Position numbers and translations under genes: made by a program
Part shown: piece after piece, positions 1 through 64,000 of the stretch
Layout of the letters: every line of letters starts with the position of its first letter
Numbering within the stretch: position 1 is the stretch's first letter
Assembly: GCF_016834655.1 (NCBI RefSeq)
Contig: NZ_JAENHP010000002.1
Location: 434,001-498,000 of the forward strand
Length of the DNA stretch: 64,000 nucleotides
From: Paractinoplanes ovalisporus
GTDB taxonomy: Bacteria; Actinomycetota; Actinomycetes; Mycobacteriales; Micromonosporaceae
Reading direction: 5' to 3'
Notes under the pieces: generated by a model
Seen by the model: only the letters and a program-made list of their open reading frames with translations
The model's database searches: none
What the model was told of the DNA's origin: nothing

Positions 1-1034
1 CCGAGATCAACGCCGCCTTCGGCACGTGGGGGCTCCACCCGGATTCACCGGCCGAGGTGGTCCGGGCGTTCGCGCGGTCGGGGGTCGACGTGCCGAACAC
101 GCGGGCCTGGGTGCTGCGCAAGGTCGACCACCCGGCCGTACGCCCGTTGCTCGAATACAAGGAGCTCTACCGCATCTGGACGGCGCACGGGTGGTCATGG
201 TGCGACGCCTGGGTGAGCCACGGCCGTTTCCGGCCCGAATACGTTCCGGGTGGGGTCGTCTCGGGCCGCTGGGCCACCCGGGGCGGTGGAGCGCTGCAGG
301 TCCCCAAGGCCGTCCGCCGGGCCGTGGTCGCCGACCCGGGCTGGACGTTCGTGGTGGCCGACGCCGGCCAGCTCGAGCCCCGCGTCCTGGCCGCGATCTC
401 GTCCGACGAGCGGTTCGCGGCCGCGGCCGCCGCCGGTGACCTCTATGCCGCGCTGGCCGCCGACTCGTTCGACGGCGACCGCGCCAAGGCCAAGCTCGCC
501 CTGCTCGGCGCCATGTACGGGCAGACCGGCGGCGCCGCGATCCCGGCCCTCGCCGTGCTCCGCAAGAGTTATCCGACCGCCTTCGAGTTCGTCGAGCAGG
601 CCGCCCGCGTCGGCGAGGCCGGTGGGCTGGTCCGTTCGTGGCTGGGCCGCACCTGCCCGCCCTCGTCCGGGGCCTGGCGTGACGCCGGCCTCGACCCGCC
701 GGAGGAGGCCGGTTCGGCCGAGGCGCCGCAGGGCGGAGCGTCCGGACGGGCCCGGGGGCGCTTCACCCGCAACTTCGTCGTCCAGGCGACGGCCGCCGAG
801 TGGGCGCTCGTGCTGCTCGCCACCCTGCGGACGGCCCTCGACGGCACCAAGGCCGAGATGGTGCTCTTCGTCCACGACGAGGTGGTGGTGCATTGTCCCG
901 TCGAACAGGCCGACGAGGTGGTCGCGGCCGTTCACGAGAGCGCCGCCCAGGCCGGTCGCCTGCTCTTCGGCGACACGACCGTCCGTTTCCCGCTCGACGT
1001 GTCCGTCGTCGCCGCCTACGCCGACGCCAAGTGA
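1..1034 (+). CDS. DNA polymerase I-like family A polymerase, C-terminal part (5' end outside window)
   Basis: The reading frame is open from base 3, so the gene begins upstream of the window. What is visible is about 343 residues of a family A polymerase palm/fingers domain. Recognisable parts are motif A as DAGQLEPRVLA, a motif B region ending in GAMYGQT, and motif C as FVHDEVVVH carrying a catalytic Asp. This matches the actinobacterial bifunctional 3'-5' exonuclease/DNA polymerase group rather than housekeeping PolA, because motif A lacks the usual DYSQIELR wording. A Gly/Ala-rich insertion lies between motifs B and C. The exonuclease part would lie upstream and is not visible. The role is presumably template-directed repair synthesis in the cytoplasm; that is inference from the family. 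Confidence 0.85.
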   Translation, partial: EINAAFGTWGLHPDSPAEVVRAFARSGVDVPNTRAWVLRKVDHPAVRPLLEYKELYRIWTAHGWSWCDAWVSHGRFRPEYVPGGVVSGRWATRGGGALQVPKAVRRAVVADPGWTFVVADAGQLEPRVLAAISSDERFAAAAAAGDLYAALAADSFDGDRAKAKLALLGAMYGQTGGAAIPALAVLRKSYPTAFEFVEQAARVGEAGGLVRSWLGRTCPPSSGAWRDAGLDPPEEAGSAEAPQGGASGRARGRFTRNFVVQATAAEWALVLLATLRTALDGTKAEMVLFVHDEVVVHCPVEQADEVVAAVHESAAQAGRLLFGDTTVRFPLDVSVVAAYADAK

Positions 1035-1041
1035 CGCCCGG

Positions 1042-1160
1042 GGTGACGTCGCAGTGAGCGGAGCGCGCTGGGGACCCGGAGTGAGGTCGCAGTGGGTGAA
1101 GCACGCTTGGGAGCCCGGGGGTGACGTCCCAATGGGTGGAGCGCGCCGGGGGCGGCGGTG
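1042..1160. repeat. Three imperfect 38-40 bp tandem repeats
   Basis: Three copies begin at 1042, 1080 and 1120. Each starts with a GGTGACGTC-like core, then CAGTGRGYGRAGCRCGC-like sequence, then a G-rich run ending in CCCG. They fill the gap between the polymerase gene stop and the metH riboswitch. Periods are 38 and 40 bases, with several substitutions between copies. No protein product is supported. The copies look like a minisatellite; a role in transcription is possible but not shown. Confidence 0.75.
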
Positions 1161-1183
1161 GGAAATCGGGTACCTTTGTGGGT

Positions 1184-1269
1184 CCGAAGCGAGAGGCGCT
1201 GCAACGGGGTGACACCCGCCACGCTCGCTCGGTGGAAACCGACCAAGGGCGCCTCCGTTGAACCGGAGG
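1184..1269 (+). promoter_or_regulatory. S-adenosylhomocysteine (SAH) riboswitch upstream of metH
   Basis: The layout matches the SAH riboswitch. P1 is CCGAAGCGAG (1184-1193) pairing with CTCGCTCGG (1224-1232). The conserved core GAGGCGCTGCAA follows, then the short P2 hairpin CGGG-GTGACA-CCCG and the conserved CCACG before the P1 3' strand. The pseudoknot strand GCGCCTC (1249-1255) pairs perfectly with GAGGCGC (1193-1199). The same 3' strand can instead form CCTCCG (1252-1257) with CGGAGG (1264-1269), which hides the metH Shine-Dalgarno sequence. SAH binding would favour the pseudoknot and free the ribosome site, giving an ON switch. SAH riboswitches are known upstream of ahcY, metH and metE; the translational mechanism here is inferred. 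Confidence 0.9.
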
Positions 1270-1277
1270 TGGTCGGT

Positions 1278-4958
<3,681 letters not shown>

Positions 4959-4977
4959 CCCCGTACGTGATCAAGGC

Positions 4978-5394
4978 ATGGGGCAAGATCGTCGGGTGAC
5001 CACACTCGACGCTCTGCTGGCCCAGGCCCGTGCCGGCATGCGACGGCTCGACCCGGAGGAGACCCGGGCGGCCGTCGCCGCCGGGGCGTTGCTGATCGAC
5101 ACGCGTACGGACGTCCAGCGCCGCACCCAGGGTTCGCTGCCCGGGGCGATCGTCATCGACCGTACGGTGCTCGAATGGCGCCTCGACCCGCTGTCGCCGC
5201 ACCGCATTCCCGAGGCCACCGGCCACGACCGGGTCGTGATCGTCCTGTGCCGGCAGGGCTACAGTTCCAGCCTGGCGGCGGCCAGCCTGCGCGCGATCGG
5301 CCTGACCAACGCGACCGACCTGGCCGGCGGAGTCGAGGCGTGGCTCGCGGCCGGTTTGCCGACCACCACCGACCCCGAGGATGTGCGTTACTGA
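4978..5394 (+). CDS. Rhodanese-like domain protein
   Basis: A single rhodanese domain of 138 residues. The catalytic loop is CRQGYS with the persulfide-forming Cys at residue 91, preceded by the family's DTR at 41-43 and followed by GGVEAW. It probably transfers sulfane sulfur in the cytoplasm; the acceptor is unknown. Two starts are possible. ATG 4978 has a weak AAGG upstream. GTG 4996 is preceded by CAAGAT and six bases, which fits the leaderless pattern seen elsewhere in the window and gives a more family-like N-terminus (VTTLDALL). The stop overlaps the next gene's ATG as TGATG, so the two are translationally coupled. A role beside metH in sulfur metabolism is suggested by position only. 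Confidence 0.88.
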   Translation: MGQDRRVTTLDALLAQARAGMRRLDPEETRAAVAAGALLIDTRTDVQRRTQGSLPGAIVIDRTVLEWRLDPLSPHRIPEATGHDRVVIVLCRQGYSSSLAAASLRAIGLTNATDLAGGVEAWLAAGLPTTTDPEDVRY

Positions 5395-5726
5395 TGCCGC
5401 TGCTCTTCTCCTACGGCACGCTCCGCGACCCCGCGGTGCAAAGAGCCAATTTCGGCCGTACGCTCCCCACCCGCCCCGACCGCATCACCGGCTACCGCCT
5501 CGACTTGCTGGAGATCGCCGACGCCGAGGTGGTGGCCCTCAGTGGCGAGTCGCACCACCCCATCCTGGTCGCGACCGGTTCCCCCGAAGACACAGTGGAC
5601 GGCGCGGTCCTCGACCTCACCGACGACGACCTGCTGCGCGCCGACGACTACGAGGTCTCCGACTACCACCGAGTCGAGGTCCCGCTCGCCTCGGGCGGCA
5701 CAGCCTGGGTCTACGTGGCCCGATAG
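5394..5726 (+). CDS. Gamma-glutamylcyclotransferase (AIG2-like) family protein
   Basis: A small 110-residue protein with the family signature YGTL at residues 7-10 near the N-terminus. It has an acidic segment DDYEV with E87 in the position of the proposed catalytic glutamate. Proteins of this fold release pyroglutamate from gamma-glutamyl peptides or amines. The substrate cannot be assigned here. It is coupled to the upstream rhodanese gene by a TGATG overlap, so the two probably form an operon. About 150 bases without a visible gene separate it from the opposite-strand DUF4142 gene. Confidence 0.85.
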   Translation: MPLLFSYGTLRDPAVQRANFGRTLPTRPDRITGYRLDLLEIADAEVVALSGESHHPILVATGSPEDTVDGAVLDLTDDDLLRADDYEVSDYHRVEVPLASGGTAWVYVAR

Positions 5727-5875
5727 CCGCCGACTGCGCTGAGCAGGTAGCGGGCCGCGCGGCGGCGGGTTCGGAACAGCCCTCTCGCATAGCTGCCGAG
5801 GCTGAGGCCGAGCAGTACCGCCAGGCGTCGACTACCCGGGAACCGCGGCGTCCAGGCGGTCAGAGCTGCGAAGCG

Positions 5876-6703
5876 TCAGTAGTAGGAGCGGTAGCGGCGA
5901 CGGCGACGGCGGTGCGGGTCGCTCCACAGGCGGCGGCTCAGGAACAGCGCTATGCCCGCGATCGCCACCGCGATGACGCCGACCACCGGCAGGCTCAGGG
6001 ACGACGCCGGGTCGTTCTGGTCGGCCGACGACAGAACCGCGCCGCCGGCGCCGGCGGCGCTGCCGCCCGCGGGGGCCGCGGTGGTCGGCGGGGGAGCGGT
6101 GGGCAGGGCCGCGAAGTCGACCAGGGTGCTGCTCTCGAGCAGCGTCAGGTGGGTCATCACGAACTGGTTCGCGCGCTGCGCCAGCTTGCGGATCGTGTCG
6201 TTGCGGGTGCTCGTGCGGATCGTCGCGATGGCCGGGAAGATCTTGCCGTGGGCGGCCCGCAACCGGTCGATGTAGATCTGGTCGAACTCCTCGCCCTCGG
6301 CGTTCGCCATCTCGTCGAGCCAGCCCTGCTGGTCCTCGTTGGGCTCGTCGGGCAGGTCGATCTTCAGCTTGGTCGCCGCGTTGCGCACCATCTCGTCGAG
6401 CACGACGTGCTGGCTCGCGATGTCCTGGCCGATCTTCTTGATCTTCGGGTTGTTCGAGCGTTCCTGGGCCATCTCGCCGGCCGGGATCTCCCACAGGCCG
6501 GCCAGGCGCACCTTGACCGCGAAGTCACGGTCGGCCTCGGCCACCTTGCCCTTGCCGGTGTCGGTGATCAGCTGGTTCGGCGGCAGCGGCACACCCGGTT
6601 CGGCCAGAGCCGCGCTGGGTTCGATCAACGTCAACGCCGCGGTGGCGACGGCCACCCCGACCAGCCGATGGCGCCAGCGGAACACACGAGCGACGGCGGA
6701 CAC
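5876..6703 (-). CDS. DUF4142 domain-containing secreted/membrane protein
   Basis: A 275-residue protein with an N-terminal signal segment (about residues 12-33, ending in ALA). A helical DUF4142 domain follows at about residues 50-190, then a Pro/Ala/Gly-rich linker. One membrane helix lies at about 238-255, before a very basic tail (RRRRRRYRSYY). This predicts an extracytoplasmic domain tethered at the C-terminus. The function of DUF4142 is unknown; some members resemble ferritin-like bundles. The GTG start has GGGAGG seven bases upstream. The gene stands alone, with a gene-free upstream region of about 290 bases shared with the end of the GH64 gene. Confidence 0.85.
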   Translation of the reverse strand: MSAVARVFRWRHRLVGVAVATAALTLIEPSAALAEPGVPLPPNQLITDTGKGKVAEADRDFAVKVRLAGLWEIPAGEMAQERSNNPKIKKIGQDIASQHVVLDEMVRNAATKLKIDLPDEPNEDQQGWLDEMANAEGEEFDQIYIDRLRAAHGKIFPAIATIRTSTRNDTIRKLAQRANQFVMTHLTLLESSTLVDFAALPTAPPPTTAAPAGGSAAGAGGAVLSSADQNDPASSLSLPVVGVIAVAIAGIALFLSRRLWSDPHRRRRRRYRSYY

Positions 6704-6930
6704 GTCAACCTCCCTAGCGACGAGAACTGCGTTTTCCCAGGCCCCTGACGAGAACAGGTACGCAGCCGCGCGCCGGTCGGATCAAAGAAATCTCACAGAA
6801 ACACGACCGTGCTTCCAAAAGCGTGAAAGCAAAGCGGACAAACAGGTCCGACCCGGACGAAGAAGACCGTCTAATCAGGTCATCGCGGCGCACCGGGCGG
6901 GCGGCGTGGAGAGGGCTGTTCCCCGATGGG

Positions 6931-6976
6931 CAAAAAGCGAGGCCGACCGGCTCCGGGCGGGAACCGATCGGCCTCG
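6931..6976 (-). terminator. Rho-independent terminator of the GH64 gene
   Basis: On the minus strand the arm CGAGGCCGA pairs with TCGGCCTCG (6938-6946 with 6968-6976) around a 21-base loop and is followed by GCTTTTTG. It lies 15 bases past the GH64 stop codon. Confidence 0.85.
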
Positions 6977-6990
6977 ATGCAACGCGGGCT

Positions 6991-8424
6991 CTACAGGGGC
7001 AGCCAGAGCGCCAGCACGTTCGGCGGCTCCCAGCCGGGCAGCGAGGTGTGCGCCTGCCGGCACTGGTAGCGCTTGCCGTTGTAGGTGACGATCTGACCCA
7101 CCGCGTACGGCGTGTTGGCCGCCCACGTGGTGGTCCCGGCCGGCGGCGTGGTCGGCTGGGTTGTCGGCGGCCGCGTGGTCGGCGGTGCCGTCGTGGGCTG
7201 GGTGGTCGGCGGCGTGGTCACCGGCGGGTTCCCGCCGGCCCCGAACGGGCTCATGATGATGCCGGCCCGCTGCGGGTCACCGTCGTTGACCAGCGACTCG
7301 AAACCGCCGACGTCGTCGTACGCGAACCCGTACGCCTTCCCGTCGGCCATGTTCGCGTGGATGATCCGCGAGTAGTGGTTGGCCGCGCTGTTCTTGTAGA
7401 ACGCGTTCGCGTCCAGCACCGGCTCCTGCGTCGAGGTGCCGAGCGTGCCCCGCACCAGCGCCGTGCAGATGGTGCGCCGCACCTCGCTCTGGATGAACGG
7501 CGCCACGTTGGGCGCATTGAACACGCCGTCGCAGCCCCACACGTTCGACGTCGAGGGCTTGTCGACCGTGGCGACCTCGGCCCCCGAGCTGTCCGTGAAG
7601 CGCATCGTGTTACCGACCGTACGGCCGAAGAACTTGCGGTTCGGCTCGGCCGAGCGCGGCACCACGGTCAGCGTGCGGCTGGTGTAGGCGGCGAAGGCCG
7701 AATTGATGTACGAGTCCAGGTAGTTCGCGTTGAACAGACCGGCGTCGGTGGCCTTGCCCGGCGCGAGCACCCGCAGCACCGTGCCGTCGGAGCGGGTGAT
7801 GACCGACCGCTCCCAGCCCGGCTGCGCCTTGATCGCGTTGATCACCTTGTTGCGGCCGTCGTTGACCACATCGCCCGTACGCTTCGTCTGGCCGGCGCCG
7901 TTGGTGACGGTGACCGCGTGCGGGATGCCGAAGAAGTCGACCTGCGAGCTGTTCAGCCACAGCCCGGAGTCGTTGAACGTGAACTCGCTGGTGTCGAACA
8001 GGGTGTTGAAGTTGGGGTCGCCGGGGGCCCAGGGTGCGGGCTGCACGAAGCCGTCCGGCGTGATGAAGAACTTGATCTTGTCGCGCAGCGCCATGTAGAC
8101 GCGGCCGGACAGGCCCTTGGGGATGCGGATCGTGGTGCTGCCGCCGTTGCCGGGGCCGGGGATCGACACGTCGGGGGCCGGGGTCGGGGGGAGGCCGCCG
8201 GCGGGCCACGGCGAGAACGCGCCGGCGCTGTTCACCGAGCCCCAGCGGCCGTTCATGATGCCGATGACGTAGAGGTGGACCGCGTCGCCGCGGCCGGTGT
8301 TGTTGGTGACGGTGACGGGGAGGATGGCGGGGGATGCCGCCGAGGCGGGCAGTGTGACCGCCGCAATGGGCGCGGCGACGGCCAGGGCCGCCACCGCGCT
8401 CAGCCATGCGGTGCGCTTACGCAA
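6991..8424 (-). CDS. Secreted GH64 beta-1,3-glucanase with C-terminal carbohydrate-binding module
   Basis: It hydrolyses beta-1,3-glucan (laminarin, fungal wall) outside the cell. Of the 477 residues, 1-30 form a signal peptide (cleavage near ASAA). About 33-385 is a GH64 thaumatin-like domain. The catalytic pair is E147 (DTSEF) and D163 (QVDFF), with the same 16-residue spacing as the E154/D170 pair described for the Streptomyces matensis laminaripentaose-producing enzyme. A Thr/Pro linker follows at about 398-430. The C-terminus is a CBM5/12-like module with spaced aromatics (WAANTPYAVGQIV). It has a GGAG-type ribosome site, its own terminator, and an upstream motif shared with the neighbouring GH43-type gene, so the two are probably co-regulated. 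Confidence 0.92.
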   Translation of the reverse strand: MRKRTAWLSAVAALAVAAPIAAVTLPASAASPAILPVTVTNNTGRGDAVHLYVIGIMNGRWGSVNSAGAFSPWPAGGLPPTPAPDVSIPGPGNGGSTTIRIPKGLSGRVYMALRDKIKFFITPDGFVQPAPWAPGDPNFNTLFDTSEFTFNDSGLWLNSSQVDFFGIPHAVTVTNGAGQTKRTGDVVNDGRNKVINAIKAQPGWERSVITRSDGTVLRVLAPGKATDAGLFNANYLDSYINSAFAAYTSRTLTVVPRSAEPNRKFFGRTVGNTMRFTDSSGAEVATVDKPSTSNVWGCDGVFNAPNVAPFIQSEVRRTICTALVRGTLGTSTQEPVLDANAFYKNSAANHYSRIIHANMADGKAYGFAYDDVGGFESLVNDGDPQRAGIIMSPFGAGGNPPVTTPPTTQPTTAPPTTRPPTTQPTTPPAGTTTWAANTPYAVGQIVTYNGKRYQCRQAHTSLPGWEPPNVLALWLPL

Positions 8425-8469
8425 GTCGGCTCCTCAAGTGTTCGGGTGAGGAGCAGAATGTTTTGGAAA

Positions 8470-8485
8470 GTTAACAGTTGTCAAT
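8470..8485 (-). promoter_or_regulatory. Promoter -35 overlapped by an operator-like motif, GH64 gene
   Basis: Read on the minus strand the site is ATTGACAACTGTTAAC, an imperfect palindrome containing TTGACA. Eighteen bases further comes CATTCT, a plausible -10. The site lies 46-61 bases before the GH64 start codon. A nearly identical motif lies in the same place before the GH43-type gene. Confidence 0.6.
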
Positions 8486-8512
8486 GCATCGCTGCCAACC
8501 CTGCCCGAACGA

Positions 8513-9568
8513 TCACTCGAAGAACTTGAGCCCGAACCCGGTGTTCGAGTTCGCGCCGGGCACGTTGGCGCGGGTGTAGGTGGTGTTGCCCCACCAGACG
8601 AACGTGCCGGTGTACCAGTAGCGGTTGGCCCATGAGTAGGGCGTGCCCTTCGGAACCGCGTGATACATCATCGGGAACCGCGGACCGGCCGGCGGGCTCG
8701 TCGCGATGTCGCCGTTGAGCAGCACGAACGTGTGGTGGCCGGGCCCGTTGGCGTACAGCGTGGGGTCCCAGCCGGCCATCATGGTGGCGCGGTTCGAGCC
8801 GAAGACGCAGCCGTTGCTCTTGTACCAGTCCCACACGTAGGTGGGGTCGCCGCCGGCCCGCAGCCGCAGGTCGGCCAGGCAGTACTGGTCGCTCCAGCTG
8901 CCGTTGGCCGAGTACACGATGTGCAGCTGCCCGTTCGGGTCGCGGATCGGTTCCGGGCCCTCGTTGATGAACGGGTTGCCGACAACACGCTCCCAGCTCT
9001 CCCGCGGCTGCGAGATGACGTAGCGGGCGCCGGTGGTCGTGGTGGGGCTGCTCATCCGGGCGATGTAGAGGTTCTGCTCGACGTTGGTGTCGCCGGCCCA
9101 GCCCGACCACACGAACCAGCGCTGGCCGTTGAAGGTGAACATCGAGCCGTCGATGGCCCACTTGTCGTCGGGCAGGGCCATCCGGGTCTCGGCCGTGTAC
9201 CCGCTGGCGGGCGAGGCCGAGCTGATCGCGTACATGCGGTGGGCGGCGCCCCGGCCGGCCGAGAAGTGGATCCAGTAGCGGCCGCCGTCGACGGCGATCT
9301 CGGGCGCCCACACCTCGCCCAGGTTGCGGGTGTCGGTCCAGACCTGCCGCTGGGCGGCCGCGGCCAGCCCGTCGGTCGAGGACGCCTGCCGGACGGCGAT
9401 GCCGCCGCCGGTCGACTGCACCGAGATGTACGTGCTGCCGACCCGCAGGACGCTCGGGTCGGCGGCACGCAGGGGAGTCTGCCCGGCCTCGGCCGGGGTT
9501 GCCGTCTGCACGAGGGCGGCCGTCAGCACGACGGTGGCCGCCAGCGCGACGCGGCGAACGATCTTCAT
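8513..9568 (-). CDS. Secreted GH43-type five-bladed propeller glycosidase
   Basis: A 351-residue protein with a signal peptide (about 1-28, ending AEA). Three acidic residues sit where GH43 enzymes have base, pKa modulator and acid: D37 in ADPSVL, D140 in WAIDGSMF and E203 in INEGPEP. The rest shows repeated Trp/Gly propeller blades. Family members remove arabinose or xylose from plant polymers, or cut arabinan. The exact substrate is not clear, and it could belong to a GH43-like unclassified group. The start has GAGGGG seven bases upstream. It lies upstream of the GH64 gene on the same strand, 88 bases apart, and has its own promoter motif. Confidence 0.75.
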   Translation of the reverse strand: MKIVRRVALAATVVLTAALVQTATPAEAGQTPLRAADPSVLRVGSTYISVQSTGGGIAVRQASSTDGLAAAAQRQVWTDTRNLGEVWAPEIAVDGGRYWIHFSAGRGAAHRMYAISSASPASGYTAETRMALPDDKWAIDGSMFTFNGQRWFVWSGWAGDTNVEQNLYIARMSSPTTTTGARYVISQPRESWERVVGNPFINEGPEPIRDPNGQLHIVYSANGSWSDQYCLADLRLRAGGDPTYVWDWYKSNGCVFGSNRATMMAGWDPTLYANGPGHHTFVLLNGDIATSPPAGPRFPMMYHAVPKGTPYSWANRYWYTGTFVWWGNTTYTRANVPGANSNTGFGLKFFE

Positions 9569-9621
9569 GGCGAAACCCCTCGGGGATGGGGGAATGGGGA
9601 TTCTCCCGAGGATCGGCCGCC

Positions 9622-9639
9622 GTTTACATCGTTGTCAAC
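9622..9639 (-). promoter_or_regulatory. Promoter -35 overlapped by an operator-like palindrome, GH43-type gene
   Basis: Minus-strand GTTGACAACGATGTAAAC is an 18-base palindrome with 14 of 18 positions symmetric, resembling LacI-family operators. It contains TTGACA with GATCCT 18 bases downstream as a possible -10. It differs from the GH64 motif chiefly by two extra central bases. Confidence 0.6.
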
Positions 9640-9718
9640 GCGCCGAAAGGGCACCGAGGGGTGAAAAAGGGCAAGCGCCGCCCCGGCGCCGGCACGCCGT
9701 CGAAGATCCGCGCCGGGA

Positions 9719-9901
9719 TCAGACGGGTTCGGGCGTCGCCTCGGGCAGCAGCACACCGTTCTCGCGCGACCGGCTGAGCGCGATGTTCGCGGCGTGCAGG
9801 TACGCCCGATTCCCGCTCGCTACGTACTCGGCACGGAGAAGGGCGGCGATCTCGTTCGCGGTGGTGACGGAACGGGCCTCGGCGTCGACAGTTCGGAACA
9901 T
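9719..9901 (-). CDS. Small hypothetical protein (60 aa)
   Basis: I do not recognise this 60-residue protein. It is soluble, predicted helical (TTANEIAALLRAEYVASGN), with no signal peptide, membrane segment or Cys motif. A weak GAGAAAG stands about seven bases before ATG 9901. It is divergent from the S66 peptidase gene with about 120 bases between them. Codon use is similar to its neighbours, which favours a real gene, but the evidence is limited. Confidence 0.5.
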   Translation of the reverse strand: MFRTVDAEARSVTTANEIAALLRAEYVASGNRAYLHAANIALSRSRENGVLLPEATPEPV

Positions 9902-10012
9902 GGCTCACGCTTTCTCGATCAGGAACTGAAACATGATGCGCCGTAATGAGCCCGAAATCATCAACCGAAACGGTGTTGACGGCACCGCCCCCCGGATGAT
10001 CACGCAAACACC

Positions 10013-10028
10013 TACGATCACCGATGTG
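10013..10028 (+). promoter_or_regulatory. Leaderless promoter element of the S66 peptidase gene
   Basis: TACGAT (10013-10018) is followed by seven bases and GTG 10026. There is no Shine-Dalgarno sequence. This fits an actinobacterial -10 box with transcription starting at or next to the start codon. Confidence 0.55.
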
Positions 10029-10907
10029 ACAGGTGGTGCGTACGGGCCGTTGCGGTGGCCCCGGCTCCGGCTTGGAGACCGGGTGCGGATGGTGTCCCCG
10101 GCCAGTTTTCCGGAGGAGGAGGGCTGGCGGGAGTGGGCCGCCGGCGAGCTCGCGGCCTGGGGCCTCGAGGTCGACTTCGGGCGACACGCCGACGACCGTT
10201 TCGGATACATGGCCGGGCGGGACGACGACCGGCTGGCCGACCTCGAAGACGCGTTCCGCGACCCCGGCGTACGGGCGATCATCACGACCCGGGGCGGGGC
10301 CGGCGCCTACCGGATAGCGCCGCGCGTCGACCCCGCGCTCGTGCGGGCCGACCCCAAGCCGATCGTCGGGTTCAGCGACATCACCTACCTGCATCTGGCC
10401 CTGCTCGACACGACCGGGCTGGTCGGCGTCCACGGCTGGATGGGCGCCACCGGCTGCCGGGAACTGCTGTTCACCGCCGAGCCGGCCGTGCTGCGGGCCG
10501 ACCCCGGGGCGCCCTCGGCGGCGGTGACCATTCCCGGCCGGGCCACCGGACGGCTGATCGGCGGCAACACCAACGCCGTGGCCGGGATGATCGCCGCCGG
10601 TCTGCCGTCGTTGTCCGGGGCCATCCTCTGCCTGGAGGCGTCGCACCGGCCCGGCTTCGACCAGTTCCTCTGGCAGATGGCCCGCTCGGGGTCGCTCGAC
10701 GGCCTGCGCGGCGCGGCGATCGGCGACCTGCAGGGGCAGGAGGAGGCGTACGGAGAAATCCGCACCCGGCTCGGGGCGCTGGGAATTCCCGTGCTCGGCG
10801 GCCTCCCGTTCGGGCACATCGACGACATGATCTGCATGCCGCTCGGCACACCGGCCACGATCGACACCGAGGCCGGCACGCTGACCGTGGAATCGGGGGC
10901 CCGGTGA
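10026..10907 (+). CDS. Peptidase S66 (LD-carboxypeptidase) family protein
   Basis: Muramoyltetrapeptide LD-carboxypeptidases remove the terminal D-Ala from peptidoglycan tetrapeptides during wall recycling; some relatives cleave microcin C-type compounds instead. In 293 residues all three catalytic positions are visible: nucleophile S117 in GFSDIT, E204 in LCLEASH and H264 in LPFGHIDD. The oxyanion region TTRGGAGAYR is also present. GTG 10026 is chosen because it has a -10-like TACGAT just upstream; an in-frame ATG at 9933 would add 31 unconserved residues. There is no signal peptide, so it acts in the cytoplasm. The stop overlaps the next gene's GTG (GTGA). Confidence 0.87.
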   Translation: MTGGAYGPLRWPRLRLGDRVRMVSPASFPEEEGWREWAAGELAAWGLEVDFGRHADDRFGYMAGRDDDRLADLEDAFRDPGVRAIITTRGGAGAYRIAPRVDPALVRADPKPIVGFSDITYLHLALLDTTGLVGVHGWMGATGCRELLFTAEPAVLRADPGAPSAAVTIPGRATGRLIGGNTNAVAGMIAAGLPSLSGAILCLEASHRPGFDQFLWQMARSGSLDGLRGAAIGDLQGQEEAYGEIRTRLGALGIPVLGGLPFGHIDDMICMPLGTPATIDTEAGTLTVESGAR

Positions 10908-11512
10908 ACCTGAACGAGGCGTTCCTCGACGCCGATCACCACGCGCTCGACGACCTCGACCTCGAGCACGACCCACGACCGGTCCTCGGCATCGGCGACA
11001 CGACCCTGGTGCAGCTCGAGGTGTGGCGCCGCTACGGCCGGCCCGGCGTCCACGGCCTGTCGCGCCCCACCGGAGACGTCGTGCGGCGCGAGACCGACGA
11101 CGCCGTCACCGTGCCCGGCCGGGCCGAGGGCGTGCTGCTCGGCGGCAGCCTGACCGCGTTGCGCGCGATGGTCGGGGCAGGCCTGCCCCGCCTCGACGGC
11201 GCGATCGTGCTGATCGACGACGTGCGCGTGAAGGGCCTCGGCCAGGTCGACCGTCAACTGACCCACCTGCGGGTGGCGGGCGCCCTGGACGCCGTACGGG
11301 GAATCGCGGTCGGTCGTTTTCCCGGCTACGAGGGATATGCGGACCGAGGTTGGACACTGCTCGACGTGCTGCGTGACCAGCTGTCGCCGCTCGGCGTGCC
11401 GGTGCTCGGCGGCCTGCCCCTCGGTCCGGGCGAGGGCGCGCAACCGGTGTGGCTGGGTTGCCCGACGGTGCTGGACGCGACGGCCGGAACGCTCAGGCAA
11501 GCCAGTCCATGA
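10904..11512 (+). CDS. Shortened S66-like paralog lacking the catalytic triad
   Basis: A 202-residue protein that aligns along its length with the C-terminal two thirds of the preceding S66 peptidase (RPVLGIGDTT against KPIVGFSDIT; GVPVLGGLPLG against GIPVLGGLPFG). The N-terminal part is missing and each catalytic residue is changed: Ser to G31, Glu to D105, His to P175. It therefore looks like a pseudoenzyme. Its start overlaps the S66 stop by four bases, so equimolar production and a heterodimer are plausible; S66 enzymes are usually dimers. The frame is intact and the coding pattern normal, so it is not a decaying pseudogene. Its last 20 bases overlap the end of the opposite-strand kinase gene. 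Confidence 0.75.
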   Translation: MNLNEAFLDADHHALDDLDLEHDPRPVLGIGDTTLVQLEVWRRYGRPGVHGLSRPTGDVVRRETDDAVTVPGRAEGVLLGGSLTALRAMVGAGLPRLDGAIVLIDDVRVKGLGQVDRQLTHLRVAGALDAVRGIAVGRFPGYEGYADRGWTLLDVLRDQLSPLGVPVLGGLPLGPGEGAQPVWLGCPTVLDATAGTLRQASP

Positions 11513-12584
11513 AAGCGGCGGCCGAGGCCGGATCTTCGCCCAGGGCGGCGTCGACGACGGAGGCCGCCGGCTCGGGCAGCGTGGGGAGCCTCTTCCGGAT
11601 CGGGACCGGCGGCTCGCGGAGAACGACGGCGACCGGGTCGGCTCCGGGCGGAAAGTCGCGCGGGGTGGCGCCGGTCAGCATCCAGTACAGACAGGCGGCC
11701 AGGGCCTGCACGTCGACCTCGGGCCGGGCGTACTTGTAGTCGATCACCTGCCGCCGGGGCATGAAGGCCACGCTGCCCGCGATCGCCCCGGAGGGCGTCC
11801 GGCCGCTGAGTCCCGCCTGGTCGTAGGCCTTGGCCAGACCGAAGTCGCCCACCTTGAGCCGGCCGTCGGCGGTCAGCAACAGGTTCTCGGGCTTGATGTC
11901 GCGGTGCACCAGCCCGCGTCCGACCGCCGTCGAGCCGTCGGCGTGCACGACCGGGATCGCGGCGGTGTGCGCGTACCGCAGAGCGGCGGCGGCCTGGCGG
12001 ACGAGCGGAACAGCGACTTCGATCCCGTACGGGCCGTGGTCGGCCACGCTGCCGCCGGCGCAGTATTCGGCCACGAAGCCCAGCGGGTCGGCCAGGCTGC
12101 GGTGGAAGCGCACGATGTTCGGGTGGCGCAGCGCGGCGGTGCAGTCCAGCTCGCGGCGGAACAGGGCGGTCGCGCCGGGAGCGGTCAGGGTCTTCACCGC
12201 CACCAGGCGCCCGTCGGTCTCGCGGGCCAGGTGGACGACGCCCTGCGCGCCCCGGCCGAGTTCCCGCAGCACCGTCAGGCCGTTGTGCGAGACCGTACGG
12301 ATGGCCACCCGCACCACGGCGTCGCCCAGCCCCAGCTCGTCGCCGTCGCGCAGGTCCCGCTCGCCGTCGATGCGGGTGCCGTTCACGTACGTCCCGTTGT
12401 GGCTGCCCAGATCGCGGACCACGACCCGGGGCGGCCGGATCACCACCCGGCAGTGGCGGCGCGACACCCGGCGGCGGTCGTCGGTCACCCGGACGTCGCA
12501 CTCCGGGTCACGCCCGAGCAGCACGTCCGCCTCGCCGGTGAAGGTGTGTTCCGTGCCCCCGGCCGTGAGCACCACGTCAGCCAA
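11493..12584 (-). CDS. FHA domain-serine/threonine protein kinase
   Basis: A 363-residue soluble kinase. Residues about 1-95 form an FHA phosphothreonine-binding domain (GRDPECD at 24-30, SRRHC at 41-45, SHNGTYVNG at 61-69). The kinase domain follows with glycine loop GRGAQGVV, K131, E145, the catalytic loop HRDIKPEN with D229, and DFG at 247-249. The activation-segment APE motif is replaced by FMPRRQV and ARPEVDVQA, so the usual APE glutamate is missing. No membrane segment is present. It overlaps the upstream WD40 kinase gene by eight bases, so the two are translationally coupled and likely work in one phosphorylation pathway, with the FHA domain reading phosphothreonine on the partner or a shared substrate (inference). 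Confidence 0.9.
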   Translation of the reverse strand: MADVVLTAGGTEHTFTGEADVLLGRDPECDVRVTDDRRRVSRRHCRVVIRPPRVVVRDLGSHNGTYVNGTRIDGERDLRDGDELGLGDAVVRVAIRTVSHNGLTVLRELGRGAQGVVHLARETDGRLVAVKTLTAPGATALFRRELDCTAALRHPNIVRFHRSLADPLGFVAEYCAGGSVADHGPYGIEVAVPLVRQAAAALRYAHTAAIPVVHADGSTAVGRGLVHRDIKPENLLLTADGRLKVGDFGLAKAYDQAGLSGRTPSGAIAGSVAFMPRRQVIDYKYARPEVDVQALAACLYWMLTGATPRDFPPGADPVAVVLREPPVPIRKRLPTLPEPAASVVDAALGEDPASAAAFMDWLA

Positions 12585-15500
12585 GGTCGGCTTCCCAGGC
12601 CAGCTCCCACGCCCGCAACCCGCCTCCGATGTCGACGGTGACCATGAGCGTGCCGTCCCCGCTGAGCCGCGCCACGTGCAGGTCGGTGCGGTGGCCCTCC
12701 ATCGTCCGCAGGCACGCTCCGGTGGTCAGGTCCCAGATCCCGACCGTGTCGGTGCGCCCGGCCACGACCGCGAACGTCCCGTCCGGCCCCAGCGCGAAGA
12801 TCCGCGGGTCTTCCGGCAGGGCCAGCTCGTGGCGGACCCGGCCGGTGCCGGTCTCCCACACGACCAGCCGGCCCCGGTCGGGTGTGGCGGCCAGCCGCCG
12901 ATCGGGGGTCAGGGCCAGGTTGGTCAGGCCGCTCATGCCGCCCCGCAGGCTTTCGAACGAGTAGCGCCGGCGGCCGCTCGCCGCGTCCAGCCCGGTCAGC
13001 GTCATGTGCTCGTCGAGCAGCACGGTGCGGTCGTCCGGGCCGAAGTGCAGCCGGGCGTCGTTCCACAGCCGGGCCCGCATCGTCCACTCCGGGCGCCGGG
13101 CGTCCGGCCGCCACATGCGCACCTCGTTGCCCTTGTCGAGGCTGACCAGACGGGTGCCGTCGGAGCTGACCGCGACCGCCGCGACCGGGGCGTCGTGACC
13201 CTGGACCGTGACTGGCGTTCCACCGGTCTCCAGTCCCTGCAGGCGCAGCCGGCCGGACTCGTCGCCGAACAGGATGCGTTCGCCGGCCGGGTCGAGGTCG
13301 AACGCCGTGATCCGCCTGGTCCCGCCGATGACCTCGCTCCGGCCGTCGCGGATGTCGAGCAGCCGCAGGGTGCCGTCCCAGGTGAGCACCACCAGCCGGT
13401 GGCCGTCCGCGACCCACCGGATCTCGCGGGCCTTGCCGCCCGGGCCGGGTTCGAAGGTGCCCGCGATCCGGGCCCCGGGGAAGTCCCACAGGTCGATGTG
13501 ACCGGTCCACCGCCCGGTCGCCATGGCCAGACCGTCGCCGCGCAGCGCGACCGTCGGCGGCTGGGTGAACAGGTTGCGGCCGTCCGCGTTGTACAGCTCC
13601 CAGGCCGCGATCAGCGCCGCCCGGCGGCCGTGCGGGAGCAGCGAACGCCACGCGGTCAGCAGCTCGGGGTGCCGGTTGTAGCCGGGCACGTCGCGGGCCG
13701 ACCGCAACAGCGTGGCGACCTCGGCGAACCGGTCCTCCTCGAACAGGGTGCGGGCCCGCGCGAGCAGCTCGTCGAACGACTCCTCGGCCCGGTGCAGCTC
13801 GGGCGCCGGGCGGGGACGCGCGTAACACCAGGGCGCCTGATAGCCGGAGCCCGGCATCGCCCGGACCACCACCTGGTAGGGCCCGCCGAGCGCCACCACG
13901 CCACCGTCGGGACTGACCGCGCCGGCCTCCACCCCGAGCATGAGTTCCGGCAGGTCGTCGTCGAAGGCGCGCAGGCTGCGGCCGTCGCGCGGGTTCAGGA
14001 TCTGGACCGACCGGGACGGCCCGCCGGCGAGCAGATGCCGGGCGCCCGGCGCGAGGGCCAGCACGATCTCGTAGCGCAGCCGGTGGGGTGCCTCGCTGAC
14101 CGTCTCGCCGCGGCGCGCGTCCCAGACGACGAGCGGACCGTCCTGCCAGGCGGCCACGGCGTAGCGGGCGTCGGCCGACACCACGGCCTTGTCGCCGGTG
14201 AAGTGGACCCAGGGCGCGCCCGAGGCCAGGGTGCCGCGCCGCGGACCGGTCCACGTGGACACACATCGCCGGGTGGGCAGGGCCCAATGCCGTACGGTGC
14301 CGTCGCCGTTGTCGCCCTCGAACGACGCCGACAGCGCGCGTTGCCCGGTGTGGCTCAGGGCCAGCGACGTGACCTGGCCGGTGTGACCGGTCAGAACGAC
14401 GGGACCGCCGGACGCGCCGGTCGCCCAGATCTGGATGCGGCCGTTCCGGTGCCCGGCCGCCACGTGCCGGCCGTCGCCGCTGACCGCCACCGAGATCGCG
14501 CCGGGCTCGTGCCTCTTCCACCCGCGCGGCGTGCCGCCGGCCACGTCGAGCAGGGTGATCGAGCCGTCCTCGCGCAGCACCGCGGCGAGCCGGCCGCTCC
14601 CGTCGAGCGCGATCGCGGTGACCTGGGCGCCCTCCGACAGCTTCCGCGGCTCGCCGTCCTCCGATGCCCAGAGATACAGCGCGCCGCCCTGGATTCCGTA
14701 GAGCACCTGCCGGCCGCCCGGCGTGACGGCCATCGTACGGACCTCGCCGGTGTTGACCTCGGCACTGATCCCCGGGGCCCGGCTCGCCCGCTCGCGCAGC
14801 GCGGCCACCGCCTCGGCCGAGGCCGGGTCGGCCGCGGCCGCCTCGCGCAACAGCTCGCCGGCCCGGTCGTCCTCGTGCCGCTCGAGCTCGACGCTGCCCA
14901 GAAGAAGAGCGCCCAGGCCGCGCTCGCCGGCGCCGGCCGCTTCTACCGCCGACACGACCTCCTCGCCGGTCATCCGGCCGGTGCGCCAGCGGTGCAGGCC
15001 GAAGTTGTAGACCGTGGGGAGGTGGTGGGGGTCGGCGCGGACCGCTTCCCGCCACACGCTCTCGGCCTCCTCGACCCGCCCCAGGTCGAGAAGGGACAGT
15101 GCCTGGTTCGAGAGGCCGTCCGCCCGGAGCAGCGCCGGGCGCGGAACCGGCCGTGGATAGGGTTCGCCGGTCAGGTCGGCGTAGATCGTGGTCAGGCGCT
15201 CGACCACCTCGCCGAAACCCTCCGGCCGCCGGGCGAAACAGTCGGCCAGCAGCTCGGCGATCTCGGCCGGAAGCTCGGCCCGCACGGTTTCCAGGGCCTC
15301 GGCCGCGGCCTGACCGAAGCGGGTGATCCGGCGCCCGGCGACCATCTCGGCCACCGTGACCGCCCACGACCAGACGTCGGTGGCGGCGGTCAGCCGGGCG
15401 CCGCGGTCACCGGCCGCGGCGGCCGCCTGTTCGGGGGAGCAGTAGGCCGGGGTGCCGCCGCTGACGGTGCCCTCGCTCGCGGCCACGGCCAGGCCGAAGT

Positions 15501-15945
15501 CGGTCACCTTGGCCGTGCCGTCGGGCTCCAGCATCACGTTGGCCGGCTTCATGTCCTGGTGCACCAGGCCGTTGTCGTGGGCGTGGCGCAGACCCCAGGC
15601 GGTCTGGATCGCGACGTCGAGCATCGCGGCCCGGTCGAGCCGGCCGTCCCGGATCGCCTCGGCCAGACTGCCGCCGGCGACCCACTCGGCGAAGACCCGG
15701 GGAGTTCCCTCGACCGTACGGACGTAGACGCAGTTGACCGTGTGCGGATGCAGGCCGAGCCCGACCCAGGTGCCGGCCTCGGTCTCGAACCGGGTGAACG
15801 AGGCGGTGGCCCGGGGCGTCTTCACGGCCAGGTCGACCTCCCAGCCGAGGTGGCGCACCCGGTGCACGACACCCATGCCGCCGCCCAGGGGCTCGCCGAG
15901 AACCTGGTATTGCCCGAGCACGATCTCGCCGGTCGTCCACGCCAT
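12577..15945 (-). CDS. Serine/threonine protein kinase with TPR-like linker and WD40 propellers
   Basis: A 1122-residue cytoplasmic protein. The kinase domain occupies about 10-270: glycine loop LGGGMGVVH, K42, E55, catalytic loop HQDMKPAN with D131, DFG-type DFG at 149-151, and SPEQ in place of APE. The Arg of HRD is Gln, so it is a non-RD kinase that may not need activation-loop phosphorylation. A helical, TPR-like stretch lies at about 290-390. From about 400 to the end there are many WD40-type repeats (VLTGHTGQVTSLALS, IQIWATG), broken by a helical insert at about 690-780. This predicts two propellers serving as a docking platform. The first gene of a two-kinase operon, divergent from the acyl-CoA synthetase gene. 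Confidence 0.9.
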   Translation of the reverse strand: MAWTTGEIVLGQYQVLGEPLGGGMGVVHRVRHLGWEVDLAVKTPRATASFTRFETEAGTWVGLGLHPHTVNCVYVRTVEGTPRVFAEWVAGGSLAEAIRDGRLDRAAMLDVAIQTAWGLRHAHDNGLVHQDMKPANVMLEPDGTAKVTDFGLAVAASEGTVSGGTPAYCSPEQAAAAAGDRGARLTAATDVWSWAVTVAEMVAGRRITRFGQAAAEALETVRAELPAEIAELLADCFARRPEGFGEVVERLTTIYADLTGEPYPRPVPRPALLRADGLSNQALSLLDLGRVEEAESVWREAVRADPHHLPTVYNFGLHRWRTGRMTGEEVVSAVEAAGAGERGLGALLLGSVELERHEDDRAGELLREAAAADPASAEAVAALRERASRAPGISAEVNTGEVRTMAVTPGGRQVLYGIQGGALYLWASEDGEPRKLSEGAQVTAIALDGSGRLAAVLREDGSITLLDVAGGTPRGWKRHEPGAISVAVSGDGRHVAAGHRNGRIQIWATGASGGPVVLTGHTGQVTSLALSHTGQRALSASFEGDNGDGTVRHWALPTRRCVSTWTGPRRGTLASGAPWVHFTGDKAVVSADARYAVAAWQDGPLVVWDARRGETVSEAPHRLRYEIVLALAPGARHLLAGGPSRSVQILNPRDGRSLRAFDDDLPELMLGVEAGAVSPDGGVVALGGPYQVVVRAMPGSGYQAPWCYARPRPAPELHRAEESFDELLARARTLFEEDRFAEVATLLRSARDVPGYNRHPELLTAWRSLLPHGRRAALIAAWELYNADGRNLFTQPPTVALRGDGLAMATGRWTGHIDLWDFPGARIAGTFEPGPGGKAREIRWVADGHRLVVLTWDGTLRLLDIRDGRSEVIGGTRRITAFDLDPAGERILFGDESGRLRLQGLETGGTPVTVQGHDAPVAAVAVSSDGTRLVSLDKGNEVRMWRPDARRPEWTMRARLWNDARLHFGPDDRTVLLDEHMTLTGLDAASGRRRYSFESLRGGMSGLTNLALTPDRRLAATPDRGRLVVWETGTGRVRHELALPEDPRIFALGPDGTFAVVAGRTDTVGIWDLTTGACLRTMEGHRTDLHVARLSGDGTLMVTVDIGGGLRAWELAWEADLG

Positions 15946-15973
15946 GGTCCGTCCATGATGGCCCTGCGTGTCT

Positions 15974-16011
15974 CTCCCTTGCCGTGACCCATGTCACTCC
16001 CTTACCGTCAC
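15974..16011. promoter_or_regulatory. Direct repeats and GTGAC/GTCAC palindrome in divergent promoter
   Basis: CTCCCTTGCCGTGAC (15974-15988) recurs as CTCCCTTACCGTCAC (15997-16011), a 23-base period. GTGACCCATGTCAC (15984-15997) is an inverted repeat between them. The site lies between the WD40 kinase and the acyl-CoA synthetase starts, so it could serve either gene as an operator. Confidence 0.45.
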
Positions 16012-16061
16012 GGGATCCCGCTCGTTTCGTCCCTTCGTCCCTGCGAACAAGGGCTCCGACC

Positions 16062-17633
16062 ATGATCGAGCACGTACGCGCCGTCCTGCGCATGCACCAG
16101 ATCGGCATCGTCAACCTGTTGAGCCCGCGCCGCCTGCTGCGGGCGGCGGGTCAGAACGCCCGGCTCGGCCCGCAGGCCGCCCTCATCATGAAGGCGGCCG
16201 CCGAGCACCCGGACGCCCCGGCGGTGACCGACGAAAGCGGCACCCTCACCTACCGCGAGCTCGACGAACAGTCCAACGCCCTGGCCCACGCCCTCAAGGG
16301 GCTCGGCCTGCCCGACCGGTCGGTGGTCGGGGTGCTGGCCCGTGACCACCGCGGCCTGGTGCTGGCGATCAGCGGCACGGCCCGGGCCACGCTGCGCCTG
16401 GCGCTGATGAACACCGGCCTCGCGAAGAAACAGTTCGCCGAGGTGGTGGCCCGCGAGAAGGTCCGCGCGGTGCTGTACGACAGCGAGTTCGCCGACCTGG
16501 TCGACGGCCTGCCCGACGACATCCCCCGCTATCTCACCTGGGGTTCCGGCTCGCCCTCGATCTTCGAGCTGATCGCCGCGCACCCGGTCACGCCGCTGCC
16601 GCTGCCCGACCGGCCGGGCGGTTTCATCATCCTCACCAGCGGCACCACCGGCCTGCCCAAGGGCGCACCCCGCACGAAGGTGTCGCCGCTGGCCAGCGCC
16701 CTGATCGCCGACCGCATCCCGTTCCCCCGGCAGGGCGCGGCGGTGTTCGCGTCGCCGCTGTTCCACAGCACCGGGTTCGGCGCCTGGACCGTCGGGTTGT
16801 CACTGGCCAACCACGCCGTGCTGCTGCGCCGCTTCGACCCCGAGGACATCCTGCGGGCGATGGCCGAGCACCGGGCGCAGATGCTGGTCGCGGTGCCGAC
16901 CATGCTCACCCGCATCCTCGCCCTCGGGCCCGAGATCATCAGCAAGTACGACACGTCGTCGCTGAGGTCGGTGTTCGTCGCCGGGGCCGCCCTCGCGCCC
17001 GAGCTGACGAAACGGTTCCACGAGACGTTCGGCGAGGTCATCTACAACGTGTACGGATCCACCGAGGTCGCCGTGGCGTCGGTGGCCCAGCCGGACGAGT
17101 CACGGCGGGCCCCCGGCACGGTCGGCCGCCCGCCGGTGACCGTGCACGTCGCCCTCTACGACTCCGACGACCGCCGCATCACCGAGGCCGGCGTGCCTGG
17201 ACGCGTGTTCGTGCGTACCGGAATTCCGTTCGAGGGTTACACCGACGGCCGGCACAAGCAGGTCATCGACGGGCACATGGCCACCGGCGACCTGGGCCAC
17301 TTCGACGCCGAGGGCCTGCTGTTCATCGACGGCCGCGACGACGACATGGTCATCTCCGGCGGCGAGAACGTGTATCCGGTCGAGGTCGAGAACCTGCTGG
17401 CCGAACGCGACGACGTGCTCGAGGTCGCGGTGATCGGCGTGGACGACCCCGAGTTCGGCCAGCGGTTGCGCGCCTACGTCGTGCCGACCGAGGCCTCCAC
17501 CCGCGACCCGCAGGTGATCAAGGACTACGTGAAGGCGAGCCTGTCCCGCTTCAAGGTGCCGCGCGACGTCGTCTTCCTGGACGCGCTGCCCCGCAACCCC
17601 ACCGGCAAGGTGCTGCGGCGGGAACTGCCCTAG
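16062..17633 (+). CDS. AMP-forming acyl-CoA synthetase (FadD-type)
   Basis: It activates a carboxylic acid, probably a fatty acid, to the acyl-CoA through an acyl-adenylate. The 523 residues show the P-loop TSGTTGLPKGAPR, the YGSTEV motif, the GD motif (ATGDLGHF), the hinge (DGRDDDMVISGGENVYP) and the C-terminal catalytic lysine in NPTGKVLRREL. There are no membrane segments. ATG 16062 is preferred with AAGG about ten bases upstream; a longer frame from 15984 runs through the operator-like repeats. The chain length of the substrate cannot be read from sequence. The stop overlaps the opposite lipoprotein gene by four bases. Confidence 0.88.
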   Translation: MIEHVRAVLRMHQIGIVNLLSPRRLLRAAGQNARLGPQAALIMKAAAEHPDAPAVTDESGTLTYRELDEQSNALAHALKGLGLPDRSVVGVLARDHRGLVLAISGTARATLRLALMNTGLAKKQFAEVVAREKVRAVLYDSEFADLVDGLPDDIPRYLTWGSGSPSIFELIAAHPVTPLPLPDRPGGFIILTSGTTGLPKGAPRTKVSPLASALIADRIPFPRQGAAVFASPLFHSTGFGAWTVGLSLANHAVLLRRFDPEDILRAMAEHRAQMLVAVPTMLTRILALGPEIISKYDTSSLRSVFVAGAALAPELTKRFHETFGEVIYNVYGSTEVAVASVAQPDESRRAPGTVGRPPVTVHVALYDSDDRRITEAGVPGRVFVRTGIPFEGYTDGRHKQVIDGHMATGDLGHFDAEGLLFIDGRDDDMVISGGENVYPVEVENLLAERDDVLEVAVIGVDDPEFGQRLRAYVVPTEASTRDPQVIKDYVKASLSRFKVPRDVVFLDALPRNPTGKVLRRELP

Positions 17634-18403
17634 CTACCAGTCACCTTGAGAGCCGCCCCCAGGCCCGGCGCCGCCGACCGGGCCAGCTCGGTGGCCGCGG
17701 CCAGATCGGCGTCCGGGCTCACGACGATGCTGACCAGCGACCCGGCCGTCCGGTCGGCCCGCACCGAGGCGCGGACCACCTCGTACTCGGCGCGCACGGC
17801 CTCGTACGCCGCGAGGGCCGGCTCGGGCACCCGGCCCTCGTGGTCGGTCTGCAGGGAGAGATAGGGGGTCGCCCGCGGGCCGGTCATCACGGTCAGCGAC
17901 CGCACCCGCGTCAGCGGCTCGTGCCGCCCGCCGTCGGCGACCATGTCGCGGAACACGTCCAGCACTGCCTCCGGGCCGGCCGCGGTGACCATGATCCGCC
18001 GCCCGGAGGTCGTCTCGGCCAGGTCGCCCTCGCTCACCCGGTCGTCCGTGGTCAGCGACAGCCACAGGCCCAGCGACTCGGTGTTGCGTTCCTCCTCGGC
18101 GACCACGGTGACCGTGATGCCGCCGGCGGTGATCCGGCCCGTCACGTGGTCGTTGTCGGCGACGTATCTGCGCAGCTCACCGGCGAGCTGGGTCACCCGA
18201 TCGGCGCCCGTGCCGTCGGCCACGACCAGTTCGCCGACCGCCGACCCGGAGAACGGCAGTGGGTTGTCGCCGCTGGTGCGGACCTCGCTGACGTCCGGTG
18301 TGCCGGCCCAGACCTCGTCGAACTCGGCGGCCAGCGCCGTGCCCTGGTTGACCGCGCAGCCACTGACCAGCGCCAGACTCAGAATGACCAGCACTTTCCG
18401 CAC
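17630..18403 (-). CDS. Hypothetical lipoprotein
   Basis: A 257-residue protein with a lipoprotein signal peptide: basic n-region, hydrophobic core and lipobox LVSGC with the lipidated Cys at residue 16. It would be anchored outside the membrane. The mature part is mixed alpha/beta with no motif I recognise. It contains an internally similar pattern (ITVTVVAEEERNTESLG and SIVVSPDADLAAATELA). The gene is single and convergent with the acyl-CoA synthetase gene. Function unknown. Confidence 0.75.
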   Translation of the reverse strand: MRKVLVILSLALVSGCAVNQGTALAAEFDEVWAGTPDVSEVRTSGDNPLPFSGSAVGELVVADGTGADRVTQLAGELRRYVADNDHVTGRITAGGITVTVVAEEERNTESLGLWLSLTTDDRVSEGDLAETTSGRRIMVTAAGPEAVLDVFRDMVADGGRHEPLTRVRSLTVMTGPRATPYLSLQTDHEGRVPEPALAAYEAVRAEYEVVRASVRADRTAGSLVSIVVSPDADLAAATELARSAAPGLGAALKVTGS

Positions 18404-18511
18404 GGCCGAAGGCTACCGGCCCTGATCAACCCGGTTCACTTTGATCCGGCGGCGCGCGGTTCCCGTACTACCCGGCGGAAGCCCAGGTCTTGCGGAAGGG
18501 GAGTCGCGTTC

Positions 18512-19402
18512 GTGGCGCCGCCGTACTCGGGGTTCGATCGAAGAACTGACGCAGGGTATTCGACCGGGCCCGCCCAGTATCCGGCTCCGCGGCAGCGGGT
18601 CGCATACGGCTTCGACGAGCCCTCGCCGTCTCCCCGGCCTTCTTTTGACGGGCGGCCGGACATCTACGCGACGGATTGGGCGCCCCGGAGGCGTCGCCGA
18701 CGCCGGCGGTCGGGTCGCACGATGCCCGTCCTGATCGCGTTCGCCGTGGTCGCGGCCGCGGCGGGCGGAGCGGTCGCTTACGGCGGCGCCGGCGATCCCA
18801 CCACCGAGCCGGCCGCGATCGACGCCGCGGTCCAGCAGAGAACACAGGCGGCGTCGCGCGGCGGCGTCCGGGTCCTCTCCGAGCCGGTCACACCCACGAA
18901 GTCGGCTCCGGCCCCGACCCCGGCCTCCACGCCCTCGCCGAAAGCGAAATCCGCCAGTCCCCGGCCGCCGAAGCCAGTGAAGGGCCTCAACCAGGCCCAG
19001 ATGAACAACGCGGCGGTGATAGTCCAGGTCGCCGAGGACCGCGACCTCCCCCGCCGGGCGATGCTGGTCGCCATGATGACCGGCCTGCAGGAGTCCAGCC
19101 TGCGCAACCTGGCCAACCCGACCGTCCCCGATTCCCTGGACCACCCGAACGAGGGCAGCGGCGACAACTTCGACTCGCTCGGCATCTTCCAGCAGCGCCC
19201 GAGCCAGGGCTGGGGCAGCGTGGAGGAGTTGATGGACCCGCGCTACGCGGCCGACGCCTTCTACCGCCGTCTGCTCAAGGTCGACGACTGGGAGTCCAAG
19301 TCCTTGGGCGAGGCGGCCCAGGCCGTCCAGCGCTCAGCGGTCCCCGACGCCTACGCCGACCACGAGACGAGAGCAACCAAAATCCTCGACTCGCTGCTCT
19401 GA
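18512..19402 (+). CDS. Membrane-anchored lysozyme-like cell-wall hydrolase candidate
   Basis: A 296-residue type II membrane protein. An Arg-rich stop-transfer segment (about 59-69) is followed by one membrane helix (71-92) and a Pro/Ser/Lys-rich wall-spanning linker (122-158). The C-terminal domain (about 160-296) carries a lysozyme/transglycosylase-like pattern: GLQESSLRNL with E194 as the possible catalytic acid, then DSLGIFQQRPSQGWG. Such domains occur in actinobacterial wall hydrolases and phage tail enzymes. GTG 18512 is chosen because GGAAGGGGAG lies nine bases upstream; the longer frame further upstream is antisense to the lipoprotein gene. The activity is inferred and no close relative can be named. 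Confidence 0.75.
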   Translation: MAPPYSGFDRRTDAGYSTGPAQYPAPRQRVAYGFDEPSPSPRPSFDGRPDIYATDWAPRRRRRRRRSGRTMPVLIAFAVVAAAAGGAVAYGGAGDPTTEPAAIDAAVQQRTQAASRGGVRVLSEPVTPTKSAPAPTPASTPSPKAKSASPRPPKPVKGLNQAQMNNAAVIVQVAEDRDLPRRAMLVAMMTGLQESSLRNLANPTVPDSLDHPNEGSGDNFDSLGIFQQRPSQGWGSVEELMDPRYAADAFYRRLLKVDDWESKSLGEAAQAVQRSAVPDAYADHETRATKILDSLL

Positions 19403-19422
19403 CCTCGGTCCGGGGCGGCGGG

Positions 19423-20229
19423 CTAGTCGATCTCGAAGCGTTGAAGCAGGCCCGGGGCGAAGATGCCGGCTATCGCGATCAGCGAGACGGTGACCATCCC
19501 CGTACGGAGAACGACCGTTTCGACCTTGCCTCCGACCTTGATGGCCATGCCGTTGGGGACGCCGACCATGCGCCACAGGCGGCGGCCCGTCGGGATCGGC
19601 CACAGGATGGGGACGCCGGCCGAGGTGATCATGTCGCCGAACAGGTGGACCACGCAGCCGACCGCGACCGCGAACCCCAGCATCGGGTAGCCGCGGTCGC
19701 CGGGCAGGTTGGCCGCCGTGAACCAGGCGATCACGGCCGAACATATGGTCACGATGACCCAGCCGGCCCGTTCGGCCCACTTGTCGAACAGGCCGCGCAG
19801 GGCCAGGCCGGCCGTGAAGAAGACGACCCCGACCACCGCCCACTTGCCGTAGTGGCCGCACACCCACGTCGTCAGCCAGCCGAGCAGCGCGGCGAACGGC
19901 AGGGTGTGGGTGAACGTACGGTGGCCGTTGGTCCGCCGGGGGTCGCGGGACAGGCGCGTCGCCGTGTAGATGCCCAGCGACACCTTCTCGATGACCTCGG
20001 CGACGAAGAGCGAGAACACCCCGAACGTGCGGGCGACGGTCGCGCCGCCCTGGTTGCGGGTGACCTTGCCGGACAGGTCGAGGTCGGGGAGCAGGGCACC
20101 GCCCGCGCAGACCAGCGCCCCGACGGCCACCGCGAGCGGCGACTGCTCATACCCGGCGAAGTGGTCCAGCGCCCAGGTGCCGGCCAGCCAGACGGTCGCC
20201 CCCGAGAGGGCGTGCGACGGACCCATCAT
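19423..20229 (-). CDS. YdjM-type membrane-bound metal-dependent hydrolase
   Basis: A 268-residue multi-pass membrane protein of the LexA-regulated inner-membrane hydrolase family. Conserved metal-ligand candidates are visible: the early His in GPSHALSG, PDLD after the second helix, HRTFTHT in the middle, and HLFGD near the C-terminal third. Five to seven hydrophobic segments are present. The substrate is unknown for most members. The ATG pair at 20229/20226 is chosen because it aligns with the family start and has GGAGG 12 bases upstream; an in-frame start at 20271 lies inside the upstream hairpin. It may form a transcription unit with the DUF1707 gene before it. Confidence 0.82.
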   Translation of the reverse strand: MMGPSHALSGATVWLAGTWALDHFAGYEQSPLAVAVGALVCAGGALLPDLDLSGKVTRNQGGATVARTFGVFSLFVAEVIEKVSLGIYTATRLSRDPRRTNGHRTFTHTLPFAALLGWLTTWVCGHYGKWAVVGVVFFTAGLALRGLFDKWAERAGWVIVTICSAVIAWFTAANLPGDRGYPMLGFAVAVGCVVHLFGDMITSAGVPILWPIPTGRRLWRMVGVPNGMAIKVGGKVETVVLRTGMVTVSLIAIAGIFAPGLLQRFEID

Positions 20230-20244
20230 GAACTTGTGTTTCCT

Positions 20245-20278
20245 CCCCGCTTGACCAGATGACTCTGGCAAAGCGGGG
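20245..20278 (-). terminator. Nested hairpin between DUF1707 and YdjM-type genes
   Basis: CCCCGCTT (20245-20252) pairs with AAGCGGGG (20271-20278), and inside it CCAGA pairs with TCTGG around a TGAC loop. No T-run follows. It starts right after the DUF1707 stop and ends at the Shine-Dalgarno sequence of the next gene. It may therefore be a weak terminator or a processing/translation element. Confidence 0.6.
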
Positions 20279-20286
20279 AGTGTCGA

Positions 20287-20784
20287 TCAACAACCCCGGC
20301 GTCCACTGTGGAATTGGCGGGGGTCGCCCCAGCCGGGGCCGTTCCACGGCGCGACCCCGTGACCGAGGCTGTACTCGTAGCGGTATCGACGGTAACGAGC
20401 GTGCCGGAAGAAGCCCATCACCAGGAAGATGAGCGGGATCGCGGGCCAGAAGAAGTGCGCCCCCGAGATGATCCAGAGACCGGTCAGGATCATGCCGATC
20501 GAGACGATGATCCAGGCGTGCCGGCGGAGCGCCCGGCGTGTCGCGATCTTGGCGTCGGGCGTCTCGGCGAGCGCGCGCAGACCCCCGTACGGAAGATCGG
20601 CGGTCAGCGGCGCCAGCTCGTCGCGGAACTTCGACGCGTACACCTTGGCGAGCCGCTCCTCACCCTCGGTCATGTCGAGCCGCCCCTCGGCCATCGCGGC
20701 CCGCAGGATCTCGGCGACGTGCTCGCGTTCCTGGTCGGACGTCCGCAGCCTCTTCGTGCTGGTGGAAAAGTCGTTGGGTTGCAC
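20287..20784 (-). CDS. DUF1707 domain protein with two membrane helices
   Basis: A 165-residue protein. Residues about 14-66 form a DUF1707 domain (RTSDQEREHVAEILRAAMAE, then LTADLP), a small N-terminal helical domain common in actinobacterial membrane proteins of unknown role. Two membrane helices follow at about 90-107 and 112-126, and a basic, Tyr-rich C-terminal tail. The GTG start at 20784 has a strong GAGGAGG just upstream. The gene is divergent from the histidine kinase gene, with about 220 bases of shared control region. Confidence 0.83.
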   Translation of the reverse strand: MQPNDFSTSTKRLRTSDQEREHVAEILRAAMAEGRLDMTEGEERLAKVYASKFRDELAPLTADLPYGGLRALAETPDAKIATRRALRRHAWIIVSIGMILTGLWIISGAHFFWPAIPLIFLVMGFFRHARYRRYRYEYSLGHGVAPWNGPGWGDPRQFHSGRRGC

Positions 20785-20898
20785 CGGGTCCTCCTCGGTG
20801 GGGCGTTGTGCATACCAGCGTCGGCTTTTCGCCGACGGGAAACGTCGGCCCGGCGGAGCATCTTGCGGGCGGCCTCCGGGAGGGTTTCGCTTGCTTCC

Positions 20899-20936
20899 CG
20901 TACGCCGTGAGGAGCACAACCCGATTGCGGCGTACG
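20899..20936. promoter_or_regulatory. Inverted repeat CGTACGCCG...CGGCGTACG in divergent promoter
   Basis: Nine-base perfect arms (20899-20907 and 20928-20936) are separated by 20 bases. The site lies between the DUF1707 gene and the histidine kinase gene and could bind the adjacent NarL-type regulator. A separate small hairpin (GTCGGC-TTTTC-GCCGAC) lies near 20820. Confidence 0.4.
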
Positions 20937-21008
20937 ACCGGGGGAGTAGACGGGTCCGCCACCGCGCACCGATGCCCAGGCGGGAGGGGGTGCCGTAACT
21001 TCGGCAGG

Positions 21009-22265
21009 GTGAGACACATGCACGGGCCGCCACTGCCGCCCTGGGCGCGCGAGAACCGGACCGGCCGCTTCAGCGGGCCCCCGGTTCCCGGGACGTTCCG
21101 TGGCCGCCGCGACCCCGGCATCGGCGCGGCGATCGGCGCCCTGCTGTTCCAACTGATCGGCGCCAACAAGCAGGCCGACGACGGCTATGTGGTCGTCACG
21201 CTGGGCCCGGCCGTGTGGGCGCTGCTGATCGTCGGCCCGGTCGCGCTGCTGTTCCGGCGGCGCTACCCGGTCACCGCGTTCGCGGTCACGTCGGCCGCCT
21301 CGATGGGGTTCGCGACGATGGCCGAGCCGCACTGGTTCTGGGCGGTCGCGCCGATGCTCGCGCTGTTCCACCTCGGCACCACGGGCCGGCGCACCGCTGC
21401 GTGGGTGAGCGCCGGGGTGGCGTACGGGACCTATCTTCTGATCTTCTGGGTTTTCGCCGGGCCGATCGGGCTGGACCAGCGGGTGCTTCCCGGGCTGCGC
21501 GAGATCCTGCTGATCGGCATCGCGATGGTGGTCGCGATCTTCCTGGGCGGCATCGCCAAGATCAAGGGCGAGCAGATGGCGCAGATGGTGAAGGTGCGCG
21601 CCGAACGCGAACGCGCCGAACAGGAGCAGCAGCGGCGGCAGGCCTCGGAGGAGAGGTTGCGGATCGCCCGCGAGCTGCACGACGTGATCGGCCACCACCT
21701 GTCGCTGATCAACGTGCAGGCCGGCGTCGGGCTCCACCTCATGGACAGCCGCCCCGAGCAGGCCCGCGAGGCGCTGTCGGCGATCAAGACGGCCAGTTCG
21801 GAGGCGTTGCGCGAGGTGCGTTCGGTGCTGGGCGCCCTGCGTACGGAGGACGAGGCCGCGCCCCGCCAGCCCGCGCTGGGCCTCAGCCGCCTCGACAGCC
21901 TGACCGCCGACGCCGGGCTGCCGGTCGAGACCAAGGTGACCGGTGACGAGCGCGTCCTGCCGGCCGAGGTCGACCGGGCCGCGTACCGGATCGTGCAGGA
22001 GGCCCTGACCAACGTGCGCCGCCACGCCGGTCCCGGCGCGACGGCCTCGGTCGGCGTCGACTACCTGCCGACCGCCCTGCACCTGGCGATCCGCAACGAC
22101 ACGGTCTCGTCAGCTGCTCTCGTAGCCGACGGCGGCGGCACGCCCGGCACCGGGATCGCGGGGATGCGCGCGCGGGCGCAGAGTCTGGGCGGCACGCTCG
22201 AGGCGGGCCCGGTCGACGGTGGTTTCCTGGTCTCGGTCCTACTACCCACGGGGGCGAACGAATGA
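21009..22265 (+). CDS. NarL-family sensor histidine kinase
   Basis: A 418-residue membrane kinase. Four to five hydrophobic segments span about 35-185. A coiled linker with many Glu/Arg/Gln follows (190-215). The HisKA_3 dimerisation box is RIARELHDVIGHH with the phospho-accepting H224. The HATPase has AAYRIVQEALTN and the glycine-rich GTGIAGMRAR. It autophosphorylates and passes the phosphate to the response regulator encoded next, whose ATG overlaps its stop (ATGA). GTG 21009 is preceded by TAACTT and seven bases, fitting a leaderless start; ATG 21018 is the alternative. The signal sensed is not evident. Confidence 0.93.
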   Translation: MRHMHGPPLPPWARENRTGRFSGPPVPGTFRGRRDPGIGAAIGALLFQLIGANKQADDGYVVVTLGPAVWALLIVGPVALLFRRRYPVTAFAVTSAASMGFATMAEPHWFWAVAPMLALFHLGTTGRRTAAWVSAGVAYGTYLLIFWVFAGPIGLDQRVLPGLREILLIGIAMVVAIFLGGIAKIKGEQMAQMVKVRAERERAEQEQQRRQASEERLRIARELHDVIGHHLSLINVQAGVGLHLMDSRPEQAREALSAIKTASSEALREVRSVLGALRTEDEAAPRQPALGLSRLDSLTADAGLPVETKVTGDERVLPAEVDRAAYRIVQEALTNVRRHAGPGATASVGVDYLPTALHLAIRNDTVSSAALVADGGGTPGTGIAGMRARAQSLGGTLEAGPVDGGFLVSVLLPTGANE

Positions 22266-22933
22266 TCTCGGTGCTGCTGGCGGACGACCAGCTTCTCGTC
22301 CGGGCGGGCTTCCGCGCGCTGCTCAACGCCGAGCCCGACATCGAGGTCGTGGCCGAGGCCGGCGACGGTCTGGAAGCGGTGACCAAGGCTCAGCAGACCA
22401 GGCCGGACGTCGTGCTGATGGACATCCGCATGCCCGGCGTCGACGGCCTGGAAGCCACCCGCCGCATCGCCGCCGACCCCGCCCTGTCCGACACCCGGGT
22501 GGTCATCCTGACCACGTTCGAGCTGGACGAATACGTGTTCGAGGCGTTGCGTACGGGCGCCTCGGGTTTCCTGGTCAAGGACACCGAGCCGGTCGAGCTG
22601 ATCCGCGGCGTCCGAGCCGTAGCCGCCGGCGACGGCCTGCTCTCCCCGAGCGTGACGCGCCGCGTGATCGGCGAGTTCGCGGGCGGCGGCACGGGTCGTT
22701 CCGCGACCCCGCCGGCCACCCTCGACCAGCTGACCGACCGCGAGCGCGAGGTCCTGGTGCTGGTGGCCGAGGGCTTGTCCAACGACGAGATCGCCGCCCG
22801 CCTGGTGATCAGCCCCGCCACAGCCAAAACCCACGTCAGCCGAACAATGATCAAGCTGGGCGCCCGGGACCGCGCCCAGCTGGTCGTCTTCGCCTACGAG
22901 GCAGGCCTGATCCGCCCCGGCTGGCTGGCCTGA
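22262..22933 (+). CDS. NarL/FixJ-family response regulator
   Basis: A 223-residue two-domain regulator. The receiver domain has acidic pocket D8/D9, phospho-acceptor D54 (VLMDIRMPGVDG), a Thr in LTTF and K104 in LVKDTEP. The C-terminal LuxR-type helix-turn-helix reads LTDREREVLVLVAEGLSNDE and then ATAKTHVSR. It is cotranscribed with the upstream kinase, overlapping it by four bases, and is probably that kinase's partner. The target may include the inverted repeat in front of the kinase gene. Its stop is one base from the end of the convergent fic gene. Confidence 0.95.
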   Translation: MISVLLADDQLLVRAGFRALLNAEPDIEVVAEAGDGLEAVTKAQQTRPDVVLMDIRMPGVDGLEATRRIAADPALSDTRVVILTTFELDEYVFEALRTGASGFLVKDTEPVELIRGVRAVAAGDGLLSPSVTRRVIGEFAGGGTGRSATPPATLDQLTDREREVLVLVAEGLSNDEIAARLVISPATAKTHVSRTMIKLGARDRAQLVVFAYEAGLIRPGWLA

Positions 22934-22934
22934 C

Positions 22935-24086
22935 TCACACTCCGGCCCCGGCCAGCCGCGCCCGCATCCAGGGATACGGATCGACCAGGGGGCGGCGGCG
23001 CCGGCGGCACTCCTCGCGGAGCTCACGCAGCCGCTCGCCGGCCAGATAGTGCCGTCCCCGGGTCTCACCTCGTGCGAGCAGGATCTCCAGTTCGACGAGA
23101 CGACTGAGATCCCGGGTGGCGGTGTGCTTCTCCACGCCGGTCATCTTCATGTAACCCGGACGGCGAACGCGGTAGCCGAGCACTGCCTCGTAGAGAGCGC
23201 CAGTTGTTCGCTCCGGCAGATTGTTGGCCGCGACGAGGTCGTCGAGTTCCTTCCAGATCTCGGACGCCTCGTTCACCCGCTGGGCGACCGTCTGTGCCTG
23301 CATGTGGTGGGCCCGGATGTTGAAGGCGACCCACATGTGTGCGTCCGGACGCGGCCGCCAGGAGCCCTGACCGGTGATGGCGAGCACCCGGTAGTAGTCG
23401 TCAGTGTTGTGCCCCAGCCATTCCTCGACGCTCGAGAACGCGGGCTCGACGATGGTCTGCCGGGAGATCGTGAGGGTCTGCAGCGCCCGGGCCATCCGGC
23501 CGTTGCCGTCTCGGTAGGGATGGATCATCACCAGGTTGAGATGGGCCATGGCGCCCCGGACGAGGGGATCGACGTCCAGATCCGCTCGTAGGCTCGCGCC
23601 CAGCTCCTCCATCAGCATGGGGACGCGCCCGGCTTCGGGGCCCTCGTAAACGACAAGATCCTGCTTCTCGTCGTGGACATAGATCGGTCCGGTCCGGTAT
23701 TGGCCGGGGCTCTTGCTCAGGTCGTGCGCGAGCATCATGTAGTGCATGCCACGCATGGCCGAGGTGTCGATCGAGAAGTGCGGATCGCCGGCCATCTGGA
23801 GCACGTAGCCGAGAGCCTGGCGGTATCCGCGGATCTCGGCCCACGTGCGTTCGTCGGCGCTCAACGGCTCCTCGTCGTCGAGTGCGGCGGCGGCGTCGTC
23901 CTCGTCCACCACGTAGCCCTCGATGCTGTTGGAACCGCGGATGGCGCGCGCGAGCATGGTCCGGCGAAGCCCGCCCTGCCAGCGCCGGGGGGCGCGTAGC
24001 ACGCTGGCGAGCTGACGTCGCATCTCGTGGACCTCGGCCAGGACGGATCGGTCCTCGCTCGTCAGGGGCGGGCAGTCGTAGATCAT
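22935..24086 (-). CDS. Fic family protein (probable AMP transferase, class II)
   Basis: Fic enzymes transfer AMP or related groups onto target proteins. This 383-residue protein has the full active-site motif HPYRDGNGRMAR (189-200), with catalytic H189 and an early Tyr replacing the usual Phe. Near the N-terminus SNSIEG (52-57) matches the inhibitory-helix pattern S/T-x-x-x-E-G/N, which marks class II, self-inhibited Fic proteins. A C-terminal winged-helix-like region (about 290-350, MKMTGVEKHTATRDLSRLVE) suggests DNA binding and possible autoregulation. It stands alone with no antitoxin gene beside it. A long palindrome lies just upstream of the start. Targets are unknown. Confidence 0.92.
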   Translation of the reverse strand: MIYDCPPLTSEDRSVLAEVHEMRRQLASVLRAPRRWQGGLRRTMLARAIRGSNSIEGYVVDEDDAAAALDDEEPLSADERTWAEIRGYRQALGYVLQMAGDPHFSIDTSAMRGMHYMMLAHDLSKSPGQYRTGPIYVHDEKQDLVVYEGPEAGRVPMLMEELGASLRADLDVDPLVRGAMAHLNLVMIHPYRDGNGRMARALQTLTISRQTIVEPAFSSVEEWLGHNTDDYYRVLAITGQGSWRPRPDAHMWVAFNIRAHHMQAQTVAQRVNEASEIWKELDDLVAANNLPERTTGALYEAVLGYRVRRPGYMKMTGVEKHTATRDLSRLVELEILLARGETRGRHYLAGERLRELREECRRRRRPLVDPYPWMRARLAGAGV

Positions 24087-24097
24087 GCGCGCGCCAA

Positions 24098-24147
24098 TGT
24101 TGTAAACATAGCGACATTCTGCTCGGATGGTCGCTTGTTTAGCAACA
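24098..24147 (-). promoter_or_regulatory. Long inverted repeat (operator candidate) before fic
   Basis: The 18-base arms 24098-24115 and 24130-24147 are TGTTGTAAACATAGCGAC and its near-exact inverse, separated by 14 bases. The region is much richer in A+T than its surroundings. The inner arm sits about 12 bases before the fic ATG and covers any -10. A repressor, possibly the Fic protein's own C-terminal winged helix, could bind here. Confidence 0.7.
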
Positions 24148-24173
24148 TTAAGACACCCTGGCGAGACTCATGT

Positions 24174-24186
24174 TTCTGAATCAGAA
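24174..24186 (+). promoter_or_regulatory. TTCTGA-A-TCAGAA palindrome before the polyamine importer
   Basis: A perfect six-base inverted repeat around one central base, in an A+T-rich stretch between fic and the importer operon. It is a candidate operator for the importer, possibly for the TetR protein encoded at its far end. This is inference from position. Confidence 0.4.
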
Positions 24187-24298
24187 TTCAAGTAAATTGC
24201 AAATTACCTGTTCAGGAGCGTGAGATCGCTCTTGTGTGAGCTGATGCGTGATGGAACACTCGGCCGCCAGGCCGGAACTGGTGACTGGAGGAGAACAC

Positions 24299-25420
24299 GT
24301 GTCACGCAACTCTTCGATCCGTCGCGCTCTTGCCGGTGTCGCGGTCACCGCGCTCGCTCTGGCGGCGGCTGCCTGCGGCGGCGGCGACTCGGGTGAGACG
24401 TCGGCGGCCACGCCCGACGCGCTGAACCCGAGCGCCGACCTCAAGACCCAGACACTCACCGTCTCGAACTGGGACGCCTATATGCCGGAGGACCTCCCGG
24501 CCAAGTTCGAGCAGAAGTTCGGCTCGAAGGTGACCGTCACCAAGCACGCCACCAACGAGGAGGTCATGGCCAAGCTGACCGCCGGCGGCGACAGCGGCAT
24601 CGACGTCGCGTTCGTCTCCGGGCCGTTCGCGCAGGCCCTCGCCGAGCAGGGGCTGACCGAGCCGATCCATCCCGAGCTCATCCCGAACCTCGGCAACCTC
24701 TACCCGGAGGCGTCGCAGCTCGCCTACGACGTCGGCAACAAGTTCTCGGTCCCCTACACCTGGGGCACGACCGGGCTCTGCTACCGCAGCGACGTCACCG
24801 GCTATGACCCGGACAGCTGGAACGACCTGCTCACGCCCCGGCCCGAGCTGGCCAAGAAGATCACCATGCTGCAGACCGACCGCTGGCTGATGCTGCCCGC
24901 GCAGAAGGCCCTCGGCTACTCGGCCAACACCAAGAACGCCGACGAGATGGCCAAGGTCAAGGAGAAGCTGCTCGCGGCCAAGCCCAACCTGCTCGCGTTT
25001 GACGACACCACGTTCTACGAGCGTCTGGTCTCGGGGGAGGCGGCGCTGGTCGAGGCGTGGGACGGCTGGTGCAACTACGGCATCACCGACAACGCGAAGA
25101 TCAAGTTCGCGGTGCCGAAGGAGGGCAGCGACCTCTTCGTGGACACGATGGTGATCCTGAAGACCTCGAAGAACAAGGAGGCCGCGCACGCGTTCATCAA
25201 CTACATCCTCGACCCCGGGATCCACACCTGGACGGTCGAGAACATCCTCTACAAGGTCCCCAACAAGGCCGCCATGGAGGCGCTCGACCCGGCGCTGGCC
25301 AAGAAGTACCCGAACCTGGCCATGATCCCGGCCGAGCTGATGAAGCAGGAGACCCTGGTCGACCTGGGCGAGGCCGCCACCGACTACAGCCGCATCGTCA
25401 CGGAAGTCGCGGCCAGCTGA
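24299..25420 (+). CDS. Polyamine ABC transporter substrate-binding lipoprotein (PotD-like)
   Basis: It binds spermidine/putrescine-type cations outside the membrane and delivers them to the permeases encoded next. The 373 residues begin with a lipoprotein signal; the lipobox LAAAAC puts the lipidated Cys at residue 26, followed by a Gly/Asp/Ser linker. The mature part has the PotD pattern (TLTVSNWDAYMPEDLPAKFE near the start, VPYTWGTTGLCYRSD in the middle, VEAWDGW late). GTG 24299 is chosen because GGAGGAG lies seven bases upstream; an upstream in-frame start at 24248 lacks a good site. The permease gene follows one base after the stop. Confidence 0.9.
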   Translation: MSRNSSIRRALAGVAVTALALAAAACGGGDSGETSAATPDALNPSADLKTQTLTVSNWDAYMPEDLPAKFEQKFGSKVTVTKHATNEEVMAKLTAGGDSGIDVAFVSGPFAQALAEQGLTEPIHPELIPNLGNLYPEASQLAYDVGNKFSVPYTWGTTGLCYRSDVTGYDPDSWNDLLTPRPELAKKITMLQTDRWLMLPAQKALGYSANTKNADEMAKVKEKLLAAKPNLLAFDDTTFYERLVSGEAALVEAWDGWCNYGITDNAKIKFAVPKEGSDLFVDTMVILKTSKNKEAAHAFINYILDPGIHTWTVENILYKVPNKAAMEALDPALAKKYPNLAMIPAELMKQETLVDLGEAATDYSRIVTEVAAS

Positions 25421-25421
25421 G

Positions 25422-26273
25422 ATGCGCCGGATCGGGGAGCGGTTCACGCTGCTGGGGCCCGGCCTCGGCTACCTGACCGTGCTGATGGTCGTGCCGCTGG
25501 CGCTGGTCCTGTCGTACTCGATCTTCCAGCGGGGCCGCTTCGGCGGGCTGGTCTACGAGCCGACCGGCGAGAACTTCAGCCGGCTGTTCGACCCGCTCTA
25601 CCTCGACGTGGTGGTCACCTCGGTCAAGCTGGCCGGGGTGACCACGCTCCTCGCGCTCCTGCTCGGCTACCCCACCGCGTACGCGATAACGAAGTTGCCG
25701 CCGAAGTGGAAGACCGTGGCCCTGATCGCCCTGGTGCTGCCGTTCTGGACCAACTTCCTGATCCGTACGTACGCCTGGATCGTCCTGCTCTCCCCGGCCG
25801 GCCTGGTCAACGACGCCCTGACCGGCTGGGGCCTGATCGACGAACCGCTCCAGCTGCTCTACCGTCAGCCCGCGATCGTCGCCGGCTTGCTCTACGCGTA
25901 CCTGCCGCTGATGGTCCTGCCGCTCTACGCCGCGCTGGAACGCATGGACGACGAGCTGCTGGAGGCCGCGGCCAACCTGGGCGCCCGCCCGGCCCGCGCC
26001 TTCCTCAGCGTCACGTTCCCGCTGAGCCTGCCTGCCGTCATCACCGGCTGTGTCTTCGTCTTCGTGCCCAGCATCGGCAACTTCGTCGTGCCCGAACTGC
26101 TCGGCGGCGGGCAGACCGCGATGGTCGGCAACCTGGTGCGCGACCAGTTCCTCAAGGCCCGCGACTGGCCGTTCGGCGCCACCCTGGCGCTGGCCGTGGT
26201 GGCGATGCTCGTCGTGCTGCTGATGATCCAGGCCTGGTCGGCGCGGCGGCTGGCGGGAGAGAAAAATGCGTAG
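25422..26273 (+). CDS. Polyamine ABC transporter permease (PotB-like)
   Basis: A 283-residue inner-membrane permease with six predicted helices. The coupling (EAA) loop reads LLEAAANLGARPARAFLSV, which docks on the ATPase. The first helix carries the typical LTVLMVVPLALVLSYS pattern of the PotB group. It starts one base after the binding-protein gene stop and overlaps the second permease gene by eight bases, so the operon is tightly coupled. Confidence 0.93.
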   Translation: MRRIGERFTLLGPGLGYLTVLMVVPLALVLSYSIFQRGRFGGLVYEPTGENFSRLFDPLYLDVVVTSVKLAGVTTLLALLLGYPTAYAITKLPPKWKTVALIALVLPFWTNFLIRTYAWIVLLSPAGLVNDALTGWGLIDEPLQLLYRQPAIVAGLLYAYLPLMVLPLYAALERMDDELLEAAANLGARPARAFLSVTFPLSLPAVITGCVFVFVPSIGNFVVPELLGGGQTAMVGNLVRDQFLKARDWPFGATLALAVVAMLVVLLMIQAWSARRLAGEKNA

Positions 26274-27021
26274 GATCCCGTTCTGGATCACGTACGTGTT
26301 CCTCTGGGTGCCGATCGTGGTCGTCGTCGCCATGTCGTTCAACGCCGGCGACTCGCCGTTCAACTGGAACGGCTTCAGCTTCAAGTGGTACGGGGAACTG
26401 GCCGCCGACGAGCAGATCCGCACCGGCCTGGGCAACACCCTGATCGTCGCGGCCGGCGCCACCGCCCTGTCCACTGTGCTCGGCACCCTGCTCGCCGTCG
26501 GCCTGGCCCGGCACACCCGCTCCAAGCTGCTCGACGCGGTCGCCACGCTGCCGGTGATCCTGCCCGACATCGTGCTCGCCATCGGGCTGCTCGCGTTCTA
26601 CGCGCTGGTCCAGCTCACGCTCGGCCTCTACTCCGTCCTGCTGGCGCATGCGGTCTTCGGCACCGCGGCCGTCGCCGCCGTCGTACGCACCCGGCTGTCC
26701 ACCACCGACCCGTCGCTCGAGGAGGCGTCGCGTGACCTGGGCGCCAACGGCTTCACCACGTTCTGGCGGGTGACGCTGCCCAGCCTCGCGCCCGGGGTGG
26801 TGGCCGGCGCCCTGCTCGCCTTCACCCTGAGCGTCGACGAGTTCGTGATCGCCTTCTTCACCGCCGGGCCCCAGTCGCCCACCCTGCCGATCGTCATCTA
26901 TTCGATGGTCCGCTTCGGCGTCACCCCCGAGATCAACGCGCTCGCCACGGTCCTGCTCGCGGTCACGTTCACCGCGATCCTGGCCGCGCAGCGCCTGACC
27001 CGTTTGGCAGGCTCGAAATGA
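26266..27021 (+). CDS. Polyamine ABC transporter permease (PotC-like)
   Basis: A 251-residue permease with six helices. The N-terminus shows the PotC-type YVFLWVPIVVVVAMSFN segment followed by the conserved loop with NGFSFKWY. The EAA loop is SLEEASRDLGANGFTTFWRV. It pairs with the preceding permease to form the membrane channel. Its start overlaps that gene by eight bases and its stop overlaps the ATPase gene start by four (ATGA). Confidence 0.93.
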   Translation: MRRIPFWITYVFLWVPIVVVVAMSFNAGDSPFNWNGFSFKWYGELAADEQIRTGLGNTLIVAAGATALSTVLGTLLAVGLARHTRSKLLDAVATLPVILPDIVLAIGLLAFYALVQLTLGLYSVLLAHAVFGTAAVAAVVRTRLSTTDPSLEEASRDLGANGFTTFWRVTLPSLAPGVVAGALLAFTLSVDEFVIAFFTAGPQSPTLPIVIYSMVRFGVTPEINALATVLLAVTFTAILAAQRLTRLAGSK

Positions 27022-28049
27022 CTCTGTTGAGCATCAGCCAGGTGCGCCGGCGTTTCGGCGACGTCGTCGCGCTCGACGGCGTCTCGCTGGACATCGAGGA
27101 GGGTGAGTTCTTCGCGCTGCTCGGGCCCAGCGGCTGCGGCAAGACCACGCTGCTGCGCATTCTCGCCGGGTTCGAGACGGCCGACGAGGGGACGGTGCTG
27201 CTGTCCGGAAACGATCTCACGCGGGTGCCGGCCCACCAACGTCCGATCAACCTCATGTTCCAGTCGTACGCCCTCTTCCCGCACCTCAGCGTGGCCGGCA
27301 ACATCGCGTACGGGCTGCAGCGCGAACGCCTGGCCAAGCCCGAGATCAGGCAGCGCGTCGCCGAGGTGCTGGAGCGGGTCGGCCTCGCGCACGCCGCGAA
27401 ACGCCGCCCCCAGCAGCTCTCCGGCGGTCAGCGGCAGCGGGTCGCGCTGGCCCGCGCGATCGTCAAACGCCCCCGGTTGCTGCTGCTCGACGAGCCGCAC
27501 TCGGCCCTGGACCGCAAGGTGCGGGCCGAGATGCAGCTGTGGCTCAAGGAGCTGCAGCACGAGGTGGGTATCACCTTCGTCGTGGTCACGCACGACCAGG
27601 AGGAGGCGATGTCGATGGCCGACCGGATCGCCGTGCTCAACCACGGCGCCGTCGAGCAGGTCGCCGACCCGGTCACCCTCTATGGCTCGCCCACCACGCA
27701 CTTCGTGGCCGACTTCATCGGCGCCAACAACTTCTTCGAGGGCAAGGCGACCGCCAGCGGCCTCAACACGTCCGATTTTGGTCAGCTTCCCGCGCGCGCC
27801 GGTGCGGTCGCCGAGGGATCAAAGGCGTTCCTTGCCGTACGGCCGGAGCAGGTCACCCTGAACGGCGGCGCCCTGAGCGGCCGCGTGCTCGACGTCAGCT
27901 TCTACGGCGGGTTGTCGCGCGTCGCCGTCTCGGTCGACCAGCGCGACACGCCCGTGCTCGTGCACCAGCACGGCGCGCCGCGGGTCGCCCCGGGTGACAC
28001 GGTCGGACTGGGCTGGGCAGCCGAGGACGCGGTCCTTGTCAGGCCGTGA
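27018..28049 (+). CDS. Polyamine ABC transporter ATP-binding protein (PotA-like)
   Basis: The 343-residue ATPase of the importer. It has Walker A GPSGCGKTT (about 38-46), signature LSGGQRQR, Walker B LLLLDEP and a switch His in VVTHDQEEA. The usual DEPLSALD reads DEPHSALD here. A C-terminal TOBE-type domain lies at about 240-343. The last codons and the stop lie inside a 27-bp tandem repeat shared with the end of the convergent TetR gene. This closes a complete binding protein, permease, permease, ATPase set. Confidence 0.94.
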   Translation: MTLLSISQVRRRFGDVVALDGVSLDIEEGEFFALLGPSGCGKTTLLRILAGFETADEGTVLLSGNDLTRVPAHQRPINLMFQSYALFPHLSVAGNIAYGLQRERLAKPEIRQRVAEVLERVGLAHAAKRRPQQLSGGQRQRVALARAIVKRPRLLLLDEPHSALDRKVRAEMQLWLKELQHEVGITFVVVTHDQEEAMSMADRIAVLNHGAVEQVADPVTLYGSPTTHFVADFIGANNFFEGKATASGLNTSDFGQLPARAGAVAEGSKAFLAVRPEQVTLNGGALSGRVLDVSFYGGLSRVAVSVDQRDTPVLVHQHGAPRVAPGDTVGLGWAAEDAVLVRP

Positions 28050-28120
28050 CGTCCGGAGCGCCCTGTCACGCCGTGACGTCCAGGGGGTCTTGTCAGGCCG
28101 TGACGTCCAGGGGGTTGCCG
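28040..28120. repeat. Three 27-bp tandem repeats across two convergent gene ends
   Basis: Copies occupy 28040-28066, 28067-28093 and 28094-28120, built on CAGGCCGTGACGTCCAGGGG. The first copy encodes the end and stop of the PotA-like gene. The third encodes the end of the TetR gene on the other strand. The repeat core GTGACGTC also appears in the minisatellite at 1042. No separate terminator is visible between these convergent genes. Confidence 0.88.
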
Positions 28121-28707
28121 GTCACGCCCCGCGCGTAGCTCAGGATCAGCTCGATCGCCTCGGCCACCCCGATCGTGGGATGCCGGGCGACGATCCGATA
28201 GCCGTACGCGTCCTCCAGCGCGACCAGGTTGCGGGCGATCGGCAACGTGCCGTCGGCCAGCGTGAACACGCCCTGCGCCGCGCCCTGCTCGAGGATCGTC
28301 TGATACATCGAGACCTGCCGGTCGTACAGGGTCGTCAGCAGGGCCGCGTAGACCCGGTTGCGCCCGGCCGCGCCGCCCAGCTCGCAGAGCAGCCGCACGT
28401 CGGTGTCGTCGGGCCCGTCGGGCAGCCCCGACCGCACGGTGACCACCAGTTTCTCGGCCGGGTCGGCGACCTCGGAGATCCGCTTCACCCGGTGCTCGTA
28501 GAAGCGCTCCATGCCCGCGTGGTGCGCGTCGAGCAGCAGGTCCTGCAGGTCGGAGTAGTGGTAGAGCACCGCCCCCGAGGTCAGGCCGGCCTCGGCCGCC
28601 ACCTGCTTGATCTGCACACCGTCGGTGCCGTGCAGCACCATGGCCCGCCGCGCGGCCTCGATGAGATCGCCCCGCCGTTCGGCCCGGCGCTTGCGAGGAG
28701 TCGTCAC
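28093..28707 (-). CDS. TetR-family transcriptional regulator
   Basis: A 204-residue repressor. The N-terminal helix-turn-helix is [20 protein letters not shown]; the remaining helices form a ligand-binding dimer domain with no diagnostic residues. Its place between the polyamine importer and the FAD oxidase gene suggests it senses a polyamine or breakdown product and controls one or both. GTG 28707 is chosen because TACTGT (28714-28719) and six bases precede it, a leaderless layout; an in-frame TTG lies two codons upstream. The C-terminal residues come from the 27-bp repeat, so this end may vary between strains. Confidence 0.88.
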   Translation of the reverse strand: MTTPRKRRAERRGDLIEAARRAMVLHGTDGVQIKQVAAEAGLTSGAVLYHYSDLQDLLLDAHHAGMERFYEHRVKRISEVADPAEKLVVTVRSGLPDGPDDTDVRLLCELGGAAGRNRVYAALLTTLYDRQVSMYQTILEQGAAQGVFTLADGTLPIARNLVALEDAYGYRIVARHPTIGVAEAIELILSYARGVTGNPLDVTA

Positions 28708-28799
28708 CCGCAAACAGTATCCGCGCCGGTGGGGGCCGCGTCACAGACAGTCGCGCCGTTGCCGGGGGCCGTGTCGTCGCCGGGGAGGATGAGCCGTCC

Positions 28800-30272
28800 A
28801 TGATCGAAAAAAGCCTGGCCGACGCCGAACCCGCCGTCTTCTGGACGACGCGGGGCGGCGCGCCCGACCCGGAACCACCGGTGCGCGACGGCGACTCGGC
28901 CGACCTGGTGATCATCGGCGGCGGATTCACCGGCCTGTGGGCGGCCGTGCAGGCGCTGCAGGACGACCCCGGCGCCGACGTGCTGATCCTCGAGGCGGAA
29001 CAGGTCGGTTACGGCGCGAGCGGGCGCAACGGCGGCTTCGTCAGCGAGTCGCTGACCCACGGCATCGGGCACGGGCAGGCCCGCTGGCCGGCCGAGCAGG
29101 CCCGGCTGATCGAGCTCGGACGCCGCAACGTCGCCGAGATCGCCAAGACCCTGCTGGACGCCGCCATCGACGCTGACCTGCGGCTGGTCGGCAAGACCAC
29201 GTGGGCGACCGCACCGCACCACGTGGGCGAGCTGGCGGCGCTGGCCCGGCTCTATGCGGAAGCAGGGGACCGGGTCACGCTGCTCTCGGCCGAGGAGGGC
29301 CGGGCCGACGTGCACTCGCCGACCTACCTGGGCGGGCTGCGCATCCACGAGTCGGGAGGGTTGGTCGACCCGGCGGCGCTCACGTTCGGCCTGGCGCGTC
29401 TGGCCGGGTCACTGGGTGCCCGTCGCCACGACAACTCGCCTATCATAGCGATAAAGAACGATAAATCGTGCGTGTCGGTAGAAGTGGAGCCCGGCGGCCG
29501 TGGCGTTGCTGACGGCCGTGACGCTGTCGGCGGTGACGCTGGTATGCATCGCGCTTCCGGGGGCCGCAACGTGGCACGGGTTCGGGCGCGGCGGGTGCTG
29601 ATCGCCACGAACGCGTTCCCGTCGCCGCTCAAGCGGGTCCGGCCGTACGTGCTGCCGGTTTATGACCACGTGCTGGTCACCGAGCCGCTCAGTGCCGCCC
29701 AGTGGGAGTCGGTCGGGTGGGCCGAGCGGCAGGGGCTGACGGACAACGGCAACCAGTTCCACTACTACCGGCCCACCGCGGACGGGCGGATCCTCTGGGG
29801 CGGATACGACGCGATCTACCACTTCGGCGGGCGGTTGCGGGCGGCGTACGAGCAGCGCGCGGCCACCCACCGGCTGCTCGCGCGGCACTTCTTCGAGACG
29901 TTTCCGCAGCTCGCGGGCTTGCGATTCACGCACCGGTGGGGTGGGGTGATCGATTCGACGAGCCGTTTCACCCCGATTTTCGGTACGGCGCATCGCGGCC
30001 GGGTGGCGTACGCGGTGGGCTACACCGGCCTCGGCGTGGCGTCCTCCCGTTTCGGGGCCCGGGTGGCGCTCGACCTGCTCGGCGGCCGGCCCACCGAGCT
30101 GACCGGTCTGGCCATGGTGCGCCGCCGGGGTGTGCCGTTCCCGCCCGAGCCGGTGCGCTGGCCGGTGGTGGCACTGACCCGGCGGCAGATGGTGCGGGCC
30201 GACGCGAACGGGGGCCGGCGCGGCGCCTGGCTCCGGCTGCTCGACCGGTTCGGCGTCGGTTTCGACAGCTGA
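28800..30272 (+). CDS. FAD-dependent amine oxidase (PuuB/DAO-like)
   Basis: A 490-residue D-amino-acid-oxidase-type flavoprotein. The dinucleotide fold is VIIGGGFTGLWAA (about 37-49), with the acid in ILEAE. GASGRNGGF matches the gamma-glutamylputrescine oxidase group. Near the C-terminus FTHRWGGVIDS and VGYTGLGVA complete the FAD site. It would oxidise a primary or secondary amine to an aldehyde plus hydrogen peroxide. Its place next to a polyamine importer supports a polyamine-derived substrate. GGGGAGG lies upstream of ATG 28800. About 30 Gly-rich residues are inserted near 230-258, next to an unusually A+T-rich patch (29440-29470). Confidence 0.85.
   Translation: MIEKSLADAEPAVFWTTRGGAPDPEPPVRDGDSADLVIIGGGFTGLWAAVQALQDDPGADVLILEAEQVGYGASGRNGGFVSESLTHGIGHGQARWPAEQARLIELGRRNVAEIAKTLLDAAIDADLRLVGKTTWATAPHHVGELAALARLYAEAGDRVTLLSAEEGRADVHSPTYLGGLRIHESGGLVDPAALTFGLARLAGSLGARRHDNSPIIAIKNDKSCVSVEVEPGGRGVADGRDAVGGDAGMHRASGGRNVARVRARRVLIATNAFPSPLKRVRPYVLPVYDHVLVTEPLSAAQWESVGWAERQGLTDNGNQFHYYRPTADGRILWGGYDAIYHFGGRLRAAYEQRAATHRLLARHFFETFPQLAGLRFTHRWGGVIDSTSRFTPIFGTAHRGRVAYAVGYTGLGVASSRFGARVALDLLGGRPTELTGLAMVRRRGVPFPPEPVRWPVVALTRRQMVRADANGGRRGAWLRLLDRFGVGFDS
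29489..29570 (+). repeat. In-frame Gly-rich insertion with GTGACGCTG micro-repeats in the FAD oxidase gene
   Basis: The stretch encodes GGRGVADGRDAVGGDAG and similar residues, where related oxidases pass directly from a beta strand to VRARRVLIATNAF. At DNA level GTGGCGTTGCTG, GTGACGCTGTC and GTGACGCTGG recur every 15-20 bases. The frame is kept. Confidence 0.55.
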
Positions 30273-30471
30273 CCCACCCGGCCCTGCCTGTTCCCGGCCC
30301 GCGACGGAAGAAAGGGCGGCTCAACGATTTCGATTAATTGCAAGATCCATTCTTTGCGGGTGGAAATGGTTCACCCTAACGTGGCGTGTTTTCGGGCCCG
30401 GTAAATGCGACGGCATCCCTAATATCTGCTGCATCGGGCAAAGCCCGGTGAACAGAGAGAAAGGCGTTGTC

Positions 30472-30867
30472 ATGAACAAGGTCACGCGCATGCTGACGAT
30501 GACCGGCATCGCAGTCGGTGTCGGGCTCACGATGGGCGTCGGCCCGGCGTCGGCCGCCCCGGCGGCTCCGGCCGGCACCGGCCACGCCACACAGGTCCAG
30601 GCCAAGGCTCCGAAGTTCAAGACCAAGGAGCGGGTCGTGGGCTACTACCGCTCCGCGCGGGACTGCAACCGCGTCGGCAAGATGGGCGAGTTCCGCAAGA
30701 AGTGGGACGACTTCGACTGCGACCGGGTGCAGCGCGGCCCGAAGCGCGGCTGGATCGCCCTGAAGGCGCAGTGGGAGGTCCGCGGCCACGGTCACGGCCC
30801 GTGGGGCCAGCCGCAGGGCCCGAAGGGTCACGGCCACGGCCCGCAGGGCCCGCGGGGTCACCGCTGA
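30472..30867 (+). CDS. Small secreted basic protein with Gly/His-rich tail
   Basis: A 131-residue secreted protein. The signal peptide is residues 1-28 (cleavage after ASA). The mature domain (about 45-105) is basic, with two cysteines, C65 and C83, that could form one disulfide, in YYRSARDCNRVGKMGEF and FDCDRVQRG. The tail repeats HGHGP and QGP units. ATG 30472 has GAGAAAGG about seven bases upstream; an in-frame upstream GTG at 30448 would spoil the signal peptide. It is followed by a very strong terminator. I do not recognise a function; the His-rich tail could bind metal. Confidence 0.75.
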   Translation: MNKVTRMLTMTGIAVGVGLTMGVGPASAAPAAPAGTGHATQVQAKAPKFKTKERVVGYYRSARDCNRVGKMGEFRKKWDDFDCDRVQRGPKRGWIALKAQWEVRGHGHGPWGQPQGPKGHGHGPQGPRGHR

Positions 30868-30884
30868 GCTGACCGGCTCTGATT

Positions 30885-30938
30885 GAGCGAAGGCCGCACC
30901 CGGCACCGGGTGCGGCCTTCGCTCTTTTCTTTTCTTTT
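30885..30938 (+). terminator. Strong Rho-independent terminator
   Basis: A 19-base perfect stem, GAGCGAAGGCCGCACCCGG (30885-30903) with its complement at 30906-30924, and a minimal loop, followed by TTTTCTTTTCTTTT. It ends the small secreted protein gene. Confidence 0.95.
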
Positions 30939-31129
30939 GCATATTCACAGTGAATTCACAGAAAAATGGTCGAGCCCGGCCGATGCGAAGTGGCAGTGAA
31001 TAGCGACGGCTCTTTCCACAAATCAACCGGCAAGTTCTGCCGCTAGTACTTTCGTCTGATCTTTACGCCCGGTCGGGCCGTCGCCGAGTTTTGCTCAAGT
31101 AAGCGGGGGCCGGGCCGATCACATGCTTC

Positions 31130-34087
31130 GTGCTGTCCTCTCCGAGTCTGTCGCCGCAGAGCCCCGCGCGCCTCCGTGTGCTGCGGGCCACAGGTCTGCT
31201 CGAAGCCGAACGTGTCGAGGCGCTCGACCGGCTGACCAAGCTCGCCGCCCGCATCCTCGCCGCGCCGACCGCGCTGGTGTCGCTCGTCGACGCCGACCGG
31301 CAGCGCTTCGCGAGCGCGTACGGGCTGTCGGGCGAACTCGAGAAGACCCGGCAGACACCCCTGTCCCACTCGTACTGCAAGTACGTGGTGGAGGACCGGG
31401 CCGCCCTCGTGGTCGACGACGCCCGCGTCGACGCCCGCCTGCACAACAGCCCCGCCATCGGCGACTACCAGGCCATCGCGTACGCCGGTGTGCCGTTGCG
31501 CTCACCCGACGGTCACGTCCTCGGGTCGTTCTGCGTGCTCGACTCCGAGCCGCGGGTCTGGACCAAGGACGACCTGGCGCTGCTGCGTGACCTGGGCGAG
31601 GCCGCCGAGTCCGAGGTCGCGCTGCGCCTGTCGCACGCCGAGCAGCGGATCTCGTCGGCCCGCATGCAGGCCGTCGTCAACGGCACCCACGACGCCTACA
31701 TCTCCACCGACCTCGACGGCACCGTCCTCGACTGGAACGCCGCCGCCGAGCGCATGTTCGGCTACCCCGCCCGCGCGGCGGCCGGCCGCAACATCGCCGA
31801 CCTGATCATCCCGGAGCGTCACCGCGCCCAGCACCTGGCCGGGCTGCGACGCGTACGGGAAACCGGGGTCTCCGACCTCTCCGGGCAGCACATGCAGATC
31901 TCCGCGCTCACCAGCTCGGGCAGGGAGTTCCCGGCCGAGATGACCTTGCAGGTCGTCGCCGAGCCCGGTGGCACCGTCTGCCACGCCTTCATCCACGACA
32001 TCACCGGCCGGCTCATCGCGGCGGCCGAGATGGAGAAGCAGCGGCAGAAGGCCGACGACGAGCACGCCTTCCTCGAGGCCGTGCTCGACAGCGTCGACGT
32101 CGGCATCGTGGCCTGCGACGCCGACGGCAAGCTCACGTTCCTCAACCGGGCCGCGCGCGAGGTGACCGGCCGCGGGGCCAACCCGGACACGCCGATCGAC
32201 GAGTGGAACGCCCCCTATCGCGTCTTCGAACCCGACGGCCGTACGGTCATGGCCGACCTGCCGCTCAACCAGGCGTACGAGGGCGAGACCGTCCGCGGCC
32301 GGCACATGCTGGTCAAGACCGAGGACTCGTGGCGGCGCTTCATCACCAACGGCAGCCCCATCGAGACCCGCGACCACCGCAAACTGGGCGCCGTGATCGC
32401 GTTCCACGACATCACCGAGGCGCACCGGGCCGAGGAGCTGCGCCGTGCCCGCCACGCCGTCGCCCAGGTGCTCTCCGACGCCACCAACGCCAAGGACGCC
32501 AGCATCGACGCCGTCGCCGCCATCACCAAGGCGCTGGGCTGGACCGTCGGCGAGTACTGGCAGCTCACCGACGACCGGCAGACCATCGTGCGGCACAGCT
32601 CGTACGCACACGGCGACCGCGACCTGTCCACGTTCAGCAACGACCGGCCGCTCACCTTCGAGCGCGGCGAGGGCCTGCCCGGCCTGGTGTGGGCCCGCAA
32701 CGGCGAGGTCTGGTGGAACACCGGCGAGATGCCGTCCGACATGAAGGACCTGGGCCGCGCCGCGCTGCACGAGGTCGGCATGCGCGTGGCCGTCGGCGTC
32801 CCCGTGCACTCGGGCCGCCGCGTGCTGGGCGTGCTCGCTTTCTACAGCGACCAGGACCTCCCGTACGACCAGGACCTGGTCGGCATGCTCGACGCGGTCG
32901 GCGCCCACCTGGGCCGTTTCGTCGAGCGCCGCTGGGCCGAGGACATGTCGCTGATGCTGGCCGACGCGCGCCGCAACTTCGACCGGATCGTCGCCCAGGT
33001 CAACGACTACGTCTGGACCGTCGAGGCGGTCCCGGGCGAGGAGGCCCGGCTCGTCTACGGCAGCCCCAACGGTCGCGCGGTCTTCGGCCGGGAGGTCACG
33101 GTCGAGGACCCGACGACGCTCGGCGAACGCGTCCACCCGGACGACGCCGGGATCCTGGACGACTTCCGGGCCAAGCTCGGCGCCGGCGAGCACGCCGAGG
33201 TGGAGTGCCGGGTCATCGGGTTCGACGGTGTGGTCCGGTGGATCTGGACCCGTGCCGCGGCCCGGAAAGAGGGCGAGAAGCTGTTCGTCGACGGCCTCTC
33301 CACGGACGTCACCGACCGCCACGAACTCTCCGACCAGCGCGAGCGCCTCCTCGACCAGGAACGCGAACAGGTGGAGAAGCTGCGCGAGCTCGACCGCATG
33401 AAGGACGAGCTGTCCGCAGTAGTCATCCACGAGCTCCGCAACCCGGTGGGCGTCATCAAGGCGTACACGGAAATCCTGTTGGAAAGCCCCGCCTTGGAGG
33501 GACCAGAACGCAAGCAGGCCACGGTCGTCGACCGCACGACCCGGCACCTGCAGGAGCTGGTGGACGACCTGCTCGACCTGGCCCGCCTGGACGCCGGCCA
33601 CATCAGCATCGACCCCAGCCCCATGCTCGCCGAGACGATGCTCCACGAAATCGTGGACAGCCACCAGCCAAGCGCGGCCGCGAAGAACCTGACCGTGAAC
33701 GCCACGATCAAGCCGGAGCTGGCCGTCTACGCCGACGCCCAGCGCTTGCGCCAGGCCCTGGACAACCTGCTGTCGAACGCCATCAAATACACCCCCGAGG
33801 GCGGCACAGTAACCCTGAGCGCCAACCACTCCGGCGACGAGGTAGCCATCACCATCAGCGACAACGGCATAGGCATCCCCGCCGAGCAGTACCCCCACCT
33901 GTTCAGCCGCTTCTTCCGAGCCAGCAACGCCACAAAAGCAGGAATCAAGGGCACAGGCCTGGGCCTGGCCGTAACCAAGGCCATCATCGACGCCCACAAA
34001 GGCACCCTCGCCGCCCGCCCATCACCCGAGGGCGGAACCGAGTTCACCCTGACCCTGCCGGCCCCCGTGGTCGATTTCCAGCGGTAA
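31130..34087 (+). CDS. Multi-PAS/GAF sensor histidine kinase
   Basis: A 985-residue soluble kinase. Domains in order: GAF (about 15-165), PAS (about 180-300), PAS (about 315-430), GAF (about 440-600), PAS_3 type (about 620-735), HisKA with H767 in VVIHELRNPVGVIKAY, and HATPase_c (about 855-980) with N box LDNLLSNAIKY and G boxes DNGIGI and GTGLGLAV. No membrane helix and no receiver domain are present, so it senses a cytoplasmic cue, perhaps redox or a small ligand in the GAF/PAS sites. No response regulator gene is adjacent, so it is an orphan. The GTG 31130 start has only a weak G-rich ribosome site. Confidence 0.92.
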   Translation: MLSSPSLSPQSPARLRVLRATGLLEAERVEALDRLTKLAARILAAPTALVSLVDADRQRFASAYGLSGELEKTRQTPLSHSYCKYVVEDRAALVVDDARVDARLHNSPAIGDYQAIAYAGVPLRSPDGHVLGSFCVLDSEPRVWTKDDLALLRDLGEAAESEVALRLSHAEQRISSARMQAVVNGTHDAYISTDLDGTVLDWNAAAERMFGYPARAAAGRNIADLIIPERHRAQHLAGLRRVRETGVSDLSGQHMQISALTSSGREFPAEMTLQVVAEPGGTVCHAFIHDITGRLIAAAEMEKQRQKADDEHAFLEAVLDSVDVGIVACDADGKLTFLNRAAREVTGRGANPDTPIDEWNAPYRVFEPDGRTVMADLPLNQAYEGETVRGRHMLVKTEDSWRRFITNGSPIETRDHRKLGAVIAFHDITEAHRAEELRRARHAVAQVLSDATNAKDASIDAVAAITKALGWTVGEYWQLTDDRQTIVRHSSYAHGDRDLSTFSNDRPLTFERGEGLPGLVWARNGEVWWNTGEMPSDMKDLGRAALHEVGMRVAVGVPVHSGRRVLGVLAFYSDQDLPYDQDLVGMLDAVGAHLGRFVERRWAEDMSLMLADARRNFDRIVAQVNDYVWTVEAVPGEEARLVYGSPNGRAVFGREVTVEDPTTLGERVHPDDAGILDDFRAKLGAGEHAEVECRVIGFDGVVRWIWTRAAARKEGEKLFVDGLSTDVTDRHELSDQRERLLDQEREQVEKLRELDRMKDELSAVVIHELRNPVGVIKAYTEILLESPALEGPERKQATVVDRTTRHLQELVDDLLDLARLDAGHISIDPSPMLAETMLHEIVDSHQPSAAAKNLTVNATIKPELAVYADAQRLRQALDNLLSNAIKYTPEGGTVTLSANHSGDEVAITISDNGIGIPAEQYPHLFSRFFRASNATKAGIKGTGLGLAVTKAIIDAHKGTLAARPSPEGGTEFTLTLPAPVVDFQR

Positions 34088-34094
34088 CCAGCCT

Positions 34095-34228
34095 GGTTTG
34101 GGTGATCTCCTCGCGACGGCAGCCCCCGCTCATCGTGAGGAAGGGCAGGGCGCAACCGGGGTTTGGTTGCGCCCTGCCCTTCCTCACGATTCGCTTGAGG
34201 CCGCCGCCGCGAGGAGACCACCCAAACC
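34095..34228. repeat. 134-bp nested near-perfect palindrome
   Basis: Outer arms of 21 bases (34095-34115 with 34208-34228) have one mismatch, GGTTTGGGTGATCTCCTCGCG against its inverse. Inner arms of 24 bases (34134-34157 with 34165-34188) are perfect, around the loop GGGGTTT. The 18-19 bases between outer and inner arms are also partly symmetric. The element sits between two convergent genes and may end transcription in both directions. Its length and two-layer symmetry look more like a small non-autonomous mobile or REP-type element than a simple terminator. Confidence 0.9.
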
Positions 34229-34291
34229 CCACGCCCCGCCCCTCGTCTTTGCCCTGGCTTTTCACCGATCTCCGAGCGATGGCCGGGGTCT

Positions 34292-34314
34292 GGGGCAGAG
34301 CCCCAGGGTTTTGG
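34292..34314 (+). terminator. Short hairpin with T-run
   Basis: CTGGGG (34292-34297) pairs with CCCCAG (34303-34308) around CAGAG, followed by GGTTTT. It is a weak second terminator for the histidine kinase gene, beyond the large palindrome. Confidence 0.5.
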
Positions 34315-34382
34315 GTTAGGTGGCTGTTGACGGCAGCGAGGTTCTGGTCGCGCTGCCGAGCACTACGCCCCGCCCCGTCTGC

Positions 34383-36188
34383 TCACAACCGACTAGCCCG
34401 CAAAACCTCCGCCACCGACCAAGCCTGGAACGGGCACCCGGTAGCCACATGCGGGGCGTCCCCCTCCGCCGTCTCCGAGATCGAGCCCACCCCGTACTCA
34501 TTGAGGTGGGCGTCGATGTCCACCACCACCTCCACACCCAACCGGTGCCAGGCAGTCGCATACGGGCCCAGCAACCACGGCCAAACCGTACCCGTGTGAT
34601 AGGCCGTATCCCGCGAAGCCGGCGTTCCCCGATGTGCTCCCTGATAGCCCGGCGACCCCGGTGCCTGACTGCGCAACCCCAACGGCGTCAACAACGCCGC
34701 CCCGATGCGGGAGAGCACCTCCGGGTCCGGGGTCAGCGGCGCATGCGGCAACGACCACGCCAGCAGCTGATTAGGCCGCAGCGTGGCATCGTCCGGGTCC
34801 ACCACGTCGTAGAGCCACCCCGAGGGCGCGGGAAACCGTGACGCGAAGGCGGCCCGGGCGGTGTCATGCAGCGGGTGCCCAACCGTGGCCAGCGCATTCA
34901 CCCACAACGCGTTGATATCAACGGCCTTACCAGCGCGCGGCGTAACCGGCACCCCGTCGGCACGGGCGTCCATCCACGTGAGCGCCTGCCCCGGCGACCC
35001 CTGACAGAGCAGCCCATCAGCCGGATCGACCCGAATCCCGTAACGCGTCCCCCGCACGTGATGGGAGATCACCTCGAGCAGGTCCGGCCGCAACGAAGCG
35101 GCCAGATCCGTGTCACCGGTCAACGCCACATGCCGATCCACCGCGTGCAGAAACCACAGCGTCCCATCCGCCGTGTTGTACTCCACCCCGCCGGTGTCGG
35201 CCGTGTTCGCCAGCATGCCTTCCGACAGCGTCTCCCCGTACGCGGAAAGAAGCTCCCGCCCCTCCTCAGCGCGCCCGGTCGACAGGAACAACCCTTCGTA
35301 GCTCAGCATCGTGTCGCGCCCCCACGCCCCGAACCACGGGTAGCCCGCCACCACATCAGGACCGGCCGGGGTGCGTACGACAAAGGCATCGGCCGCCAGA
35401 GCGAGCGCCGATGAAAACTTTCGATTGCGCGCCCGCGCCGCCCCGACGACCTCAACCGCCGGGGGCGGAGGCTCGCCGGCCGCCCACGCGTCGACCGAAA
35501 CCGTGTCACCCGGCGAACGGAGCGAAGCGTGGAAGCTCCCCGCGTACCAGAGATCCTCGGTCGGAGTAAGCCCCCGCGCCGCCTCCTCGCGATGCCGCAC
35601 CCCGCGCCACCACTCACCGCCCCGGCGGAACCCCGGCCCCCGCACCCGGTACGCGCGGTCAACCGTGAACCCGCCGTCGACCGCCTCCACCGAGGGCGGC
35701 GGGCCCCCGGCCGTACGCTCGCCGTGCACGTCCCGCCACGTGCACAGCGCCTCCAGCGACAACTCCACCGGCCCGCCGCTGAGCAACCGGTGGACCACCG
35801 CGACCGCCGGCTGCCCGTGCACCGTCGCGATCTCGCGTTCGAGCACCACGTCGCCGATCCGCCACCGCCAGCGGGGCAGACCGTCGACCAGTTCGAAGCC
35901 GGCCAGCAGTTCGTGCCCGCGTGGGGCGATCGTCCCGTCCGCCCATTCGTGCGTGGCCAGCCGCACCGACACACCCGAGGGCAGTGTGAGCACCGGGTCG
36001 AGCGAGGCCAGCCCGAGGTGCCGCCGCGCGGGTGTGCCACCGGCCACGACCAGCAAGCCGTGGTAGCGGCGGGTGCGCAGGCCGCTGACGGTGCCCATCG
36101 CATAACCGCCGAGGCCGTCCGGCACCAGCCACTCCCGGGTGGCGCCCTCGTCGAGACGCCCGCACGTCTGGGAGCCGAACGTAGCCAT
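34383..36188 (-). CDS. Amylo-alpha-1,6-glucosidase-type glycogen debranching enzyme (GH133-like)
   Basis: A 601-residue cytoplasmic enzyme with no signal peptide. Residues about 1-220 match the bacterial/archaeal glycogen-debranching N-terminal domain (WLVPDGLGGYAMGTVSG, RRYHGLLV). From about 250 an (alpha/alpha)6 barrel carries GYPWFGAWGRDTMLSYEGL, typical of the catalytic part, and later DARADGVPVTPRAGKAVDIN. It would remove alpha-1,6 branches from glycogen or maltodextrin. GAGAGG lies eight bases before ATG 36188. It is divergent from a GH63-type glucosidase gene across 93 bases, so joint control of internal alpha-glucan turnover is likely. Confidence 0.87.
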   Translation of the reverse strand: MATFGSQTCGRLDEGATREWLVPDGLGGYAMGTVSGLRTRRYHGLLVVAGGTPARRHLGLASLDPVLTLPSGVSVRLATHEWADGTIAPRGHELLAGFELVDGLPRWRWRIGDVVLEREIATVHGQPAVAVVHRLLSGGPVELSLEALCTWRDVHGERTAGGPPPSVEAVDGGFTVDRAYRVRGPGFRRGGEWWRGVRHREEAARGLTPTEDLWYAGSFHASLRSPGDTVSVDAWAAGEPPPPAVEVVGAARARNRKFSSALALAADAFVVRTPAGPDVVAGYPWFGAWGRDTMLSYEGLFLSTGRAEEGRELLSAYGETLSEGMLANTADTGGVEYNTADGTLWFLHAVDRHVALTGDTDLAASLRPDLLEVISHHVRGTRYGIRVDPADGLLCQGSPGQALTWMDARADGVPVTPRAGKAVDINALWVNALATVGHPLHDTARAAFASRFPAPSGWLYDVVDPDDATLRPNQLLAWSLPHAPLTPDPEVLSRIGAALLTPLGLRSQAPGSPGYQGAHRGTPASRDTAYHTGTVWPWLLGPYATAWHRLGVEVVVDIDAHLNEYGVGSISETAEGDAPHVATGCPFQAWSVAEVLRASRL

Positions 36189-36221
36189 TCGATGACCTCT
36201 CGTTGTCGTGCAGAATCATGC

Positions 36222-36242
36222 GGTGTCAACACATGTAACACC
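36222..36242. promoter_or_regulatory. Inverted repeat in the GDE / GH63 divergent promoter
   Basis: GGTGTCAACACATGTAACACC has symmetric ends GGTGT/ACACC and a central ACATGT. On the minus strand it contains TTGACA. It shares TTACAT and GTTG elements with the operator-like motif of the GH43-type gene. Confidence 0.45.
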
Positions 36243-36281
36243 GGGCAGTGAGACTCTGAGAGTCGAGCGGATTATCTAGGG

Positions 36282-38903
36282 GTGAGGCACGGCGTGGGGG
36301 AGCGCTTCCGGCTGGCGCAGGCGGACTCGGGTGAGCAGCCGTGGCGGGCCTGGGGGCCCTACCTGGCCGAACGCGCGTGGGGCACGGTCCGCGAGGACTA
36401 CAGCGAACACGGCACGGCCTGGGACTATTTTCCCCACGACCACGCGCGTTCGCGGGCCTACCGCTGGAACGACGACGGCATGGCCGGGATCTGCGACGAA
36501 CGGCAGACGTTCTGTTTCGGGCTGGCCCTCTGGAACGGCCGTGACCCGATTCTCAAGGAGCGCATGTTCGGGCTCGGCGGCGACGGCGGCAACCACGGCG
36601 AGGACGCCAAGGAGTACTGGTGGTATCAGGACTCCACACCCACCCACTCGTGGATGAGCTGGCGTTATCACTATCCCCAGGAGCCTTTCCCGTACGACGA
36701 TCTGGTGCGCGTCAACGGCCGCCGGTCCCGTGAGGAGAGCGAGTACGAGCTGCTCGACACCGGGGTCTTCGACGACGACCGGTTCTGGGCCGTCACGGTC
36801 GACTACGCCAAGGCGTCCCCCCGCGACATGTGCATCGCCGTCACAGTGTCGAACCGCGGTCCCGAGGCCGCGACGCTGCACGTGCTGCCTACGCTCTGGT
36901 TCCGCAACACGTGGTCGTGGGGCCTGCCCAACCGTCCCGTGCCGAGCATCCAGGGCAGCCCCGGACGGCTGGCCGGCCGGCACCGCACCCTGGGCCACAT
37001 CGTGCTCGAGGGCGAGCAGGAAGCGCCGCCGCTGCTGTGCGACAACGAGACCAACGCGCAGCGGCTGTGGGGCCTGCCCGGCAAGAGCCTGTTCCCCAAG
37101 GACGGCATCAACGACCATCTGGTGGCCGGCGCGCCCACGGTGAACCCGGCCCACGAGGGCACCAAGGGTTCGCTGCACTACGAGCTGACGCTCGGGCCGG
37201 GGAAGAGCCGCACGATCCGGCTGCGCCTGACCCAGGACGACGACACGATCGACGGTCTCGACCTGGGTGACGACTGGTCCTCGGTGATGCGCGACCGGCG
37301 GGCCGAGGCCGACGAGTTCTTCACCGACCTCATCCCGGCGGCGGCCTCCCCCGATGAGGCGGCCGTGGCCCGGCAGGGCATCGCCGGGCTGATGTGGGGC
37401 AAGCAGTTCTACCACTTCGACGTGAAGCAGTGGCTCACCGGCGACCCCGGCTCGGCGCCCCCGCCACCCGGGCGGCGTTACGGCCGCAACAACGGCTGGT
37501 GGCACATGAACAGCTTCGACGTGGTCTCGATGCCCGACCCGTGGGAGTACCCGTGGTACGCGGCGTGGGACCTGGCGTTCCACACGGTCTCGATCGCCCG
37601 GGTCGACCCGGCGTTCGCCAAGAGCCAGCTGCTGTTGCTGCTGCGTGAGTGGTACATGCACCCCAACGGCCAGATCCCCGCGTACGAGTGGTCGTTCGCC
37701 GACGTGAATCCGCCCGTGCACGCCTGGGCCGCGCTGCGGGTCTTCGAGATCGACGGCGGGCGCGACTTCGACTTCCTGGCCCGCATCATGCACAAGCTGC
37801 TGCTCAACTTCACCTGGTGGGTCAACCGCAAGGACGTGGGCGGCAACAACGTGTTCGAGGGCGGCTTCCTCGGGCTCGACAACGTGGGCCCGTTCGACCG
37901 GTCGGCCGCGCTGCCGGTGGCCGGGGTGCTGGAGCAGTCCGACGGCACGGGCTGGATGGCCATGTACGCGCTGAACCTGCTCGACATGGCGATCCGGCTG
38001 GCGCTGCACGACCGTACGTACGAGGACATGGCGACCAAGTTCTTCGAGCACTTCGCGTACATCGCCGAGGCCGCGTACCGGCAGGGTCTGTGGGACGACG
38101 AGGACTGTTTCTTCTACGACCAGCTGCGCCTGCCCGACGGTCACAAGCTGCCGCTCAAGGTGCGCTCGATCGTCGGGCTGCTGCCGCTGGCGGCCACCAC
38201 CCGGCTGTCGGCCGGCACGCTCAACCGGCTGCCCGAGCTGAACGCCCGTCTGCGGTGGCTGCAGGCGTCGCAGGGCGAGTACGCCGACATCATCAGCGCG
38301 CGCCGCATCTCGCCCGAGGGACGCCAGCAGCGGCTGCTCACCATGGTCGGCCAGGACCAGCTGCTGCGGGTTCTGGCGCGCATGCTCGACCCGGAGGAGT
38401 TCCTTTCCTCGTACGGGATCCGGACCTTGTCCCGTAGTCACCTGGAGAAGCCGTTCACCGTTTCGCTCGGCGGCTCGGACTTCACCGTCGGCTACGAGCC
38501 GGCCGAGTCGACCAGCGGGCTCTTCGGCGGCAACTCGAACTGGCGGGGCCCGGTCTGGATGCCGGTCAACTATCTGCTGCTCGAGGCGTTGCGCGAGTAC
38601 GCGGATTTCTTCGGCGACGACATGAAGGCGGAGTATCCGACCGGGTCGCAGAAGAAGGTGCCGCTGGCCGAGGTGGCCGACGACATCTCCCGGCGGCTGA
38701 TCTCGCTGTTCCTGCCCGACGCCGACGGCCGGCGACCCATCTACGGCGCCAACCACACCCTGCAGACCCATCCCGACTGGAAAGACCTGATCGTCTTCCC
38801 GGAGTACTTCCACGGCGACAACGGCGCGGGTCTCGGGGCGTGGCATCAGACCGGGTGGACCGCGCTGGTGGTCGACCTGATCCTGACGCTGCGCCGGCCA
38901 TAA
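36282..38903 (+). CDS. GH63-type glucosidase (MGH1-like)
   Basis: An 873-residue enzyme without signal peptide. The N-terminal beta-rich part (about 1-330) begins with the family pattern PWRAWGPYLAERAWGTVRED. The (alpha/alpha)6 barrel starts near 370 and contains DPWEYPWYAAWDLAFH, with an acidic residue near 430 in the position of the GH63 catalytic acid, then NSNWRGPVWMP near 750. Relatives hydrolyse alpha-glucosides such as mannosylglycerate, glucosylglycerate or branched oligosaccharides; the substrate here is not determined. GTG 36282 follows TATCTA closely and has no ribosome site, so it may be leaderless. Confidence 0.85.
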   Translation: MRHGVGERFRLAQADSGEQPWRAWGPYLAERAWGTVREDYSEHGTAWDYFPHDHARSRAYRWNDDGMAGICDERQTFCFGLALWNGRDPILKERMFGLGGDGGNHGEDAKEYWWYQDSTPTHSWMSWRYHYPQEPFPYDDLVRVNGRRSREESEYELLDTGVFDDDRFWAVTVDYAKASPRDMCIAVTVSNRGPEAATLHVLPTLWFRNTWSWGLPNRPVPSIQGSPGRLAGRHRTLGHIVLEGEQEAPPLLCDNETNAQRLWGLPGKSLFPKDGINDHLVAGAPTVNPAHEGTKGSLHYELTLGPGKSRTIRLRLTQDDDTIDGLDLGDDWSSVMRDRRAEADEFFTDLIPAAASPDEAAVARQGIAGLMWGKQFYHFDVKQWLTGDPGSAPPPPGRRYGRNNGWWHMNSFDVVSMPDPWEYPWYAAWDLAFHTVSIARVDPAFAKSQLLLLLREWYMHPNGQIPAYEWSFADVNPPVHAWAALRVFEIDGGRDFDFLARIMHKLLLNFTWWVNRKDVGGNNVFEGGFLGLDNVGPFDRSAALPVAGVLEQSDGTGWMAMYALNLLDMAIRLALHDRTYEDMATKFFEHFAYIAEAAYRQGLWDDEDCFFYDQLRLPDGHKLPLKVRSIVGLLPLAATTRLSAGTLNRLPELNARLRWLQASQGEYADIISARRISPEGRQQRLLTMVGQDQLLRVLARMLDPEEFLSSYGIRTLSRSHLEKPFTVSLGGSDFTVGYEPAESTSGLFGGNSNWRGPVWMPVNYLLLEALREYADFFGDDMKAEYPTGSQKKVPLAEVADDISRRLISLFLPDADGRRPIYGANHTLQTHPDWKDLIVFPEYFHGDNGAGLGAWHQTGWTALVVDLILTLRRP

Positions 38904-38962
38904 CGCTTTTCCGTCAGGTCTGCCCGTAGTGCTCGTCTTTGGTTAGCGGGGCTTTAAGGAGC

Positions 38963-38992
38963 TTCAGACCGGGTCCCGTACGGCGTTAGCGT
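38963..38992 (+). promoter_or_regulatory. Leaderless promoter of the GH128 gene
   Basis: TTCAGA (38963-38968) and TAGCGT (38987-38992) are 18 bases apart. The ATG follows TAGCGT after seven bases with no ribosome site between. Confidence 0.5.
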
Positions 38993-38999
38993 CGCCGGC

Positions 39000-40193
39000 A
39001 TGTCTCGGAAAACGCTCGCGGTACTCGTCTCCGGTGTGGTCGTCGGTGGGCTCGGCGTCCTCGGTGTCACCATGGCCTCGGCGGCCGCGGCCGGGCCGAT
39101 CACCGGCGCCGGCGGAAAGTGCGTCGACGTGGCCGGCGCCAACTCGGCCAACGGCACCGCCGTGCAGCTGTGGGACTGCAACGGCACGGCCGCTCAGCAG
39201 TGGACGGTCGACGGCCGTGCGGTGAAGGCCCTCGGCAAGTGCCTCGACGTGGCGGCGGCGTCACGGGCCGACGGCGCGCGCGTGCAGATCTACGACTGCA
39301 ACGGCACGGGTGCGCAGCAGTGGACGGTCTCGGGCGGCCGCCTGATCAACAGCGGCTCGGGCAAATGCCTGGACTCGGACGGCGTACGGCTGCAGATCTG
39401 GACCTGCCACGGCGGGACGAACCAGCAGTGGACGGTTTCGTCGTCGGCGCCTCCCCCGGTGTTTGAAACGGACAAAAAGGGTGTCAGTACCTGGCAGTTC
39501 ACCGGGCTGTCGGGGGCCATGAAGGACGTCGGCGCCAACTGGTACTACAACTGGGGCACCAACAACGACGCGATGCCGGCCGACGCCGAGTTCGTACCGA
39601 TGATCTGGGACGAGAACGTGGTGACCGCGGCCAACCTGGCCAAGGTGAAGACCGAGGGCAGCACCCTGCTCGGCTTCAACGAGCCCGACCTGGCCGGCCA
39701 GGCCGAGATGACCGTCGAGCAGGCCCTCGACCTGTGGCCCCAGCTGCAGGCCACCGGCATGCGCCTGGGCGCTCCGGCGGTGGCGTTCGGCGGCAACACC
39801 CCCGGCGGCTGGCTCGACCGTTTCATGACCGGCGCCAAGGCCCGCGGCCTGCGCGTCGACTTCATCCCGCTGCACTGGTACGGCTCCGACTTCAGCGCGG
39901 CCGCCGCGGGCCAGTTCATGGGCTACGTCAAGGCGGTGCACGACCGCTACAACCTGCCGATCTGGGTCACCGAGTACGGCCTGATGAACTTCACCGGCAC
40001 CCCGCGCTACCCGAACACGGCGCAGATCACGTCGTTCATCACCGAGTCGACCCGCCAGCTGGAGGCGGCCCCCTACGTCGAGCGTTACGCCTGGTTCTCC
40101 CTGCCCGCGGTCGGCGACTCGGTCGACTACGGCCTCTACCGCGACGCCACCACCCCGACCGAGGCCGGAAAGGCGTACCGCGCAGCGGGTTAG
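39000..40193 (+). CDS. Secreted GH128 endo-beta-1,3-glucanase with ricin-type lectin module
   Basis: A 397-residue secreted enzyme. The signal peptide covers about 1-31. Residues about 33-148 form a CBM13 beta-trefoil with three Q-x-W repeats (QQW at 67, 107 and 142) and paired cysteines. A short Pro-rich linker follows. The catalytic TIM barrel of GH128 (about 160-395) has acid/base E228 in GFNEPD and nucleophile E325 in WVTEYG. It cuts beta-1,3-glucan, like the GH64 enzyme elsewhere in the window, so the strain carries two different enzyme folds against the same polymer. Confidence 0.9.
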   Translation: MSRKTLAVLVSGVVVGGLGVLGVTMASAAAAGPITGAGGKCVDVAGANSANGTAVQLWDCNGTAAQQWTVDGRAVKALGKCLDVAAASRADGARVQIYDCNGTGAQQWTVSGGRLINSGSGKCLDSDGVRLQIWTCHGGTNQQWTVSSSAPPPVFETDKKGVSTWQFTGLSGAMKDVGANWYYNWGTNNDAMPADAEFVPMIWDENVVTAANLAKVKTEGSTLLGFNEPDLAGQAEMTVEQALDLWPQLQATGMRLGAPAVAFGGNTPGGWLDRFMTGAKARGLRVDFIPLHWYGSDFSAAAAGQFMGYVKAVHDRYNLPIWVTEYGLMNFTGTPRYPNTAQITSFITESTRQLEAAPYVERYAWFSLPAVGDSVDYGLYRDATTPTEAGKAYRAAG

Positions 40194-40269
40194 TCCTCCG
40201 GAGGTCGTGGGTACACAAAGGACAGCGACAGACCCACGACATACTCACGACGGGGAAAGGACAATCTCG

Positions 40270-40521
40270 ATGACTCAGGTGACGACCCGCCGCAGCGGCT
40301 CCATCACCGGCGCCCGCGTCTGCACGATTCTCGCCTTCGTGTTCGCCGCAGTGGCAGTGCTGTTCATCCCGGTGGTCTTCGGCCTGGCCGCGGTTGTGCT
40401 GGGCCTGGTCGGCGGCTTCCTCGGCGATCGTCCGCTCGGGTGGTACGCCGCCGCGGCCGGCGCTGCCGGAGGCATCCTCGGCGTTGTCCTCGGTGCTCTG
40501 GTCATGAACGCCGCAGCCTAG
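40270..40521 (+). CDS. Small two-to-three-helix membrane protein
   Basis: An 83-residue hydrophobic protein with helices at about 17-35, 37-51 and 58-80 rich in Ala, Gly, Val and Leu, and a basic N-terminal tail (TTRRSGSITG). ATG 40270 has AAAGGA about seven bases upstream; the in-frame start at 40207 is poorer. Similar DUF4190-like small membrane proteins are common in actinobacteria. No function can be assigned. Confidence 0.72.
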   Translation: MTQVTTRRSGSITGARVCTILAFVFAAVAVLFIPVVFGLAAVVLGLVGGFLGDRPLGWYAAAAGAAGGILGVVLGALVMNAAA

Positions 40522-40533
40522 TTCCTCCTTCTC

Positions 40534-40571
40534 GCGAACGCCCGGCTTCCCGGAAGGGGCCGGGCGTTCGC
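40534..40571 (+). terminator. Terminator-like hairpin
   Basis: GCGAACGCCCGGC (40534-40546) pairs perfectly with GCCGGGCGTTCGC (40559-40571), followed by CTTGT. The T-run is weak. Confidence 0.75.
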
Positions 40572-40607
40572 CTTGTCCGCCCAGCACATCTCCGCGTTGA
40601 TCGCCGG

Positions 40608-40633
40608 TTGTCCACAATTCGCGGTCGTCCACA
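40608..40633. promoter_or_regulatory. Two DnaA-box-like sequences
   Basis: TTGTCCACA (40608-40616) and TCGTCCACA (40625-40633) match the high-GC actinobacterial DnaA box and lie 17 bases apart in a gene-free stretch. No dnaA, dnaN or A+T-rich unwinding region is nearby, so this is not an origin. It could be a DnaA-titrating or control site, or chance. Confidence 0.3.
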
Positions 40634-40787
40634 GGCTGGGCGGCCGGGGGCCGTGAAGATCGGTCGAGCCGACGATAATGGTCGGTGGAGGAGGCCCCCG
40701 TGGAGGGCGGGCCGCTGAGCTGTGTTGATCTGTGACGTGGGCCACTGAGCGTCACAGCCACACACGCGGATCCCGTCCCGCGGGCAT

Positions 40788-41428
40788 GACTCACATTTCG
40801 ACACGCTGGTCTGGGCTCTGGGGAGTACCGCCGACACCTCCGAAGTGCCGGGGGCGGCCGAGAACGCGTACACCCTCGACAGCCTGACCGACGCCCGGGC
40901 GCTGGCCGACCGCCTCGAACACCTCGACCACGGCGACGTCATGGTCTGCGGCACGGGACTGACCGGGGTCGAGACGGCCGCGGAGATCGCCGAGCGCCAC
41001 CCCGCCCTGACGGTGCGCCTCGTGGGGCGGGACGAGCCGGGGGCGACCCTTACGCCCAAGGCCCGCGCCTACCTACAGGCCGCGTTGACCCGCTTGCGCG
41101 TACGGGTGGAGACCGGCACCGAGATCCGCAAGGTGCTGCCGGGCACCGCCGACGTGGTGGTCTGGACGGCCGGCACCCGCGTCTCACCCCTGGCCGCCGC
41201 GGCGGGGCTCGAAGTCGACGACCGCGGACGGATCGTCACCGATCCCGGTCCGCGATCGGTCAACCACCCCCACGTGTACGCGGTGGGGGATGCGGCCGCG
41301 GTCCGGCTGGGGTACGGCGTCATGCACGGCACCTGCCAGGGCGGGATGCCGACCGGCGTGCACGCGGCCGTCTCGATCACCCGCCGGCTGGACGGCAAGT
41401 ACGCCAGGCCGCCCACCGGGCCCGGGAA
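40788..41428 (+). pseudogene. NDH-2-like FAD oxidoreductase fragment, both ends missing
   Basis: The frame enters in mid-protein at FDTLVWALGSTADT, continues through the NAD-binding fold VMVCGTGLTGVETAAE and the second FAD motif VYAVGDAAAV, and stops matching after RRLDGKYARP. About 90 N-terminal and 150 C-terminal residues of a type II NADH dehydrogenase-like protein are absent, and no start codon or ribosome site fits the family start. Downstream bases continue as part of a sigma factor in another frame. This is the oxidoreductase half of an ECF41-type locus, damaged by deletion. Confidence 0.72.
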
Positions 41429-41431
41429 CAC

Positions 41432-41848
41432 GTGCGCGCCCGGCGGCCCCGGTTCAGCGCCGACCGCCGGCACCAGCGCGACGTCACCGACCGTTTCCTG
41501 GCCGCGGCGGCCGGCGGCGACATCAACGGGCTGATGGCCCTGCTGGCGCCGGACGTCACCCTGTGGACCGACGGCGGGGGCAAGGTCCGTCAGGCGCGCA
41601 AGCCGGTCTCGGGCGCTGACCGGGTGGCGGCGTGGATGGCCGGGGTGGCCAGGATCCCGTACGAGGGCGTCGATCCGGCCGACATGCGGGCCGAGGTGGT
41701 CGAGATCAACGGCACCGCCGGCGTGGTCTTCTCGGGGGCCGGCCGCGTGATCGCCACCCTGACGTTCGACCTCGGCCCGGACGGCCTGATCCGCGAGATC
41801 TACAACGTCGCCAACCCCGGCAAGCTGCGCGCCGTCACTCGTGGCTGA
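41432..41848 (+). pseudogene. ECF41 (SigJ-type) sigma factor fragment, C-terminal SnoaL-like domain only
   Basis: The 138 readable residues begin at VRARRPRF, which in SigJ-type factors lies between sigma region 4 and the C-terminal domain. They continue through RVTERFLAAA-like DVTDRFLAAAAGGD to the SnoaL-like domain. The two ECF41 signature motifs of that domain are present: DGGGK (as WTDGGGKVR) and an NPDKL equivalent (NPGKL). Regions 2 and 4, which bind polymerase and promoter, are gone. A GTG at 41432 could in principle start translation of a free SnoaL domain, but no ribosome site is visible. Confidence 0.75.
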
Positions 41849-42230
41849 CCCATTCCGACCAGCGCTCGACGGTGATCTCGACGAACGGCCCGGCCGGTGG
41901 CGCCTCCCGATACTGCGGATAGCGCGTCTGCAGGGCTTCCAAGCCTTTCCCGTACGTATCCAGCACGCGCGCCACCCCGTCGGCGCGCACCCACCACAGC
42001 CGTGACCAGTCCGGCTCGTAATGGTCGGCGAGCACGGTCACCCGGGGTTCGGCCGCGATGTTGGCCAGCCGTCGCAGGGCCCGCGAGCGTTTCGGCTTGC
42101 CGTCCACGGCGGACACGATCCGCTCGCCGACCAGCGCGAACACGATCGGTACGAGATGCGGAGCCCCGTCCGGCCCGACCGTTGCCAGCCGGGCCACGGG
42201 GACCGAGGCGAACCGTTCGGCGGGTGTCAC
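41835..42230 (-). CDS. PPOX-class F420-dependent enzyme (TIGR03668-like)
   Basis: A 131-residue split-barrel protein of the pyridoxamine-oxidase-like, F420-binding group. It has the N-terminal RLATVGPDGAPHLVPIVFAL, the cofactor loop KPKRSRALRRLANI and a Trp-rich DWSRLWWVRADG. Such proteins reduce substrates with F420H2 or simply bind F420; the substrate is unknown. The GTG start overlaps the stop of the upstream LLM gene (GTGA), so the two F420 genes are coupled. Its end overlaps the sigma fragment by 14 bases. Confidence 0.87.
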   Translation of the reverse strand: MTPAERFASVPVARLATVGPDGAPHLVPIVFALVGERIVSAVDGKPKRSRALRRLANIAAEPRVTVLADHYEPDWSRLWWVRADGVARVLDTYGKGLEALQTRYPQYREAPPAGPFVEITVERWSEWVSHE

Positions 42231-43057
42231 CGGCCGGTCAGCTCGCCGATGGCCGCCTCCCACTTCTCCAGGGCCGGCTCGACCGTGCTCCACGGCCCCG
42301 ACGGCAGCCACACCGACACCCGGTCGACGCCGGCCTGCTCGCAGGCTTCGAGCGCCTTGGGGTCGGGCGGGACGCTGAGCATCTGCACCTGCAGGTAGCG
42401 GTCGGCGCGGGCGCGCAGCTCGGTGATCCGCTCGAACACGTTCTCGTCGCGCCACTGCGGGAACCAGCCGTCGCCGTGGTCGAGCACCCGGTCGAGCACG
42501 GTCGGGCCGCCGCCGCCGATCAGCACCGGCGGGCCGGGGCGCTGGGCCGGCTTGGGCCACGACCAGATGCGGTCGAAGTTCACGTACCTGCCGTGGAAGG
42601 TGGCCTCGTCGTGGGTCCAGATCTCGCGCATGGCCCGGATGCGTTCGGTCATGATCGGAACCCGTACGCGGGGATCGGTGCCGTGATTTTGCATCTCCTC
42701 GCGGTTCCAGCCCAGCCCGACCCCGAACTCGAGCCGCCCGCCGCTGAGATGGTCGACGCTGGCCACCTCCTTGGCGGTCACGATCGGGTCCCGCTCGGTG
42801 ACCAGGCAGACGCCGCTGCCGATCCGGAGCCGGCTGGTCGCCGCGGCCGCCGCGGTCAGGGCCACGAACAGGTCGTACGTGTGCCAGTACTTCTGTGGCA
42901 GCTGAGGCCCGCCCGGCCAGGGCGTGTCACGGCTGGCCGGGATGTGGGTGTGCTCCGCGAAGAACAACGCCGAGTGCCCACGCTCCTCGACCTTGCGCGC
43001 GATCTCGCCCGGCCGCAGCCCGTCGTGGGTGGGAAAGTAACCGACACCGAAGTCCAT
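42227..43057 (-). CDS. LLM-class F420-dependent oxidoreductase (TIGR03619-like)
   Basis: A 276-residue luciferase-like TIM-barrel protein. Family features are the N-terminal GVGYFPTHDG, the FAEHTHIP segment, SGGRLEFGVGLGWNREE and PVLIGGGGPTVLDR. It would use coenzyme F420 to oxidise or reduce an unknown substrate in the cytoplasm. It is the first gene of a two-gene operon with the PPOX-class gene. The ATG is preceded by TAGACT and six bases with no ribosome site, a leaderless layout. Confidence 0.9.
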   Translation of the reverse strand: MDFGVGYFPTHDGLRPGEIARKVEERGHSALFFAEHTHIPASRDTPWPGGPQLPQKYWHTYDLFVALTAAAAATSRLRIGSGVCLVTERDPIVTAKEVASVDHLSGGRLEFGVGLGWNREEMQNHGTDPRVRVPIMTERIRAMREIWTHDEATFHGRYVNFDRIWSWPKPAQRPGPPVLIGGGGPTVLDRVLDHGDGWFPQWRDENVFERITELRARADRYLQVQMLSVPPDPKALEACEQAGVDRVSVWLPSGPWSTVEPALEKWEAAIGELTGR

Positions 43058-43123
43058 AGCGGAAGTCTATGAACCATCCGGCTCCGAAGCCCGTGTGAGA
43101 GAAAAGCGCGGAGGGAGAGTCTC

Positions 43124-43324
43124 ATGATTCTCGGTATCGCCGTCGGAGCAGCCCTGCTGCTGGGCTTCCTGACCGGTTTCGTGTGCTTCAAGAAGACCAA
43201 CCAGTTCTGTGGCCGGTGCGGCATCACCCGCGAGTGCCCGGTCTGCGGGCCCGAGCCGGCCCCGGCCCCCAAGCCTCAGCCGGCCCGCCCGAGCCCCTGC
43301 CGCGCGCTGGCCCCCACCCACTGA
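43124..43324 (+). CDS. Small membrane protein with zinc-ribbon-like CxxC pairs
   Basis: A 66-residue protein: one membrane helix at about 2-21, then FCGRCGITRECPVCG with C29/C32 and C38/C41 as a compact four-cysteine zinc site, then a Pro/Ala tail (PEPAPAPKPQPARP). A strong GGAGGGAGA lies upstream of ATG 43124. A tiny membrane-tethered zinc knuckle of this kind is unusual. I do not recognise the family. It is too short to judge by codon use, but the ribosome site and regular cysteine spacing support it. Confidence 0.65.
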   Translation: MILGIAVGAALLLGFLTGFVCFKKTNQFCGRCGITRECPVCGPEPAPAPKPQPARPSPCRALAPTH

Positions 43325-43340
43325 CCAGCTCCGGACCGCG

Positions 43341-43943
43341 TCAGTCGGTCAGGTCGCGGCGGATGGTCCACAGGGCCACGGCCAGGGCGGCGGCGGTGTA
43401 GCCGGCGAAGAACAACAGGCCCACGGGGTTCTTGCCGCCGGCGGCGCTCATGAAAGTGGTGAACGGCAGCGGCTCCTCGAAGCGGAACCACAGGCCCTCG
43501 AGGAAGACGAACCACGTGCCGTAGCCGATGAACAAGGGGACCGGGCGGCGTACGACGGTGGCGCTGGCCACGCCGAAGATCGCCAGCAGCGGCACGGCCG
43601 CCATCGTGCCGGCGAACTGGACGAAGTCGCCGGACAGGATGGTGGTGATGCCGCTGACGGCGGCGACCACCAGGCCGATCAGGATGGCGGCCACGCATTG
43701 GGCCAGGAACGCCACCCAGCGTTTCGGCTGGCCCAGGAAGAGCAGCATCGCGGTGTGGTGCTGGTAGTGCTGCGTGGTCGTGACGACCGCGATGCCGAAG
43801 ACGCCCAGGGCCGCGAACAGCGACCAGAAGTCGACGCTGAACAGCGCGAACGACATGCCCAGGACGACCGCGGCGCCGATCGAGATCCAGCTCGACGGGA
43901 CGGTCAGGGTGCGGTGCAGTTCGCTGCGCAGGACGGGGATCAT
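43341..43943 (-). CDS. ABC-2-type transporter permease
   Basis: A 200-residue membrane protein with about six helices, beginning MIPVLRSELHRTLT, typical of ABC-2 export permeases. Its start overlaps the ATPase gene stop by four bases (ATGA), so the pair forms one exporter or bacteriocin-immunity-like pump. The substrate is unknown. The Tyr/His-rich QHYQHHTAMLLFLGQPKRW loop is typical of this permease group. Confidence 0.85.
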   Translation of the reverse strand: MIPVLRSELHRTLTVPSSWISIGAAVVLGMSFALFSVDFWSLFAALGVFGIAVVTTTQHYQHHTAMLLFLGQPKRWVAFLAQCVAAILIGLVVAAVSGITTILSGDFVQFAGTMAAVPLLAIFGVASATVVRRPVPLFIGYGTWFVFLEGLWFRFEEPLPFTTFMSAAGGKNPVGLLFFAGYTAAALAVALWTIRRDLTD

Positions 43944-44803
43944 GCGGCGCCCGCCAGGTCGAGGAAGAGCTTCTCCAGGCTCGGCGTCTCGGCCGTGAGC
44001 TCGTAGACGGGAACCTGCACGCCGAACGCGATCTCGCCCGCGTCCTCGGGGTCGAGGCCGGTCACGAGCAGGGCGTGCCCGTCGGTCGTCACCTGGGCGC
44101 CGGCGCGTTCGAAGGCCTGCCACAGCACGTTCGGCTCGCGGCCGCGAATGCGCAGGCGGGTCTCGATCTCGAGCGGGCCCGAGAACCGGACCTGGCCGTC
44201 GGCGATGATGACCACCTCGTCGATCAGCAGTTCGAGCTCGGCCAGCAGGTGGCTGGAGATCAGCACCGTGCCGCCGGCCTCGGCGTGGTCACGCAGCAGA
44301 CCGCGCAGCCAGGCCATGCCGGACGGGTCGAGGCCGTTGGCCGGCTCGTCGAGCACCAGGATCCGCGGCTCGCCGAGCAGCGCGGTGGCCACCGCGAGCC
44401 GCTGCCGCATGCCGAGCGAGTAGTCCCCGGTCCGTTGCGTGGCGGCGTCGGCCAGACCGACGTACGAAAGCAATTGCTCGGTTCTCTGTTTTCCCGCCCC
44501 GCACAGCAGCGCCTGGGTGTGCAGGTGACCGCGGCCGGTCTGCCCGGGGTGCATCAGGCCCTGCTCCAGCACGGAACCGACCTGCCGCAGGGGCTGCTTG
44601 AGGTCCTGATAGCGCTGCCCGTCGACCAGAGCCTGGCCGGCCGTGGGGCGGGTGAGCCCGAGCAGCATCCGCAGCGTGGTGGTCTTGCCCGAGCCGTTCA
44701 GTCCGAGGAATCCGGTGACGCGCCCGGGAGCGGCGGTGAAGGTGACGTCCCGTACGGCGTCGACCCGCCCGAACCTCTTGGTCAGTCCCTTGGTCTCGAT
44801 CAT
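43940..44803 (-). CDS. ABC transporter ATP-binding protein (DrrA/BcrA-like)
   Basis: A 287-residue ATPase: Walker A LNGSGKTTT, Q loop SVLEQGLMH, signature YSLGMRQRL, Walker B ILVLDEPANGLDP and switch His in ISSHLLAE. A C-terminal 80-residue domain is typical of drug/antibiotic export ATPases. It is the first gene of the ATPase-permease pair. An inverted repeat lies across its promoter. TACTGC and six bases precede the ATG, consistent with a leaderless transcript. Confidence 0.92.
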   Translation of the reverse strand: MIETKGLTKRFGRVDAVRDVTFTAAPGRVTGFLGLNGSGKTTTLRMLLGLTRPTAGQALVDGQRYQDLKQPLRQVGSVLEQGLMHPGQTGRGHLHTQALLCGAGKQRTEQLLSYVGLADAATQRTGDYSLGMRQRLAVATALLGEPRILVLDEPANGLDPSGMAWLRGLLRDHAEAGGTVLISSHLLAELELLIDEVVIIADGQVRFSGPLEIETRLRIRGREPNVLWQAFERAGAQVTTDGHALLVTGLDPEDAGEIAFGVQVPVYELTAETPSLEKLFLDLAGAA

Positions 44804-44815
44804 TGCCGAGCAGTA

Positions 44816-44830
44816 TGACGACTCTCGTCA
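44816..44830 (-). promoter_or_regulatory. TGACGA-CTC-TCGTCA palindrome before the ABC exporter
   Basis: Perfect six-base arms around three bases, 13 bases from the exporter ATG, between any -35 and the TACTGC -10. Placement suits a TetR- or PadR-type repressor; no such gene is adjacent. Confidence 0.5.
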
Positions 44831-44897
44831 AGAGACTCAGCCCCGTTGAGTACGCGTGCTCACCCCTTCCGGGCACGGGGCGACAAGGATCTGTGCC

Positions 44898-47231
44898 ATG
44901 ACCTACCCCTGCCCGCACTGCGGGACCCCGGCCTCGCCGGAGAGCGGCTGCCCCTCCTGCGGGCGTGATCCGGACCCGGACGCGATCGAGGTCGTCCGGG
45001 CCGACGCCGAGATCGCCGACCTGAACCGGCAGCTGGCCGGGGCCCGTCAGGCGGTCGCGGGACTGGAGGCGACGCTCGGGCAGGTGCTCACCCGGCGGCA
45101 TCTCGCGGTGTCGCGGGTCCGGGCGAGGCTGGCTCCGCCGGTGCCGGTCAAGGAGACCTCGACCAAAACGGTGCAGACCTCGCTGTTCCTGCTCGGTGGC
45201 ATTCTGCTGGCCGTCGCGGCGATCGTGTTCACGGCCGTGGCCTGGGACCAGTTCGGCGTCGGCGGGCGTGCCCTCGTGCTGGCCGGGCTTACCGGCGCCG
45301 CGCTCGGGGTGCCGTTCCTGGCGCTGCGCCGCCGCCTCACGGCCACGGCCGAGACCTTCGCCGCCATCGGCCTGCTGCTCCTGCTCCTCGACGGGTACGC
45401 GGCCTGGTACGTCAACCTGTTCGGTGTCGCCGACGGTTCCGCCTGGGGTTATGCGGGTGCGGTCTGCGCTGTCACGGCCGCCGTCGCCGTGGGGTACGAA
45501 CACGTCACCGGCCTGACCGGCCCGCGCTTCGCCGCCCTGCTGGTGGCCCAGCCGGTGATCCCGCTGCTGGTCGCGGTGGCCGAGCCCGGCCCGGTGGTCT
45601 GGGGCTTCGCCTTCGCCGCGGTGGCGGGCCTGAACGTCGCCGTGTTCGCCCGGGGGATGAAGAGCGCCGGCATCACGGGCAGCCTGGCCGCTTTCGCCGC
45701 AGGCGTGCTGGCCCTGATCGCCATGTTCGACACATCCGAGGTCGGCCGGGCCGTTGGCGGCGCCGCCGCCCTGGTGGTCGCCGCGCTTGTGGTGCTGGCC
45801 GGTGCTCTGGTGGCGGCCGACCGGCTCGCCCGCGAGATGGCGAGCGGTGTGCTGGTGGTGGCGCTGGCCCTTGCCGCGGGCCGGGTGACCGTGATGCTGA
45901 CCCCCGGCGGCAAGTACGCGCTGGCCGAGATCGCCGCGGTCGTTCTGGTGATCTCCGCGGTGGTCGTGGTCGTCCCGTGGGCCGGGCTGGGCGCCCGGAT
46001 CGGTGCCGCGGCCGCGATCGCCGCTCCGGCCGCGTTCGCCTTCGGCTGGACGGTCGTCGAGGCGTTCAACACGGTGCTGTCCGCCCACTTCAGCGAGGAC
46101 GTCTCCCGGGCCGGAGTGGTCCTCCCGATCGCGCTGGCCGCCCTCGGCGCGGCCGCGGTCGTCCTGCTTCCCGCCTCCTGGCGGGTCTCGGCCGGGCTCG
46201 GCACGCTCGCCCTGATCGCGCTCTCCGGCCTGCACCTGCCGTGGTGGTGCGCCCCGATCCTCGACCTCGTGGTGGTGGCCGCCGCCCTGGCCGTCGCGCT
46301 GCGCGCGGTGCGGGCCGCGATGATCACGCCGCTCGTCGTCGCCGTCGTCCTGTCCGTGCACGCGGTCGCGACCGGCCTGGCCCGTCCCGAGGTGGCCGCG
46401 GCCGTCTTCGCCGCGATCGCCGTGCTCGGCTGCGCCACCGCGGCCCTGGCCCGCGACGACCTGCGGACGGCGAGCCTGCTGGCCGGACTGCTCGCGGTCC
46501 CGTTCGCCGCCTGGTCCGGTTCGTCCGCCCTGACCGGCGAGAACCTCCCGCAGATGTTCGCCGTCCTGGCCGTCTCGGCCGCGGTCTTCTTCGTGCGGCG
46601 GACCGTGGCCGAGATCGCCGCGCACACCGGGGCGGCCCTGGCGTTGCTGCTGGCCGCGAGCGGGGCCGGCGCGAGCCCGGAGCGGGCCGCGATCGTGTTC
46701 GGGCTGTGGGGGCTGGTGCTGGCGACACGGGCGCGGCGCCGGGGCCACCTGTTCGCCGCCGTGACGGCCGAGGTCGTGGCGGGCCTGCTGGTGCTGGCCG
46801 GCAACGGTGTGACGACGCTGGAGGCGTACACGGTCCCGGCCGCCGCCGTCGCCCTGCTGGCGGGCCTGCTGTTCGGACGGAACCAGTCGAGCTGGGTCGC
46901 CTACGGGCCGGCCCTGGTGGCCGCGCTGCTGCCCAGCCTGGCCTCGGTGTTCGCCGACGACGGTCAGCACCTGCGGCGCCTGCTGCTCGGTGTGGCCGGG
47001 GTGGCGGTCGTGCTGGCCGGGGCGGCGCTGCGGCTGCGGGCGCCCGTGCTGATCGGCGGGGGAGCGCTCGTCGCGCTGGCCCTGCACGAGCTGGCCCAGT
47101 TCTGGGACCTCATCCCGCGGTGGATCCCGCTCGCCGCCGCCGGCCTGCTGCTGGTGATGATCGCGACGACGCTGGAGCGCCGCCGCCGGGATCTGCACCG
47201 ATTCCGCAACGCGATTCAGCGCATGAGCTGA
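44898..47231 (+). CDS. SCO7613-like large membrane protein with N-terminal zinc ribbon
   Basis: A 777-residue protein. The N-terminal zinc ribbon uses C5, C8, C18 and C21 (CPHCG and CPSCG). A coiled segment (about 33-70) follows, then about twenty hydrophobic helices very rich in Ala, Val and Leu to the C-terminus. It matches the actinobacterial SCO7613-type family of unknown role. ATG 44898 has AAGGA eight bases upstream, and this start gives the zinc ribbon at the very N-terminus. It is divergent from the ABC exporter. Confidence 0.83.
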   Translation: MTYPCPHCGTPASPESGCPSCGRDPDPDAIEVVRADAEIADLNRQLAGARQAVAGLEATLGQVLTRRHLAVSRVRARLAPPVPVKETSTKTVQTSLFLLGGILLAVAAIVFTAVAWDQFGVGGRALVLAGLTGAALGVPFLALRRRLTATAETFAAIGLLLLLLDGYAAWYVNLFGVADGSAWGYAGAVCAVTAAVAVGYEHVTGLTGPRFAALLVAQPVIPLLVAVAEPGPVVWGFAFAAVAGLNVAVFARGMKSAGITGSLAAFAAGVLALIAMFDTSEVGRAVGGAAALVVAALVVLAGALVAADRLAREMASGVLVVALALAAGRVTVMLTPGGKYALAEIAAVVLVISAVVVVVPWAGLGARIGAAAAIAAPAAFAFGWTVVEAFNTVLSAHFSEDVSRAGVVLPIALAALGAAAVVLLPASWRVSAGLGTLALIALSGLHLPWWCAPILDLVVVAAALAVALRAVRAAMITPLVVAVVLSVHAVATGLARPEVAAAVFAAIAVLGCATAALARDDLRTASLLAGLLAVPFAAWSGSSALTGENLPQMFAVLAVSAAVFFVRRTVAEIAAHTGAALALLLAASGAGASPERAAIVFGLWGLVLATRARRRGHLFAAVTAEVVAGLLVLAGNGVTTLEAYTVPAAAVALLAGLLFGRNQSSWVAYGPALVAALLPSLASVFADDGQHLRRLLLGVAGVAVVLAGAALRLRAPVLIGGGALVALALHELAQFWDLIPRWIPLAAAGLLLVMIATTLERRRRDLHRFRNAIQRMS

Positions 47232-47261
47232 TTCGCTGTCCTCAAGCAGCGTGACCGGGTG

Positions 47262-47302
47262 CCGATCAGTGGGGCTCAGCAGGACCAACCCCCACTGATC
47301 GG
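47262..47302 (+). promoter_or_regulatory. 13-bp perfect hairpin overlapping the GGDEF-EAL gene ribosome site
   Basis: CCGATCAGTGGGG (47262-47274) pairs perfectly with CCCCACTGATCGG (47290-47302) around a 15-base loop. The last bases of the 3' arm belong to CGGAG, the likely Shine-Dalgarno sequence eight bases before ATG 47311. In RNA it could block translation. As DNA it could be an operator, or a terminator for the gene before. Confidence 0.7.
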
Positions 47303-47310
47303 AGCCAAGG

Positions 47311-50300
47311 ATGTCGGCCAAGCGGATGCAGGCGGTCTTCGGCGCCTGGATCGTCGCCCTCACCGGCGTCTTCTATGCGCTGCCGCAGTACGCCATGTAC
47401 ACGTGGGCGACGATCGGTCTCTCGGCGGCCGGCATGGTGCTGGTCGGCATCCGGGTGCACCAGCCCTCGCGGCGGCTGCCCTGGGTGCTGCTGTCGGCCG
47501 TCGTCGCCAGCTTCACGCTCGGCGACACGACCTACAACATCCTGACCGACTTCCTGGGCATCGCGAACCCGTTCCCGTCGATGGCGGACCTGTTCTACCT
47601 GATCGTCTACCCGATGCTCGCGGGCGCGCTGCTGATCTTCATCCGGTCCCGTTCCGGCACCGACAACCGCGCCGCCCTGCTCGACGCCCTGGTGCCCACG
47701 GCCGGTCTGGGCCTGCTCTCCTGGGTCTTCCTGATCTCCCCGTACGTGCACGACACCGACCTGACGTTCATGGAGAAGATGGTCTCGGTCGGTTACCCCC
47801 TGGGTGACGTGCTGGCCCTGGCCATGTTCGCCCGGCTGCTGACCGCGGGCGGCCGCAAACCGGTCGCGCTGACCGTGCTGGTCGTCGGCGTCTCCAGCCT
47901 GCTGATCACCGACGTGATCTACGGCCTGCGGCAGCTCGCCGGCACCTGGCACGTGGGCGGTCCGGTCGACGCCGGTTGGGTGCTGTTCTACACCGCCATC
48001 GCGATGTCGGCCCTGCACCCGTCGATGCGCGAGCTGACCCTGCGCGAGCGGGTGCCGCAGAGCATCGCCGGCGGCCGCCGCCTGGCCCTGATGTCGATCG
48101 CCGCGCTCATCGCCCCGGCCGTCCTCTACATCGAGGACCTGGGCGGCGAGGTCAAGGACGCGCCGATGATAGCGACCGCGTCGGGCGTGATGTTCCTGCT
48201 CGTGATGGCCCGCGTGGCCGGCCTCATGCAGACGCAGCGCGAGACCGCGGCCCGGGAGCGCACCCTGCGCCTGACCGGCGCCGACCTGGTCGCCGCCAGC
48301 AGCGTCGTGCAGGCCGGCAGCGCCCTGCGGCAGGCCGTCGCCGAGATCATGCCCTCCGACGACTACCGCTTCTTCATGCGTGGCGTCGACGGCGACCCGG
48401 GCACCCCGACCGGTGTGATGTCGACCGGTCTGGTCTGGGTGGCCGACCTGCCGGCCGCGGTCCGGGCCGAGCTGGGCGACTACGAGTGGGCGCTGCGCGC
48501 CGAGTCGATCGCCGCCGGCCGCACCGCCGACGGCCCGTCCCGCCGGCACCAGGTCTTCCTGGCCGGACCGGACGAGGTCCTGACGTCGATCGAGCCCTCC
48601 TTCGAGGCGCTGATGGCCCAGGGCACCATGGCCGTCGAGCGCATCAACCTCACCGACGAGGTCAACCGGCGCAGCAGCGAGGACTACTTCCGCGCGCTGA
48701 TCCAGAGCGCCTCCGACGTCATCCTGATCATCGGCGACGACGAGACGATCCGGTACGCCAGCCCGTCCGCGCTGCCCGTCTTCGGGCGCACCGACCTGCT
48801 CGGCCTGCCGCTGTCCGGCCTGATCGCCGGCACCGACCACACCGAGCTGCAGCACCTGCTCGACCAGGTGCGCGACGGCCGCGGCCCCCGCGACGGCGTC
48901 GACCTGACCGCGATCTCGGGTGAGGACCTGCTCCTGCAGGTCGAGGTCACCTGCCGCGACCTGCGCGACGACCCGGCGGTCGACGGCATCGTGGTCACCG
49001 TCCGCGACGTCACCGAGCGGCGCCGTCTCGAGAACGACCTGGCCCACCAGGCGTTCCACGACGCGCTGACCGGTCTGGCCAACCGGGCCCTGTTCCAGAA
49101 CCGGCTCGAGCACGCGGCGACCTACGCCGCCGAGCGCCGGCACGAGGTAGCCGTCCTCTTCGTCGACCTCGACGACTTCAAAGAGGTGAACGACTCCCTC
49201 GGCCACGCCGCCGGCGACCAGCTGCTGACCACCGTCGGCCACCGCATCACCGAGGCCGTCGGCCCGCTGAACACCGTCGCCCGCACCGGTGGGGACGAGT
49301 TCGCCGTGCTGATCGACCACGTCAGCGGCGACGGCGAGGCCGAGCGGGTGGCGGAGCTGATCGTGGCCGTGCTCAGCCGGCCGATCGAGGTCACCGACGC
49401 CACCGGCGCCAGCCACCTGGTCAACGGCGCCGCCAGCGTCGGCCTGGCCACCAGCGCCGAGGCGGCCGGGATCAGCGAGCTGCTGCGCCGCGCCGACGTG
49501 GCCATGTACGGCGCCAAGACCGAAGGCAAGAACACCTGGCAGCGGTACCAGGACACGATGCACGAGGCGATGCTGCGCCGGCTCGAGATGCGCTCCGCGC
49601 TCAACGAGGCGGTGGCCGGCGACCAGATGCGGCTGCGGTTCCAGCCCATCGTCGACCTGCCGACCGGCGAGGTGGCCGGCCTGGAGGCCCTGGTGCGCTG
49701 GCAGCACCCGGCGCGCGGCCTGCTCGGACCCAACGAGTTCATCGAGCTCTCCGAGGAGAACGGCTCGGTCGTCGCGATCGGCGGCTGGGTGCTGCGCGAG
49801 GCGCTGCGCACCTTCGCCGAGTGGCGGCAGACCGAGGCCGGCAGCCACATGCGCTACGTCAGCGTCAACGTCTCGGCGCGGCAGTTCCGCACGCCCGGGT
49901 TCGTCGACGAGGTCCGTACGGTCATCGCCGAGACCGGCACCCGCCCGGAGTGGCTGCTGCTGGAGGTCACCGAGAGCCTGGTGCTGCACGACGCCGACCA
50001 GGTCTGGCGTGACCTGGGCGAGCTACGCGCCATGGGCGTCCGGATCGCCATCGACGACTTCGGCACCGGCTACTCGTCGCTCAGCTACCTGAGCCAGATG
50101 CCGGTGGACGTCCTGAAGATCGACAAGTCGTTCATCGACGACATCCTCGACAGCCGGCAGCAGATGGCGCTCGTCGAGACCATCGTCAACCTGGCCCGCA
50201 CGCTCGACCTGGCCGTCGTGGCCGAAGGCATCGAGCTCGACGGGCACCGGGCCGCCCTCAAAGCCATGGGCTGCTCCTACGGACAGGGCTACCTGTTCAG

Positions 50301-50367
50301 CAAGCCGATCACCTCCGACGAGTTCCAGGAATACCTGCACTCCCGCCACTCCGCGCTCTCCCTCTGA
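47311..50367 (+). CDS. Membrane GGDEF-EAL (cyclic di-GMP) protein with PAS domain
   Basis: A 1018-residue protein. About nine membrane helices cover residues 10-310, forming a possible sensory membrane domain. A poorly defined domain (about 320-440), a PAS domain (about 450-565), GGDEF (about 575-740) and EAL (about 760-1005) follow. The synthase motif GGDEF is intact at 660-664. The phosphodiesterase motif EAL is intact at 792-794, with NEFIELSEE and IDDFGTGYSS also present, so both activities are possible. It is the first gene of an operon with a PLP enzyme only 12 bases downstream. A hairpin covers its ribosome site. Confidence 0.93.
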   Translation: MSAKRMQAVFGAWIVALTGVFYALPQYAMYTWATIGLSAAGMVLVGIRVHQPSRRLPWVLLSAVVASFTLGDTTYNILTDFLGIANPFPSMADLFYLIVYPMLAGALLIFIRSRSGTDNRAALLDALVPTAGLGLLSWVFLISPYVHDTDLTFMEKMVSVGYPLGDVLALAMFARLLTAGGRKPVALTVLVVGVSSLLITDVIYGLRQLAGTWHVGGPVDAGWVLFYTAIAMSALHPSMRELTLRERVPQSIAGGRRLALMSIAALIAPAVLYIEDLGGEVKDAPMIATASGVMFLLVMARVAGLMQTQRETAARERTLRLTGADLVAASSVVQAGSALRQAVAEIMPSDDYRFFMRGVDGDPGTPTGVMSTGLVWVADLPAAVRAELGDYEWALRAESIAAGRTADGPSRRHQVFLAGPDEVLTSIEPSFEALMAQGTMAVERINLTDEVNRRSSEDYFRALIQSASDVILIIGDDETIRYASPSALPVFGRTDLLGLPLSGLIAGTDHTELQHLLDQVRDGRGPRDGVDLTAISGEDLLLQVEVTCRDLRDDPAVDGIVVTVRDVTERRRLENDLAHQAFHDALTGLANRALFQNRLEHAATYAAERRHEVAVLFVDLDDFKEVNDSLGHAAGDQLLTTVGHRITEAVGPLNTVARTGGDEFAVLIDHVSGDGEAERVAELIVAVLSRPIEVTDATGASHLVNGAASVGLATSAEAAGISELLRRADVAMYGAKTEGKNTWQRYQDTMHEAMLRRLEMRSALNEAVAGDQMRLRFQPIVDLPTGEVAGLEALVRWQHPARGLLGPNEFIELSEENGSVVAIGGWVLREALRTFAEWRQTEAGSHMRYVSVNVSARQFRTPGFVDEVRTVIAETGTRPEWLLLEVTESLVLHDADQVWRDLGELRAMGVRIAIDDFGTGYSSLSYLSQMPVDVLKIDKSFIDDILDSRQQMALVETIVNLARTLDLAVVAEGIELDGHRAALKAMGCSYGQGYLFSKPITSDEFQEYLHSRHSALSL

Positions 50368-50379
50368 AAGGAACCATGC

Positions 50380-51642
50380 ATGAACCACGCTCCCACCCCT
50401 GGTGACGGTCTCGAGTTCGTCAAGCGCGACGGACGCTGGGCCGACCTGGAGCGCCTGCGCAGCGGCAACCCGATGTACGACGCCACGATCGAGGAGGTCA
50501 AGGGCCGTCGCATCCGCGTGGGCGACCACTGGCTGGCCGACTTCGCCTCCTGCAACTACCTCGGCTTCGACCTGGAGCCCGAGATCATGGACGCGATCGC
50601 CCCCGAGGTCGCCCGCTGGGGCACCCACCCGAGCTGGTCCCGTCTGCTCGGCAACCCGGCCATCTACCCGCAGATCGAGGAGAAGCTGACCGCGCTGCTC
50701 GACGCCCCCGACACGCTGGTCTTCCCGACCATCACCCACATCCACATGTCGGTGCTGCCGATCCTGGCCGGCAAGGGCATGGTCTTCCTCGACTCGCAGG
50801 CCCACAAGACGATCTACGACGGTTCCATGTACGCCCGGGGGCTCGGCGCCACCGTGCAGCGGTTCCGCGCCAACGACCACGAGCACCTGCGCGAGCTGCT
50901 GAAGGCGGCCCCGGCCGGCGTCTCGAAGATCGTGGCGATGGACGGCGTCAACAGCATGACCGGCAACGCCCCCGACCTGAAGGCGTTCGCCGCCGTGGCC
51001 CGCGAGTACGGCGCGCTGCTCTACGTCGACGACGCCCACGGTTTCGGCGTCATCGGTGAGCGGGCGGCCAACGAGAAGAGCCCGTACGGCCTCAAGGGCA
51101 ACGCGATCGTCAAGTACTCAGGCGAGACGTACGACAACGTCGTGCTCGTCGGCGGCTTCTCCAAGTCGTACTCGTCGCTGCTGGCCTTCCTGGCCCTGCC
51201 GACCTGGCTCAAGAACCACCTCAAGGTCTCGGCGCCGCCGTACCTGTACTCGGGCCCGGCCCCCACCGCGTCGCTCGCGACCGTCATGGCCGGCCTCGAC
51301 CTCAACGAGAAGCGCGGCGACGACATCCGGGCCGACCTCTACCGCAAGACCATGAAGGTGCTCGACCACGTCCGCGGCCTGGGCGTGTTCACCCCGAACA
51401 CCGGCACCACGCCGGTGATCGAGCTGCCGCTGGCCGAGGGCGAGGACATCGACGCCGTCGGCAAGCTGCTCTGGGACCGCGGCATCTACGTGACGCTCGC
51501 CGCCTACCCGCTGGTGCCCCGCGACCAGGTCGGCTTCCGGGCCCAGGTCACCGCGGCCAACAGCGACGCCGAGCTCGACGAGCTGAACGCCGTGATCACC
51601 GAGCTCCACGCAGCCGGCAAGCTGCGCCGCGTCGAGCAGTGA
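50380..51642 (+). CDS. Alpha-oxoamine synthase-like PLP-dependent enzyme
   Basis: A 420-residue fold-type I PLP enzyme. FASCNYLGF (55-63), AHKTIYDG with H142, VDDAHGFGVIG with D217/D218 and H220, and GGFSKSYSS with the PLP lysine K262 match the AONS/KBL/SPT group, which joins an acyl-CoA to an amino acid with loss of carbon dioxide. The region THPSWSRLLGN differs from the Gly-rich GSGGSR of biotin or threonine enzymes, so another substrate is likely; relatives include CqsA-type signal synthases. There are no biotin genes nearby. Its stop overlaps an MFS transporter gene (GTGA). AAGGAA precedes the ATG. Confidence 0.82.
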   Translation: MNHAPTPGDGLEFVKRDGRWADLERLRSGNPMYDATIEEVKGRRIRVGDHWLADFASCNYLGFDLEPEIMDAIAPEVARWGTHPSWSRLLGNPAIYPQIEEKLTALLDAPDTLVFPTITHIHMSVLPILAGKGMVFLDSQAHKTIYDGSMYARGLGATVQRFRANDHEHLRELLKAAPAGVSKIVAMDGVNSMTGNAPDLKAFAAVAREYGALLYVDDAHGFGVIGERAANEKSPYGLKGNAIVKYSGETYDNVVLVGGFSKSYSSLLAFLALPTWLKNHLKVSAPPYLYSGPAPTASLATVMAGLDLNEKRGDDIRADLYRKTMKVLDHVRGLGVFTPNTGTTPVIELPLAEGEDIDAVGKLLWDRGIYVTLAAYPLVPRDQVGFRAQVTAANSDAELDELNAVITELHAAGKLRRVEQ

Positions 51643-53060
51643 TCTTCCGCGGTCCACTGGCGCCGCTCCGGCATCGCCAGTTCCGGCTCCTGTGGACCGG
51701 GATGAGCGCCTCGCTCGTGGGCGACGGGGTCCTCCTCGTCGCCCTGGCGTGGCAGGTCTACGACCTGTTCGGGACGCCCGCCGCCATGTCCGCGGTGGGC
51801 GTCGCCCTCTCCCTGCCGCAGGTGGCGACGTTGCTGTTCGGCGGCGTCATCAGCGACCGGCTCGACCCGCGCAAGGTCATGCTGTTCAGCGACCTGATCC
51901 GGCTCGCGGTGATGGCCGTCCTGGCCATGCTGAGCCTGACCGGGCAGCTGACGTCGCTGTGGCAGATCCTGGCACTGACCGCCGTCTACGGCGCCGCGGC
52001 CGGTTTCTTCGGGCCGGCGTTCGACGCGACGGTTCCCAAGCTGGTGCCGGCCGGGGACCTTGTCGCGGCCAACTCGCTCGACCAGTTCGTCCGGCCGGCC
52101 GGGGCGCAGATCTTCGGCCCGATGCTGGCCGGCGTGGTCATCGCGATCGGCGGCTCCGGCTGGGCGTTCGCGGTGGACGCGCTGACGTTCGCGCTCTCGG
52201 TCGGCTGTCTGCTGCTGATGCGGCAGCTTCCCCTGGGCGCCGACGGCGACGACGACGAGCCGGCCGAGTCGATCTGGCAGGAGATGCGCTCGGGCATCCG
52301 GTTCGTGCGCAGCCAGGTGTGGCTGTGGGGCACGTTCCTGTCGGCCACCTTCACCTATCTGCTGTTCGTCGGGCCGACCGAAGTGCTTCTTCCGTACGTG
52401 GTCAAGCACGAGCTCGGCCTGAGCGCGTCGGCGTTGAGCCTGATCCTCACCTCGGGCGGCATCGGCGCGATCGCGGCCGCCGTCACGGTCGGCTGGATCG
52501 GCATCCCCCGCCGGTTCATGTCCTACACGTACGCGGTCTGGGCCGTCGCCACCCTGGCGGTGGCCGGCTATGGCGCGGCGTCGGCGACGTGGCAGCTCGC
52601 CGCGGCCTGCGTGCTGGTCAACGGTCTGGAAGCGGCCGGGACGGTGGCGTGGGCGACGACCAAGCAGCGGTTCGTCCCCGAACACATGCTGGGCCGGGTG
52701 TCCAGCGTCGACTGGTTCGTCTCGACGGCGCTGCTGCCGCTGTCGTACGCCCTGGCGGCGCCGGTCGCCCACTGGATCGGCGTGCGGCCGACCCTGATCG
52801 GGGCCGGCCTGCTGGGCGCGGTGGTGACGATCGGGTTCCTGTTCCTGCCCGGCATGCGCCGTCTGGAGGAGAACGCGATGTACGAGCCGCGGCACATGTC
52901 GTCCGACGAGCCGGATGCGGCGCCGGCCCCTTATGAGCCGCGGCACCTGGTCTACATCGAGCACCCCGTCGCCGCGGCTGCTCCGACTTCTCCGGCTGCT
53001 CCGGTTGCTCCGGCTGCTTCGGCTGCTCCGGCTGACGAACGAGAGGCGGTGCCGGTATGA
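51639..53060 (+). CDS. MFS transporter (Enterobactin exporter-like) with repeat-rich tail
   Basis: A 473-residue, 10-12 helix major facilitator protein. The opening LRHRQFRLLWTGMSASLVGDG and the loop SDRLDPRKVM are typical of EntS/MefA-type exporters. The cytoplasmic tail after about residue 405 repeats YEPRH and ends in an Ala/Pro run with GCT and CCG codons. The start overlaps the PLP enzyme gene and the stop overlaps the NTF2-like gene by four bases each. It could export the product of the PLP enzyme (inference). Confidence 0.87.
   Translation: MIFRGPLAPLRHRQFRLLWTGMSASLVGDGVLLVALAWQVYDLFGTPAAMSAVGVALSLPQVATLLFGGVISDRLDPRKVMLFSDLIRLAVMAVLAMLSLTGQLTSLWQILALTAVYGAAAGFFGPAFDATVPKLVPAGDLVAANSLDQFVRPAGAQIFGPMLAGVVIAIGGSGWAFAVDALTFALSVGCLLLMRQLPLGADGDDDEPAESIWQEMRSGIRFVRSQVWLWGTFLSATFTYLLFVGPTEVLLPYVVKHELGLSASALSLILTSGGIGAIAAAVTVGWIGIPRRFMSYTYAVWAVATLAVAGYGAASATWQLAAACVLVNGLEAAGTVAWATTKQRFVPEHMLGRVSSVDWFVSTALLPLSYALAAPVAHWIGVRPTLIGAGLLGAVVTIGFLFLPGMRRLEENAMYEPRHMSSDEPDAAPAPYEPRHLVYIEHPVAAAAPTSPAAPVAPAASAAPADEREAVPV
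52976..53034 (+). repeat. GCTGCTCCG-type repeats in the MFS gene tail
   Basis: Six- to twelve-base units (GCTGCTCCG, GTTGCTCCG, GCTGCTTCG) encode an Ala/Pro tract. The frequent T in third codon position departs from the strong G/C preference around it. Confidence 0.75.
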
Positions 53061-53443
53061 CGACTGGACCGGCCCAGGCCGTACGGGACCTGAGCGAGGC
53101 CTTCGCGGCGCGCGACCTGAACGCGGCGCTGGCCTGTTTCGCCCCCGGCGACGACATCGGCTACACCGGCTCGGAACTCACCGAGTCGGCCACCGGCCGC
53201 GCCGCCCTGACCGCCCTGCTCGGCGAGGTCTTCCTGCGCCCCGAGGCGTACGCGTGGCAGACCCGCTACGTCACGGTCCACGAGCACGGCGACCGGGCGT
53301 ACGTCTTCGCCGAAGCTCTCGGTTCCGCCCGCCCCGACGGCGGCGCCGAGGAGAACTTCCCCTACCGGGTGTCGGGCCTGGTGGAGCAGGTGGAGGGCCG
53401 CTGGCTCTGGCGTCACTGCCAGGGCAGCGAACCTTCCACCTGA
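53057..53443 (+). CDS. NTF2/SnoaL-like protein
   Basis: A 128-residue single-domain protein of the NTF2-like fold (AVRDLSEAFAARDLNAALACF near the start, then WLWRHCQGSEP at the end). Such proteins act as small cyclases, isomerases, or oxidoreductase-like helpers in biosynthetic clusters, or as ligand-binding proteins. It is the last gene of the GGDEF-EAL operon, with its ATG overlapping the MFS stop (ATGA), and is followed by a terminator hairpin. Function in this operon is unknown. Confidence 0.82.
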   Translation: MTTGPAQAVRDLSEAFAARDLNAALACFAPGDDIGYTGSELTESATGRAALTALLGEVFLRPEAYAWQTRYVTVHEHGDRAYVFAEALGSARPDGGAEENFPYRVSGLVEQVEGRWLWRHCQGSEPST

Positions 53444-53474
53444 GACCCGGCACCCCGGGGGCGGGGACGGGGGA

Positions 53475-53506
53475 ACCGGGCGGCGAGGGCAACCTCGCCG
53501 CCCGGT
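53475..53506. terminator. Bidirectional terminator-like hairpin
   Basis: ACCGGGCGGCGAGG (53475-53488) pairs perfectly with CCTCGCCGCCCGGT (53493-53506) around GCAA, between the ends of two convergent genes. There is no T-run on either side. Confidence 0.75.
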
Positions 53507-53547
53507 CGCGGGCCTTCGCCGCCCGCTTTCGTGTCCTCGCCGGCGGG

Positions 53548-54717
53548 TCAGAGCATCTTCTCGATCAGGTCGGCCGCGCGGGCGGCGCCACCCTCGGTGC
53601 GGACCTGCTGCCGGAGCTCGGCGCAGCGGGCGGCCACGGCCGGGTCGGAGGTCAGCGTCAGCAGGTGGTCGCGCAGCTCGGCGGCGGTCACCGTCTCGAG
53701 GTCGATCCGGTGGCCTACGCCGAGGGCGGTCAGCTGGTCGGCGTTCTGGAACTGGTCGGCCGCCTGCGGGGCGGTGATCATCGGGAGGCCGCAGTACAGG
53801 CCCTCGCTGCTGCCGCCCATGCCGGCGTGGGTCAGGAACGCGTCGGACTGTTCCAGCACCGCCAGCTGCGGCACCCACGGGTGCACCTCGACCGAGTCGG
53901 GCACCTCGCCCAGCTCGGCCTCCTCGACGCGGTCGCCGATCTGCAGCACGGTGTGCCAGCCGGGGAGCGAGCCGAACGCCTCGACGCACCGACGGTAGAA
54001 ACCGGCGTGGTTGGTGAACGCCGAACCCAGCGACACCAGCAGCACCTTCTCGGCGCCGGCCGGGCGCTGCCACGTGCCCTGTTCGCTGCGATCGCCGAAG
54101 ACGGGGCCGACGAAGTCGAAGACGGCCGGATCGACCCGGTCGGCGTTCGGCTGCAGGGCCCGGGGGATGAGCACGAGGGCCCGGGCGGGACGGCCCTGGA
54201 AGGAGAGGCTGTCCCGGGTGGACGAGTTCTCCGAGGTCAGCCACGCGGCGAACCGGGTGTAGTAGCCGGCGCCGCGCGGGTCGGCCCGCATGGCGTCGAT
54301 CATGGGGGCCATCTCCTGTTCGTAGCCGTCCCAGGCGACGTACGTGGGGGAGAGCTGCACGGCGGGGATGCCCCACTGCTCGCCCAGCAGCCGGGCCGGG
54401 GCGCCGGCGATGTCGTAGAGGAACAGGTCGGGACGGTCACCGCCGTACGCCTCCCGCAGTTGCGGCAGCATCGCGACCGCGTCGTCGAGGAAGAGCGTGA
54501 GCTGGTCGATCGTGTCGCCGTCCCACTCGTCGTCGTTCGTGGGCAACCTCGATGCGTACGGGACGAGCTCGGCTCCCGTGCTTGTGACGATCTCGGCGAA
54601 GCGCGCGTCGTTGGCGTGGGTGACGCGGTGGCCGCGGGCGACGAGCGTACGGATGATCTCGGCGCTGGGGTTGACGTGACCGTGGAACGGGATGCTGACC
54701 ATCGCGATGTGAGCCAT
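53548..54717 (-). CDS. Macrolide-type GT1 glycosyltransferase (OleD/MGT-like)
   Basis: A 389-residue GT-B enzyme. The N-terminal acceptor domain begins MAHIAMVSIPFHGHVNPSAE with the candidate catalytic His in FHGHVNP. The donor domain has the GT1 signature THAGMGGSSEGLYCGLPM followed by TAPQAADQFQNA. It would attach a sugar from a UDP-sugar to a macrolide or other small molecule; enzymes of this group can inactivate antibiotics. It is divergent from a TetR gene with two operator-like palindromes between them, which fits drug-inducible resistance. Confidence 0.9.
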   Translation of the reverse strand: MAHIAMVSIPFHGHVNPSAEIIRTLVARGHRVTHANDARFAEIVTSTGAELVPYASRLPTNDDEWDGDTIDQLTLFLDDAVAMLPQLREAYGGDRPDLFLYDIAGAPARLLGEQWGIPAVQLSPTYVAWDGYEQEMAPMIDAMRADPRGAGYYTRFAAWLTSENSSTRDSLSFQGRPARALVLIPRALQPNADRVDPAVFDFVGPVFGDRSEQGTWQRPAGAEKVLLVSLGSAFTNHAGFYRRCVEAFGSLPGWHTVLQIGDRVEEAELGEVPDSVEVHPWVPQLAVLEQSDAFLTHAGMGGSSEGLYCGLPMITAPQAADQFQNADQLTALGVGHRIDLETVTAAELRDHLLTLTSDPAVAARCAELRQQVRTEGGAARAADLIEKML

Positions 54718-54720
54718 GAG

Positions 54721-54767
54721 CGAGACGCTACGTCTCGTCTCGCTCGAAGTCAAGACGATACGTCTCG
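54721..54767. promoter_or_regulatory. Two TetR-type operators between glycosyltransferase and tetR genes
   Basis: CGAGACG-CTA-CGTCTCG (54721-54737) is perfectly symmetric. CAAGACG-ATA-CGTCTCG (54751-54767) has one mismatch in the outer arm. The copies are 30 bases apart, about three helical turns, and share GTCTCGTCTCG flanks. They cover the start regions of both divergent genes. Confidence 0.88.
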
Positions 54768-54779
54768 TCTCGCATGACG

Positions 54780-54794
54780 TAGGATGCTGTCGTG
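54780..54794 (+). promoter_or_regulatory. Leaderless promoter of the tetR gene
   Basis: TAGGAT (54780-54785) precedes GTG 54792 by six bases, with no ribosome site. The second operator lies just upstream, where it would block polymerase. Confidence 0.65.
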
Positions 54795-55361
54795 CCCGAT
54801 GCCACCCGCCGCAGCGAACAGTCCCGCCGCGCCATCCTCGACGCGGCGCTGACCCTGCTCGCCGAGACCGACTACGCCAAGATGACGATCGAGGCGATCG
54901 CCGCCCGGGCCGGCGTCGGCAAGCAGACGATCTATCGCTGGTGGCGGCGCAAGGGCGAGGTGATCCTGGAGGCGCTGACCGGCCAGGCGACGCCCGTGGT
55001 GCTGCCCGACAGCGGTGACCTCGAAGCCGATCTGCGCGAGGTCGTGCGGGCGACGGTGGCCGAGTTCGGCGATCCCCGGCTGTCCGCGACCACCCGGGCG
55101 CTGACCGTCGAGATGCTCTCCGACGACGACCTCGCCGGTCAGGTGCGCGACCGGCTGCTGCGGCCCCAGCTCGACGCCGTCCGGGACCGGCTGGCCGTGG
55201 CCCGGGAGCAGGGGCAGATCCGTACGGACGCCGACCTCGGCCTGGTCGTCGAGCTGATCTTCGGGCCGATCTTCCACCGCTGGCTGCTGAGCAACGGGCC
55301 GCTGACCCCGGCCTACGCGGACGGGCTGGTCGACCACGTGCTGGCGGCCGTCCGTCCCTAG
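54792..55361 (+). CDS. TetR/AcrR-family regulator
   Basis: A 189-residue repressor with helix-turn-helix MTIEAIAARAGVGKQTIYRWW (about 34-54), whose TIYRWW recognition helix is typical of the group with the TetR_C_16-like C-terminus. It probably controls itself and the divergent glycosyltransferase through the two palindromes. The ligand is unknown but may be the glycosyltransferase substrate. The GTG start is leaderless. The LLM gene follows 49 bases downstream on the same strand and may be cotranscribed. Confidence 0.92.
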   Translation: MPDATRRSEQSRRAILDAALTLLAETDYAKMTIEAIAARAGVGKQTIYRWWRRKGEVILEALTGQATPVVLPDSGDLEADLREVVRATVAEFGDPRLSATTRALTVEMLSDDDLAGQVRDRLLRPQLDAVRDRLAVAREQGQIRTDADLGLVVELIFGPIFHRWLLSNGPLTPAYADGLVDHVLAAVRP

Positions 55362-55410
55362 CGGGCGCGCTCGCTGGCGGGGGTCCGGGCCGGACTGGCA
55401 GGGTGATCTC

Positions 55411-56292
55411 ATGCGACTTTCGATCTGGCCCGGCGCCGGGCAGAGCTATGCGGGCGTGCTCGAACTGGCCCGGCACGCCGAGGCGACCGGCTGGGACGGC
55501 GTCTGGTTCGCCGACCACTTCATGCCCAACGTGGAGCCGGGTGAGGACGACACCTGGCCGGTGCTCGAGTGCGGCTCGGTGGTGGCGGCGCTGGCCGCGG
55601 TCGTGCCCCGGGTGCGGATCGGCACGCTCGTCTACGGCATCACCTATCGGCACCCGGCCGTGCTGGCCAACATGGCCGCCACCGTCGACCGGATCAGCGA
55701 CGGCCGCTTCGTGCTCGGCGTGGGCGCCGGATGGCAGATCAACGAGCACCGGCAGTACGGGATCGACCTGGGCCCGGTCAAGGTGCGGATCGACCGCTTC
55801 GAGGAGTCGCTGCGGGTTCTCCAGGGGCTGCTGCGCACGCCCCGCACGACGGTGCACGGCGACCACTACCGGGTGACCGACGCGGTCAACGAGCCGAAGC
55901 CGGTGCAGCAGCCGCTCCCGCTGATGATCGGCGCCAAGGGCGAGAAGCGGATGCTGCGGATCGTCGCCGAACACGCCGACGAGTGGAACTGCTGGGGCCG
56001 GCCGGACCGGATCGCCCACAAGTCGGGCGTGCTCGACCAGCACTGCGCCGAGGTCGGACGGGACCCGAAGGCCATCCGGCGCACCGCTCAGGCGCTGGTC
56101 GTCGTGGACGGGCCGCTGCCCGAGGGGAACACGCCGGTCATCGGCGGGTCACCGGCCCAGCTGGCCGACGACATCGCCGCGTACGCGGAAATCGGTCTGG
56201 ATGAACTGATCATCCCGGACGGCGAGCTGGGGGAGGGCGCCGACCGCCTCAAGGCGATGGACGTGATCCGGTCGATCGTCAGTGACCTGTGA
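55411..56292 (+). CDS. LLM-class F420-dependent oxidoreductase (TIGR03560-like)
   Basis: A 293-residue luciferase-like TIM barrel. Features: LARHAEATGWDGVWFADHFMP, IGTLVYGITYRHPAVLANMA, RFVLGVGAGWQINEH and PLPLMIGAKGEKRMLRIVAEHADEWN, all typical of F420-dependent members. The substrate is unknown. AGGGTGAT lies upstream of the ATG. Its position after tetR suggests it belongs to the same resistance-like unit, but that is inference. Confidence 0.9.
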   Translation: MRLSIWPGAGQSYAGVLELARHAEATGWDGVWFADHFMPNVEPGEDDTWPVLECGSVVAALAAVVPRVRIGTLVYGITYRHPAVLANMAATVDRISDGRFVLGVGAGWQINEHRQYGIDLGPVKVRIDRFEESLRVLQGLLRTPRTTVHGDHYRVTDAVNEPKPVQQPLPLMIGAKGEKRMLRIVAEHADEWNCWGRPDRIAHKSGVLDQHCAEVGRDPKAIRRTAQALVVVDGPLPEGNTPVIGGSPAQLADDIAAYAEIGLDELIIPDGELGEGADRLKAMDVIRSIVSDL

Positions 56293-56314
56293 CTCTCGAT
56301 GTTCCGCTGACTCG

Positions 56315-56584
56315 TCAGTGTTCCGCGACGATCGCTTCGGCTACCCGGCGCATCTGAACCGGGTCGGGCGTGAACCCGTCGGCGATATCGTGGTGCAGGC
56401 CGGCCTTGGTCCGCTCGACGAGTTGCGCGGCCACCTCGTCGACGCTCTCCCCGGCGTACGAGTGCCGGATCTTCTCGGTGGCGGCCTGCAGGGCTGAGGT
56501 GAGCTGATCCTCGAGCGGTCCGCGGAGCTTCTGCTCGACCACGTTGAGCGAGCGGGGATCCAGCGTGACCTGCGGCTCGGCCAT
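56315..56584 (-). CDS. Small hypothetical protein (89 aa)
   Basis: An 89-residue soluble, mostly helical protein (PLEDQLTSALQAATEKIRHSY and PDPVQMRRVAEAIVAEH). It has no signal peptide or Cys. The start is clear: GGAGG lies six bases before ATG 56584. I do not recognise the family. It is convergent with the LLM gene and divergent from the sugar importer. The upstream inverted repeat at 56605 may regulate it. Confidence 0.72.
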   Translation of the reverse strand: MAEPQVTLDPRSLNVVEQKLRGPLEDQLTSALQAATEKIRHSYAGESVDEVAAQLVERTKAGLHHDIADGFTPDPVQMRRVAEAIVAEH

Positions 56585-56604
56585 GTATTCCTCCGGTGTA
56601 GATC

Positions 56605-56636
56605 GGCGTGACGCAGGTACCCACCGGCGTCACGCC
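56605..56636 (-). promoter_or_regulatory. Inverted repeat GGCGTGACG...CGTCACGCC
   Basis: Perfect nine-base arms (56605-56613 and 56628-56636) with 14 bases between, about 20 bases before the small gene's start on the minus strand. It may be an operator or a leader hairpin. Confidence 0.5.
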
Positions 56637-56665
56637 GTTAAACGCGTGATTACCGGACGGGTGAC

Positions 56666-56683
56666 TCCCGGCCCGGGCCGGGA
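56666..56683. repeat. 18-bp perfect G+C palindrome
   Basis: TCCCGGCCC followed directly by GGGCCGGGA, with no central spacer. It lies in the 233-base gap between the small gene and the sugar importer. Confidence 0.6.
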
Positions 56684-56771
56684 AGCTGTTGATCCACTTG
56701 CCCCGACCGGGCTGCACGATGCATTTCGGGTTTGTGTCGTGACGGTGTGGGGCAGGACAACCACTGGCCGT

Positions 56772-56791
56772 CAAGTGATCGTGATCACTTG
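56772..56791 (+). promoter_or_regulatory. 20-bp perfect operator palindrome before the sugar importer
   Basis: CAAGTGATC-GT-GATCACTTG is perfectly symmetric, ending 26 bases before ATG 56818. The GTGATCAC core resembles GntR- or LacI-class sites. No sugar regulator gene is adjacent, so the controlling protein is encoded elsewhere. Confidence 0.8.
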
Positions 56792-56817
56792 GCGTTTTCC
56801 GGCCGGATGGAGGGTCA

Positions 56818-58101
56818 ATGGCGATCAACGACCGACATCCGCAACGGCGCACCCTGCGTTTCCGGGTCTTCGCGGCGGGGGCCGCGACCGCCCTGATGGC
56901 ACCGATGGCCGCCTGCGGATCCGACGACGGGGGAGTGCCCGTCCTCAACTTCTACAACTCACCCGTCGAGAACATGCAGAGCGTCGTCGACCGCTGCAAC
57001 CAGGAGGCGGCCGGCAAGTACAAGATCTCGTACCAGGTGCTGCCGCGGCAGGCCGACGACCAGCGGGTGCAGATGGTCCGGCGGCTCGCCGCCAAGGACG
57101 ACAGCATGGACATCCTCGGCATGGACGTGACCTGGACCCAGGAGTTCGCCAGCGCGAACTGGATCCGGGAGATCACCGGGGACCTCAAGTCCGAGGTCGA
57201 GAGCGAGACGCTGGAACCGGCGGTGGCCTCGGCCCAGTACAACGACAAGCTGTACGCGGCGCCGAACAACACCAACGTGCAGCTGCTCTGGTACCGCAAG
57301 GATCTGGTGCCCACCCCGCCCAAGACCTGGGACGAAATGATCAAGATGTCCCAGCAGCTCAAGGGCGAGGGCAAGCCCTACCAGGTGATGACCATGGGAG
57401 CCCAGTACGAGGGCCTGGTCGTGCTCTACAACAGCCTGGTCGCCAGCGCCGGCGGCAACGTGGTCGACCCCGAGGGCAAGAAGGCCGTGATGGACGCGGG
57501 CGCGGTGAAGGGGCTGGAGACCCTGAAGACGTTCGCGACCGCGGGCGTGACCAGCCCGTCGTTCTCCAACGCGGTCGAGGACGACGTGCGGCGGGCGTTC
57601 CAGTCCGGTGGCGGCGCGTTCCAGCTCAACTGGCCGTTCGTCTGGGCGTCGATGGTGCAGGAGGCGCCCGACCTGGCCAAGAACGTCGGCTGGGCCCGCT
57701 ACCCGGCGATCGACGCCAACACGCCCAGCAAGACCACCATCGGCGGGTCGGAACAGGCCGTCAGTGCGTACAGCAAGCACCCGGACCTGGCCTTCGAGGC
57801 GATCCAGTGCCTGCGCGGGCCGGAAAGCCAGCTGTATCTGGCGGTGAACTCCGGTCAGGCTCCGTCGATCGAGTCGGTCTACAACGACCCCTCGATGAAC
57901 GAGGCCTACCCGATGAAGGACGTGCTGCTCGAGGAGCTGAAGACGTCGGCGCCGCGACCGCGGACCCCGGCCTATCAGAACCTGTCGACCGTGGTGTCGG
58001 CCGAACTGTCGCCGCCCGCGTCGATCCAGCCGCAACAGACGGCGGACTCGCTCCGCAAGTCGATCCAGGACGCCATCGACTCCAAGGGGGTGCTGCCGTG
58101 A
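56818..58101 (+). CDS. Sugar ABC transporter substrate-binding lipoprotein (LpqY-like)
   Basis: A 427-residue lipoprotein. The signal segment ends with a lipobox PMAAC and lipidated Cys at residue 33. The mature protein resembles LpqY of the mycobacterial trehalose-recycling importer: VLNFYNSPVENMQSVVDRCN near the N-terminus, then PRQADDQRVQMVRRLAAKDD. It would capture a disaccharide, plausibly trehalose, outside the membrane. GGAGGG lies very close to the ATG, which is slightly short spacing. The gene order (binding protein, permease, permease, ATPase) matches lpqY-sugA-sugB-sugC. Confidence 0.88.
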   Translation: MAINDRHPQRRTLRFRVFAAGAATALMAPMAACGSDDGGVPVLNFYNSPVENMQSVVDRCNQEAAGKYKISYQVLPRQADDQRVQMVRRLAAKDDSMDILGMDVTWTQEFASANWIREITGDLKSEVESETLEPAVASAQYNDKLYAAPNNTNVQLLWYRKDLVPTPPKTWDEMIKMSQQLKGEGKPYQVMTMGAQYEGLVVLYNSLVASAGGNVVDPEGKKAVMDAGAVKGLETLKTFATAGVTSPSFSNAVEDDVRRAFQSGGGAFQLNWPFVWASMVQEAPDLAKNVGWARYPAIDANTPSKTTIGGSEQAVSAYSKHPDLAFEAIQCLRGPESQLYLAVNSGQAPSIESVYNDPSMNEAYPMKDVLLEELKTSAPRPRTPAYQNLSTVVSAELSPPASIQPQQTADSLRKSIQDAIDSKGVLP

Positions 58102-59063
58102 GCGTCGCTTCCCGGTCGTCCGTCGAAAATCAGCCGCAGATTCCGCAGCAGCGTGATCGCCGTTCCCGGCCCGCGCTCAGCGAGGGCAAGAAGCAGGAGC
58201 GCAAGCTCGGCTGGCTGCTCTGCGCGCCCGCGGCGATCGTCATGGTGGCGGTGACGGCCTACCCGATCATCTACTCGATCTGGCTGTCGCTGCAGCGCTA
58301 CGACCTCAAGTTCCCGGAGAACCGCGAGTTCATCGGCCTGGCCAACTACGCCACGGTGCTGTCCAACAACTACTGGTGGACGGCGTTCGGCGTCACCATG
58401 CTGATCACGGTCATCTCGGTCGCGGTCGAGCTGGTGCTCGGCATGGGGCTTGCGCTGATCATGCACCGGACCATCATCGGGCGCGGGCTGGTGCGGACCA
58501 GCGCGCTCATCCCGTACGGGATCGTGACCGTCGTCGCCGCCTTCAGCTGGCGCTACGCGTGGACGCCGGGCACGGGTTATCTGGCCAATCTGTTCTCACC
58601 GGAAGGGGCGCCTCTCACCGAACGGGCCAGCGCCCTCGCGATCATCATCTTCGCCGAGATCTGGAAGACCACGCCGTTCATGGCCCTGCTGCTGATGGCC
58701 GGTCTCGCGCTGGTGCCGGACGACCTGCTCAAGGCGGCGTCGATGGACGGCGCCTCCTGGTGGCAGCGGTTCACCAAGGTGATGCTGCCGGTGATGAAGC
58801 CGGCCATCCTGGTCGCGCTGCTGTTCCGCACGCTCGACGCGTTCCGGATCTTCGACAACATCTATGTGCTCTCGGCCGGAGCCAACGAGACGTCGTCGGT
58901 CTCGATGATCGCCTACAACAACCTGATGAAGGGGCTCAACCTCGGCATCGGCTCGACGATGTCGGTGCTCATCTTCCTCACCGTGGCGATCATCGCGTTC
59001 ATCTTCGTGAAGCTCTTCGGCACGGCGGCACCCGGTAGCGACGACGTCGATGGGAGACGCTGA
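58098..59063 (+). CDS. Sugar ABC transporter permease (SugA-like)
   Basis: A 321-residue permease with a polar N-terminal extension of about 40 residues, then six helices starting [19 protein letters not shown]. The EAA loop is [22 protein letters not shown] 58098 overlaps the binding-protein stop (GTGA); the long open frame further upstream is an overlap artefact. It pairs with the next permease. Confidence 0.92.
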
Positions 59064-59896
59064 TGGCTGTCGAGACCACCTCGGCCAAGGTCAAATGGGG
59101 TCTGCTGGACGCGGTCGTCGTCGTGTTCGCGCTGATCCCCGTGCTGTGGATCGTCTCGTTGTCGTTCAAGACGACCGCGACGCTCACCGACGGCAACTTC
59201 ATCCCCCGCGAATGGACGTGGGACAACTACAAGCTGATCTTCCAGACCGACCAGTTCGTCCGGGCCCTGGGCAACTCGATCGGCATCGCGCTGATCTCCA
59301 CCGTGATCGCCGTGGTCCTCGGGACCATGGCCGCGTACGCGATCAGCCGGCTCGACTTTCCCGGCAAGAAGGCGCTCGTCGGCGTCTCCCTGCTGATCGC
59401 GATGTTCCCGCAGGTGTCGCTGGTGTCGCCGCTGTTCAACATCGAGCGCAACCTGGGGATCTTCGACACCTGGCTCGGCCTGATCCTGCCCTACATCACG
59501 TTCGCCCTGCCGCTCGCGATCTACACCTTGTCGGCGTTCTTCAAGCAGATCCCGTGGGACTTGGAGAAGGCCGCCAAGATGGACGGCGCGACCCAGGGTG
59601 AGGCGTTCCGCAAGGTGATCGCGCCGCTGGCCGCGCCGGGCGTGTTCACGACGGCGATCCTGGTGTTCATCTTCTGCTGGAACGACTTCCTGTTCGCCAT
59701 CTCGCTGACCTCGACCGAGCAGTCCCGCACGGTCCCGGTGGCGTTGTCGTTCTTCACCGGTGCCTCGCAGTTCGAGGACCCCACCGGCGCGATCTCCGCG
59801 GCCGCCGTGGTGATCACGATTCCGATCATTCTCTTCGTGCTGTTCTTCCAGAGGCGCATCGTTGCGGGCCTCACGTCCGGCGCCGTGAAGGGTTAG
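59063..59896 (+). CDS. Sugar ABC transporter permease (SugB-like)
   Basis: A 277-residue permease with six helices. The conserved early loop reads [13 protein letters not shown], and the EAA loop is [19 protein letters not shown]. Its ATG shares a base with the previous stop (TGATG). The ATPase gene starts six bases after its stop, completing the operon. Confidence 0.93.
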
Positions 59897-59902
59897 GTAG
59901 CG

Positions 59903-61108
59903 ATGGCAGACATTGTTCTCGACAAGGTGACCAAGAAGTATCCGGACGGGACGACGGCCGTGCACGAGGTCGACCTGGAGATCGCCGACGGCGAGTTCAT
60001 CATCCTGGTCGGGCCGTCCGGCTGCGGTAAGTCGACGACGCTGAACATGATCGCGGGGCTCGAGGACATCTCCTCCGGCGAGCTGCGCATCGGCGGCGAA
60101 CGGGTCAACGACAAGGCGCCCAAGGACCGGGACATCGCGATGGTGTTCCAGTCGTACGCGCTCTATCCCAACATGACCGTGGGGGAGAACATGGCGTTCC
60201 CCCTCAAGCTGGCGAAGCTGCCGAAAGATCAGATCGACAAGAAAGTGGCCGAGGCCGCGAAGGTCCTGGAGCTGACCGAATATCTGAACCGGAAGCCCGC
60301 GAACCTGTCGGGCGGCCAACGCCAGCGGGTGGCGATGGGCCGGGCGATCGTACGGTCCCCGAAGGCGTTCCTGATGGACGAGCCGTTGTCGAACCTGGAC
60401 GCCAAGCTGCGCGTCCAGATGCGGACGCAGGTGTCGCGCCTGCAGAAGCAGCTGAACACGACCACGGTGTACGTGACCCACGACCAGACCGAGGCCATGA
60501 CCCTGGGCGACCGGGTGGTGGTGATGCGGGGCGGTTACATCCAGCAGGTCGGCGACCCGCAGACCCTGTACGACAATCCCGTGAACCTGTTCGTGGCCGG
60601 GTTCATCGGTTCGCCGTCGATGAACTTCGTGGCCGCCACGGTCGAGGAGTCCCGCCTGCGCACGCCCCTGGGCGACCTCCCGCTGGGCGACCGCATGCGC
60701 CGCAACCTGGGCGACGCCGATTCGCCGCGCCAGCTGATCCTCGGAATCCGGCCCGAGCACTTCGAGGACGCATCCCTGATCGAGGAACACCAGCGTGCTC
60801 GCGGTTTCGAGTTCACGGCTCCGGTCGATCTGGTCGAGTCCATGGGTTCCGACAAGTACGTCTACCTGACGGTGGAAGGCGAACACGCGGCCGCCGCCGA
60901 CCTGGAGGACCTGGCCGCCGACGCCGGGGGAGCCGACCTGCCCCCACAGGACAGCCTGGTGACCCGTCTGTCAGCCGAGTCCCGCGTACGCGGCGGCGGC
61001 GAAGCGAAGGTCTGGCTCAACCTTGACAAGATCCACCTGTTCGACCCTCGCGACGGCCGAAACATCACCCTGCATGAGGGCACGGCGGCCGGCGTCGCAG
61101 CCTCCTGA
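59903..61108 (+). CDS. Sugar ABC transporter ATP-binding protein (SugC/MsmX-type)
   Basis: A 401-residue CUT1-family ATPase. Walker A is GPSGCGKSTT, the signature LSGGQRQRVAMGRA, Walker B FLMDEPLSNLD, and the switch His lies in VTHDQTEAM. The C-terminal part (about 240-400) has two OB-fold regulatory regions, with EHQRARGFEFTAPVDLVE. In actinobacteria this subunit often serves a whole importer of its own, as SugC does. The operon ends at a clear terminator downstream. Confidence 0.94.
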   Translation: MADIVLDKVTKKYPDGTTAVHEVDLEIADGEFIILVGPSGCGKSTTLNMIAGLEDISSGELRIGGERVNDKAPKDRDIAMVFQSYALYPNMTVGENMAFPLKLAKLPKDQIDKKVAEAAKVLELTEYLNRKPANLSGGQRQRVAMGRAIVRSPKAFLMDEPLSNLDAKLRVQMRTQVSRLQKQLNTTTVYVTHDQTEAMTLGDRVVVMRGGYIQQVGDPQTLYDNPVNLFVAGFIGSPSMNFVAATVEESRLRTPLGDLPLGDRMRRNLGDADSPRQLILGIRPEHFEDASLIEEHQRARGFEFTAPVDLVESMGSDKYVYLTVEGEHAAAADLEDLAADAGGADLPPQDSLVTRLSAESRVRGGGEAKVWLNLDKIHLFDPRDGRNITLHEGTAAGVAAS

Positions 61109-61123
61109 CCCACCCTGAATAAG

Positions 61124-61156
61124 GAGCGCCCGGCCGTCGTGCCGGGCGCTCTTTGC
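61124..61156 (+). terminator. Rho-independent terminator of the sugar importer operon
   Basis: GAGCGCCCGGC (61124-61134) pairs perfectly with GCCGGGCGCTC (61141-61151), followed by TTTG. It stands 15 bases after the ATPase stop. Confidence 0.88.
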
Positions 61157-61261
61157 TGCCGCCCGCACTGTTTCGCCTTGCTGCCGTCCGCACGGTTTCG
61201 CCTTGCGCGCACCCGTCTCCGCTCGCGCCGGCCGGCCTTCCTTGGTTGAGCCCGTCGCCTT

Positions 61262-62056
61262 TCAGATGAGGCCGGCTTCGTGGATCAGGACGGCGGCCTG
61301 AGCGCGGTTGTTCATGCACAGCTTGGCCAGCACACGGGACACGTGACCCTTCACGGTCGAGACCCCCATGCCCAGCGCGGCGCCGATCTCCGCGTTGGAC
61401 CACCCCCGGCCCAGCCCGATCGCCACTTCACGTTCGCGGTCGGTGAGCCGCTTCAACTGCTTTGCCGCCTCCTTCCGCCGCGACCCCGCAGCCGTGGCGA
61501 CAACCAGATCGACGAGCGGCCGCAGCACCTTCGGCGAGAACACACACTCACCTCGAGCCGCCGCCCGCACACCTTCCCGCAGTTGTTCCGGCGGCGTGTC
61601 CTTGACGAGAAACCCGCAGGCCCCGTTCCGGATCGTCTCCACCACATACTCATCCGCGTCGAACGTCGTCAGCACCAGAACCTCGGGCGCGTTCGGTAGC
61701 GCCCGGACGCGCCGCGTCGCCTCGACCCCGTCCACCCGCGGCATCCGGATGTCCATCAGCATCACATCAGGCCAGTGCTTCTGGGCCGCGGTGACCGCCT
61801 CGCCCCCGTCGGCCGCCTCACCGACCACCTCGATGCCGCTGTTGCCCCCGAACAGCAACCGCAGGGCAGTCCGCACCATGGCATCGTCATCAACGATCAC
61901 CAGCCGCACCGGCCGCGCCGCCGCCCCTTCCGCGGTTGCCCCTTCCGCCGCCGCTATCCCTTTCGCGGCTGCCCCTTCGGTCGGCGCCCCCTTCGCGGCA
62001 GCTCCGGGCAAGGCGCCGCTTGACGTGTCTACTCCGGACAAGGCGCCTCCTGACAC
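61262..62056 (-). CDS. NarL-family response regulator with low-complexity N-terminus
   Basis: A 264-residue regulator. The receiver domain starts at about residue 50 (VRLVIVDDDAM) with phospho-acceptor D102 in VMLMDIRMPRVDG and K152 in LVKDTPP. The C-terminal LuxR-type domain reads LTDREREVAIGLGRGWSNAE and then VSTVKGHVSRVL. The first 48 residues are an Ala/Gly/Glu/Lys repeat absent from relatives. Its GTG start overlaps the end of the histidine kinase gene by 28 bases. A later start just before VRLVIV is possible but lacks a ribosome site. It is the partner of the kinase encoded upstream. Confidence 0.9.
   Translation of the reverse strand: MSGGALSGVDTSSGALPGAAAKGAPTEGAAAKGIAAAEGATAEGAAARPVRLVIVDDDAMVRTALRLLFGGNSGIEVVGEAADGGEAVTAAQKHWPDVMLMDIRMPRVDGVEATRRVRALPNAPEVLVLTTFDADEYVVETIRNGACGFLVKDTPPEQLREGVRAAARGECVFSPKVLRPLVDLVVATAAGSRRKEAAKQLKRLTDREREVAIGLGRGWSNAEIGAALGMGVSTVKGHVSRVLAKLCMNNRAQAAVLIHEAGLI
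61923..62000 (-). repeat. 15-bp repeats in the response regulator N-terminus
   Basis: Degenerate 15-base units of the form GCCCCTTCCGCGGTT (plus strand) encode AEGAA/AKGIA-type pentapeptides. The tract ends near a duplicated AAGGCGCC at the kinase stop. Confidence 0.7.
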
Positions 62057-63468
62057 GGCAACCAGGCCTCCAACCGGAACCGATCTCCCTCGGCGCCGTA
62101 CTCCACCCGCCCCCCGGCCAGGGCCACCCGCTCGCCCACCCCGATGAGACCGCTGCCGGACCCCGGCACGTGCTCGCGGCTCCCGTTCCCGGAGTGCCCG
62201 CCCATCGAGTTGGTCACCAGGATCCGCAGATCGCGCCCCCCGCCGCCCTCGAGTAACACGGCGACGTCACCGCCCGGCGCATGTTTCCGCGCGTTGGTCA
62301 ACGCCTCCTGCACCACCCGATACGCCGTACGCTCCAACTCCTGCGACGGCACCGGCCGCGGCACCACCCAAGCGAAGTCGATGTTCATCCCCGACGTGCG
62401 GGCCTCGGTCAGCAGATCGGGCAGATCGGAGAACCGCGGCTGCGGCGGCTCGGCCCGAACCCCACCGCCCTCGCCGTCCGGCCCGCTCAGCCGCAGGTAT
62501 TCGGCAACCTTCGCCCGGACCTCGCTCATGTCGCCGCCGGCCCCACGTCCGTCGTCGACCTGCTGGGCGCCGGCGTCGCCGGTGTCGCTCCCCTCGTCGG
62601 GGCCGCCGCGCGTGCCGGGGGCGCTGCGCGTGCCGGGGGCGCTGCCATTGCCGGGGTCGCTCCCACCGCCGTACGGGGAAAGGTCTTGAACGTCGGCGCT
62701 GCTGCGCAGGACACCGATCACGGCTCGCAACTCCTCCAAGGCCTCGTGGGAGCTGACACGGATGCTGCGGGCGGCCGTCGCGATCTCTTCCGGCTCGGCG
62801 TCGGTGCGCACCTCGAGGGCGCCCGCGTGCAGGCTCACCAACGACATCCGGTGGGCCAGCACGTCGTGCATCTCGCGGGCGATGCGGGCCCGCTCGGTGA
62901 GCCGGGCCTGTTCCATGCGCAGCTCGGCCTGGGCCTGGGCGGTCGCCGCCTCACCGCGTAGCGACGTTGTCAGGTGCCGGTAGGCCTTGAGGAACAGCCC
63001 CCACCCCACCGCGGCCAGCCCGGTGACCGAGCGCATGAGCAGGTCGACCCAGAGGTCGAACGGCGGCTCGTGCTGAAGCAGGAAATAGAGGGCGCCCGTG
63101 CCGACGTGGAGGACGACAAGCATCAGAACCAGCGGCGCGCGGCGGCGGATCGCGACCGTGAACAGGGCGACCAGGATCGCGCCGGTCGCCATCACCGAGA
63201 TCGCGCCGACGGGGAGCAGGATCAGGCACAGCGCGAGCGGCCGGCTCCGGCGCACCACAAGGGACAACGCGCAGACGATGCCGATGGCCACGTCGGCCTG
63301 CCACGGGATGGCCGCGTGGGCGGAGGTCGCGTCGCCGAGCGGCACCATGACCGCGCCGTAGGTCAGAGCACAGAGGACGGCGATGAGATCGGCCGTCCGG
63401 TCGCGCACGGCCGCACGCCGGCTGCCCGGCGGACCGGGAACCAGCAAGGCGAACAGAAGCGACGACAT
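62029..63468 (-). CDS. NarL-family sensor histidine kinase
   Basis: A 479-residue membrane kinase. Five or six helices occupy about 25-165. The HisKA_3 box is RIAREMHDVLAHRMSL with H201. The HATPase has TAYRVVQEALTNARKH and GSGLIGVGERV. A Gly/Ser/Asp-rich insertion (about 262-330) separates the two, encoded partly by an 18-bp repeat. It heads an operon with the overlapping response regulator. The intergenic region before it has a near-palindrome CCAAAGTACTGGG (near 63512), a possible site for its own regulator. Confidence 0.92.
   Translation of the reverse strand: MSSLLFALLVPGPPGSRRAAVRDRTADLIAVLCALTYGAVMVPLGDATSAHAAIPWQADVAIGIVCALSLVVRRSRPLALCLILLPVGAISVMATGAILVALFTVAIRRRAPLVLMLVVLHVGTGALYFLLQHEPPFDLWVDLLMRSVTGLAAVGWGLFLKAYRHLTTSLRGEAATAQAQAELRMEQARLTERARIAREMHDVLAHRMSLVSLHAGALEVRTDAEPEEIATAARSIRVSSHEALEELRAVIGVLRSSADVQDLSPYGGGSDPGNGSAPGTRSAPGTRGGPDEGSDTGDAGAQQVDDGRGAGGDMSEVRAKVAEYLRLSGPDGEGGGVRAEPPQPRFSDLPDLLTEARTSGMNIDFAWVVPRPVPSQELERTAYRVVQEALTNARKHAPGGDVAVLLEGGGGRDLRILVTNSMGGHSGNGSREHVPGSGSGLIGVGERVALAGGRVEYGAEGDRFRLEAWLPCQEAPCPE
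62609..62662 (-). repeat. 18-bp tandem repeat in the histidine kinase linker
   Basis: Two identical copies of CGCGTGCCGGGGGCGCTG (62609-62626 and 62627-62644) and a degenerate third encode APGTRS/APGTRG/GNGS. The tract lies in the linker between dimerisation and ATPase domains. Confidence 0.85.
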
Positions 63469-63577
63469 GGGCGCAGCTTACGAGGCTCGGAGTCGGTTGA
63501 GGACCTACCAAAGTACTGGGTCGACCCCCGACCGATGGCGGCTGTGCTTTCAGCGGCAGGCCGCGATCCTCTGCGGC

Positions 63578-64000
63578 ATGACATTTCTTCCAGCGCTTCT
63601 CTGGGTCCTGCCGGCCGCCGTGTGGGGAGCTGTCGCGGGCTGGTGGACGCCGCGCGGCCCGCTCACCATCACCCAGGCCCTCTGCTCGGTGGCGGTCAGT
63701 GTCGCGATCGGGTGGTCGGCCGGTCGGTTCGGCCGTTCCCGCCTCGTGTGGCTGGTCGTGCCGCTCTCTTTCCTTATAACTCTCGAGCTGGCCCGTTCCG
63801 GGGTGCCCGGCCCCTCGACCGGGCCTCCCCACGGCAGCCCGTTCGGGGTGATCGCCCTCGTCGCCGGTCGGGGCCTGCAGCTGGCGCTGACGTTGCTGCC
63901 ACTCCTGCTGGCCCTGGCGGCCGGGCGCGGCATCAGACGGCGGGTCCTCTTCACGATCCCGGCCGCCGCTCTGCTGCTCTTCACGGCGGCGGTGGCCGTC
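63578..64000 (+). CDS. Membrane protein, 3' end cut by window (possible N-terminal part of a membrane-linked hydrolase)
   Basis: The frame starts at ATG 63578 (MTFLPALLWVLP) and stays open to the window end, giving 141 residues. Four hydrophobic helices are visible, with a loop ELARSGVPGPSTGPPHGSPFG between the second and third. Some actinobacterial alpha/beta hydrolases have a membrane N-terminus of this kind, but no catalytic motif is reached here, so the function is open. GATCCT lies seven bases before the ATG with no ribosome site. It is divergent from the histidine kinase and may be a target of that system. Confidence 0.7.
   Translation, partial: MTFLPALLWVLPAAVWGAVAGWWTPRGPLTITQALCSVAVSVAIGWSAGRFGRSRLVWLVVPLSFLITLELARSGVPGPSTGPPHGSPFGVIALVAGRGLQLALTLLPLLLALAAGRGIRRRVLFTIPAAALLLFTAAVAV

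Follow-up and report, generated by a model that had tools for sequence, protein, structure and literature searches.

A 64,000-nucleotide stretch of the Paractinoplanes ovalisporus genome (the window, in which all positions below are given) carries, between two convergent genes, a 134-nt imperfect hairpin (34095–34228, + strand) that forms the first part of a repeated unit of about 215 bp composed of hairpin, linker and tail. We describe the element as a new interspersed hairpin repeat family, REP/BIME-like in its siting and unnamed in the libraries searched. The account that we favor, with a probability of about 0.6, is that of a non-autonomous interspersed repeat that is still amplifying, is inherited, and has one strand folded as RNA or as single-stranded DNA. 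The Actinoplanes group of soil bacteria is known for its natural products; what it harbors here is apparently an undescribed repeat family at gene ends, one that disturbs genome assemblies, with several copies situated at contig ends.

Architecture of the hairpin and the repeated unit

Arm search, folding and co-variation all identified the hairpin. Its outer arms (34095–34124 and 34199–34228, + strand) are 30 nt long and 90% complementary, and they include, in their first 21 positions, the 21-base arms with one mismatch recognized in the first-pass annotation. The inner arms (34132–34157 and 34165–34190, + strand) flank a 7-nt loop, GGGGTTT (34158–34164); they were correctly called perfect and the loop correctly sized, but they extend over 26 nt rather than 24. 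RNA folding of positions 34080–34245 gave −119.5 kcal/mol compared with −66.0 (sd 4.1) in 200 shuffles, none of which (0/200) reached that energy, and with a z of −13.0 the palindrome proposed between the convergent genes is real. Upstream, a gene for a GAF/PAS histidine kinase on the + strand ends at 34087, and downstream, the stop codon of a glycogen debranching enzyme (GDE) gene on the − strand begins at 34383. The intergenic stretch (34088–34382) thus spans 295 bp from stop codon to stop codon, and it is far shorter in three relatives.

An extent of 134 bp is correct for the palindrome but not for the repeated unit. Within the window's genome (G000, 11.4 Mb), the likeness of the window copy to three other copies (L002, L003 and L006) begins, by eye, at GGTTTGGG, whereas the two copies with which contig C27 begins and ends are 98.9% alike along a 190-bp stretch and diverge after CCCCAGGGT. 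Given this start of likeness on the 5′ side and the shared point of divergence on the 3′ side, the unit was delimited by copy comparison to about 34095–34309 (+ strand). It is probably non-coding, to judge from its position past both stop codons and from its pairing. The remaining 70 bp or so before the GDE stop codon (34310–34382) bear, by eye, no evident resemblance to flanking sequence of other copies or to the short intergenic stretches of the relatives. Contig C27 both begins and ends within the hairpin, and a telomere was considered for this reason; the idea was dropped because likeness between the two end copies is confined to the 190 bp, past which they diverge.

Three copies of a 17-bp motif, with the consensus GATCTCCnnGCGAYGGC shared by arm and tail, are distributed over the unit. 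The first (D1, GATCTCCTCGCGACGGC; 34104–34120, + strand), located by alignment with the tail copy, lies in the 5′ arm, and an inverted copy in the 3′ arm (34203–34219, − strand) pairs with it in the fold. A linker (34229–34266, + strand), which flank comparison found to vary in length among copies, is followed by the third (D2, GATCTCCGAGCGATGGC; 34267–34283, + strand) in the tail. The tail ends in a small, terminator-like hairpin, CTGGGGC-AGA-GCCCCAG (34290–34306, + strand), the closing pairs of which vary on both sides among copies (CT/AG, TT/AA, GT/AC, TC/GA); its pattern was matched by 59/70 entries, of which a few are unpaired at the outer position.

Hairpin and tail travel together. Seven matches to the tail pattern (34281–34309) were found in G000, and all seven adjoin one of its eight hairpin places; the eighth place, C44:650259, has no tail. 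With up to 2 mismatches allowed, the pattern was found in 17 of the 67 genus genomes, all among the 18 bearers of the hairpin, and in 0 of the 49 genomes without it, while the reversed control of the pattern gave 0 matches in the same 67 genomes. The eighteenth bearer, G048, has a diverged tail. Nine or so of the 49 tail-pattern matches in the genus have no full hairpin alongside; of five inspected, four (L202, L218, L199 and L226) retain a piece of an arm and one (L224) is tail only.

The arm and tail motifs of a copy also tend to change together, as seen in 63 copies, in 62 of which both motifs were read. An arm with GCTCTC was accompanied by a GCTCTC tail in 11/11 copies, both GGTC arms with a tail that was read had GGTC there too, and both copies of G015 have TCCC in arm and tail alike. 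Exceptions are two GTTC arms that mismatch their own tails, L020 (tail GCTC, arm GATC), L078 (arm GATCCC, tail GATCTCC) and a few tails elsewhere that read CATC; some tails in this comparison were misread by the search expression. Mean agreement between arm and tail was 5.40 compared with 5.12 (sd 0.05) after redealing of the tails, with a maximum of 5.32 in 2000 deals, a statistic inflated by the relatedness of the copies. Copy by copy, the D1/D2 repeat is weak: 26/63 copies reached p < 0.05 against their own shuffles and 3/63 reached p < 0.005, and of an additional 17 copies, about 13 of them from other genera, one fell below 0.05 and two lay at 0.05. The claim of a repeated motif is accordingly founded on its fixed place and co-variation, not on significance in single copies.

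Copies, descent and genomic sites

A search of the 134 bases against their own genome, as the first-pass annotation had proposed, located the hairpin at 8 places. Within the genus, bearers numbered 16/67 genomes by BLAST and 18/67 by covariance model, the weakest being G023 (E 6.7e-5). Across the family Micromonosporaceae, the covariance model detected related hairpins in 26/354 genomes and 4/44 genera, and thus in three genera besides this one; all 8 copies read in genus g8 have the same hairpin-tail order, and in g18 and g23 the long hairpin is present with the same tail not clear in the copies read. Being dominated by the long stem, the model could catch unrelated hairpins in these other genera. 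One exact pattern matched 8 named stretches, all from Actinoplanes and Paractinoplanes species. Counting both strands, the maximum per genome in the genus was at least 22 matches. All copy numbers are lower bounds, with 50 candidates scored per genome and draft assemblies breaking at the hairpin; it is the copies cut by contig ends (G000 C27, G002 C44, G042 C42, G063 C43 and C44, and G064 C67) that point to the hairpin as the cause of such breaks. In later counts, copies identical in their core are represented once (L051 and L055 of G055 among them), and partial, overlapping or internally deleted entries were excluded from the set of 62 copies kept for alignment and from the neighbor, motif, strand-neutral and tail-hairpin counts.

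Copies resemble those of their own genome. The nearest neighbor lay in the same genome for 38/60 copies, compared with a mean of 4.6 and a maximum of 14 over 2000 shuffles, and a tree of 64 copies required 24 changes of genome label compared with 44.6 in shuffles; gene conversion could be an alternative source of this likeness. When sharing was defined as at least 400 bp of matching flank among fetched copies, a definition under which sharing can be missed where a contig end leaves little flank, 73 entries resolved into 54 loci, of which 44 occur in one genome only and 10 are common to two to seven genomes. Some copies are therefore old. In a GDE tree with midpoint rooting, which held 23 of the 30 genomes requested (seven bearers had no usable orthologue, and its 12 non-bearers had been chosen by us from the 49), all 11 placed bearers belonged to a single clade of 14 members, outside which lay 9 non-bearers, and descent was therefore taken to be mainly vertical. 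Judged from these sequence comparisons, this is an old family that has been passed down within one branch and has repeatedly amplified locally.

The gene context of 45 classified entries (of 76, a few of which are two readings of one place) was obtained with a home-made caller based on GC by codon position: 26 lie between convergent genes, 11 and 8 between tandem genes of the two orientations and 0 between divergent genes. The class of 8 is partly an artefact, because the caller finds protein genes only and missed a tRNA-Thr gene, in the direction of the hairpin, within 400 bp upstream of three of its members (L007, L049 and L066). At the locus common to seven genomes, a tRNA-Thr gene lies upstream in 5/6 scanned loci (L030 has none, and L081 was outside the scan). 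The convergent bias could be a product of selection after insertion.

Sites without the element were found in relatives. Between the matches to the two flanking genes, the window measures 327 bp compared with 31 bp in G029, 317 bp compared with 21 bp in G001, and 314 bp compared with 115 bp in G007; in these three relatives both genes are adjacent and the hairpin is absent. At GDE, the hairpin model matched the window's locus and had no match within 1.5 kb in 22/22 others, most of these loci not being shown to share the histidine kinase neighbor. Likewise, the model had no match in 9 loci orthologous to that of another copy, L064, and one of these nine, in G002, retains a truncated remnant some 280 bp from the gene. 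A target duplication was not visible by eye, the nearest empty-site flanks being about 76–83% identical. With 8 places in one genome, bearers across the genus, a shared end base and empty sites in three relatives, the early suspicion of a mobile or repeated element was upheld. The opposite case, that of a single copy conserved in place, fails for the window copy; 10 of the 54 loci of the family are shared.

Several variant arrangements were observed. Among the matches listed, perhaps a third of the copies have a second hairpin block (block A; some 313 bp in G000) 2 to about 400 bp upstream, oriented like the unit itself. This block was seen in G000 at C8:84992–85352, C27:4683–4995 and the ends of C34 and C35 (L113–L116), so that its two other G000 copies sit at contig ends, and its spacers differ in length between L002 and L003. 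Long hairpins with CATCCC arms (L158 and L165–L167, from G279 and G207) occur in pairs that are alike in all letters compared. The members of a pair are separated by 7 to 22 kb, the contigs that carry them are 34 to 144 kb long and may be plasmids, and the repeat extends over at least 300 nt in L158 and L165. Deletion forms (L202 of G015, L226 of G002 and L175 of G064) consist of outer arms, or of only one motif copy, plus the tail, and L226 is consistent with recombination between the two direct motif copies. L050 (G007; 1528–2077) comprises two oppositely oriented copies with about 280 bp between them, and in L021 (G018; 1416–1549) the 5′ arm and its upstream flank are duplicated in tandem (86 bp) beside an intact copy.

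Conservation of the fold on one strand

In an alignment of 39 copies, 32 of 52 pairs have changed on both sides with pairing kept; the 39 were chosen from 62, and the 23 others are mostly diverged forms of G056, G061, G018 and other genomes. Mispairs in this alignment were predominantly G.T (174 cells in 19 columns) as opposed to A.C (9 cells in 4 columns), and without one predicted loop pair the values became 136 cells in 18 columns and 9 in 4. The difference of 19 from 4 columns has a p of 0.003 if columns are assumed to be independent. Two wobble pairs are conserved among the 39 sequences, T.G at columns 46/100 in 27 and G.T at columns 47/99 in 33.

Because the structure of the 39 copies was predicted with RNA energies, which favor G-U and lean the result that way, a strand-neutral alignment provides the cleaner test. 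Each hairpin of 63 copies was aligned to its own reverse complement with equal penalties, the orientation of the copies being taken from sequence similarity and not from the fold, and 353 G.T, 68 A.C and 335 other mispairs were counted. By copy, G.T was the more frequent in 59/63 and A.C in 1, with 3 ties. The outcome in 17 further copies (17/17) is not independent, since their strand was set by a model built with G-U pairs.

As the arms co-vary and G.T exceeds A.C, one strand is recognized as the folded strand. Such an excess would be the expected outcome of selection on a + strand RNA; a folded single strand of DNA would bias mispairs in the same way, probably more weakly. The two marks of a structured RNA, co-varying pairs and tolerance of G-U on one strand, were both found, and an earlier suggestion of a very stable structured RNA therefore stands with respect to the fold, the RNA itself being a prediction. 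No Rfam family matched at gathering scores across the window (0 matches), and at 16 related loci only tRNA and msiK models did so, the element matching microRNA models below gathering; an Rfam counterpart above those scores was thus not found. The plasmid and phage collections held no match to the element, and the titles and abstract openings among the matches listed from the open-licence PMC literature describe no such element in Actinoplanes.

Known systems, rival explanations and proposed mechanism

REP palindromes are described as 20–40 bp in length (PMC3733652), with REP/BIME intergenic, repeated within genomes and found mainly downstream of genes, between convergent or same-direction genes (PMC3733652, PMC8266576), at over 100 copies per genome (PMC2817692); PMC3733652 has 0 occurrences of five actinobacterial names. 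By these descriptions, the Actinoplanes hairpin is alike in its location at gene ends, between convergent or tandem genes, and in its repetition within genomes, and to this extent the proposal of a REP/BIME unit was apt. It does not extend to size (134 nt), to copy number (at least 8 in G000, and roughly ten places or fewer detected per genome), to the GTAG/CGTC tag, no conserved form of which lies beside the hairpin foot in flanks read by eye, or to the transposase: the Y1 enzyme of REPs (RAYT, or TnpA-REP) is absent from 14/18 bearers. The Actinoplanes unit, moreover, adds a tail with a third motif copy. A REP-like element mobilized as folded single-stranded DNA by a Y1 (HUH) transposase would account for an asymmetric, strand-biased hairpin at gene ends, but it is very improbable with 8 places instead of hundreds, no tag seen at the foot, and the Y1 transposase (PF01797, in 21/67 genomes) present in 4/18 bearers compared with 17/49 non-bearers (Fisher p 0.39) and lacking altogether from G000.

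MITEs are short, repeated, non-coding elements with terminal inverted repeats, a target duplication and an autonomous relative. Although the Actinoplanes unit is also short, repeated and situated at places empty in relatives, it begins with GGTTTGGG and ends with GCCCCAGGGT, so that inverted ends are absent, and the one-strand fold sets it further apart; no target duplication was visible by eye, and no autonomous copy was encountered among those compared. A strict MITE, that is, a deletion product of a DNA transposon with the outer arms as its terminal inverted repeats, is improbable. The outer arms are indeed inverted and conserved, the length is short, and shortened copies retain these arms, but the unit extends 81 bp beyond the right arm with a tail that accompanies the hairpin genome by genome, and an excess of G.T would be unexpected if only double-stranded ends counted. 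The suggestion that the palindrome's termini serve as transposase sites is thus borne out only in the conservation of the outer arms. Ends of the IS607 family, which encodes a serine transposase, are described in PMC6188088 as having several subterminal motif copies with neither terminal inverted repeats nor target duplication. On that description, the Actinoplanes unit is alike in its subterminal motif copies and lack of terminal inverted repeats, and differs in its long hairpin and one-strand bias.

Intrinsic terminators share GC-rich stems at gene ends with the Actinoplanes element, and its tail mini-hairpin resembles them; the long hairpin differs in its size, its conserved motifs and its absence from the same place in relatives. 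The sequence directly after the long hairpin, CCACGCCCC, is not a T-run, and since GGTTTTGGG directly follows the mini-hairpin, the tail alone could act as a weak intrinsic terminator. The chief competitor of the favored account, a doubtful one in our estimation, is a functional 3′-end RNA, namely a terminator or RNA-stability element spread by ordinary recombination and kept by selection without transposition. The long co-varying stem with its one-strand G.T bias, the GC-rich mini-hairpin with closing pairs varying on both sides, the lack of divergent contexts (0/45) and the tRNA-Thr gene upstream of the locus common to seven genomes would all agree with it. Against it, 44/54 loci occur in one genome only, GDE has no hairpin at 22/22 other loci, the tandem contexts (11 vs 8) indicate no strong orientation relative to the upstream gene, and no T-run follows the long hairpin. 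Long palindromes can undergo correction toward symmetry, and a neutral relic without function or mobility could in principle keep its arms alike through template switching during replication; however, the conserved wobble pairs at columns 46/100 and 47/99 would be lost under such correction, two-sided changes are few rather than the rule between the most similar copies, and the tail tends to track the arm motif, so that this origin too is scarcely to be expected.

Because the defining features of REPs, those of strict MITEs and an Rfam match are wanting, the element is described as a new family; the non-autonomous, one-strand-folded repeat is preferred as its interpretation. For such a repeat, the + strand is proposed to fold into the long hairpin, followed by the linker with the third copy of the arm motif and then the terminator-like hairpin. 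This folded strand would arise through read-through of a neighboring gene (as RNA) or as single-stranded DNA. A putative trans-acting enzyme would then recognize the foot of the hairpin and the tail motif, and copy the unit into new positions at the ends of genes, where the hairpin and its tail may serve as a transcript end or as an RNA-stabilizing structure, a role that would make insertions harmless or mildly useful. A bolder and distinctly speculative version is that of a class of mobile structured RNAs in Micromonosporaceae, in which the ends of a short non-coding element would be the ends of the RNA, with the hairpin at the 5′ edge and the terminator-like hairpin at the 3′ edge, the folded single strand (RNA or DNA) would be copied by an enzyme other than the usual transposases, and the tail motif, in tracking the arm motif, would be a second recognition site. 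Should the strand bias stem from mobility that proceeds through a folded single strand and needs no Y1 transposase, the family would hint at an undescribed means by which small non-coding elements move; should it stem from a function as RNA, the family would represent a new conserved RNA structure of Micromonosporaceae.

A reverse transcriptase was also considered as the mover. PF00078 occurs in 45/67 genomes, comprising 16/18 bearers and 29/49 non-bearers (p 0.04), an association that was not counted because two bearers are without the enzyme and many non-bearers possess it. Matches of about 1e-18 to 1e-22 were observed in many genomes of the genus, bearers and non-bearers alike, mostly in frames of some 440–590 aa, an example being G000:C6:235221–235835.
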